From contig JAFVZS010000038.1 in assembly GCA_017508015.1 (NCBI GenBank), positions 1 to 35,441 of the forward strand: 35,441 bases of DNA, in the 5' to 3' direction. Positions 1-35,441 of the stretch are shown piece after piece. The notes under the pieces are model-generated. The model saw nothing but the letters and a program-made list of their open reading frames with translations, was not told the DNA's origin and searched no databases. This DNA comes from Lentisphaeria bacterium. GTDB taxonomy: Bacteria; Verrucomicrobiota; Lentisphaeria; Victivallales; Victivallaceae. The translations under genes were made by a program, and so were the position numbers. Numbering within the stretch: position 1 is the first letter of the stretch; every line of letters starts with the position of its first letter.

Positions 1-66
1 CCTGTCAAGGGCGGTGTAAACCGCCCGCCCGATCAAGCCGCGACAACGGAGCGGCGCGACACCCCG
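1..66. repeat. GC-rich palindromic intergenic repeat, partial copy at window edge
   Basis: Bases 1-14 are the exact reverse complement of bases 28227-28240, part of a repeat cluster elsewhere in this window. Bases 10-25 form a hairpin (GGCGGT, loop GTAA, ACCGCC). Bases 35-66 match 28374-28408 in direct orientation with only a few differences; the shared core contains GCCGCGACA and CGGAGCGGCG. The element is therefore a mosaic of modules that recur in different order and orientation. It continues off the left edge. No coding potential is apparent. Confidence 0.7.
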
Positions 67-77
67 TTTTTCTTTTG

Positions 78-111
78 GTTACTTTTCTTTTTCCGTAAAA
101 AGAAAAGTAAC
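78..111 (-). terminator. Perfect 15-bp hairpin directly after the GGGtGRT stop codon
   Basis: Bases 78-92 and 97-111 are perfect reverse complements around a 4-base loop. The hairpin abuts the stop codon at 112-114. The arms are A/T-rich (runs of T and A) and the minus-strand sequence after it is A-rich rather than a T run. It is probably a 3'-end or stability element, possibly a bidirectional terminator, and not a textbook intrinsic terminator. Confidence 0.55.
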
Positions 112-1110
112 TCAGAGGGCTTCGGAAACGGCGACGGCGACGGCGACGGAAGCACCGACCATCGGGTTGTTGCCCATACCGATCAGCCCCATCATTTCGA
201 CGTGAGCCGGAACGCTGGATGAGCCGGCGAACTGGGCATCACCGTGCATACGGCCCATGGTATCGGTCATGCCGTAGCTGGCGGGACCGGCGGCCATATT
301 ATCGGGGTGCAAAGTACGTCCGGTACCGCCACCGGAAGCGACGCTGAAGTATTTGCGGCCGTGTTCGATAGCCCATTTTTTGTAAGTCCCGGCGACCGGG
401 TGCTGGAAGCGGGTCGGGTTGGTGGAGTTACCGGTGATGGAAACATCGACACCTTCTTTGATCATGATCGCCACGCCTTCGCTGACATCATCGGCACCGT
501 AGCATTTGACGGCGGCTTTGGGACCGTTGGAGAAGGGTTTTTCTTCCACGATCTTGAGGTCGCCGGTGTAGTAGTCGTATTCGGTTTCAACGAAAGTGAA
601 ACCATTGATACGGCTGATGATGTAAGCGGCATCTTTGCCCAGACCGTTAAGGATGACCCGGAGAGGTTCTTTGCGGACTTTGTTGGCGGTTTTAGCGATA
701 CCGATCGCGCCTTCAGCGGCGGCGAAAGATTCGTGACCGGCGAGGAAGCAGAAGCATTTGGTTTCTTCGCGCAGCAGCATGGCGGCCAGATTACCGTGGC
801 CGATACCGACTTCACGGCTGTCGGCTACTGAACCGGGGATGCAGAAAGCCTGCAGGCCCAGACCGATTTTTTCGGCGGCTTCAGCGGCGGTTTTGGCACC
901 TTCTTTAATGGCGATGGCGGCACCGAGGGTGTAGGCCCAGACGGCGTTTTCAAAAGCGATGGGCTGAACGCCGCGGACGATGGCTTCCACATCAACGCCT
1001 TTGGAAAGGCACAGATCACGGGCGGCTTCGAGGGAGTCGATGCCGAATTCTTTCAACGCTTTTTCGATCTTGGCGATACGGCGTTCGTAACCTTCAAATT
1101 TAACACTCAT
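112..1110 (-). CDS. GGGtGRT family protein
   Basis: This 332-residue protein carries the diagnostic motif SGGGTGRTLHPDNMAAGPASYG near residues 255-280, which names the GGGtGRT family. The family has no established biochemical role. It is repeatedly found next to NifU-like scaffold genes in anaerobes, and here that gene lies 12 bases upstream on the same strand, so the two are almost certainly co-transcribed. A strong ribosome site (AAGGAG, 8 bases before ATG) supports the start. The chain is rich in Gly and Ala, lacks a signal peptide and should be cytoplasmic. A link to Fe-S cluster assembly or an Fe-S enzyme is inferred only from the neighbour. Confidence 0.9.
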   Translation of the reverse strand: MSVKFEGYERRIAKIEKALKEFGIDSLEAARDLCLSKGVDVEAIVRGVQPIAFENAVWAYTLGAAIAIKEGAKTAAEAAEKIGLGLQAFCIPGSVADSREVGIGHGNLAAMLLREETKCFCFLAGHESFAAAEGAIGIAKTANKVRKEPLRVILNGLGKDAAYIISRINGFTFVETEYDYYTGDLKIVEEKPFSNGPKAAVKCYGADDVSEGVAIMIKEGVDVSITGNSTNPTRFQHPVAGTYKKWAIEHGRKYFSVASGGGTGRTLHPDNMAAGPASYGMTDTMGRMHGDAQFAGSSSVPAHVEMMGLIGMGNNPMVGASVAVAVAVSEAL

Positions 1111-1122
1111 GGTTTGAACTCC

Positions 1123-1827
1123 TTATTCTTTACGCGGATCGATGGTTTTCACGGCTTCGTCGAAACGGCCATAGGTTTTGACGTTTTTCTCAAAAGCTTC
1201 GCCGGGGCAGACACCGTTGCGGATAGCTTCCATCATTTTGCCGAGGTGGACGAATTTGTAACCGATGATCTCGTCGTTGGCATCCAGACCGATTTCCAGC
1301 ACGTAGCCTTCGGCCATTTCCAGATAACGGGGGCCTTTTTCCGCGGTGGAGAACATGGTTCCGACCTGTGAACGCAGGCCTTTGCCGAGGTCTTCCAGAC
1401 CGGCACCGATGGGCAGACCGTTTTCGCTGAATGCGGTCTGGGTACGGCCGTAGACGATCTGTTTGAAAAGTTCCCGCATGGCCACGTTGATGGCATCGCA
1501 GACCAGGTCGCTGTTGAGAGCTTCGAGGATGGTCTTGCCGGGCAGAATTTCAGAAGCCATTGCGGCACTGTGGGTCATACCGGAGCAGCCGAGAGTTTCC
1601 ACGAGAGCTTCCTGGATGACACCGTCTTTGACATTCAGCGTCAGTTTGCAGCATCCCTGCTGGGGAGCGCACCAACCGATACCGTGGGTCAGGCCGGAAA
1701 TGTCACTGATCTGTTTGGATTTTACCCATTTGCCCTCTTCGGGGATGGGTGCCGGACCGTGTTTGACGCCTTTGGCGACACGGCACATCTGCTCGACTTC
1801 GTGCGAGCACTGATACGGACAACTCAT
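1123..1827 (-). CDS. NifU-like iron-sulfur cluster assembly scaffold protein
   Basis: The 234-residue product resembles the IscU/NifU N-terminal scaffold fold; the segment ETLGCSGMTHSAAMASEILP is characteristic. Cysteines available as ligands lie in the N-terminus (C3, C7, C15), in GWCAPQQGCC and in LGCSG. It is longer than IscU (about 130 residues), with a C-terminal extension of roughly 90 residues, as in relatives encoded beside GGGtGRT genes. A ribosome site (GGAG) precedes the ATG. The gene is first in a two-gene operon with the GGGtGRT gene and has its own promoter at 1893-1921. Expected role: holding a nascent Fe-S cluster for transfer. The client protein is unknown. Confidence 0.85.
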   Translation of the reverse strand: MSCPYQCSHEVEQMCRVAKGVKHGPAPIPEEGKWVKSKQISDISGLTHGIGWCAPQQGCCKLTLNVKDGVIQEALVETLGCSGMTHSAAMASEILPGKTILEALNSDLVCDAINVAMRELFKQIVYGRTQTAFSENGLPIGAGLEDLGKGLRSQVGTMFSTAEKGPRYLEMAEGYVLEIGLDANDEIIGYKFVHLGKMMEAIRNGVCPGEAFEKNVKTYGRFDEAVKTIDPRKE

Positions 1828-1892
1828 TTGTCATTTCTCCATTGTTTACAGATTTTAGTGTTTCTGGAAAAAATCCATACAACCATGCTTAT

Positions 1893-1921
1893 AATATAAC
1901 ACGGTAAAGGAGTTTTTTCAA
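1893..1921 (-). promoter_or_regulatory. Promoter for the NifU-like/GGGtGRT operon
   Basis: On the minus strand TTGAAA (1921-1916), a 17-base spacer and TATATT (1898-1893) form a sigma-70-type promoter about 65 bases before the NifU-like start codon. The leader contains the 10-mer ATTGTTTACA (plus-strand reading, 1841-1850), which also occurs upstream of two other minus-strand genes. Confidence 0.65.
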
Positions 1922-1952
1922 GCCTTGCGCTGCCGGGAAAAAGTTTGCAGAT

Positions 1953-1981
1953 TTGAAAAATATTCAGAGATGTTGTATATT
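1953..1981 (+). promoter_or_regulatory. Promoter for the zinc-ribbon/GH106-like operon
   Basis: TTGAAA (1953-1958), 17 bases, TATATT (1976-1981). It lies about 43 bases before the ATG at 2024 and is divergent from the promoter at 1893-1921. Confidence 0.65.
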
Positions 1982-2023
1982 GTAACAACGATGACCAGCA
2001 AGGAACATTTGAAAGGTGGGATT

Positions 2024-3064
2024 ATGGCTGAATTTACGATCGACTGTCAGGGATGCGGCAATCCGCTTGAGGTATTGGAATCATGGCGCGGCAGAATGGT
2101 GAAGTGTCCGCAGTGCGGAGCATCATTCCGGGTTCCCGGGGAAAAGCAGTCATCTGCGGGAACAGCTGAAAAGTCTGATTCGGGCATTTCGGAAAATTCC
2201 GTACCGCTTTACATGCGTCAATCGGCAGCTTCGGCAGCTTATGACGGCAAACGCCGCCGGGAGAATGCGGTCAACTGGATAATCCGCAAAACGATCACGC
2301 TGGTATTTTTTTGTGCCGTGGCTTTCGGATTGTGGTGGGGGATACGCTTTACATTGTTCCGGACGTCCGGAATGGCGATTTTCAAAAAGGTCGACGGGGT
2401 GGTGATTTTTGCTTCCGGGCATGAATTGTTTTTCCGGGCGGAGAAGGATGGTAAAGCTTTTACCGGTTCGATCGCGGACAATAATTATTCTGATCCCGGA
2501 ACGGGTGAACGGGTGGTGACCGGCTTTGACAAATATGTTTTTGAGGGCGGTTATCTGGTACTGAAAGAAAAATATACCGTTGAAGATGATTCGGAAATCC
2601 TGCTGGAAAAGGTGATTGCCGACAATGGCCGGATCACAGACATCATCACTTATACGCCCGGCGGCAAAGAGACGGGGGCGGTAAAGTACCGGTACGATTG
2701 GCTCGGCCGGGCGAAATCCGGGATGATTTCCCGTGAATCCGGCGGCAAAAAAGTGGAGATCCCGATCGTGTTTTCCTATCGCTGGTATGGTCCGATAGAA
2801 TCGGTGACCATTGATTTTGAAAATGACGGAGAAAAACTTTTTGATTCATATGTTTTCAATTCCGACGGGCGGGTCGAGTGTGCGATCCATGATGACGGTA
2901 AAAATTATACCCGCAAGATCTACGAATACAGTACCAAACAGGATGAGACCAAAGGCATGAGAAGTGCGTATTCCATCTACAACCGCAATGGCCGTCTGGT
3001 TGGAAAATACCGGATCAGCTATGATAACGAGTACCGGCCATCTGAAAGCCGGATGGCTGATTGA
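2024..3064 (+). CDS. Zinc-ribbon, single-pass membrane protein with YD-like C-terminal domain
   Basis: The 346-residue product starts at ATG 2024, preceded by AAAGGTGGG; an upstream in-frame extension covers promoter sequence and was rejected. Residues 8-31 form a treble-clef or rubredoxin-like zinc ribbon with C8xxC11 and C28xxC31 (CQGC and CPQC). A low-complexity linker follows, then one transmembrane segment at about residues 90-108. The remaining roughly 235 residues are extracytoplasmic if the ribbon is cytoplasmic, and contain repeated short segments of the type YRYDWLGR and SIYNRNGRLVGKY that resemble YD or MORN-like beta repeats. It sits 13 bases upstream of the GH106-like gene and is probably co-transcribed with it. 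Function is not recognised. Confidence 0.7.
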   Translation: MAEFTIDCQGCGNPLEVLESWRGRMVKCPQCGASFRVPGEKQSSAGTAEKSDSGISENSVPLYMRQSAASAAYDGKRRRENAVNWIIRKTITLVFFCAVAFGLWWGIRFTLFRTSGMAIFKKVDGVVIFASGHELFFRAEKDGKAFTGSIADNNYSDPGTGERVVTGFDKYVFEGGYLVLKEKYTVEDDSEILLEKVIADNGRITDIITYTPGGKETGAVKYRYDWLGRAKSGMISRESGGKKVEIPIVFSYRWYGPIESVTIDFENDGEKLFDSYVFNSDGRVECAIHDDGKNYTRKIYEYSTKQDETKGMRSAYSIYNRNGRLVGKYRISYDNEYRPSESRMAD

Positions 3065-3077
3065 AGGAACGTGAAGC

Positions 3078-6000
3078 ATGCATGAAAAATTGTTGGAAAA
3101 TCTGGCAGCATTGCCGTCAGAATACCGCAGTGCTCCATTCTGGGCATGGAACAGTACTCTGAAAGAGGAGGAACTTATCCGGCAGATTCATATTCTGCAT
3201 GAAATGGGGGCGGGAGGATTTTTTATGCATGCCAGAGTCGGTTTGAATACGGCCTTTCTGGGGGATGAGTGGTTTGATTGTGTCCGCAAATGTATTTCCG
3301 AGGCGGAAAAACTGGGGATGACCGCTCACTTTTATGATGAGGACCGTTGGCCGTCGGGTTCCGCCGGCGGTAAAGTCACGCAGCATAAAAAGTACCGTAT
3401 CCAGGCGTTGGCCATGAGCAGTTCGTTATTGCCGGATGATCCGGATACGGAATATTTACGCTCATTTGCGGTGGAATATTCTGCCGGTGTGCCGGCGGTA
3501 TGGCGGCCGTGCGGGATGAATGATCCGGGGGATAAACTGCACTTTTACTGCTGTACCGCCAAGCCGGAGTCGTGGTATAACCATGGAACTTATGTCAATA
3601 CCCTTGATCCGGAAGCGGTTGCTGAATTTATCCGTATTGCCTATGAGCCTTATGCGGAAAAATTTCAGGATAAATTCGGAAATTCTGCCGGTTCGATATT
3701 CACCGATGAGCCGAATTACCGGGCGGCACTCTTTTCAGAAAATGCCAAAACCGTGCGCAAAAGTGAAAGCCGGGTCGAACCGCCGAAAATTCTGCCGTGG
3801 ACCGCTGAACTGCCGGAAAAGTTTCAGGAAAAATACGGGTATGATATTTTATCCTCTCTGCCGGAACTTTTTTATGAGAAAAACGGCGAAGAATTTTCCG
3901 GATTGCGCTGTAATTATTTCAATTTGCTTACCGGACTTTTTGTCGAAGCTTATATGAAACAGATCGGCAGCTGGTGCGAAAAACATCACCTGCCGCTTAC
4001 CGGACACATGCACTGGGAAGATACGCTTACTTATCAGCGGCATCAGGTCGGTTCGGCGATGCGTTCATACGAGTATATGCAGCAGCCCGGAATCGATCAG
4101 TTAACTGAGCATTTGCAGATTTTTGATACTGCCAAACAGTGTGTTTCAGTGGCGCATCAGTTGGGCAAAAAGCGGCGGCTGACCGAGTGTTACGGATGTA
4201 CCGGCTGGGATTTTCCGTTTGCCGGATATAAAGCTCTGGGCGAGTGGCAGTATGCATTGGGGATCAACTTCCGCTGTCCGCATCTGGCGTGGTATTCTGC
4301 CGCCGGAGATGCCAAAAGGGATTATCCGGCAAGTATCTTTTTTCAATCACCGTGGTATCAGAAATACCCGGTCGTAGAAGAGCATTTTGCCCGTTTGGGG
4401 GCGGCTCTGGATGCCGGGCAGGAGGTTCGCAACATACTGGTGATCCACCCCATAGAATCCACCTGGGGATACAAATCCGATATCCGGCTGACTCCCGCTG
4501 AAGCGTGGGCGGAAAATCAATCTCTGATCGACGTGCGCAACACTTTGCTGGCCGGTAATCTGGATTTTGATTACGGCGACGAGGAGTTGATGAGCCGCCA
4601 CGCTTCGGTTGCCGGAGAGCTTCTGCAAATTGGCAGTGCCGGTTATCTTGCCGTGGTGATCCCGCCGCTCAGAACCATCCGGCGCAGCACGCTGACACTT
4701 TTGGAAAAGTTTGCCCGTAACGGTGGTAGTGTGATCTGTACCGGCGCACTTCCGGAATATGTGGATGCGGTGCGTGATACGGATGCGCAAAATATATTCA
4801 AATTGTTCATCCATGTGCCATTGACTGAATTATCCGCAAAATTGGCAGACTTCCGTGAGGTTTCCATCTCTGCCGGTGGGGTTGAGGTCGATCCGGTTTT
4901 GCCGCTGCTCCGCCGCGGGGAAGGGTTCCAGAGTTTATTTGTCTGCAATGTCGGACATGAGTTGGGAAAATTTCATCAGGAGCATGAACCGGGGGTGCTT
5001 GAAAGAGAAGCGGAATTCCCGGAAGTGCAAATATCATTGCGTTCATCCGGCAGAGGTGAGATCGTCGAATTGGATTTGGACAGTGGAAAATTTTATGCCG
5101 TGGAATCTGTATATCGTGACGGCAGACGCTGTTTTACCACCTCATTCAGTCAACTCGGTTCCCGTTTTTTTATTGAATCGGCAGAGCAGTGGCCGTTGGC
5201 TTCCCGCCCGCCCATTCCCCGGGGGGAATTATTCATGACTTTACCGGATGAGTGGGCGTATCATTGCGCCGGAGCAAATACGCTGGTGCTGGATGAAGCG
5301 GAATTTGCCATTGACCATGGTAAATGGCAGGAAAAAGAGTTCTTTATTTTTATTGATAATGCCATCCGGGATCATCTGGCGATCCCCCGGCGCGGCGGAG
5401 CTATGGCTCAGCCTTATACCCGGATGGAAAAACAAAGTGGTAAAACCGCGAATCTGTCTTTGCGTTACTCTTTTACAGTCAGAGATATTCCCCATGATCT
5501 GCAGTTGGCGACCGAAACTCCGGAACTTTTCAACTTTGAGTTGAATGGGAAAAAGATCTCTTTTGAAGATTGCGGATTTTGGGTCGATCCGGCGATCCGC
5601 AGGTCGGTTTTGCCGGTGGAGCTGCTGCGTGCCGGAGAAAATATTCTGACCGTGAATACCGTGTATTCCGGAGAGCATCCCGGTATAGAATCCTGCTTTC
5701 TGCTGGGAGATTTCGGAATCAGTCAGAGAGATTGTCTGATCCGCAAACCGGAAAAACTTCTGACCGGCGATTATGGAGCTCAGGGATTGAAATATTATGC
5801 CGATAATTTGACTTATATCAACCATTTTGAGCTTGATGAAGTGCCGGAAATGCCACTGTTTATCTCATTCGGCAAGTGGCGCGGAGCTTTGCTCGGCGTA
5901 TCGGTCAACGGCGGCGGAGAGCAGCTCCTGCCATGGCCGCCGTATACGCTGGAAATCACCCCGTATCTGCAATGCGGAAAAAATACGGTCAGCATCACGG

Positions 6001-6152
6001 TTTACGGTCATCGCCGCAACGCTTTCGGACCATTTTATATGAATGAGGCCACTCCTTTCTGGAATGGCCCGCTGCAATTCAAAACCCGGCAGCAAAATGC
6101 TAAACAGCTTGTGCCGGCCGGATTGTTGGAAAGTGTGAAAATAATTTACTGA
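3078..6152 (+). CDS. GH106-like glycoside hydrolase (alpha-L-rhamnosidase type)
   Basis: This 1024-residue protein has the length and N-terminal signature of glycoside hydrolases of the GH106 type: SAPFWAWN, GAGGFFMHARVGL and FYDEDRWPSGSAGG within the first 110 residues, followed by IFTDEPN and GHMHWEDTL. The acidic residues of these motifs are candidate catalytic or metal-binding residues. The C-terminal third looks like beta-sandwich sugar-binding domains, as in GH2-like enzymes. No signal peptide is seen, so it should act in the cytoplasm on imported oligosaccharides. A ribosome site (AAGGAA) precedes the ATG. It converges on the Gfo/Idh/MocA gene with a 7-base overlap of ends. Rhamnosidase activity is inferred; other deoxy- or uronic-sugar linkages are possible. 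Confidence 0.75.
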   Translation: MHEKLLENLAALPSEYRSAPFWAWNSTLKEEELIRQIHILHEMGAGGFFMHARVGLNTAFLGDEWFDCVRKCISEAEKLGMTAHFYDEDRWPSGSAGGKVTQHKKYRIQALAMSSSLLPDDPDTEYLRSFAVEYSAGVPAVWRPCGMNDPGDKLHFYCCTAKPESWYNHGTYVNTLDPEAVAEFIRIAYEPYAEKFQDKFGNSAGSIFTDEPNYRAALFSENAKTVRKSESRVEPPKILPWTAELPEKFQEKYGYDILSSLPELFYEKNGEEFSGLRCNYFNLLTGLFVEAYMKQIGSWCEKHHLPLTGHMHWEDTLTYQRHQVGSAMRSYEYMQQPGIDQLTEHLQIFDTAKQCVSVAHQLGKKRRLTECYGCTGWDFPFAGYKALGEWQYALGINFRCPHLAWYSAAGDAKRDYPASIFFQSPWYQKYPVVEEHFARLGAALDAGQEVRNILVIHPIESTWGYKSDIRLTPAEAWAENQSLIDVRNTLLAGNLDFDYGDEELMSRHASVAGELLQIGSAGYLAVVIPPLRTIRRSTLTLLEKFARNGGSVICTGALPEYVDAVRDTDAQNIFKLFIHVPLTELSAKLADFREVSISAGGVEVDPVLPLLRRGEGFQSLFVCNVGHELGKFHQEHEPGVLEREAEFPEVQISLRSSGRGEIVELDLDSGKFYAVESVYRDGRRCFTTSFSQLGSRFFIESAEQWPLASRPPIPRGELFMTLPDEWAYHCAGANTLVLDEAEFAIDHGKWQEKEFFIFIDNAIRDHLAIPRRGGAMAQPYTRMEKQSGKTANLSLRYSFTVRDIPHDLQLATETPELFNFELNGKKISFEDCGFWVDPAIRRSVLPVELLRAGENILTVNTVYSGEHPGIESCFLLGDFGISQRDCLIRKPEKLLTGDYGAQGLKYYADNLTYINHFELDEVPEMPLFISFGKWRGALLGVSVNGGGEQLLPWPPYTLEITPYLQCGKNTVSITVYGHRRNAFGPFYMNEATPFWNGPLQFKTRQQNAKQLVPAGLLESVKIIY

Positions 6153-7195
6153 AACTGGCGCACATCGCACCATTTGCCTGATTTGCAGGCGGCGTAAACC
6201 GCATGAACAAATACCGCTGAGCCGGAGGCTTCTGCCAGAGTGACTTCCGGTGCCCGGTGTTCTTCGATCGCCCGGATGAAGTCGGTGAGCTGGGCCGTAT
6301 GTCCCGTGCCGTAATAGACTTTTCCGTGGATCTTTTCCTGATCGTCAATATCTGTCAGCGCACTGCGTACTGCGGTAACCGCTGAATCGTCGTTGCCGTC
6401 GAGATAGACGAGTTTTTCATCGATGAATTCCACTTGCATTTCTGTGCCGCAGATGGTCAGGGCACTGCGCCATTTGGCTGATGCGGAATTGGTGGAGTTT
6501 ACGGTGATAAACAGACCATTGGCAAATTCCGCGACAAAAGATACGGTATCTTCCACTTCGATAACCTGCTGATGGGTCAGATTGGCTGAAATGGCCGCCA
6601 CACGCCGGACATTGCCGAAAAGAAAACGCAGCTGATCGAGAAAATGGATCGCCTGATTGATCAAAACGCCGCCGCCTTCACCGGAAACAGTGCCGCGCCA
6701 TGCTGCCTGCCGGTAGTAATCATCGGTACGTAAACAGGCAAAATTCAAATTCACCGTCAGCAATTTGCCGAATTTGTTTTGAGCGATCAGCTCCTTGAGA
6801 ATGATATTGTTCCGGTTGAAACGATGCTGAAAGATACCGGAAACCGCCACTTCCGGGTGTTGGGCCGCAGCGGCGAGCATCATATCCAGATCCTCCGGTG
6901 TGCGGCCGGGAACCTTTTCACAGATGACATGTTTGCCCGCATTGATGGCGGCACAGACGATTTCCGCATGGCTGGCATGGTCAGTGCACACACTTACGGC
7001 ATCAAGTTCCGGATCTTTGAACATTTCCCGGTAATCGGTGAAAATTTTTGCTCCCGGAATATTCTCCGCCAGTTTGACTGCTTTTTCTGAAAGCAGATCA
7101 CAGAAATGTGTGACTTCTGCTCCGGGGATTTGCCGATAACCGGCCAGATGGGTCGGCGCAATGATCCCGCAACCGACAATACCGCATTTTACCAT
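6146..7195 (-). CDS. Gfo/Idh/MocA family NAD(P)-dependent oxidoreductase
   Basis: The 349-residue product begins with the Rossmann motif GIVGCGIIAPTHLAG and contains the family's EKxP-type motif (CEKVPGRTPED, near residue 95), whose Lys binds cofactor and substrate. The C-terminal alpha/beta domain is complete. The start chosen is ATG 7195; a longer frame would need a TTG at 7231 within the promoter. The ribosome site is weak (GAGAGAG). These enzymes oxidise or reduce sugar, inositol or uronate derivatives. The convergent glycosidase suggests carbohydrate catabolism, but the substrate cannot be read from sequence. It has its own promoter just upstream although the symporter gene precedes it on the same strand. 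Confidence 0.88.
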   Translation of the reverse strand: MVKCGIVGCGIIAPTHLAGYRQIPGAEVTHFCDLLSEKAVKLAENIPGAKIFTDYREMFKDPELDAVSVCTDHASHAEIVCAAINAGKHVICEKVPGRTPEDLDMMLAAAAQHPEVAVSGIFQHRFNRNNIILKELIAQNKFGKLLTVNLNFACLRTDDYYRQAAWRGTVSGEGGGVLINQAIHFLDQLRFLFGNVRRVAAISANLTHQQVIEVEDTVSFVAEFANGLFITVNSTNSASAKWRSALTICGTEMQVEFIDEKLVYLDGNDDSAVTAVRSALTDIDDQEKIHGKVYYGTGHTAQLTDFIRAIEEHRAPEVTLAEASGSAVFVHAVYAACKSGKWCDVRQFQ

Positions 7196-7238
7196 GATGA
7201 TTTCTCTCTCTGAATAAATCTTTGTTGGCAATCGTTAT

Positions 7239-7267
7239 AATATATATTGTTTACAGCAGTAAATCAA
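7239..7267 (-). promoter_or_regulatory. Promoter for the Gfo/Idh/MocA gene
   Basis: Minus strand TTGATT (7267-7262), 17 bases, TATATT (7244-7239). The -35 hexamer overlaps the stop codon of the upstream symporter gene. The spacer holds TGTAAACAAT, the reverse complement of the 10-mer seen upstream of the NifU-like and rpsA genes. Confidence 0.5.
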
Positions 7268-8658
7268 CTGTATTTCAGCAATCCGGTGGCATTTAATAAT
7301 ACGATCAGCAGGCAGGGAATTACGATGACCAGTATGCAGAAGCGGTAGACATATTCCCGGTACCACGTTTTTCCCGGAGTTCTGATCTCATTGCAGATTT
7401 TTTTCACTCCGATGATAAAGATAACCAGCAATGTGGTGAATATCGCTCCGATCGGCATGAGAATACTGTTGCTGATAAAGTCAAGAGTATCCAGAATATC
7501 TTTGCCTTTGAGCGCATCTATGAAGGCCAGCGGGTGAACATCACTCAACAGATTGTAGCCAAGAACAGTGACCGTACCGATGATCATTACTTCAAACAGG
7601 CAGATGCTGATCGCTTTTACCCGTGTCAGGCGCATCTCCTGCATCAGGGTGTGTACGTTGGTTTCCAGCAGCGATACCGCACTGGTCGCCGCCGCAAAAA
7701 GCACCAGTATAAAAAAGAGTAAACCTACCAGCTGACCGCCGGAAAAACTGGCAAATACCTGCGGCATGATCACAAAGATCAAGCCCGGTCCGGCGTTGGC
7801 GGCGGCTTTTTCTCCGCCGAACGCTACCACCGCCGGAATGATCATCAGTCCGGCCAGAAACGAGACCACGGTATCAAAAAGTTCGACATGATTCACACTG
7901 GAAACCAGATCGTCACTTTTGCGCATATATGAACCGTAAGTTATCATGATCCCCATCGCGATCGACAGCGAGAAAAAGAGCTGCCCCATCGCTTCGACGA
8001 CGGTCATATAACTGAATTTGCTCCATTCCGGTTTGAGATAGTAGATGAATCCGGCTTTGGCATTGGGTAAAAAGGCGCAGTAAATGCATATCGCAATGAT
8101 CAGCAGGATCAGGACCGGCATCAGGATCTTGTTGAATCTTTCAATGCCTTTTTCCACTCCGCAGCAGACCACCAGCGCAGTAATGATGACGAAAAACAGG
8201 AAAAAGAACAGTGAAGAATCCGCAGAAGTGATAAAGCCGGTAAAATAATCTGCCGAAAATTTTCCGGAAGTGAATTGCTCCACCGGCGTTGAAAACATGG
8301 TGAAAACATATTTGCTCACCCAGCCGCCGATAACACAGTAATACGGCAGAATGATCATCGGCACGAGCGCATTGATCCAGCCGCCGGGCATGATCAATCT
8401 GCCGGGCAGACCTTTGCGGCGGCAAAGTTTGCGGAATGCCCCGATGGGACTGCGGCCGGTCATCCGGCCGATACAGTTTTCCGAAAGCAAAAGTGCATAG
8501 CCGAATGTCAGCATCAGCACCAGATAGGTCAGCAGAAATATTCCGCCGCCGTATTGGGCGGCAAGGTAGGGAAAACGCCAGATGTTGCCCAGACCGACTG
8601 CTGATCCGGCGGCGGCAAGAATAAAGCCGATACGGCTGGAAAAACCTTCTTTTTTCAT
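7264..8658 (-). CDS. Sodium-dependent transporter, neurotransmitter:sodium symporter (SNF/NSS) family
   Basis: This 464-residue, roughly 12-helix protein is a member of the LeuT-fold NSS family. Residues 18-31 (GSAVGLGNIWRFPY) are the family's TM1 signature. G18, A20, V21 and N25 line up with the LeuT residues G20, A22, V23 and N27 that bind the two sodium ions. The later segment AAATSAVSLLE keeps the Thr-Ser pair of the second sodium site. Expected role: Na+-driven uptake of an amino acid or related amine. The gene follows the Ehr-type complex operon by 11 bases with its own strong ribosome site (AAAGGTG), so it is probably the last cistron. The substrate is not predictable. Confidence 0.92.
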   Translation of the reverse strand: MKKEGFSSRIGFILAAAGSAVGLGNIWRFPYLAAQYGGGIFLLTYLVLMLTFGYALLLSENCIGRMTGRSPIGAFRKLCRRKGLPGRLIMPGGWINALVPMIILPYYCVIGGWVSKYVFTMFSTPVEQFTSGKFSADYFTGFITSADSSLFFFLFFVIITALVVCCGVEKGIERFNKILMPVLILLIIAICIYCAFLPNAKAGFIYYLKPEWSKFSYMTVVEAMGQLFFSLSIAMGIMITYGSYMRKSDDLVSSVNHVELFDTVVSFLAGLMIIPAVVAFGGEKAAANAGPGLIFVIMPQVFASFSGGQLVGLLFFILVLFAAATSAVSLLETNVHTLMQEMRLTRVKAISICLFEVMIIGTVTVLGYNLLSDVHPLAFIDALKGKDILDTLDFISNSILMPIGAIFTTLLVIFIIGVKKICNEIRTPGKTWYREYVYRFCILVIVIPCLLIVLLNATGLLKYS

Positions 8659-8669
8659 ACAAGCACCTT

Positions 8670-9425
8670 TCAGAATTTTTTATTCATCAACCGCAGGATC
8701 CCTTCAAGCAGGGTCGCCGGATGCGGCGGACAGCCCGGTACATAGAGATCGGGTTTGAGTATCTTTTCCACTCCGCTGCTGCATACACTGCTGTTCTGAT
8801 ATATTCCGCCGGAAACAGCACAGCTGCCGCAGGCGATCACCCATACCGGGCGGGGGGCGGCATCATAGGTTTTTTTCAGGGCCAGCAGCATATTGTCACT
8901 GACCGGGCCGGTAACCAGAATACAATCGGCATGCCGGGGAGAGGCTACCACCTGGATACCGAATCGGCCCATATCCCAGGCCAGAGTATTCAGCACGTTG
9001 AAATCCAATTCACATGCGGCACAGCCTCCGGCTGAAACCTGACGTATTTTCAGCGATTTACCGCAGAATTTGAGAAATTCCCGATCGGTCGGCCGTTCCG
9101 GTTCCCATATGCTGCCGGTAACGATGAGTTTTTCCCGGCTCATGGCTGCCAGACGGTACTCTTTGCTCATCTGAATTGCCTTGTTCGGGCAGATTTCCGC
9201 ACATTTTGAGCAGAAAATACATTTGCCGGTGTCGAGTCGCAGATTGCCATTGTTGAAATCTATGGCATCTGACGGACAGATTTCCGTGCATTTGCCGCAT
9301 TGATCGCAATTATCCGCAGTTATCTGCGGTCTGCCGGCAAAGCGTTCCGGCAGAACCGGCGGGCGGTGAGGGAATTTGCCGGTGCGGTATCCCTGAAACA
9401 ATCTGGCTTTAAGTGAATTCCACAT
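8670..9425 (-). CDS. Ehr-type complex small subunit: 2x[4Fe-4S] ferredoxin fused to NuoB/HyfI-like domain
   Basis: The 251-residue protein fuses two domains that are separate genes (hyfH and hyfI) in E. coli hydrogenase-4. Residues 40-50 and 69-79 are two CxxCxxCxxxC motifs for two [4Fe-4S] clusters. Residues 125-251 are the NuoB/hydrogenase small-subunit domain, with C135xxC138, a Cys in ACGSC (199/202) and C232 (PGCPP) as ligands of the proximal cluster. All expected cluster ligands are present, so an electron path from a ferredoxin-like donor into the complex is intact even though the large subunit has no nickel site. It begins 12 bases after the large-subunit stop. Membrane-peripheral, cytoplasmic side. 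Confidence 0.9.
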   Translation of the reverse strand: MWNSLKARLFQGYRTGKFPHRPPVLPERFAGRPQITADNCDQCGKCTEICPSDAIDFNNGNLRLDTGKCIFCSKCAEICPNKAIQMSKEYRLAAMSREKLIVTGSIWEPERPTDREFLKFCGKSLKIRQVSAGGCAACELDFNVLNTLAWDMGRFGIQVVASPRHADCILVTGPVSDNMLLALKKTYDAAPRPVWVIACGSCAVSGGIYQNSSVCSSGVEKILKPDLYVPGCPPHPATLLEGILRLMNKKF

Positions 9426-9437
9426 ATTTAAGGCTCC

Positions 9438-10919
9438 TTAAAGGTCGTGTCCGCAGTAGGAAAGGTTGAAACTTTTGTTGCAAATCGGGAAGTGGGAGAT
9501 CTCCTCATCCCGCAGTGCCATGGCCAATCCTTCCCAGTTGTGCATGGATGGATCCGTGATTTTTACCAATTTGAATTTACCGTCATCGCCGGTGATCACC
9601 GTGTGACACAATTCTCCGCGCCACGCTTCTGTTGCTGAAATGCAAATGGCGTTGCTTTGCAGTGCCGGAATTTTAACTGCTGACGGAGAAATTTTACAAC
9701 TCAGAGTGTCAAGTGTGGCTAACAGATATTCATGCGATTTTTTCAGCTCTTCATAGCGGACAACCGCCCGTGACAGCACATCGCCGTTGAATTTGCCGGT
9801 GTCGATAACAGATGGGATCGCAAATCCGCCTCCCGGCAGATCCCGTGCCGTATTCATATCCAGACCGCAGGCTCTGGCGGCAACTCCGACCAGACCGAGA
9901 TCGAGTGCCGTTTCCCGGCTGACAGTGCCGGTATTTTCAAAACGGTCAAGCACCGTCGGGGAGTTGAACATCAACTCCAGCGCATTCCACAATTCCGGCA
10001 TCACAATGCGTAATTTTGCGGTGATCTCTCTGATGACCGCCGCATCGCTCCCGTAACGGATGCCGCCGGGAACCAGAAAATTGCGCCCGAAACGATTGCC
10101 CGCCAGAACTGCACTCATGTTGAGATATTCGCCCCGGATCCGGCCGCAGAAGCCGGCCGTCGGCAAAAATGCCACGTCACCGGCCAGTGCTCCCAGATCA
10201 CCGATGTGATTGGCGCAACGCTCCAGTTCCAGAGCGCACTGGCGCAATAAGTTGATATTTTCACTGACTTCCAGGCTGCCGAGCGATTCAATGATCCGGC
10301 AGATATTCCATGCCGCAGCAACGGATGAATCTCCGGCGGCAGTTTCGATCAGGTGCATGGTCCTTTTATCCGGACCGTTGAGCAGCATTTTTTCCACTCC
10401 GCGGTGCTGGTAACCGAGAGAAATTTCCAGATTATAGACCTTTTCCCCCATGCATTCAAAGCGGAAGTGGCCCGGTTCGATCACTCCGGCATGCACCGGA
10501 CCGACGGCAACTTCGTGTACCGCTTTGCCCTGCATGGCGAAAAATTCCATTTCTCCGGCATGGCCGCCGGTGAAACGCAGCGGTTTCAAATCCGGGTGAC
10601 CTTCCGGAATCAGGCCGCCGGATTCAAAAACATCCCTTTCAAAGCGGTTGAATCCGGCATGGTGCGGTGTCAGCGAGAGGAATTTACCGGAGACCGGAGT
10701 TTGCAAAACCCGGAATTTGCGTACTCCCGGGTCGGCAAGGATCGCCGTCAACAGAGTTTTTTCACCGGAATCCACGGCGAAAAAGGCAGAAACATGACAC
10801 TTTTCCTCACGGATGGCGTGCAGGCATTCACGGTCAAAATCTATTTCAGTTAAAACCGGGATATTCTTAATTCCGGCACTTTGGCCATTGGCCAGCAAAA
10901 GATAATTTTTGTCCATCAT
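9438..10919 (-). CDS. Ehr-type complex large subunit (NuoC-NuoD/HyfG-like) lacking NiFe ligands
   Basis: The 493-residue protein has a NuoC-like N-terminal domain (about 1-118, ending FERDVFESGG and PEGHPDLKPLRF) and a NuoD/hydrogenase large-subunit domain. True group 4 hydrogenases carry RxCGxC and DPCxxC motifs that bind nickel. Here the first site reads ETAAGDSSVAAAW (about 192-204) and the second DPSMHN (about 456-461); no CxxC exists anywhere in the chain. This matches Ehr complexes, which are related to hydrogenases but lack the NiFe centre. The start is ATG 10919 or 10916 after GGGGTAAGG; a longer reading would use TTG at 10934. The C-terminus (SFNLSYCGHDL) shows no sign of the processing used by hydrogenases. 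Its redox substrate is unknown. Confidence 0.88.
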   Translation of the reverse strand: MMDKNYLLLANGQSAGIKNIPVLTEIDFDRECLHAIREEKCHVSAFFAVDSGEKTLLTAILADPGVRKFRVLQTPVSGKFLSLTPHHAGFNRFERDVFESGGLIPEGHPDLKPLRFTGGHAGEMEFFAMQGKAVHEVAVGPVHAGVIEPGHFRFECMGEKVYNLEISLGYQHRGVEKMLLNGPDKRTMHLIETAAGDSSVAAAWNICRIIESLGSLEVSENINLLRQCALELERCANHIGDLGALAGDVAFLPTAGFCGRIRGEYLNMSAVLAGNRFGRNFLVPGGIRYGSDAAVIREITAKLRIVMPELWNALELMFNSPTVLDRFENTGTVSRETALDLGLVGVAARACGLDMNTARDLPGGGFAIPSVIDTGKFNGDVLSRAVVRYEELKKSHEYLLATLDTLSCKISPSAVKIPALQSNAICISATEAWRGELCHTVITGDDGKFKLVKITDPSMHNWEGLAMALRDEEISHFPICNKSFNLSYCGHDL

Positions 10920-10923
10920 CGCC

Positions 10924-12324
10924 TTACCCCGCAATTATCCATGATGCACCGATCAGAATGCCCAACAGAGATACCAGTATCATCGCCAGCATCGGAACAC
11001 CGGTCAATTTTTCCACATCGCAGTCAATACTCAACTTTTCCGGAGCGCGGGCACACATGCCCAGCATAAGTTGTGACATACCGCAAAAGATCAACAACAG
11101 CAGCAGCAGTATTATTGTGCCGGGGATGATCCCGGCGGCAGTTACCAGTGCCAGTTCCGTGAAAAACAGCGGTGACGGCGGCGTGCCGCAGATCATCAGC
11201 ATGCCGAATATCCAGATCGCGGCGTTGCCGGGGATCCGGGAAAAAATACCTTTGACCGCGGCAACAGACCTTGTCCGGTAACTTAAAAGGATATTGCCGG
11301 CGGTAAGAAAGAGTGCCATTTTGGTCAGCGAATGGCTGATCACATGGAGCATGCCGATATGTTCCAGACCATAGGCGACCAGCAAGGTGATCAACCCCAT
11401 GTGTTCCACACTGGAATAGGCCAGCATGCGCTTGAAATCCTTTTGACGGATAATGAAAAGTGCGGCAACCGCCAGTGACAGAAATCCGGAAAATTTCAGG
11501 AAATTTCCGCAAAAATCCTGCATCGTTACCGGAGTGATGTGCCACAAGCGGAGCACTGCCAGCAGTGCGCAATTGAGCAAACTGCCGGAAAGCAGGGCCG
11601 ATACCGGGGCCGGAGCTTCACTGTGAGCATCCGGCAGCCAGGTGTGAAAGGGGGCCAAACCCATTTTTAATGCGTATCCGGCAAAGCAAAGAACAAAACC
11701 GGCACGGAAATATACCACATTGAATTTTCCGTAAATACCTGAATTTTTCAGCGTGTCAAAGGCCAAACCGGCATGGGGATCGGCGAGCGATGCGGCGATC
11801 AGCATCGTACCGAAAAGGGCCAGGCCGATACCGATCGAGCAAATCAGCAGATATTTCCACATCGCTTCCAGCGAGGTTTTGCTTTTGTGGTAGTTGATCA
11901 ACGGCGCACTGGCAAGAGTGGTCGCTTCCACGGCGACCCAGAGCATTCCGAAGTCCCGGGCCAGAGCTGTGAGAGTCATCGTAAACAGAAACAACAGCAA
12001 AAAGGCGGAAAAATGCGGGGTTTTCATTACCGCATGCCCTTCGGCCCGCCGGGTATCCAGCGGCATCCAGAAGGTGATGAAAAGCGACGTGAGCAAAAAT
12101 AATCCGCTGGTCACCGAAAGGATCACCAGACCGTCTGCATCCAGAGCCAGACAGATTTTGCCGCCGGGATTCAACGTTTCATTGCTGCCGGGTAAAAGGC
12201 CGCAAAGCACCGCATGGGCCGTTCCCGCCGCAACCAGTATGTAACGGCTGAATTTTTCACTCCGGCTTAAAAATGCCGCCAGTGCCGCAAGCACCGGAAC
12301 CAGTAAAAGCAATGCAATGATCAT
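10924..12324 (-). CDS. Ehr-type complex antiporter-like subunit (HyfF/NuoM-N family)
   Basis: The 466-residue membrane protein belongs to the NuoL/M/N-MrpA/D family, about 14 helices. Key ion-channel residues are visible: Glu in WVAVEATTLAS (TM5), Lys in LKMGLAPFHTWLPDAH (TM7), Lys/His in FKRMLAYSSVEHMG (TM8) and the His-Lys arrangement in ISHSLTKMALFL. Conservation of these supports active ion translocation. A very strong ribosome site (AAGGAGGTG) precedes the ATG, which overlaps the previous stop by one base (TGATG). It is the HyfF-like, shorter of the two antiporter-type subunits of this complex. Confidence 0.9.
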   Translation of the reverse strand: MIIALLLLVPVLAALAAFLSRSEKFSRYILVAAGTAHAVLCGLLPGSNETLNPGGKICLALDADGLVILSVTSGLFLLTSLFITFWMPLDTRRAEGHAVMKTPHFSAFLLLFLFTMTLTALARDFGMLWVAVEATTLASAPLINYHKSKTSLEAMWKYLLICSIGIGLALFGTMLIAASLADPHAGLAFDTLKNSGIYGKFNVVYFRAGFVLCFAGYALKMGLAPFHTWLPDAHSEAPAPVSALLSGSLLNCALLAVLRLWHITPVTMQDFCGNFLKFSGFLSLAVAALFIIRQKDFKRMLAYSSVEHMGLITLLVAYGLEHIGMLHVISHSLTKMALFLTAGNILLSYRTRSVAAVKGIFSRIPGNAAIWIFGMLMICGTPPSPLFFTELALVTAAGIIPGTIILLLLLLIFCGMSQLMLGMCARAPEKLSIDCDVEKLTGVPMLAMILVSLLGILIGASWIIAG

Positions 12325-12998
12325 CAGCGCACCTCCTTGTTTTCAGGCATGTCGTCAAGCTGATTGAGTTGATCGGAGTCAATATGTGAAAAGGCTCTGC
12401 TGATCTGATTGACGGTGATCCCCATGATGAATACCAGTACCAGCACATCCAGCAGAATTCCCAGTTCCACGATCCATGGATGTTCCCGCATTGCGGCCGC
12501 TCCGAAAAGGGTGATGCCGTTTTCAAAGACCAGAAAACCGATCACTTGAGTCAGGGCTTTTTTGCGGGCAATGACGATAAATAAACCGGTCATGACCAGC
12601 GTGAATGCCGCCGGGATGGCGATCACTGCCATTTCGGCACTGCCGCTTGGTATACCGAGTTTTCCGGCGATGAAAAAGCTGAGTATCGCCATCAGCAGAA
12701 CTGCCGTTGCGGAAAGTGAATAACCGGTCACCGGTTCCAGTTCCCGTTTGATCCGGACTTTAAGCATCGCCCGGTAGAGCAGAGCGGGCAGTATGACACC
12801 TTTGAGTAAAAGATTGATCACCGCCATGGAGACCGAGGCGTGGGCATTCTGGGCAAATGCCAGAGTCAGGGGCAGAATGCCGAGAATGATCCCCTGCATT
12901 GCCACCACACGGATGCAGTGCAGCAGACGGCTGGAAACCGCCAGCATCAGGCAGCTTAAAAGCATTGCCGCCAAAAGCAATTCATTGAAGTTGTTCAT
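12324..12998 (-). CDS. Ehr-type complex HyfE-like membrane subunit (NuoK-related)
   Basis: The 224-residue, strongly hydrophobic protein matches the HyfE subunit of hydrogenase-4-like complexes, whose C-terminal half is related to NuoK. About six or seven membrane segments are visible, and the conserved-looking segment VFENGITLFGAA carries the buried Glu typical of NuoK-like subunits. The start at ATG 12998 has a strong ribosome site (TGGAGGTG). A longer in-frame extension to 13232 lies inside the preceding gene and was rejected. The ATG overlaps the upstream stop by four bases (ATGA), indicating translational coupling. Confidence 0.85.
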   Translation of the reverse strand: MNNFNELLLAAMLLSCLMLAVSSRLLHCIRVVAMQGIILGILPLTLAFAQNAHASVSMAVINLLLKGVILPALLYRAMLKVRIKRELEPVTGYSLSATAVLLMAILSFFIAGKLGIPSGSAEMAVIAIPAAFTLVMTGLFIVIARKKALTQVIGFLVFENGITLFGAAAMREHPWIVELGILLDVLVLVFIMGITVNQISRAFSHIDSDQLNQLDDMPENKEVR

Positions 12999-13930
12999 TT
13001 GACACCTCCATCGAAAAAGAAGACAAAGAGTATTGCCAGCAGCGGCATGACCGCCGCGGCGATCAACAGCGGCGGCACTTTCAGAAAACGGTAGCGGGCC
13101 ATAGCTGATTCCACGATACCTGTGATCACTGCGCAGAGGATGATCCCGGCGAAACTCAAGGCGATTTCCGCCCAGACCGGGAAAAGATCCGGCGGCAGAA
13201 GCATTGAGGTGATGAAGCCGGCGAATATCCACAGTTTCAATGATGAAGAGTAGAGGATCACTGCCAGATCAGCCCCGGCGTAATCGAGGATCATGGCTTC
13301 ATGGATCATGGTCAATTCCAGATGGGTTTCCGGATCATCGAAAGGGACCCGGCAGTTTTCTGCCAGTAAAATGAGGAACATCGCCAGCACCGCCAGAGCC
13401 ATCGGCGTGAAATCCAGCCACGAATCAAGACCGGTACCGCAGAGCATACCGCCGAGAGAAAGCGAATCGGAAAAGATCGCCAGAAAGGCCAGCACAGCAA
13501 AAAGTGCCGCTTCGGCGAGAGCCGAGAAAAGTGCCTCCCGGCTGGCTCCCATTCCCTGAAAACTTGAACCGGTATCCAGAGCCGCCAGTATCGACATGAC
13601 CCGTCCCATTCCCAAAAGATAACAGAATAACAGCACATCTCCGGTAAATCCCAGTGGAGACGCGGTCATTCCTGCCGGCAGCATTGCCGCCGCCATCACA
13701 GTGGTCATCAGGAGCACCGGCGGCGCAAAGCGGATGATGCCTCCTGAAGTTTGGGAAATGACACACTCTTTTTTCATCAATTTGCCCAGATCGCTGTAGA
13801 GCTGGGTCAATCGCGGACCGTGCCGACCGGCAAAAAAGGCTTTGACTTTGTTGATGATTCCCGGCAGCAGCGGGGCAAAGAGCAGGGCGGCGGCAAAACA
13901 ACTAAAATAACGGAGGGTATATTCGCTCAT
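12995..13930 (-). CDS. Ehr-type complex NuoH/HyfC-like membrane subunit
   Basis: The 311-residue protein is the NuoH-family subunit that links the peripheral arm to the membrane arm. The hallmark AENCRVPFDDPETHLELT, followed by HEAMILDYAGADLA, is present (near residues 195-232), including the acidic cluster thought to transmit redox energy to the ion channels. About eight membrane helices are predicted by hydrophobicity. It starts four bases after the preceding stop and overlaps the next gene by four bases. The intact acidic motif argues that the complex still couples electron transfer to ion movement. Confidence 0.9.
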   Translation of the reverse strand: MSEYTLRYFSCFAAALLFAPLLPGIINKVKAFFAGRHGPRLTQLYSDLGKLMKKECVISQTSGGIIRFAPPVLLMTTVMAAAMLPAGMTASPLGFTGDVLLFCYLLGMGRVMSILAALDTGSSFQGMGASREALFSALAEAALFAVLAFLAIFSDSLSLGGMLCGTGLDSWLDFTPMALAVLAMFLILLAENCRVPFDDPETHLELTMIHEAMILDYAGADLAVILYSSSLKLWIFAGFITSMLLPPDLFPVWAEIALSFAGIILCAVITGIVESAMARYRFLKVPPLLIAAAVMPLLAILFVFFFDGGVK

Positions 13931-13933
13931 ATT

Positions 13934-15793
13934 TCAATTTCCTTGAGTCACAGCAAAAAGGAGCATTCCGATCAATGTCACTACCATCACCAGCAGATAA
14001 AAGTGCAGACTGCCGGATTGCAGGGAATGGGTTTTTTCGGCGATTTTTCCGGCGGCATGGAATATTTTCTGCCAGAAACAACGTATTCCGGCATCCTCGA
14101 TATTTTCCTCAAGCGATGCTTTCCCGGGGAAAATTCCCTGCGGCCGGACGATTTTACGCTCCGGATGCAGCAACAGCCGGAAAAAATCCACCGGATTTTG
14201 GGCAAATGAGGTCGCCGTATACTGCATTTTTGCATCCGGGGCGGCATAACCGCAATCCCAGGTCGGGGAGATCCGTTGACCGTATTTCCTGATGCGGATT
14301 TGCCGCAGGACGAAAATCCCGAGGGTCAGAATTGTCAGCGCAAAGCAGATGAATGCCGCTTTTGCACTGCTCAGGGCCAGCGGTAAAATGACAAAATCGT
14401 ATCCGGTAAAGATATTTTCTGCCGCATAATTCAGAATCAGAGGCAGAGTAAAAAGCACTATCCAGCTCAACAGTTGCAGAATCATTATCGGGAAATTCAT
14501 GTAAAAGGGCACTTCGGCGGCTTCGCTTGCACCCTGACTGCGGGGTTCTCCGCAGAAAACCGCTCCGATCACCTTGGCGAATGCCGCTGCTGCCAGGCCG
14601 CCGGTCAGGGCCAGAATTATCAATGTTGCGGCACTGGCGGCAATGATCGCCGGTGAGGCACTGCTCAATCCGGCAAAGGCCGCCAGATAGATGAGAAATT
14701 CTCCGGCAAAACCGGAACCCGGCGGCAGACCGCAAAGTGACAGGGCATGCAGTATGAAGTATGCTCCGGTGCGGGGCATGCGCTTCAACAGCCCGCCCAT
14801 CTTATCCATATCCAGAGTGCCGCAGGCTTTGTATACGGAACCGGCTCCCAGAAAAAGTCCGCCTTTGAGCAGGGCATGGTTGAGCAGATGTGTTGCCGCA
14901 CCGAGCAGGGCCGTGATCATCATTTCCGGCAATCCGTAAGCAGTCCCGAGGAATCCCAAACCGAGAGCACAGCTTAAAATACCCATGTTTTCAATACTGG
15001 AATAGGCCAGCAGTTTCTTTAAATCGCTCTGGGCCGCAGCGAAGATGATTCCGCACGGTGCGGCGATCAGACCGGTGATCAGAAAACTCCAGCCGTAAAG
15101 CGTATTGCTGCCAGCCGGAGTGATCCCGAAAAGCAGAATTCCGAAAAATCCGAGTTCGATCATTGCTCCCGACATTACAGCTGATACCGGTGCCGGTGCT
15201 GCCGGATGTGCCTCCGGCAGCCATACATGGAGCAGCGGAAACCCGATTTTCAAGCCGAAACCGGCGGCCGCCAGCAGAAACATCCATCCCGGAGTATGGG
15301 GAAAGAAAAACAGCAGTATCAGCAGTGCCGCTCCGGCGTGGCACGCCATCATGTAGACCCATCCGGCCCGCCACGAGCAGTGGTTGTGACGGTCAAATAT
15401 GACCAGACCGAAACTGGCTGCCCCCATGATCTCCCAGGCGACCAGAAAGCCCAGCCGGGTCGTGGCCATGGTGACAAAGAGCATCGCCGCAGCTGTCAGA
15501 TTGAATAACGCCCAGAAACTGCCGCTTCTTTCGCTGCCGTGACCGGCAAGATAACCGATCGCATGGATCGGACAGAGCAGAGCAAGTATCAGTATCGGAA
15601 TTGCAAAAAGTTCCTGAATGACCGGAAGCGAACCGTTGCAGTAACTCAAGGCCAGCAGTGTCAAGCCCGCGGCGGCTCCCGAACAACAGCAGCCGGCTCC
15701 GGCAATCGCCGCGGCGGACGGATTTTTGCGCAGTGACCAGGCCAGACCGGCTCCGGCGGTTATCACTGCTGCCGGAATAAGTAAAATATTCAC
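13934..15793 (-). CDS. Ehr-type complex antiporter-like subunit (HyfB/HycC/NuoL-like), first gene of operon
   Basis: The 619-residue product is a HyfB/HycC-type antiporter-like subunit with about 14-16 helices and a C-terminal extension containing SPTWDCGYAAPDAKMQYT, characteristic of HycC/HyfB. Channel residues are present: Glu in VAWEIMGAASFG, Lys in GLKIGFPLLHVWLPEAHP, Lys in LKKLLAYSSIENMG, and His/Lys in HLLNHALLKGGLFL. I chose GTG 15793 as start because GGAG lies 8 bases upstream and the promoter is at 15830-15858; a longer frame to 15940 runs through that promoter. It leads the operon in the order HyfB, HyfC, HyfE, HyfF, HyfG and HyfHI, which is also the order I recall for Ehr operons (ehrABCDLS). 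Confidence 0.88.
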   Translation of the reverse strand: MNILLIPAAVITAGAGLAWSLRKNPSAAAIAGAGCCCSGAAAGLTLLALSYCNGSLPVIQELFAIPILILALLCPIHAIGYLAGHGSERSGSFWALFNLTAAAMLFVTMATTRLGFLVAWEIMGAASFGLVIFDRHNHCSWRAGWVYMMACHAGAALLILLFFFPHTPGWMFLLAAAGFGLKIGFPLLHVWLPEAHPAAPAPVSAVMSGAMIELGFFGILLFGITPAGSNTLYGWSFLITGLIAAPCGIIFAAAQSDLKKLLAYSSIENMGILSCALGLGFLGTAYGLPEMMITALLGAATHLLNHALLKGGLFLGAGSVYKACGTLDMDKMGGLLKRMPRTGAYFILHALSLCGLPPGSGFAGEFLIYLAAFAGLSSASPAIIAASAATLIILALTGGLAAAAFAKVIGAVFCGEPRSQGASEAAEVPFYMNFPIMILQLLSWIVLFTLPLILNYAAENIFTGYDFVILPLALSSAKAAFICFALTILTLGIFVLRQIRIRKYGQRISPTWDCGYAAPDAKMQYTATSFAQNPVDFFRLLLHPERKIVRPQGIFPGKASLEENIEDAGIRCFWQKIFHAAGKIAEKTHSLQSGSLHFYLLVMVVTLIGMLLFAVTQGN

Positions 15794-15829
15794 TTTATCA
15801 TCTCCTGCAGTTTTTTTGTACAATCTTAT

Positions 15830-15858
15830 AATATAGCCCGCAAACACACGTTTTTCAA
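15830..15858 (-). promoter_or_regulatory. Promoter of the Ehr-type complex operon
   Basis: Minus strand TTGAAA (15858-15853), 17 bases, TATATT (15835-15830), about 37 bases before the GTG start. It faces away from the promoter at 15894-15922. Confidence 0.65.
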
Positions 15859-15893
15859 TCATTTTTCTTATCGGAATTTTGAATGATCGGCTC

Positions 15894-15922
15894 TTGAATA
15901 AAAGCCGCAATGGTGGCATATT
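15894..15922 (+). promoter_or_regulatory. Promoter for glycerophosphodiester phosphodiesterase gene
   Basis: TTGAAT (15894-15899), 17 bases, CATATT (15917-15922). The ATG at 15951 follows a GGAGG ribosome site. Confidence 0.55.
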
Positions 15923-15950
15923 ATCAGGATGAAAAAACAATGGAGGATTT

Positions 15951-16661
15951 ATGAGTGTAATTTTTCTTTCTCACCGCGGAGAATCGGATGATGCTCCGGA
16001 AAATACCATGCAGGCATTTTTACTTGCCGCAGAGCGTGGTTCAGACGGTATTGAACTTGATGTCAGATTGACCGCCGATCATCAGGTGGTCTGCTGTCAT
16101 GATGCTGATTTGCAGCGGGTCGCCGGAGTGCCGCTGGCGGTGGCGGAAACGACTCTGGAGGAGCTGCGGGAATACTATCCGGTTCCGCTTCTTGCAGAAG
16201 TGCTGGAGATCATTGACAGTCGGATGTGTCTGCAAATCGAACTGAAAGGTGATGCCGGAGTCATACCCTTTTGCCGGAAAGTGATCGATGCTTTTCCGCA
16301 CCGGGAACAACTGGTCATCAGCTCTTTTGAAAAAGAGACGATCTTACAGGCGGCTGATGCTTTCCCGGATTTGCCGCGGGTGCTGTTGACCGATCTGCAA
16401 AGTCTATACGGTTATTTTCCATCGGCACAGGAGGTTATCACGATGCTTGCACCATTGAAATGTTCTGTCAGTTTGAAAGCTGATTTTGCCGTTGACCGCA
16501 CCTTTACCGATATTCTGCATACGGCCGGTTTGCGGGTGGTCGGCTGGGGGGTGACCAGCGATGAACTCGGCTTGCATCTGGCGGCTGCCGGAGTTGATGC
16601 CATGACTTGCAACCATGCGGTCGCCCTGCGGGAAAAATTCCGGAAAAATCAGGAAAAATAA
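15951..16661 (+). CDS. Glycerophosphodiester phosphodiesterase (GDPD family)
   Basis: The 236-residue product has the GDPD TIM-barrel signature: HRGESDDAPENTMQAF at residues 8-23 (catalytic His and Arg), GIELDVRLTADHQVVCCHD (metal-binding Glu and Asp plus second His), and QIELKGD later. Length is typical of compact cytoplasmic GDPDs; no signal peptide is visible. The reaction is hydrolysis of a glycerophosphodiester to glycerol phosphate and an alcohol. The ribosome site is GGAGG. It lies 76 bases upstream of the exporter genes on the same strand, and a functional link with them is not evident. Confidence 0.92.
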   Translation: MSVIFLSHRGESDDAPENTMQAFLLAAERGSDGIELDVRLTADHQVVCCHDADLQRVAGVPLAVAETTLEELREYYPVPLLAEVLEIIDSRMCLQIELKGDAGVIPFCRKVIDAFPHREQLVISSFEKETILQAADAFPDLPRVLLTDLQSLYGYFPSAQEVITMLAPLKCSVSLKADFAVDRTFTDILHTAGLRVVGWGVTSDELGLHLAAAGVDAMTCNHAVALREKFRKNQEK

Positions 16662-16737
16662 AATATTCTGCCGCCGACATCCGTTTATACAGGTAAAACA
16701 TACAGATCAAACTATTAATTATATTCCGGGATTTTTT

Positions 16738-18243
16738 ATGAAAAACATTCTCAAACTTCTGGTGCCTCTGGCAATTGTCGTCATTATCGGTGTGCTGTCA
16801 TGGTGGGGGTACAAATCTTTTTACCAAGATCAAACTGAAATATCTTTCAAGACGGAAGCGGTTTCCAAAGAGGATTTGACCAGTTCCATCAGTGCTTCCG
16901 GCACGGTCGAACCGGAAGAATTGATCAATGTCGGTGCCCAGGTTTCCGGAAAAATCATGCACTTCGGCACCGATGTCAACGGCAACCCCATCGACTACGG
17001 TTCGTATGTCAAGGCCGGCACGCTCCTTGCTCAGATCGATGATGTGCTTTATAAAGCTGCTTTGAGTGAGGCCGAGGCTAAAAAACTTCAGGCCGAAGCG
17101 GCGATCGCTTCGGCCGAAGCGGCAATCGCTTCGGCACAGGCGGCGGTAAATTCCGCTGAAGCGGCGATCGCTTCGGCGGATGCATCGATCGCTGCAGCCG
17201 AGGCATCGGTGCGGCAGAGTGATGCCAGACTCAAACTTGCCACCCGCAATTTTGAGAGAGCCGGCAGTCTTCAGCGTGCCCATGCGGTCGCTGAAAGTGA
17301 ATATGATTCCGCCGAAGCTGAATATTCCTCTGCCCAGGCTGAATATGCCGATTCTCAAGCCGCCTTGCTCCGGGCCAATGCCGAAAAGACCCGGGCGCAG
17401 GCCGATCTCGGCAGTTCCCGGGCCGCCTTGCTCCGGGCCAATGCCGATCATAAACATTCACAGGCCCAGCTCACCATCTGCGAAGCCGAATTGATCAAAG
17501 CCCGCCGCAATCTGGATTACTGCCGGATCACGGCTCCGGTCGACGGTATCATTATCGACCGCCGGGTCAGTGTCGGTCAAACGGTGGTTTCCAATATGAG
17601 TGCATCCAGTATCTTTCTGATGGCGAAAGATTTGAAAAAGATGGAAGTCTGGGTTTCCGTCAATGAGGCCGATATCGGTCATATCCGGGTGGATATGCCG
17701 GTCGAATTTACGATTGATACATTTCCCGGGGAACTTTTTCACGGAGTGGTCAAGCGCATCCGGCTCAATGCCACCATGTCGCAGAATGTGGTCACCTACA
17801 TCGTGGAAGTGACCACTGATAACTCCAACGGCAAACTGATACCGTATCTTACTGCGAATGTGAAATTCATCCGTGAACGCCGTCATGAAGTGCTGACCGT
17901 TTCCAATGCGGCATTCCGTTTCCAGCCGGATATCGCACTGATCGCTCCGGAATATCGGGATCAGAGCTTTGAGGAGGGCGCAAAGGTTATTTATGTGTTG
18001 GAAAATAACGCTCTCAAACCGGTGGAAGTGCGTACCGGTTTGAGTGCCGGAGGACGGGTCGAATTGATCGATCCGCCGTTGAATGAAGGAGATCTGATTG
18101 TTTACGGAGCCGCTGAAATCACTCCGGGTGATGCTGCGGCCTCTGACGGTCAGAAAAGCAGTCCTTTTATGCCCAAACCTGAAAAACGCGGAGTTTCCGG
18201 CGGCGGTTCAGCCGCCAACCGGGCCCGGGCGCAAGGTAAGTGA
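16738..18243 (+). CDS. MacA/HlyD-type periplasmic adaptor of an ABC exporter
   Basis: The 501-residue protein has an N-terminal membrane anchor (about 4-24), a biotinyl-lipoyl-like segment (ISASGTVEPEELINVGAQVSG, here split across 51-71), a long coiled-coil hairpin (about 105-265), the second lipoyl half (ITAPVDGIIIDRRVSVGQTV) and beta-barrel/membrane-proximal domains. It is longer than typical MacA (about 370-400 residues), mainly because of the hairpin. Residues 119-160 are six consecutive heptads of the AEAAIAS type; residues 206-247 are two 21-residue repeats with AALLRANA. It should join the ATPase and permease downstream to a TolC-like channel; no TolC gene is in the window. ATG 16738 was chosen at the hydrophobic anchor; its ribosome site is weak. 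Confidence 0.9.
   Translation: MKNILKLLVPLAIVVIIGVLSWWGYKSFYQDQTEISFKTEAVSKEDLTSSISASGTVEPEELINVGAQVSGKIMHFGTDVNGNPIDYGSYVKAGTLLAQIDDVLYKAALSEAEAKKLQAEAAIASAEAAIASAQAAVNSAEAAIASADASIAAAEASVRQSDARLKLATRNFERAGSLQRAHAVAESEYDSAEAEYSSAQAEYADSQAALLRANAEKTRAQADLGSSRAALLRANADHKHSQAQLTICEAELIKARRNLDYCRITAPVDGIIIDRRVSVGQTVVSNMSASSIFLMAKDLKKMEVWVSVNEADIGHIRVDMPVEFTIDTFPGELFHGVVKRIRLNATMSQNVVTYIVEVTTDNSNGKLIPYLTANVKFIRERRHEVLTVSNAAFRFQPDIALIAPEYRDQSFEEGAKVIYVLENNALKPVEVRTGLSAGGRVELIDPPLNEGDLIVYGAAEITPGDAAASDGQKSSPFMPKPEKRGVSGGGSAANRARAQGK
17092..17217 (+). repeat. Six tandem 21-bp units coding heptads in the adaptor coiled coil
   Basis: The DNA encodes AEAAIAS, AEAAIAS, AQAAVNS, AEAAIAS, ADASIAA and AEASVRQ in succession. 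Similar 21-base units suggest growth by slippage or unequal exchange, which would lengthen the hairpin in whole heptads without shifting frame. Confidence 0.75.
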
Positions 18244-18254
18244 GGTTTCCGGTC

Positions 18255-18953
18255 ATGGCTCTTATCGAATTACACAACATAACCAAAGATTATCCGCTGG
18301 GGGATCTTTCCATTCAGGTGCTTAAAGGAGTTTCACTGTCTATTGAACGCGGTGAATATGTCGCTCTCATGGGGGCTTCCGGTTCCGGAAAAAGCACTCA
18401 GATGAATATTCTCGGCTGTCTTGACCGGCCCACCGGCGGTGATTACTTTTTTGACGGCCGGGAACTCGGCCGGGCATCCGGAGATGAAAGGGCCAAAGTC
18501 CGCAACCGTCAGATCGGATTCGTCTTTCAGAGTTTCAATCTGCTGCCCCGTACTTCCGCGCTGGAAAATGTTATCATGCCGCTGGCTTACACTTCAAATT
18601 TGAGTAATGCTGAAAAGAAACGCCGGGGCTTGGCCGCTTTGAAAGAGGTCGGTATTGCAGACCGTGCCGGACATCACCCCTCGCAGCTTTCCGGCGGTCA
18701 GCAGCAGCGGGTGGCTATCGCCCGGGCTCTGATCAACCATCCGCCGGTCATTTTCGCCGATGAACCGACCGGCAACCTGGACTCTAAAACCAGTGTTGAA
18801 GTGATGGATATGTTCAAAAAGCTTAACGATGAGGGGATCACCGTCATTCTGGTCACCCACTCGCAGGCTATCGCCAAATTCGCCAAACGTACTATCTGTA
18901 TGAGTGACGGTCAGATCGTTTCCGGACTTTTTGAGGGAGGCGTGTCACAATGA
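18255..18953 (+). CDS. MacB/LolD-type ABC transporter ATP-binding protein
   Basis: The 232-residue ATPase shows Walker A (GASGSGKST), a Q-loop region (GFVFQSFNLLPR), the ABC signature LSGGQQQRVAIARAL, Walker B with catalytic Glu (VIFADEPTGNLDS) and the switch His (LVTHS). The sequence is of the MacB/LolD/FtsE class used by mechanotransmission exporters. ATG 18255 is preferred over GTG 18240; GAGG lies upstream within the end of the adaptor gene. It overlaps the permease gene by four bases (ATGA). The ATPase is separate here, whereas in E. coli MacB it is fused to the permease. Confidence 0.93.
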   Translation: MALIELHNITKDYPLGDLSIQVLKGVSLSIERGEYVALMGASGSGKSTQMNILGCLDRPTGGDYFFDGRELGRASGDERAKVRNRQIGFVFQSFNLLPRTSALENVIMPLAYTSNLSNAEKKRRGLAALKEVGIADRAGHHPSQLSGGQQQRVAIARALINHPPVIFADEPTGNLDSKTSVEVMDMFKKLNDEGITVILVTHSQAIAKFAKRTICMSDGQIVSGLFEGGVSQ

Positions 18954-20308
18954 AATTTATCGGAACCATTCTCATGGCTTTGCGCTCTCTCTGGCGCAAT
19001 CCCACGCGTACCATGCTGACGATGCTCGGTATCATCATCGGTATTGCCGCTGTTATTGCGATGATGGAAATCGGAGCCGGTTCATCCGCCAGTATCCGGG
19101 CTACTATTGAACAGATGGGGGCCGGTTCCGGTGTGATCTACCCCGGAGTGCGCCGGGTGGCCGGTATCAAGGTCGGAGTCAATACCTGGACACGGCTGCT
19201 GCCGTCGGATGCAGATGCTGTGTTGCAGGAGTGTCCGCATGTTTCACAGGTTTCACCAATCGTTACTTCCAGTTCGGCACAGGCGATTTTCGGTTCGGAA
19301 AACTGGATTCCGGCTCAGATGCTGGGAGTTGCTCCGTCATACTTCAGTATCCGCGACTGGCAGCTGGCCGAAGGGCGTTTTTTCAATGACCGGGAAGTCG
19401 GTATCAATGCGCGGGTCTGTCTTGTCGGCGCGACCGTGGTCAAAGAACTTTTCGGCGGAATTTCGCCGGTGGATACTGAAATGCGGATCAACAATACCTC
19501 TTTCCGGGTGATCGGTGTCCTCAAAAGCAAAGGCTCAAACATGATGGGGCAGGATGAAGATGATGTGATCCTTATTCCGTGGACGACGATGCGTATGCGT
19601 ATTACCGGGCTTCGTAACGGTTCGGCAACCAGCACCACCAGTTCTCTGGCCAGCAGTCCCGGAGCCACCTTTCCGGTATCCGGAGTGGCTCTCTACCCTG
19701 AACAGGATTCTGCTTTGCGCAGCGACAAACTGCTGATCCCCAAATTCACTTACGTCGACCAAATTGCTTTTTCCGCTGTCAAGCCGGAAAAAATGGAACA
19801 GGCGATCGCTGAAATCACTGCCGTTTTGCGGGAACGTCATCAGCTGGTCGCCGCACAGGATGATGATTTCCGTATCCGGTCAGCCGCTGATTTTATGAAA
19901 ATGATGGATAAGACCAGTTCGCTGATGAATAATCTGCTGCTCGGTGTGGCTCTGCTTTCTTTGCTGGTCGGTGGTGTCGGAATTATGAATATCATGCTGG
20001 TATCCGTTACTGAACGTACCCGGGAAATCGGTTTGCGCATGGCGGTCGGGGCCCGCAGTATCGATATTCTCAAGCAATTTCTCATCGAGTCGATCGTGAT
20101 GTGTCTGGTCGGCGGGATCATCGGCATTCTCGTCGGTCACGGGGTTTCCATGTTTATTGAAAGCCAGCTTCACTGGCCCGTGGAAAGCAGTCCGGGAGCT
20201 GTCATCGCCGCATTTGCGGTATCTGCCAGTATCGGTATGGTATTCGGCTTTTATCCCGCCTGGAAAGCTTCCCAGCTTGACCCGATCGAAGCTTTGCGTT
20301 ACGAGTGA
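18950..20308 (+). CDS. MacB-like ABC transporter permease (FtsX/MacB fold)
   Basis: The 452-residue protein has the MacB permease layout: TM1 near residues 15-40 (TMLTMLGIIIGIAAVIAM), a large periplasmic domain (about 45-315), and three C-terminal helices in the FtsX domain containing LLVGGVGIMNIMLVSVTERT and REIGLRMAVGARSIDI. A GGGAGG ribosome site precedes the ATG, which overlaps the ATPase stop. With the adaptor and ATPase it forms a tripartite efflux pump for peptides, lipoproteins, macrolide-like compounds or toxins; substrate unknown. A strong terminator follows 13 bases after its stop. Confidence 0.92.
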   Translation: MKFIGTILMALRSLWRNPTRTMLTMLGIIIGIAAVIAMMEIGAGSSASIRATIEQMGAGSGVIYPGVRRVAGIKVGVNTWTRLLPSDADAVLQECPHVSQVSPIVTSSSAQAIFGSENWIPAQMLGVAPSYFSIRDWQLAEGRFFNDREVGINARVCLVGATVVKELFGGISPVDTEMRINNTSFRVIGVLKSKGSNMMGQDEDDVILIPWTTMRMRITGLRNGSATSTTSSLASSPGATFPVSGVALYPEQDSALRSDKLLIPKFTYVDQIAFSAVKPEKMEQAIAEITAVLRERHQLVAAQDDDFRIRSAADFMKMMDKTSSLMNNLLLGVALLSLLVGGVGIMNIMLVSVTERTREIGLRMAVGARSIDILKQFLIESIVMCLVGGIIGILVGHGVSMFIESQLHWPVESSPGAVIAAFAVSASIGMVFGFYPAWKASQLDPIEALRYE

Positions 20309-20321
20309 ATTACGGGAATTG

Positions 20322-20364
20322 TGCGGTGTGCGTCACGGGGGAGCCTGTTCACACCGCATTTTTT
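20322..20364 (+). terminator. Intrinsic terminator of the MacAB-like operon
   Basis: TGCGGTGTG (20322-20330) pairs with CACACCGCA (20350-20358), a 9-bp stem followed by six T residues at 20359-20364. Confidence 0.8.
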
Positions 20365-20379
20365 ATTTCCGGATGGCAA

Positions 20380-20436
20380 AGAAAAGCCGCACTTTGCAAA
20401 GAATCCTTTTCGGGTATACTTTGCAAAATGCGGCTT
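20380..20436 (-). terminator. Long hairpin terminator of the 58-residue gene
   Basis: AAGCCGCA (20384-20391) pairs with TGCGGCTT (20429-20436), and the inner TTTGCAAA at 20393-20400 pairs with TTTGCAAA at 20420-20427 across one mismatch. On the minus strand the stem is followed by TTTTCTTT. It lies 17 bases beyond the stop codon of the small gene. Confidence 0.75.
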
Positions 20437-20453
20437 GGTATTAAAGCGGTAAA

Positions 20454-20630
20454 TTACTTATTCGCTTTATCCCAGACTGCTTTGCTGACAAAGGCGGTCA
20501 GGTTGCGGCCATCGGCGGTTTTACCTTTGAAAGCATAGCTGGTGTGGCTGGCGGTTTTGAAAGTCACGCACTCAAGCACTTCAGTTTCAACAGCGGATTT
20601 GGTCTTGACGTCGTAAAATTTGTGTTTCAT
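20454..20630 (-). CDS. Small basic 58-residue protein of unknown function
   Basis: Translation on the minus strand gives a complete 58-residue frame that starts MKHKFYDVKTK, contains AFKGKTADGRNLTAFVSKA and ends WDKANK. It is Lys-rich (11 Lys), has one Cys, no signal peptide and no membrane segment. An almost perfect ribosome site (AGGAGG, 8 bases before ATG), a sigma-70-type promoter with a phased A-tract upstream region, and a long terminator all frame the gene precisely. This makes it a real gene that is probably highly expressed. I do not recognise the family. The pattern of short beta-strand-like segments ending in a conserved-looking FVSKAxW motif would fit a small soluble, perhaps nucleic-acid- or ribosome-associated protein; that is a guess. 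Confidence 0.75.
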   Translation of the reverse strand: MKHKFYDVKTKSAVETEVLECVTFKTASHTSYAFKGKTADGRNLTAFVSKAVWDKANK

Positions 20631-20689
20631 TGTTTTTTCCTCCTGACATTTTTGGAATTTAACACGTCATTTTTCAGTGACTGTTAATA

Positions 20690-20718
20690 AGTATACTCAA
20701 AAAACGGTAAATAATCAA
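20690..20718 (-). promoter_or_regulatory. Promoter of the 58-residue gene
   Basis: Minus strand TTGATT (20718-20713), 17 bases, TATACT (20695-20690). The spacer coincides with one arm (20700-20711) of a 12-base inverted repeat whose other arm is at 20765-20776. Confidence 0.6.
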
Positions 20719-20776
20719 GAGCAAATTTGAGAAATTTCAAAAAATTTTCAAATTTTTTTGCATTTTTACCGTTTTT
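20719..20776. promoter_or_regulatory. Phased A/T tracts (probable curved UP-like element) within an inverted repeat
   Basis: A/T tracts at 20723-20728, 20732-20737, 20739-20748, 20750-20759 and 20763-20767 have centres spaced about 9 to 11 bases apart, as in intrinsically curved DNA. They lie immediately upstream of the -35 of the minus-strand promoter. The 12-mer arms AAAAACGGTAAA (20700-20711) and TTTACCGTTTTT (20765-20776) bracket the tracts. The rest of the gap to 20900 holds no gene that I can see. Confidence 0.5.
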
Positions 20777-20903
20777 CGCCCTTTAAAAGCTCTTTTTTAG
20801 CAGATGATTGCAAAAATCTGTCAGAGAAAAACAGGCCGGGTGATCACTGCGGCAGATTTTAAAGATTTCTGAAATCGGCTCTGATGAAAAATGCTTTTGC
20901 TGA

Positions 20904-20931
20904 TTGAAAATTTTATGCTCCGTGCTATAGT
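20904..20931 (+). promoter_or_regulatory. Promoter for the CapA-family gene
   Basis: TTGAAA (20904-20909), 16 bases, TATAGT (20926-20931); an overlapping TATAAT at 20931-20936 is an alternative -10 element. About 50 bases upstream of the ATG. Confidence 0.5.
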
Positions 20932-20980
20932 ATAATAAGGAAATTTACGGTGAAAACGTACTGGGGGATGGATCATCATC

Positions 20981-22291
20981 ATGTATAATAAAAATTTGAC
21001 GGTTACCGGAACCGGAGATTCGCTTTTTTTGCAGGAGTTCCCCGCAGAATATGAGGCAGCATTGAAATCTGTCGCCGGCTTCATCGGTCAGTGTGATATA
21101 AAAATGACCAATCTGGAAACCAACTTTTCCGATTTTGAGTATTTTGCCGGGGCTTACAGCGGCGGCACCTGGCTCAATACCCGCCGCAGCTGTCTGGGGG
21201 ATCTGCTGAAATATGGATTCAACTGTTTCGGCACGGCCAATAATCACTGCTTTGATTACTCCTTTGCCGGTTTGACTTCCACCATCGATACTCTGGAGGC
21301 CGCCGGATTGGCCCATTGCGGTACCGGGCGCAGCTTTGATGAAGCGGTCGCACCGGCTGTTTTGGAACGCAACGGCGTGAGCTGTGCCGTGTTTGCGGTC
21401 GATGCCTCCTTTGAAAATGCCTCCAAAGCCGGTAAAGGTACTGCCAAACTCAAGGCCCGTCCCGGGGTGAACTATTTGCGCCATGATACGGTCTATCAGG
21501 TCGATGAGGCGCAAATGGCGGCATTGCGGCAGATCGCCGCACGCACCCGGATCAATTATAATCGTGAAAAGTTGATCAATACCGGGTTTCTCACGCCCGA
21601 TCCGGAAGGTTTTTTCTTTCTGGGGGATCAGAAATATACCACGGAAAAAACGGTGCCGTCAACTTCATGTCATCCGGGAGATAAAGCCCGGCTTGTTGAG
21701 GCGGTAAAAAAAGCCAAAGCACAGTATGATTATGTCTTTATGATGGTTCATTGTCACGACAACGACAATGTCCGGGAGGAAAATCCGCCGGAATATCTCA
21801 AGGAGTTCTGCCATGCGTGTATTGATGCCGGGGTTTCAGCGGTATTCGGCGGCGGCTGTCACCGGCTGCGTCCGGTGGAAATTTACCGGAATTCCCCGGT
21901 CTTCTATTCGCTGGGGGATTTTATCTATCAGGGATTGCGTATTGAGCATCTGCCGGCTGACTTTATGGAAAAGTATGGTATCGACATCAATTCTTCCGCT
22001 GAAGCGGCTCTTTGGGCACGTTCCCGCGGGGATAAGGTCGGTCTGCATTGCAATAAACTCAACTATCAGACCGTTTTGCCCAAACTGGAGTTTGAAAACG
22101 GCCGGATGACCGGTTTTTCACTGTTGCCGCTGCAGTTGAATTTTGAACGGAAAGACCGGATGAACGGTCTGCCGGAAATCGCTGTCGGCAGGGAAGCGCA
22201 GGAGATTTGTGACTTGCTCAATTCACTCAGTGGTTCTTACGGTGTCAAATTGGAACTTTCCGGCGGCTGTTTCCGGCTGTCCGGCAAATGA
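20981..22291 (+). CDS. CapA family protein (metallophosphatase-like, poly-gamma-glutamate synthesis type)
   Basis: The 436-residue protein fits the CapA/PgsA metallophosphoesterase-like family: GTGDSLFLQ near the N-terminus, NLETNF, TANNHCFDY, MMVHCHDNDN and a C-terminal GGGCHRLRPVEIYRNSPVFYSLGDFIYQ block (given here as two adjoining motifs, GGGCHRLRPVEIY and SPVFYSLGDFIYQ). These supply the usual Asp, Asn and His metal ligands. Unlike CapA of Bacillus it has no signal peptide or N-terminal membrane anchor and should be cytoplasmic. No capsule synthetase gene is near, so a role in capsule synthesis is doubtful; hydrolysis of a phosphoester or an amide-linked polymer is possible. It stands alone, facing pepF. 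Confidence 0.82.
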   Translation: MYNKNLTVTGTGDSLFLQEFPAEYEAALKSVAGFIGQCDIKMTNLETNFSDFEYFAGAYSGGTWLNTRRSCLGDLLKYGFNCFGTANNHCFDYSFAGLTSTIDTLEAAGLAHCGTGRSFDEAVAPAVLERNGVSCAVFAVDASFENASKAGKGTAKLKARPGVNYLRHDTVYQVDEAQMAALRQIAARTRINYNREKLINTGFLTPDPEGFFFLGDQKYTTEKTVPSTSCHPGDKARLVEAVKKAKAQYDYVFMMVHCHDNDNVREENPPEYLKEFCHACIDAGVSAVFGGGCHRLRPVEIYRNSPVFYSLGDFIYQGLRIEHLPADFMEKYGIDINSSAEAALWARSRGDKVGLHCNKLNYQTVLPKLEFENGRMTGFSLLPLQLNFERKDRMNGLPEIAVGREAQEICDLLNSLSGSYGVKLELSGGCFRLSGK

Positions 22292-22363
22292 TACCGGGAT
22301 CATTGCGTGGTAAATTCAAGTACTTCAGCTATTCAAATTTGCGATCTTAAACCGGTGAAGAAC

Positions 22364-22392
22364 GGCTGATTTCCGTACCGGTGAAATCAGCC
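22364..22392. terminator. Hairpin between convergent capA-like and pepF genes
   Basis: GGCTGATTTC (22364-22373) pairs perfectly with GAAATCAGCC (22383-22392) around a 9-base loop. The right arm overlaps the pepF stop codon (22387-22389). No T run follows on either strand, so it may act as a 3'-end stabiliser or a weak bidirectional terminator. Confidence 0.45.
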
Positions 22393-24153
22393 CAGCAGTT
22401 TCCGCAATTCTTCTACCGTTTCTCCGAAAAATGCCAGTGCATCGTTGACCGGTTCCGGAGTGGTGAGGTCTGCTCCGGCATCCTTGAGAATATCCAGTAC
22501 ATCTTTGGAACCGCCGGCTTTGAGGAAATTCAGATATCTTTCCTGTGCTCCGGCTTCTCCGGCCAGAATGCCTTTGCTCAATTTCAGTGCGGCCGCCATG
22601 CCGGTTGCATATTTGTAGACATAAAAGTTGTAGTAAAAGTGCGGTATTCTTGACCACTCCAATTCGATATCCCGGTCAGCTTTGATGAATCCGTGATAAC
22701 CGGCATTCAGAGCGTAGTATTTTTCACAGAGGTGATCTGCTGTCAACGGGATCTCCGCTGCAGAATCTTCATGGATGAGTTTCTCAAACTCGGCGAACAT
22801 CGTCTGCCGGTAGATGGTCGCCCGGATGTCATCTGCCAATCTGGTGTAGATCGAGGCTTTGACTTTTGGGTCACTTTCCTGCCGGAGCAGATAGCTGGAT
22901 AACAGCAATTCATTACAGGTGCTGGCCACTTCAGCCACAAAAATTTCATAACCGGCATAGTGATAGTGCTGATTGCTTCTGGAAAAAGCACTGTGCATGG
23001 AGTGTCCCAATTCGTGAGCCAGAGTGAATGCATCGCTCAGGCGGTTGTCGAAACTCATCAGAATATACGGATAACTGTCGTAGCATCCGCCGGAGTATGC
23101 TCCGGAACGTTTCCCTTTGCGGCAGGGAGCATCGATCCACCGCTGGCTCCAGGCCTTTTCCAGCAGCGCAGTATATTCCGGCCCCAGTACGGTCAGAGAT
23201 TCTTTCACCATTTTTGACGCTTCGGCAAATGAACACTTCTGATTGAGTTCCGGCTGCAGTGGTGCGTAAAGATCGTACATATTCAGATCGTCAAGTTCCA
23301 TTATTTTGGCACGCAGATCGAAGTAATTGTGCAGTTGCGGCAGATTTTTCCGGACGGTTGAAATCAGATTGTTGTAGATGTTTTCCGGAATATTTTCGGA
23401 AAAGAGTGCCGCTTGCAAAGGCGTGTCAAAGTGGCGGATCTTTGCCATCGTAACATGCCGTTTGACGGTGCCATCCAGCGTGGCAGCCAGCGTATTGCGG
23501 TATTGCCGGTACTGCCGGTAAAGCTGATGGAAGGCTTTTTTGCGGACTTTGCGGTCAGGAGCCTCCATGAAACTGCCCCAGCTGCCGTGGGTCAGGTCAA
23601 GCAGTTTACCTTCGGAATCCCGGAGTCTGCCGAAACTCATATCCGTGTCATTCATGGTGGAAAATATTTCATCGGAATTACCCAAAACATCGCCCAGCGT
23701 GCCCAGCAGACGCTCTTCCGCTTCGCTGAGAGTGTGGGGTTTTTCCCGGAGAAGTTCCAGCAGACTGCGGCGGTAGAAAGCCAGAAGCGGAGCATTGAGC
23801 AATTCCTGCATCCGCTCATCGGGGATCGCCATTATTTCCGGATCGAACCAGCTTTCTTTTTCAGAAAGGGCGGATAATTTTGCTGATATCCGGTCGACCC
23901 GTGCCCGGTTCGGCCCGATGGAAGTATTTTCATCGCAGAGCAAATGAGCGTAAGTGTAGAGCTTTTCTGCCAGACGGTCAAATTCATCAGATGCTTCGAT
24001 CGCCGCTTTGAGTAATTCCGGTGATTCGGCCAGGCGGCCTTTGAATGAGTAGAATCTGTCCGCCGCCGCTTCCAGTGCGGCGAACTCCTTTTCCCAGCTT
24101 TCCGTATCCGGATAAAGAACACTCAAATCCCAGGTGACAAGATTTTCTTTCAT
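22387..24153 (-). CDS. pepF: Oligoendopeptidase F (M3B family)
   Basis: The 588-residue protein has the length and motifs of PepF. The zinc site HELGH lies at 380-384 (H380, E381, H384) and the third ligand is E408 in IFVAEVAST, 24 residues downstream. The motif GCYDSYPYILMSF upstream of the zinc helix is also typical. It is a cytoplasmic zinc peptidase that trims short oligopeptides. It starts 15 bases after lpxB on the same strand with a CGGAG ribosome site, so the two are probably co-transcribed, although no functional link is known. Confidence 0.95.
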   Translation of the reverse strand: MKENLVTWDLSVLYPDTESWEKEFAALEAAADRFYSFKGRLAESPELLKAAIEASDEFDRLAEKLYTYAHLLCDENTSIGPNRARVDRISAKLSALSEKESWFDPEIMAIPDERMQELLNAPLLAFYRRSLLELLREKPHTLSEAEERLLGTLGDVLGNSDEIFSTMNDTDMSFGRLRDSEGKLLDLTHGSWGSFMEAPDRKVRKKAFHQLYRQYRQYRNTLAATLDGTVKRHVTMAKIRHFDTPLQAALFSENIPENIYNNLISTVRKNLPQLHNYFDLRAKIMELDDLNMYDLYAPLQPELNQKCSFAEASKMVKESLTVLGPEYTALLEKAWSQRWIDAPCRKGKRSGAYSGGCYDSYPYILMSFDNRLSDAFTLAHELGHSMHSAFSRSNQHYHYAGYEIFVAEVASTCNELLLSSYLLRQESDPKVKASIYTRLADDIRATIYRQTMFAEFEKLIHEDSAAEIPLTADHLCEKYYALNAGYHGFIKADRDIELEWSRIPHFYYNFYVYKYATGMAAALKLSKGILAGEAGAQERYLNFLKAGGSKDVLDILKDAGADLTTPEPVNDALAFFGETVEELRKLLG

Positions 24154-24168
24154 GGTAAAACGCTCCGT

Positions 24169-25314
24169 TTATTCATACATTTCGATCGCCGCCCGGCGCA
24201 GAGCGGAAACTTCCGAGGCTGATCCCAGAAGAGAGGCAACTTCCTGCATGCCGTTTTCCACCTCATTGCGGCGGGAGCCGCCGGGCAGGATCGCTTCCAC
24301 TGCCGGCAGAACCTCTTTTTTACAGAAGTGCCATTGCAGAAACTCCTGATATACCTCTTTGTCGGCAATGATGTTGACCATCGTAAAATATCCGCGGTAG
24401 AGTGTGACCAGAATTTTGGCCAGAGCCAGCGTCAGCAGATTGAGTTTGTAACCGACGACCAGCGGCAAGCCGGAAAGGGCGCATTCCACGGTGACGGTGC
24501 CGCTGGCGGCCAGCCCGGTACCGGCGGATTGCTGAAGTTTGGCGGTGTTGCCGGTGACAATGGTGATCTCCGGCAGATCCGGATGATTTTTGCGGAAAAT
24601 TTCGATTTTTTTCCGGCACAATCCGGCGATTTTTTCCCGGGGAGCGGCAAGGGTGAATTTTAGAGCCGGGTGTTTCCGGTGCAATTCCACGGTAACTTCC
24701 AGCATGGGGATCAGGAGTCTGTCGATCTCATTTTTACGGCTTCCCGGCAGCAGCAGAAAACTTTCCGGGTCACGTTTGATTTCCGGATCACGGCGGTTGG
24801 CGATCACATCGACCAGCGGATGACCGACAAATCTGGCCTGCAATGAAGTTTTTGCATAGACCTCCACTTCAAACGGAAAAATTACCAGCATTTTGGTGCA
24901 GACTTCCGCCAGTACCGGCAGACGTTTTTTACCCCAGACCCACACTTGCGGACTGACATACCAGTACACCGGAATGCCCAGTTTGTGGAGTTTTTTGGCA
25001 AAGCGCAAATTGAATCCGGGATAATCGATCAGGATCACTGCATCCGGACGCTCTTTTTTTACCTCTTTGAGCAGGTAAAAGAATATTCTTATAAAGGTGA
25101 ATATGCTTTTCAGCACTTCAAAAATGCCGATGACTCCCAATTCCGTGGAGTCCACTTTGATATTCACCCCGGCTTTGATCATGGCCGCTCCGCCCATGCC
25201 GGAAATCGTAACAGTTTCACCTTTTGCCGCAGCCAGCTGACGCAATTCCTGCGCCAGAGCGGCACCGTAAATGTCACCGGAAGCTTCTCCGGCAATGATC
25301 CAGAAATTTTTCAT
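24169..25314 (-). CDS. lpxB: Lipid-A-disaccharide synthase
   Basis: The 381-residue product matches LpxB (GT19): the N-terminal IIAGEASGDIYGA, a hydrophobic membrane-associating segment (SIFTFIRIFFYLL, about 92-104), DYPGFNLRFAK, YVSPQVWVWGKKR and FVGHPLVD. The enzyme joins UDP-2,3-diacylglucosamine and lipid X to form the lipid A disaccharide on the inner face of the cytoplasmic membrane. Its presence indicates a diderm cell with LPS. No other lpx genes are in the window. The ATG at 25314 has no strong ribosome site, and the divergent region up to 25451 contains the promoter for the opposite operon. Confidence 0.95.
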   Translation of the reverse strand: MKNFWIIAGEASGDIYGAALAQELRQLAAAKGETVTISGMGGAAMIKAGVNIKVDSTELGVIGIFEVLKSIFTFIRIFFYLLKEVKKERPDAVILIDYPGFNLRFAKKLHKLGIPVYWYVSPQVWVWGKKRLPVLAEVCTKMLVIFPFEVEVYAKTSLQARFVGHPLVDVIANRRDPEIKRDPESFLLLPGSRKNEIDRLLIPMLEVTVELHRKHPALKFTLAAPREKIAGLCRKKIEIFRKNHPDLPEITIVTGNTAKLQQSAGTGLAASGTVTVECALSGLPLVVGYKLNLLTLALAKILVTLYRGYFTMVNIIADKEVYQEFLQWHFCKKEVLPAVEAILPGGSRRNEVENGMQEVASLLGSASEVSALRRAAIEMYE

Positions 25315-25346
25315 ACAATTTTGTGCCGGAGTTCCCCCGGCGGGAT

Positions 25347-25375
25347 TTGAATTTAAACTGAACTTGGGCTATCTT
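25347..25375 (+). promoter_or_regulatory. Promoter for the zinc-ribbon/hpt/LOG operon
   Basis: TTGAAT (25347-25352), 17 bases, TATCTT (25370-25375). The leader then contains a short hairpin, AGCGCA and TGCGCT with a 6-base loop (around 25407-25424), before the ribosome site. Confidence 0.45.
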
Positions 25376-25450
25376 ATACAAAGAGATAATCTCCGTTTTA
25401 TAAAATAGCGCAAAACAGTGCGCTTTGCAAGGATAAAGAGGTGCAGTTTG

Positions 25451-25666
25451 ATGAAAAAAAAGGCCGCCGGTGAGAAAAATTTTCTGATTGCCGGAAAGTT
25501 TTGTCCTCAATGTGAGGAGCCGATCAACCCGTCGGATATCGAGATGTTTTCCCGGTGTCCGTATTGCAATCACTTTTTTGAAGAGTCTGTACAGAAAGAG
25601 GAGTTTATTCTCCGTAAATTGCTTAAAAACTGGATGATCAATAATTTTCAGGGGATTATGCGATGA
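25451..25666 (+). CDS. Small zinc-ribbon protein, 71 residues
   Basis: The frame from ATG 25451 is preceded by AGAGGTG and encodes 71 residues. C18xxC21 (CPQC) and C36xxC39 (CPYC) form a zinc ribbon; the C-terminal 30 residues are a basic amphipathic helix-like stretch. An upstream in-frame extension to 25418 was rejected because the ribosome site lies inside it. The stop codon overlaps the next start by four bases, so translation is coupled to the phosphoribosyltransferase gene. The function is unknown. A role in nucleic-acid binding or as a partner of the next enzyme is possible. Confidence 0.75.
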   Translation: MKKKAAGEKNFLIAGKFCPQCEEPINPSDIEMFSRCPYCNHFFEESVQKEEFILRKLLKNWMINNFQGIMR

Positions 25667-26169
25667 GCATGAGGGAGCTTTTCAGCAAGGATGAAATTTT
25701 TCAAAAAATTGCTGAATTGGGACGGGAATTGACTGAATTTTACCGGGGCAGAGAGTTGACCGTCATCGTATTGATGAATGGCGGGGCGTTTTTCGGCAGT
25801 GATCTGGCCAGAGCGATAGATTTGCCGCTGTGGTTCGATTCCATCCGGGTATCCAGTTATACCCATGACCGGCGCGGTGATGAAGTCAAATTGAGTGATA
25901 CTCTCAAATTGCCGGTCAAAGAACGCGATATCCTGCTGGTCGATGATGTTTTTGACAGCGGTGAAACCATCCGGACTTGCAAGGAGCATCTTTTGAATGC
26001 CGGAGCTAAAAGTGTCCGGGCCGCCGTTCTGGTCAATAAACAGGTCGCCGGCAGAAAAAATGAGCCCGATTGGGCCATCTTTGAGGCTCCGGATCTTTAT
26101 CTGGTCGGTTTCGGGTTGGATTCTGAGGAACTTTACCGTAATATTCCGTGTGTCGGAGTGATCGAATGA
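25663..26169 (+). CDS. hpt: Hypoxanthine (guanine) phosphoribosyltransferase
   Basis: The 168-residue protein is a type I phosphoribosyltransferase. ILLVDDVFDSGETI is the PRPP-binding loop with the paired acidic residues; VIVLMNGGAFF carries the upstream PPi-loop region and SSYTHDRRGDEV resembles the flexible catalytic loop. It salvages hypoxanthine or guanine to IMP or GMP. The start is ATG 25663 (or 25669), overlapping the zinc-ribbon stop. It lies 14 bases before the LOG-family gene, and with purT further downstream this is a purine-metabolism neighbourhood. Confidence 0.9.
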   Translation: MSMRELFSKDEIFQKIAELGRELTEFYRGRELTVIVLMNGGAFFGSDLARAIDLPLWFDSIRVSSYTHDRRGDEVKLSDTLKLPVKERDILLVDDVFDSGETIRTCKEHLLNAGAKSVRAAVLVNKQVAGRKNEPDWAIFEAPDLYLVGFGLDSEELYRNIPCVGVIE

Positions 26170-26183
26170 GGAGAAAAAAGCTG

Positions 26184-26876
26184 ATGAAAGACTATAACAG
26201 TCGGCAAATCGAATTTATGCCTATGGATTCATGGCGGGTCATGCGGATCATGTCTGAATTTGTAGAATCCTTTGAAACCATGCGCAACAAGCCGAAAATG
26301 CTGGTGTCGGTCTTCGGTTCTGCCCGCATTCCGCAGGATGATCCGGTCTATGCTTCAGCCAGAGAGTTGGGCAACCGGCTGGCTGAGGCCGGATACGGGG
26401 TGATCACCGGCGGCGGACCCGGGGTGATGGAAGCTGCCGCCCGCGGCGCTTATGAAAAAAACGGTGTCTCCATCGGATTGAATATCGAATTGCCGATGGA
26501 GCAATCCCCGAATCCATATCAGACTACATCGATCAGTTTCAATTACTTCTTTGTCCGCAAAGTATCGTTTCTTAAATATTCCACCGCAGTGATCGTCTAT
26601 CCAGGCGGATTCGGTACTTTGGATGAGTTATCCGAAGTGTTGACTATGGTGCAGACCGGCAAAATCAACCTGATACCGATCATCTTTGTCAACCGTAAAT
26701 TCTGGGGAGGTTTGATCCGCTGGTTCAAAAATACCATGCTTGATGAGGGCATGATCTCGCCGGAAGATATGGAGTTGATTGAGGTCGTCGATTCGGCGGA
26801 AGAAGCAGTGGAATACCTGAAAGAATGCCACCGTTACGGAAAACGCAGTACCGTGATAAATGGTTTTCAGGAATAA
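26184..26876 (+). CDS. LOG family protein (TIGR00730-type Rossmann fold)
   Basis: The 230-residue product has the two LOG signatures: GGGPGVMEAAARGA and PGGFGTLDELSEVLTM. In plants, fungi and some bacteria LOG enzymes are cytokinin-riboside-5'-monophosphate phosphoribohydrolases; other members hydrolyse purine nucleotides such as AMP at the N-glycosidic bond (PpnN type). Placement directly behind hpt supports a role in purine nucleotide turnover. ATG 26184 is chosen because GAGGAG lies about 10 bases upstream, overlapping the hpt stop; a longer frame would begin at 26166 or earlier inside hpt. Confidence 0.88.
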   Translation: MKDYNSRQIEFMPMDSWRVMRIMSEFVESFETMRNKPKMLVSVFGSARIPQDDPVYASARELGNRLAEAGYGVITGGGPGVMEAAARGAYEKNGVSIGLNIELPMEQSPNPYQTTSISFNYFFVRKVSFLKYSTAVIVYPGGFGTLDELSEVLTMVQTGKINLIPIIFVNRKFWGGLIRWFKNTMLDEGMISPEDMELIEVVDSAEEAVEYLKECHRYGKRSTVINGFQE

Positions 26877-26978
26877 AACTTCCGGATTTTTTAATTAATT
26901 ACAGCGGCGATACCGCCGGAATAATTCAGTGCTACGGAAATTCAGACAATAACCATATTTAATAGGAAGGGAAAAATT

Positions 26979-28160
26979 ATGGCAAAACTCGGCACAGCAT
27001 TGACCAAAAGCGCAACCAGAATTCTGCTTTGCGGTTCAGGTGAATTGGGTAAGGAAGTGGCAATCGCCATGCAGCGGCTCGGGGTGGAAGTGGTCGCCGT
27101 TGACCGTTACAATAACGCCCCGGCAATGCAAGTTGCGCATCGTGCATACACCGTAAATATGCTTGACGGTGCCGCTTTGCGGGAAGTTATCGAGAAAGAA
27201 AAACCCGATTACATCGTCCCGGAGGTCGAGGCGATCGCTACTGCTGAACTGGTGAAACTTGAGAACGAAGGATATACCGTCATCCCCACTGCCAAAGCCG
27301 CCCAGCTGACTATGAACCGCGAAGGTATCCGCCGTCTGGCCGCTGAAGAACTCGGCATCCCCACCAGCAAATACCGTTTCGCCGCCAATCGTGAGGAATT
27401 CGATGCGGCAATCAAAGAAATCGGTCTGCCGTGTGTGGTGAAACCGATCATGAGCAGTTCCGGTCACGGGCAGAGTACCATCAAAAGCGCAGATCATATT
27501 GACGCGGCATGGGAAGAATCCCAGAAAGGCGGTCGTGCCGGTGCCGGAAAAGTGATCGTGGAAGGGTTTGTCAAATTCGATTTTGAAATAACGTTGCTGA
27601 CCGTGCGCCATGTCGGCGGAACCAGTTTCCTTGAACCGGTCGGCCATCATCAGGTCGATGGTGACTATCAGGAGTCATGGCAGCCCCAGAAAATGAGTGA
27701 AACCGCTATTGCCAAAGCCCGGGATATCGCTAAAAAAATCACCGATGCGCTCGGCGGCAGAGGAATTTTCGGCGTGGAACTCTTTATTTGCGGTGATGAG
27801 GTCATTTTCAGCGAAGTCAGCCCCCGGCCGCATGATACCGGTATGGTGACGATGATTTCACAGGACCTTTCCGAATTTGATTTGCATGCCAGAGCTATCC
27901 TCGGTTTGCCGATCCCGAATATCGCTTTCCACGGACCAAGTGCCAGCAAGGCGATCAAAGTTGCCGGAAATTCCGATGCCGTAAGTTTCGGCAATCTTAC
28001 TGAAGTGCTGGCTGAACCGGATACTTCAATGCGGATTTTCGGCAAAGGTGAGTTGCGCGGGCATCGCCGTCTCGGTGTGCTGCTCGCCCGCGACAGCAGT
28101 GTGGAAAAAGCATTGGCTAAAGTCGAAAATATGGCCAAAAAATTAACCACAGAACTCTAA
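26979..28160 (+). CDS. purT: Formate-dependent phosphoribosylglycinamide formyltransferase
   Basis: The 393-residue protein matches PurT (GAR transformylase 2), an ATP-grasp enzyme that makes formyl-GAR from GAR, formate and ATP. Visible motifs: [20 protein letters not shown] at the N-terminus (GAR site), [14 protein letters not shown] (ATP-grasp lid), [31 protein letters not shown] (metal and ATP site) and RPHDTGMVT. Length equals that of E. coli PurT (392). The ribosome site is AGGAAGGG. It lies 102 bases after the LOG gene. Use of PurT means free formate feeds purine synthesis. No terminator was found; a repeat-rich gap follows. Confidence 0.96.
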
Positions 28161-28211
28161 TTTTTGCTTTGCATTGCGGGCGAATCGGCCGTTGGGTGAA
28201 GCGGCTCGGCT

Positions 28212-28466
28212 GGCAGGCGGTTGACTCCGCCCTTGACAGGGGATTCGCCCCCGTACCCCCGGTGGACAGCAGTCTGCCGGGGGTTTGTTTGTTTTGGCAG
28301 GCGGTTGACACCGCCCTTGGCAGGGGCTTCGCCCCCGTACCCCCGAAAGTGGTAATGATTTACAAACTTTCTGATTGAGCCGCGACATCGGAGCGGCGAG
28401 ACACCTCGCAACCCGCCGAGCGGGCGCCCTTGACAGGGGCTCCGCCCCCGTACCCCCGGTGGATTT
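28212..28466. repeat. Cluster of three GC-rich palindromic repeat units (REP-like)
   Basis: Units at 28212-28265, 28296-28347 and 28425-28466 share the core CGCCCTTGRCAGGGG, a short variable step, then CGCCCCCGTACCCCC. Each holds nested palindromes: GGCGG/CCGCC in the first half (units 1 and 2) and GGGG/CCCC around TTCG or a variant in the second. Between units 2 and 3 lies a module (28374-28408) shared with bases 35-66. All are in the same orientation here and the opposite at window start. They sit in the gap between convergent purT and rpsA. Minus-strand frames through them merely translate the repeat. Confidence 0.8.
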
Positions 28467-28516
28467 TTGCGGTGTAAACAAGCCGTTGACTGCGGGCCGA
28501 CGGATGGAGCGGGCAA

Positions 28517-28730
28517 GTGGGAGTTTGTGGGAGCTTGTGGGAAGTTTTGAGAGGTAAGACCGTGGGTGTTTGAGACTCTCATAACTTCTCACTATCTCCC
28601 AAAACTTCCCACTATCTCCCAAAACTTCTCAAAATCTCTCATTGGCAAACGCTTTGCCGCGCTGTTTTGTGGTGCTCGCACCTGTGAAAAAGAGGAGCCG
28701 TTGCGTCGGCTCTCCCGCGGCCGATTACAA
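28517..28730. repeat. Interspersed repeat, copy A, with internal palindrome and tandem duplication
   Basis: Bases 28558-28676 match the reverse complement of 35001-35112, including an exact 23-base core (AAAATCTCTCATTGGCAAAC plus GCT). Copy A contains a roughly 20-base tandem duplication (CACTATCTCCCAAAACTTC at about 28590 and 28610). Bases 28517-28552 (GTGGGAGTTT, GTGGGAGCTT, GTGGGAAGTT, then TTGAGAG) are the inverse of this segment, making a large imperfect palindrome. The module CTCTCCCGCGGCCG near 28711-28725 also recurs inverted at about 35136-35150. Confidence 0.75.
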
Positions 28731-28846
28731 AAAAACAAACTCCCATCGGGAATTGATCCCAACAGGAGTTTTCAAGCGGGGCACGGGGGGCAGTATCAGC
28801 TGCCCGCCCATTCAGTGCGGCTTCCCGCTTGTTTTTCCGCACTTCA

Positions 28847-28874
28847 GCTGACTTTTTCCTTAAAGAGAAAGTCA
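28847..28874 (-). terminator. Hairpin overlapping the rpsA stop codon
   Basis: CTGACTTT (28847-28854) pairs with AAAGTCAG (28867-28874); the stem extends to about 11 bp with one G-U pair and a 6-base loop. The stop codon (28874-28872) is inside the stem. There is no downstream T run on the minus strand. The upstream 28677-28846 stretch holds no gene, only a further weak hairpin (AACTCC and GGAGTT, around 28741-28776). Confidence 0.5.
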
Positions 28875-30608
28875 GTCAAGTTTGAGAGCATCCATGGCGC
28901 CGGATTCAAAAACTTCACCGACATTGACCATGGCTTCACCGGGTTTGAGAGCGGCGGTGTATTCTTCTTCAGCGGCCTTGAGGTCGGCTTCGGAGAAGTC
29001 GCCATCAACAGCTTTGATAGAAAGACCGATACGACGCTCATCGGTGTCAACTTTGATAACGCGGGCTTCGACATCATCGCCGACTTTAAGAACATCTTTG
29101 ACTTTGTCAACGCGTTCATTGCTGAGCTGGGAAATGTGGATCAAACCATCGATTTTGTTGCTCAATTCAACAAAAGCTCCGAAAGTAGTGATCTTGGTCA
29201 CGCAGCCTTTGACGATATCGCCGACTTTATAGAGGTCGTTGATATTGCTCCAGGGGTCATTTTCGGCCTGTTTGAGACCGAGGGAGATGCGCTGCTGTTC
29301 GGGATTGATTTCAAGGATAACGACTTCGATTTCCTGTCCGGGGGTGAGGACTTCGCTGGGTTTGTTGATTTTGCGGGTCCAGGACATGTCGGAAACGTGG
29401 ATCATACCATCGATATCATTTTCGATTTCAACAAATGCACCGTAGTTGGTCATGTTGCGGACTTTGCCGACGATGTGTTTGCCAACGGGGTATTTCTCAG
29501 CGAGAACTTCCCACGGATTACGTTCTTTCTGACGGAGACCGAGAGAAATCTTGCGGGAATCTCGGTCGATATCCAGCACGACAGCTTCGACGATATCATC
29601 TTTGTTGAGAACATCGCTGGCTTTGTTGATCCGTTTGGTCCAAGACATTTCGGAAACGTGGATCAAACCCTCAATGCCGGTTTCGATTTCAACAAATGCA
29701 CCATAGGGCATGAGGTTGACAACTTTACCGGAAACTTTGGTGCCTTTGGGATATTTGGCAACGACATCATCCCACGGATTGCGGGTTTTCTGTTTGAGAC
29801 CGAGAGAAACACGCTCTTTGTCTTTGTCAATGCCGATAACGATGACTTCCAGTTCCTGACCGACGGTGAGGACTTCGCTGGGATGGTTGATGCGTCCCCA
29901 GGAGATGTCGGTGATGTGGAGCAGACCATCGATACCGCCGAGGTCGATGAATGCGCCGAAATCAGTGATGTTTTTGACCACACCTTTGACAACGGCATCG
30001 ACTTTCATGTCGGTCATGAGGGTCGCTCTCTGCTCGCGGAGGGATTCCTCGAGCAATTCCCGGCGTGAAACAACGATATTGTGACGTTCGACATTGATTT
30101 TGATGATTTTGACATCATACTCTTTGTTGAGGTAGTCATCCATATTGCGGACGGGACTGACATCAAGCTGGCTGCCGGGCAGGAAAGCGGGGAAGCCCTC
30201 GACATCGACCATGATACCGCCTTTGACACGGTGACGCATGATACCTTTGACAATGTGGCCTTCGCCGTATTCGGTGGTGATCCGTTCCCATGCTTTGATG
30301 GAGTTGGCTTTTTCGAGGCTCAGAGTGGGCATATTCTGCCGGTTTTCGATTTCCTCAAGAAAAACATCGATATCGTCGCCGACATTGACGGCATCAAAGT
30401 TGAGGAATTCAGATGCCGGGACAAAACCTTCGGCCTTGTAGCCGATGTCGATGCGTGCGCCGTCGGCACTTTTGGCCACGACTTTACCGGGAACGATTTT
30501 GCCTTTGCTGATGGTACCGACTTCTTCCTTGCCTTTCAGCAGCTCTTCCATGCTCTCGGGCATGCCGCTGAAATCAAGAAAGCTCTCCGCGAATTTGTTT
30601 TCTTCCAT
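28872..30608 (-). CDS. rpsA: 30S ribosomal protein S1
   Basis: The 578-residue protein contains six S1 (OB-fold) domains at about 33-100, 118-183, 202-272, 288-358, 375-447 and 460-533, as in E. coli S1 (557 residues). Domains 3-6 show the typical GAFVEI/GAFIDL and EGLIHVSEMSW/DGLLHITDISW motifs. It binds mRNA and helps load structured leaders on the 30S subunit. The start at ATG 30608 has no Shine-Dalgarno sequence (the preceding bases read AACCTCAAACCAA), in line with the unusual, S1-autoregulated initiation known for rpsA. Promoter and leader hairpin lie at 30661-30725. Confidence 0.97.
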   Translation of the reverse strand: MEENKFAESFLDFSGMPESMEELLKGKEEVGTISKGKIVPGKVVAKSADGARIDIGYKAEGFVPASEFLNFDAVNVGDDIDVFLEEIENRQNMPTLSLEKANSIKAWERITTEYGEGHIVKGIMRHRVKGGIMVDVEGFPAFLPGSQLDVSPVRNMDDYLNKEYDVKIIKINVERHNIVVSRRELLEESLREQRATLMTDMKVDAVVKGVVKNITDFGAFIDLGGIDGLLHITDISWGRINHPSEVLTVGQELEVIVIGIDKDKERVSLGLKQKTRNPWDDVVAKYPKGTKVSGKVVNLMPYGAFVEIETGIEGLIHVSEMSWTKRINKASDVLNKDDIVEAVVLDIDRDSRKISLGLRQKERNPWEVLAEKYPVGKHIVGKVRNMTNYGAFVEIENDIDGMIHVSDMSWTRKINKPSEVLTPGQEIEVVILEINPEQQRISLGLKQAENDPWSNINDLYKVGDIVKGCVTKITTFGAFVELSNKIDGLIHISQLSNERVDKVKDVLKVGDDVEARVIKVDTDERRIGLSIKAVDGDFSEADLKAAEEEYTAALKPGEAMVNVGEVFESGAMDALKLD

Positions 30609-30660
30609 TTGGTTTGAGGTTTCTTGTTAAATTGTTTACACTGTTGAACTTCACATTTAC

Positions 30661-30725
30661 TCCGGCACCGTGCCGGAATAAACCGTACAAATCCTTAATA
30701 TACTACTGTTTTTCTTGAATTACAA
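30661..30725 (-). promoter_or_regulatory. rpsA promoter and structured leader
   Basis: Minus strand TTGTAA (30725-30720), 17 bases, TATATT (30702-30697). The leader of about 80 bases begins with a GC-rich hairpin (TCCGGCA, CCG, TGCCGGA; 30661-30677) and continues as A-rich single-strand-prone sequence up to a start codon without a Shine-Dalgarno. This would suit feedback control by S1 itself, which is an inference from E. coli. Confidence 0.6.
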
Positions 30726-30744
30726 GGAGTTTTGCCGATTTTCA

Positions 30745-30787
30745 GAAAAAATATCGCCGCAGCTCATAAAAAAAGCAAACTGCGGCG
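30745..30787 (-). terminator. Terminator after the inositol-monophosphatase-family gene
   Basis: Minus strand CGCCGCAG (30787-30780) pairs with CTGCGGCG (30762-30755), loop of 17 bases, followed by ATATTTTTT. It separates this operon from rpsA. Confidence 0.7.
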
Positions 30788-30804
30788 GCGTTTTGCGGAA
30801 AATC

Positions 30805-31572
30805 TTACCGGCAAAGCAGTTTTTGCAGCTGCGAAGCAATTTCGGGAGTTCCGGCGATAATACCGTCGGCAGGAAAATTTTCCCCGCCGTTGAAGTCACA
30901 TACCAGAGCTCCGGCTTCCCGGGCGATTATGGCACCGGCGGCTACATCGTACAGCTGCAGCCCCTCTTCCCAGTAGCCGTCATAGATGCCGGCACCAGTC
31001 ATGGCCAGATCCAAAGCGGCAGAACCGCAGCGTTTGATATCCCGCAACTGCGGCAGAATCTGCACAAATCTGGCCAGCGGCACTTCCACCTTATTCTGCC
31101 GGAGCAGAGAAAATCCGGTGGCGCAAGCGGCTTCATCAAGTTTTTTACAGGCGGAAACGCGGATCGCCCGGCCATTCAAAAAAGCCCCCTGACCGGTCCG
31201 GGCAGTGAATAAACGCCCCATCGCCGGAGCATTGACCGCACCGGCCAGCGGCTGTCCGTTTTGATAAAGGGCAATGGAAACAGCGTAATACGGATGGCTT
31301 TTGACAAAAGATTGCGTGCCATCGATCGGATCGATCACCCAGCAGAATTCAGATTTTTTTCCGGCATGTCCGGTCTCTTCACCGAAAATATCGTGATCCG
31401 GAAAGCGTCGGGAAATTTCCGAAATGATCATATTTTCAACCGCTTTATCGGCAATGGAAACCAGATCTTTACTGCATCCTTTGCCTTCAATATCACTTTC
31501 AGAAATCGAACCGAAGTATTTTAAAGATTCTTTTCCGGCATTTTGAGCCAGCGCAGTAATGAATTCAAGCAT
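30805..31572 (-). CDS. Inositol monophosphatase family protein (SuhB-like)
   Basis: The 255-residue product carries the metal-binding motifs of the IMPase superfamily: GEETGH (Glu ligands, about 73-78), WVIDPIDGTQSF (Asp ligands, about 86-97) and a C-terminal YDVAAGAIIAREAGA (Asp ligand; Trp of the usual WD is Tyr here). It hydrolyses small phosphate monoesters such as inositol-1-phosphate with Mg2+. The start at ATG 31572 overlaps the HAD gene's end by 8 bases, with GGGAG upstream, so the two are translationally coupled. It could also act on adenosine 3',5'-bisphosphate (CysQ type) or fructose bisphosphate; a glycerol-phosphate-related substrate is possible given the neighbours. Confidence 0.88.
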   Translation of the reverse strand: MLEFITALAQNAGKESLKYFGSISESDIEGKGCSKDLVSIADKAVENMIISEISRRFPDHDIFGEETGHAGKKSEFCWVIDPIDGTQSFVKSHPYYAVSIALYQNGQPLAGAVNAPAMGRLFTARTGQGAFLNGRAIRVSACKKLDEAACATGFSLLRQNKVEVPLARFVQILPQLRDIKRCGSAALDLAMTGAGIYDGYWEEGLQLYDVAAGAIIAREAGALVCDFNGGENFPADGIIAGTPEIASQLQKLLCR

Positions 31573-32371
31573 TGTCGCAATTCTCCCATAATTTTTGAAG
31601 TTCGCCAAGATCATTGCAGCTCCAATCCGGAGTTACCGGGGCAAAACTGGCGAGGTCAGCCCCCGGTCCGGTGATCCGGCAGGTGAAAGTGCCGGCATTG
31701 GTTCCGGCGGCAATGTCTGTGGCCAGCCGGTCACCGATCATCAGGGTCTGGGATGCTGCCAATCCCAGCCGGGCGGCAGCTGAACGCAAAAATCCGGCAT
31801 CAGGTTTGCCGAGCTGACGCAATGTTTTGCCGCTGGCCAATTCCACACAGCGGGAGATCGCGCCGCAATCGACCAGACAGGTCGGCTGATCGCTGGGACA
31901 GAAAACATCCGGATGGGTGGAAAATCCCGGCACATTTTCCCGGACGAAATAGGCCGCCTGACAGAGCCTTTCGTAACAGAGAAGTTTGTCAAATGAAACA
32001 ATTACTGCTTCCGGGGCAGCATCGACGATCTCATAACCGTGACTGCGCAATTCACCGGCCATGGCGGGCATACCCAGCAGATAAAGCCTTTTCCATTGCG
32101 GATACTCTTTTTTGAGGGTATCGACCAGAAAATCGGTAGCTGTATAGAAATTTTTTTCAGTGGCATTCAGACCGAATTTTTGCAGTCTGGCGACATACTC
32201 GCTTTTGCTGTAAGAGGTGTTGTTGGAGCAATAAGCATAGGGGATGCCGCGTGATTCAAGAAAACGGATAAACGGCATAGTCGTTGGATAGAGTGTGCCG
32301 CCGTGATAGATTGTGCCATCCATATCCAGAAAGACGGCTTTGATATTGGCGAATTTTTCTTTGTCGGTCAT
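31565..32371 (-). CDS. HAD-IIA family phosphatase (NagD/AraL-like)
   Basis: The 268-residue protein is a class IIA HAD hydrolase: motif I FLDMDGTIYHG (nucleophile Asp, acid/base Asp), motif II CSNNTS, motif III Lys in LGKPDAGF, motif IV MIGDRLATDIAAG. The cap region between motifs II and III is of the NagD type. Family members include NagD, AraL, phosphoglycolate and glycerol-phosphate phosphatases. It is divergent from the G1P dehydrogenase gene, the same pairing as araL-araM of Bacillus subtilis. The start ATG 32371 lies 12 bases after AAGGAG; the longer frame to 32425 includes that site. Its own promoter is at 32414-32442. Confidence 0.88.
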   Translation of the reverse strand: MTDKEKFANIKAVFLDMDGTIYHGGTLYPTTMPFIRFLESRGIPYAYCSNNTSYSKSEYVARLQKFGLNATEKNFYTATDFLVDTLKKEYPQWKRLYLLGMPAMAGELRSHGYEIVDAAPEAVIVSFDKLLCYERLCQAAYFVRENVPGFSTHPDVFCPSDQPTCLVDCGAISRCVELASGKTLRQLGKPDAGFLRSAAARLGLAASQTLMIGDRLATDIAAGTNAGTFTCRITGPGADLASFAPVTPDWSCNDLGELQKLWENCDNA

Positions 32372-32413
32372 CTTGGTTCTCTTCTCCTTATTCACTTCGA
32401 CATGGTATCTGAT

Positions 32414-32442
32414 AATATACTGCATTTTTCTGTCAAATACAA
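32414..32442 (-). promoter_or_regulatory. Promoter for the HAD phosphatase/IMPase operon
   Basis: Minus strand TTGTAT (32442-32437), 17 bases, TATATT (32419-32414), about 43 bases before the ATG. It lies back to back with the promoter at 32445-32473, separated by two bases, so the two are likely to be co-regulated. Confidence 0.6.
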
Positions 32443-32444
32443 GT

Positions 32445-32473
32445 TTGAATAAATTCCGGACAGGCGATATATT
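32445..32473 (+). promoter_or_regulatory. Promoter for the G1P dehydrogenase gene
   Basis: TTGAAT (32445-32450), 17 bases, TATATT (32468-32473), 35 bases before ATG 32509, which has the ribosome site AAAGGAG. Confidence 0.65.
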
Positions 32474-32508
32474 ATGGGAAAGCGGTCAACAGAAAAAAGG
32501 AGTTTATT

Positions 32509-33804
32509 ATGAGTATGCCGGTTATTCCGGTTCCCGCCGGATTGGATACGGAATTGTTTTCTTTGGGTAATGGTGCTTTGAATTATCTGCCGGAAGTGCT
32601 GGCCAAGAGCTTTCCCGGCTCTCCGGCATTCCTGGTGGCTGACGGGAATACCTGGCGCGTCGCCGGCGAAAAGGCGGAAAAACTTCTGCTCGCCGCCGGA
32701 GCCGTTATCGCCGGGAAATATATTTTCCCGGGCACTCCCCGGCTGCATCCGGATTATGAATATTGTGAAATGCTGGCGGAAAAACTTCCGGCAGGTTGTG
32801 TGCCGGTCGCGATCGGTTCCGGAGTGATCAATGACCTGACCAAATGCGCCGCTTCGCTTAAAAATCTGCGTTACTGCTGTGTGCCGACAGCCTGTTCTGT
32901 TGATGGATTTACGGCCGCCGGAGCCGCACTGGTGGTCAACGGCACTAAAAAGACGGTTAAATGCCCTGCTCCCAAAGCGTTGTGTGCCGATGTGGATATT
33001 CTGGCGACGGCACCGCCGGAAATGTTTGCTTCCGGATTTGCCGATCTGCTGACCAAAGTTCCGGCCGGAGCCGACTGGGTGATCGCTGATGCGGTCGGTG
33101 AAGAACCGATACGCCGCGATGTCTGGGAATTGATTCAGGGAAATATCCGCAAGTGGATCTCTGACAAAGATGATATGCTGGCGGTCTTTGACGGTTTGGC
33201 CGCAACCGGTTACAGTATGCAGATGTATCAGGAAAGCCGTCCGGCAAGCGGTGCGGAACACCTTTTCAGCCATGTCTGGGAGATGGAAGGATTGACCAGA
33301 GACGGCGAAGATGTTTCACACGGTTTCAAAGTCGGAGTGGGACTGCTGGCCTCGACGTTGTTGATGGAGTATATTCTGGAACACTCTTTTGAGGAGCTTC
33401 AGCCTTTGATGAAACCCGGGCTGAATGAGGCCGGCCGCAGTGCTGAAATCGATGAATTGCTGAAAAAAGGCTGTTATGGTTCGGCTCCGAAAATTACCGC
33501 AATGGGAAAACATTTGAGCGGAGAGGCTTTGGCAAAGCGGCGGGAATTGATCGGCAGAATATGGCCGGAAATGCAAAAAGGCATCCGTGAACGCCTGATG
33601 CCTTACCATGAAGCAAAAGCCTTGTTGAAAAGTGCCGGTTGTCCGACAGAACCGGCAGAGATCGGCTTGAGTACTGAACAATTTCTTCACGGTATAAAAA
33701 CTGCGCAGTTGATCCGTCACCGTTATACGATTCTGGACTTGCTTTATGAACTGGGGTTGCTGGATATTGCCATGACGGAAAAACTTGCGGTAATGTACCG
33801 GTAA
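32509..33804 (+). CDS. sn-Glycerol-1-phosphate dehydrogenase (AraM/EgsA family)
   Basis: The 431-residue protein belongs to the iron-containing/polyol dehydrogenase fold of archaeal-type G1P dehydrogenase and Bacillus AraM. The NAD(P) site GSGVINDLTKCAA (103-115) and PTACSVDGFTAAGAA (126-140) are diagnostic. Putative metal ligands are D179 (GFADLLTK), H251 (SGAEHLFSH) and H271 (DVSHGFKVG), with spacing like the archaeal enzyme. It reduces dihydroxyacetone phosphate to sn-glycerol-1-phosphate, the stereoisomer of the usual bacterial G3P. Ribosome site AAAGGAG. The archaeal enzyme makes membrane lipid backbones; in bacteria G1P may feed minor ether lipids, wall or surface polymers. No prenyltransferase (PcrB type) is in the window. 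Confidence 0.9.
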   Translation: MSMPVIPVPAGLDTELFSLGNGALNYLPEVLAKSFPGSPAFLVADGNTWRVAGEKAEKLLLAAGAVIAGKYIFPGTPRLHPDYEYCEMLAEKLPAGCVPVAIGSGVINDLTKCAASLKNLRYCCVPTACSVDGFTAAGAALVVNGTKKTVKCPAPKALCADVDILATAPPEMFASGFADLLTKVPAGADWVIADAVGEEPIRRDVWELIQGNIRKWISDKDDMLAVFDGLAATGYSMQMYQESRPASGAEHLFSHVWEMEGLTRDGEDVSHGFKVGVGLLASTLLMEYILEHSFEELQPLMKPGLNEAGRSAEIDELLKKGCYGSAPKITAMGKHLSGEALAKRRELIGRIWPEMQKGIRERLMPYHEAKALLKSAGCPTEPAEIGLSTEQFLHGIKTAQLIRHRYTILDLLYELGLLDIAMTEKLAVMYR

Positions 33805-33836
33805 AAACAAACTTTTTTTACAGCGGAGATCGGTTG

Positions 33837-34223
33837 ATGATGTTCAAAAAAATAATTCTGTTTTGCGGCATGGTCATGATTGGAGTGTTCGCCGGATGTT
33901 CTGCATTGGATCACGATTCAAAAGAGGAACTGGCGGCCGACTTTGTCGGGGCGGCGGTTGATGGCGATGAAGAAGCTCTCTGGGAAGCATTTGCTCCGGA
34001 TAGTCAAAGAGAATTGATCCTTATGTTCGGAGAGGATGAAGAACAGGCAAAAGCAGAAATTCTCAAGGCGGTTCAAGAGGGGCTGGTCCGGAGATATCAA
34101 TCCGGAAGTTTGGAAAAATTTGCTGAAAATAAAGAGCTTTTTCAACGGGCAATTCAGGATCTGCTGGGTGGTTCCGGAGAAAAATTCGTCGAAATCGACG
34201 GTAAATGGTTCATCCGTCACTGA
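33837..34223 (+). CDS. Small putative lipoprotein
   Basis: The 128-residue product has a signal peptide with lipobox (FKKIILFCGMVMIGVFAGC; the Cys is about residue 21) and so should be a lipoprotein. The mature part is acidic and mostly helical, with a DUF4878-like layout (AADFVGAAVDGDEEALWEAF, then a closing VEIDGKWFIRH) typical of NTF2-like lipoproteins. ATG 33837 is chosen because GGAG sits 8 bases upstream; TTG 33834 begins the longer frame. It follows the G1P dehydrogenase gene by 32 bases with no terminator and is likely co-transcribed. Function unknown. Confidence 0.75.
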   Translation: MMFKKIILFCGMVMIGVFAGCSALDHDSKEELAADFVGAAVDGDEEALWEAFAPDSQRELILMFGEDEEQAKAEILKAVQEGLVRRYQSGSLEKFAENKELFQRAIQDLLGGSGEKFVEIDGKWFIRH

Positions 34224-34251
34224 CAGAATGACAAAGGTGATTGCGGAAAAC

Positions 34252-34280
34252 TTGAAATAAATATATTCCGGTTATATATT
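34252..34280 (+). promoter_or_regulatory. Promoter for the repeat-bearing membrane protein gene
   Basis: TTGAAA (34252-34257), 17 bases, TATATT (34275-34280), followed by an AAAGGAG ribosome site before ATG 34324. Confidence 0.65.
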
Positions 34281-34323
34281 ATAAACAGTCCCCTGACAGC
34301 AACAAAAAAAAGGAGTTACTGCA

Positions 34324-34935
34324 ATGAGTGAATGTCCCGATTGTGAAAACAAAAATGTCGAAGCCGTGGAAACTGAAAAAAACGAAGCCGCCGAAGTGAA
34401 AGCCGAAGCCGCTGAAGTGAAAGCCGAAGCCGCTGAAGTAAAAGCTGAAGCCACCGAAGTGAAAAGTGAAGACAGTGAGGCTCCTGCAGCTCCTGTTCCG
34501 GCATATGTCAACGTGCTTAAAAGTATTGGCCGGGTGGTTGCTCTGATCATCATTCTGGCCGGTATCGGTTATCTTCTGCTTCAGCATAATATCAAAGAAT
34601 ACTGGTACGAACAGTGCGACACCGCCCCGATCCGTGAAGAGATCACCACCATGGTCACCGGCGGCCTCGGCGAAAGCGGTTACACTTTTGAAATCGCCTT
34701 CCTCAATGATGTGGCACTCTATGAGATCACTGTCAAAGATGACAAAGGTGCCGAAGCCGGTAAATTCAGAATGTATGCTGATTACGATGTCACACAGAAG
34801 TCTTACAAACTGATGTTTGATGAGAGTCAGGATCCGCACTCGGAATATCTCTGGGAAAGTATCCGCCGCAAAGCTAATGCCCGTCCGGTCGCCGTTCCGG
34901 CTGCTCCGGCGGTTGAAGCTCCGGCCGCAAAGTGA
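34324..34935 (+). CDS. Single-pass membrane protein with EAAEVKA repeats, unknown function
   Basis: The 203-residue protein begins with a CxxC (C4, C7), then an acidic/alanine-rich region containing four heptads of EAAEVKA type (residues 21-48), a Pro/Ala linker, one transmembrane helix at about 70-86 and an approximately 90-residue C-terminal domain of mixed alpha/beta character, ending in a Pro/Ala-rich tail (PVAVPAAPAVEAPAAK). No signal peptide is visible, so the N-terminus is probably cytoplasmic. The repeats resemble a flexible spacer or a coiled coil. A strong terminator follows. I do not recognise the family; lineage-specific origin is likely. The gene has its own good promoter. Confidence 0.75.
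   Translation: MSECPDCENKNVEAVETEKNEAAEVKAEAAEVKAEAAEVKAEATEVKSEDSEAPAAPVPAYVNVLKSIGRVVALIIILAGIGYLLLQHNIKEYWYEQCDTAPIREEITTMVTGGLGESGYTFEIAFLNDVALYEITVKDDKGAEAGKFRMYADYDVTQKSYKLMFDESQDPHSEYLWESIRRKANARPVAVPAAPAVEAPAAK
34384..34467 (+). repeat. Four tandem 21-bp units within the membrane protein gene
   Basis: Units 34384-34404, 34405-34425, 34426-34446 and 34447-34467 encode EAAEVKA three times and then EATEVKS. Units 1 and 2 differ at only one base, a sign of recent duplication. Confidence 0.85.
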
Positions 34936-34961
34936 TCAACCGGTAGAATTGATTGAAAAAC

Positions 34962-34993
34962 AGCCGCTGTCATCCGCAGCGGCTTATTTTTTT
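34962..34993 (+). terminator. Intrinsic terminator after the EAAEVKA-repeat gene
   Basis: AGCCGCTG (34962-34969) pairs with CAGCGGCT (34977-34984); loop of 7 bases; then TATTTTTTT (34985-34993). Confidence 0.85.
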
Positions 34994-35000
34994 ATCGCAA

Positions 35001-35303
35001 CACAACGGCTTGTTTGCGCCGCAAAACAGCTGGCAGAGCGTTTGCCAATGAGAGATTTTTGGAAGTTTTGGGAAATGGTGAGATGTTTTGAGAGTCACCA
35101 ACACCCACGGCCTTTTCTCCAAAAAATCTCCCTGCGGCCGCGGGAGAGCGGCCTCGCCGCTCGTGCTTCGCACTCGGCGGTTTCAGTCGATTTTCCGGAG
35201 GCCTCGCTCTCCGTCATTCCGTGCGGCTTGCGCCGTACTCATAACTGCGAGTAAGGTAGTTTTTAATTATATTGTTTACGCCGCAAAACAGCCGGCAGAG
35301 CGT
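35001..35303. repeat. Interspersed repeat, copy B, plus partial third copy
   Basis: Bases 35001-35112 are the inverted counterpart of 28558-28676, sharing exact runs such as GCAAACGCT and CTCTCATTGG on the opposite strand. A module at about 35013-35042 (GCCGCAAAACAGCTGGCAGA) recurs at 35274-35303 with a few changes. Between them, 35130-35190 consists of GC-rich palindromes (GGCCGCGGGAGAGCGGCC and CCGCTCGTGCTTCGCACTCGG types). No conserved gene is seen from 34994 to 35213. Confidence 0.7.
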
Positions 35304-35441
35304 ACACCCGTAAAAAATAAACTCCCAACCCTCTACATTCGGCGGAAGCGTACGTTTCGGAAGATAGGCAGTAGATGATTGAGGAGTAATGCTGTAAGCA
35401 AAGATACGCTCAGGAAGATTCCATGAATCATAGCCGTCAGC
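35214..35441 (-). CDS. Possible C-terminal end of a gene cut by the window edge
   Basis: One minus-strand frame is open from the window edge to a TGA at 35216-35214 (75 residues). The part nearest the edge (for example WNLPERIFAYSITPQSS) has protein-like composition, whereas the last 25-30 residues lie in repeat-derived DNA. It may be a real gene whose end has been extended or truncated by the repeat, or chance. No family was recognised, and the right-hand side is needed to decide. Confidence 0.3.
   Translation of the reverse strand, partial: ADGYDSWNLPERIFAYSITPQSSTAYLPKRTLPPNVEGWEFIFYGCTLCRLFCGVNNIIKNYLTRSYEYGASRTE

Follow-up and report, generated by a model that had tools for sequence, protein, structure and literature searches.

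This study asked whether a 58-residue open reading frame in a Lentisphaeria genome is a genuine gene and, if so, what its product does. The window, which is the whole 35,441-nucleotide stretch of DNA that was analyzed, carries the frame at 20454–20630 on the minus strand, and its translation was MKHKFYDVKTKSAVETEVLECVTFKTASHTSYAFKGKTADGRNLTAFVSKAVWDKANK. A gene of this length could easily be overlooked by annotation. The features of the locus were as follows:

20380–20436, minus strand: intrinsic terminator, 18-bp stem with a T-rich tail
20454–20630, minus strand: 58-residue coding sequence of the FYDVK family (Cys-less, zinc-ribbon-like, predicted β-β-β-β-α)
20639–20644, minus strand: Shine-Dalgarno site AGGAGG, 8 nt before the ATG
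20659–20687, minus strand: 5'-UTR hairpin (TTAACAGTCA...TGACGTGTTAA), directly 3' of the predicted −10 element
20690–20695, minus strand: −10 element TATACT
20713–20718, minus strand: −35 element TTGATT, with a 17-nt spacer to the −10 element
20723–20759, minus strand: A/T-tract block, UP-element-like or curved DNA, with a tract spacing of 8–11 nt

The distribution of the gene was investigated in related genomes. It was found in 53 of 60 genomes in a first search of relatives. The preliminary description had regarded the lack of any homologue in related genomes, together with the lack of a transcript or peptide, as fatal to its proposal; on the side of homologues, a profile search found the gene in 85 of 98 Lentisphaeria genomes (counted from the listing) and in none of 190 other genomes sampled from the phylum. 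By these counts, the gene is near-universal in the class Lentisphaeria and usually single-copy. Two cultured Lentisphaerae strains, WC36 and zth2, for which strand-specific RNA-seq is public (PMC11361711), also carried it (L063, 6001–6174; L070, around 6001–6168). The class was identified as Lentisphaeria from named records, in which a few matches were labeled Calditrichaeota, Armatimonadota, Gracilibacteria, or Verrucomicrobia, metagenome-bin labels that may be wrong; among these, a FYDVK gene (L126, 6001–6174) lay on a 1.3-Mb contig labeled Calditrichaeota, far outside Lentisphaeria. Nine family matches were scattered over the contigs of one Lentisphaeria genome (G315), including L095, L097, L120, and L124. 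A second branch, FYNVK, was present in further families, both of the order and of the class, and on viral contigs of 25–203 kb (L186–L191). The one FYNVK viral contig tested (L189) matched nothing among the collected phage records.

Strong purifying selection was found against the four closest relatives, with dN/dS of 0.02–0.05. The invariant residues of the family were F5, Y6, D7, V8, T38, D40, R42, L44, T45, and V48. The protein had a net charge of +5 and a pI of 9.6, in agreement with the basic character first noted for it, and the whole family was basic (mean net charge +7.0, pI 9.75). A chance open reading frame, which the short length would favor, was refuted by homologues in 42 genera, the dN/dS of 0.02–0.05 in close pairs, and promoter, terminator, and Shine-Dalgarno signals conserved among homologues. 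The sequence comparisons supported a genuine gene under selection that is autonomously transcribed.

The genes next to the window gene encode a protein that looks from its sequence like an ABC-transporter permease and a CapA-like protein (PF09587). Judged from these neighboring genes, the window copy was not inside a prophage. Gene neighbors varied between genera, and close relatives were syntenic around lpxB-, pepF-, and capA-like genes, names that were read from sequence with only the CapA-like one tested. By-eye inspection of some 35 loci showed no conserved operon partner.

The expression signals agreed largely with the preliminary description. The perfect AGGAGG was confirmed at 20644–20639, a type of site present at only 1 of the 23 long open reading frames of the window, and the 17-spaced promoter was confirmed as TTGATT-17-TATACT. 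The A-tract block above the −35 element was also present, but its phasing was approximate at a spacing of 8–11 nt. A/T tracts covered 71% of the 45 nt upstream of the −35 element, compared with a mean of 11% for intergenic 45-mers, only 0.2% of which matched this coverage. A strong terminator lay where it had been placed, but instead of a two-part hairpin the stem (20436–20384) was one continuous 18-bp stem of −30.4 kcal/mol (z −6.3). Among 60 non-redundant homologues, 28 had a promoter scoring at least 10/12 and 43 had a terminator, where shuffles gave 1.7 and 3.0; a Shine-Dalgarno core of at least 5 bases preceded 47. On these signals, the gene usually forms a unit by itself, with a promoter and a terminator of its own, apart from neighboring operons.

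The 5'-UTR hairpin was weak alone (z −1.3), and the Rfam search gave sub-threshold miRNA noise only. An inverted repeat, GTCA-N8-TGAC, was located at 20666–20681 of the window, just after the −10 element, and was nearly invariant in several close relatives. Outside the close relatives, hairpins of different sequence replaced it at that place. The repeat is a candidate operator or mRNA 5' stabilizer.

The codon score was calculated with related genome G021 as reference, because the window's own genome is incomplete and lacked the ribosomal reference. The score of the 58-residue gene was 0.03, compared with −0.12 for background windows and 0.11 for ribosomal-protein windows. The claim of very high expression was therefore borne out in part. 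The strong promoter, UP-like tract, Shine-Dalgarno site, and terminator suggested it, but codon usage above background yet short of that of ribosomal proteins means that these signals do not prove it.

Direct searches of the window protein gave no Pfam, NCBIfam, PHROG, or PDB sequence match, and direct searches of phage records and plasmids gave no match. Weak matches in 180–190-residue frames of relatives were rubrerythrin-like (named from sequence); they look like chance and were rejected. The earlier statement that the protein has no recognizable family held for direct searches, but not for profile comparison, which linked the protein to the DUF5679 zinc ribbon (PF18930). Forty-six family members were compared by hhalign with eight DUF5679 sequences from one phage record, viral contigs, and two Armatimonadota-labeled MAGs; the phage sequence (in L192) was confirmed as DUF5679 by Pfam. 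The unmasked comparison gave P 0.0073 with 45 columns aligned colinearly; 1 of 400 column shuffles scored as well, and none did so over at least 40 columns. Cys was then masked to avoid the penalty for lost zinc ligands, which gave E 2.7e-5 and a score of 26.7, colinear over the whole domain. This score exceeded all 300 column shuffles (mean 8.8, sd 2.2, maximum 20.8), and the reversed control did not align.

By inspection of the alignment, the DUF5679 Cys sites fell on residue 10 and on the invariant D7, T38, and D40 of the 58-residue protein. The FYNVK branch had no Cys at the aligned zinc-ligand positions either. At the first turn both proteins have F/Y-x-V-K and, past the second, G-x-x-L/M; their predicted strands come in the same order, and the lost CxxC sites correspond to two turns in the 58-residue protein. 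Unlike DUF5679, the 58-residue protein lacks zinc-binding Cys and has an extra C-terminal helix. The two zinc-binding CxxC knuckles that characterize DUF5679 were lacking in the family, no scanned member reached the Pfam cut-off of PF18930, and DUF5679 was absent from the first 21 genomes searched and from the controls. The profile comparison showed that the family is homologous to the zinc ribbon DUF5679 but has each of the four Cys replaced, a relationship that is strong only with Cys masked and is drawn from eight DUF5679 sequences.

The structure prediction proposed in the preliminary description was carried out. The AlphaFold2 model of the 58-residue protein (pLDDT 91.6) had strands at 2–7, 12–25, 30–37, and 43–48 and a helix at 50–57, a predicted SH3-like β-β-β-β-α fold. 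The best match among solved structures was Cren7 (Z 6.2, 53 residues, 2.0 Å), at a Z below 8, which is weak evidence alone and may reflect merely a common small-barrel arrangement. The top nine rows of the structure search were all Cren7, with Z from 6.2 to 5.4, followed by a Tudor domain (Z 4.8). Foldseek against PDB found nothing at E ≤ 0.001. The strands of a modeled DUF5679 member followed this order, but there was no helix; its top matches were Cren7 (Z 4.6) and the NrdR zinc ribbon (Z 4.4).

Cren7/Sul7 has been proposed to be a former zinc ribbon whose Zn ligands were lost, with the sheet as the DNA-binding face (PMC5906684). The predicted fold pattern agrees with this published origin. 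The 58-residue protein resembles the crenarchaeal chromatin proteins Cren7/Sul7d in size, in basic charge, and in its predicted SH3-like sheet, and Cren7 is likewise thought to be a zinc ribbon without its zinc (PMC5906684). It differs from them in being bacterial and phage-borne and in having a C-terminal helix, and DNA binding, which in Cren7/Sul7d takes place in the minor groove with hydrophobic residues of the sheet intercalating, is conjectured for it. Comparison by hhalign with single Cren7 and Sul7d sequences gave P 0.37 and 0.28, that is, no detectable sequence homology. The 58-residue protein was therefore not classed as a member of this group and is at most a parallel case.

Copies of the gene were also found in phages. 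On the rumen viral contigs L127–L140, the gene ran opposite to the structural genes. The contigs that were examined closely had it between a Neck1/tail-completion gene and a 138-residue gene, with major tail and tape-measure genes nearby. In the occupied contigs, about 350 nt at this position held the gene together with TTGACA-17-TATATT, a Shine-Dalgarno site, and a terminator. In L211, L212, L213, and L215, whose neck1 proteins were about 91–92% identical to the query, the site was empty, at about 20 nt. More distant relatives (L221–L226) were also without the gene at the neck1/138-residue site. By this arrangement, the phage copy is a moron, with its own promoter and terminator, inserted between structural genes and empty in sister phages. 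Unlike phage morons, the window copy and most others are chromosomal and nearly universal in the class. The proteins of phage copies L128 and L130 were 86–98% identical to those of Lentisphaeria/Victivallales contigs L105 and L119, which indicates that close versions are common to host and phage lineages. One gene copy was beside a tyrosine integrase (L057). In another accessory slot, three of the contigs L221–L226 (L221, 3336–4261; also L222 and L226), either read or sharing the sequence, carried a HepT-like ribonuclease/nucleotidyltransferase pair on the opposite strand between structural genes.

The best explanation as a whole was that the protein is a zinc-ribbon-derived, zinc-free SH3-like nucleic-acid binder, encoded by an autonomous unit and common to hosts and phages; we give this an even chance of being right. 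A DUF5679-type zinc ribbon would have lost all four zinc-binding Cys and with them, we infer, zinc binding. The Cys-less domain would fold as a hydrophobically stabilized SH3-like sheet with a C-terminal helix, and the sheet would bind nucleic acid, as in Cren7/Sul7d and type-2 zinc ribbons. The protein is encoded by a one-gene unit with UP-like tracts, a sigma70-type promoter, a strong Shine-Dalgarno site, and a terminator. Lentisphaeria keep the gene in the chromosome, and some phages carry a moron copy, which suggests that it has some effect of value to a lysogen.

Since the family is basic and small and has the sheet through which related folds contact nucleic acid, the 58-residue protein most likely binds nucleic acid. 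Among DNA, RNA, or a nucleic-acid enzyme, DNA is a first guess for the target. The basic charge and the modeled fold, with Cren7 as best match, make the nucleoid- or ribosome-associated role proposed earlier plausible. D7 and D40 are acidic and invariant, so the target may be specific, and these residues are more like a ligand site than generic DNA coating. Further points against the best explanation are the lack of a recurrent operon partner that would hint at a process and the occurrence of HU in almost every one of these genomes. HU (PF00216) was found in 57 of 58 Lentisphaeria genomes, including that of the window, and replacement of HU was rejected for this reason. A bolder version, in which Lentisphaeria independently made a zinc ribbon into a Cren7/Sul7d-like architectural DNA binder and the phage copies act on host or phage chromatin, is tentative and probably goes too far.

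Other functions were considered. The moron with its TTGACA-17-TATATT promoter and terminator between the 138-residue gene and neck1, empty in sister phages, could instead be a phage or lysogeny accessory that binds a particular protein in superinfection exclusion, host takeover, or defense, with the chromosomal copies as domesticated morons. The HepT-like/nucleotidyltransferase pair in another slot of related phages, the copy beside the integrase, the non-syntenic positions, and the multiple copies in some genomes fit this proposal. It has to account for a gene that nearly every genome of the class carries, usually as a single copy, that is under strong purifying selection, and that lies outside a prophage in the window; since phages also take up genes from their hosts, transfer may have run from host to phage. 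We regard the accessory role as possible but unlikely.

A role in translation, in which the protein would be small and SH3/KOW-like and would associate with the ribosome or with a translation factor, was considered rather unlikely. Such a role would suit a small basic protein with strong translation and transcription signals, and weaker fold matches linked the 58-residue protein to eIF5A (Z 4.0) and its DUF5679 relative to ribosomal L44e (Z about 3.5). However, these matches scored below Cren7, codon usage was below that of ribosomal proteins, the gene was never in a ribosomal-protein cluster among the loci read, and one class plus phages is an unusual range for a core translation factor. More improbable still was regulation of transcription through contact with RNA polymerase or with a specific operator, for which the GTCA-N8-TGAC repeat of the gene itself is a candidate. 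The near invariance of the repeat in several close relatives and the frequency of zinc-ribbon relatives in the transcription apparatus (PMC5906684) favor it, but the repeat sequence was lost outside these relatives in exchange for other hairpins, and no conserved target genes were seen.

The gene represents a class-wide bacterial protein family that matched no family library searched. If true, the change from a zinc ribbon to a zinc-free SH3-like domain would be a bacterial case of that proposed for archaeal chromatin proteins. Zinc-binding relatives are available for comparison with the zinc-free family, and the occupied and empty phage sites make a host–phage function testable.

Fold matches in BFVD were obtained for uncharacterized proteins of Marseillevirus LCMAC201, LCMAC202, and LCMAC102 (E 3e-4 to 2e-3), with 27–36% identity over about 55–63 columns and a TM-score on the query of 0.76–0.81. 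A0A481YYB0 (36% identity, E 3e-4) and its relatives seem to hold the same domain, which, unlike in the 58-residue protein, sits within longer giant-virus proteins.
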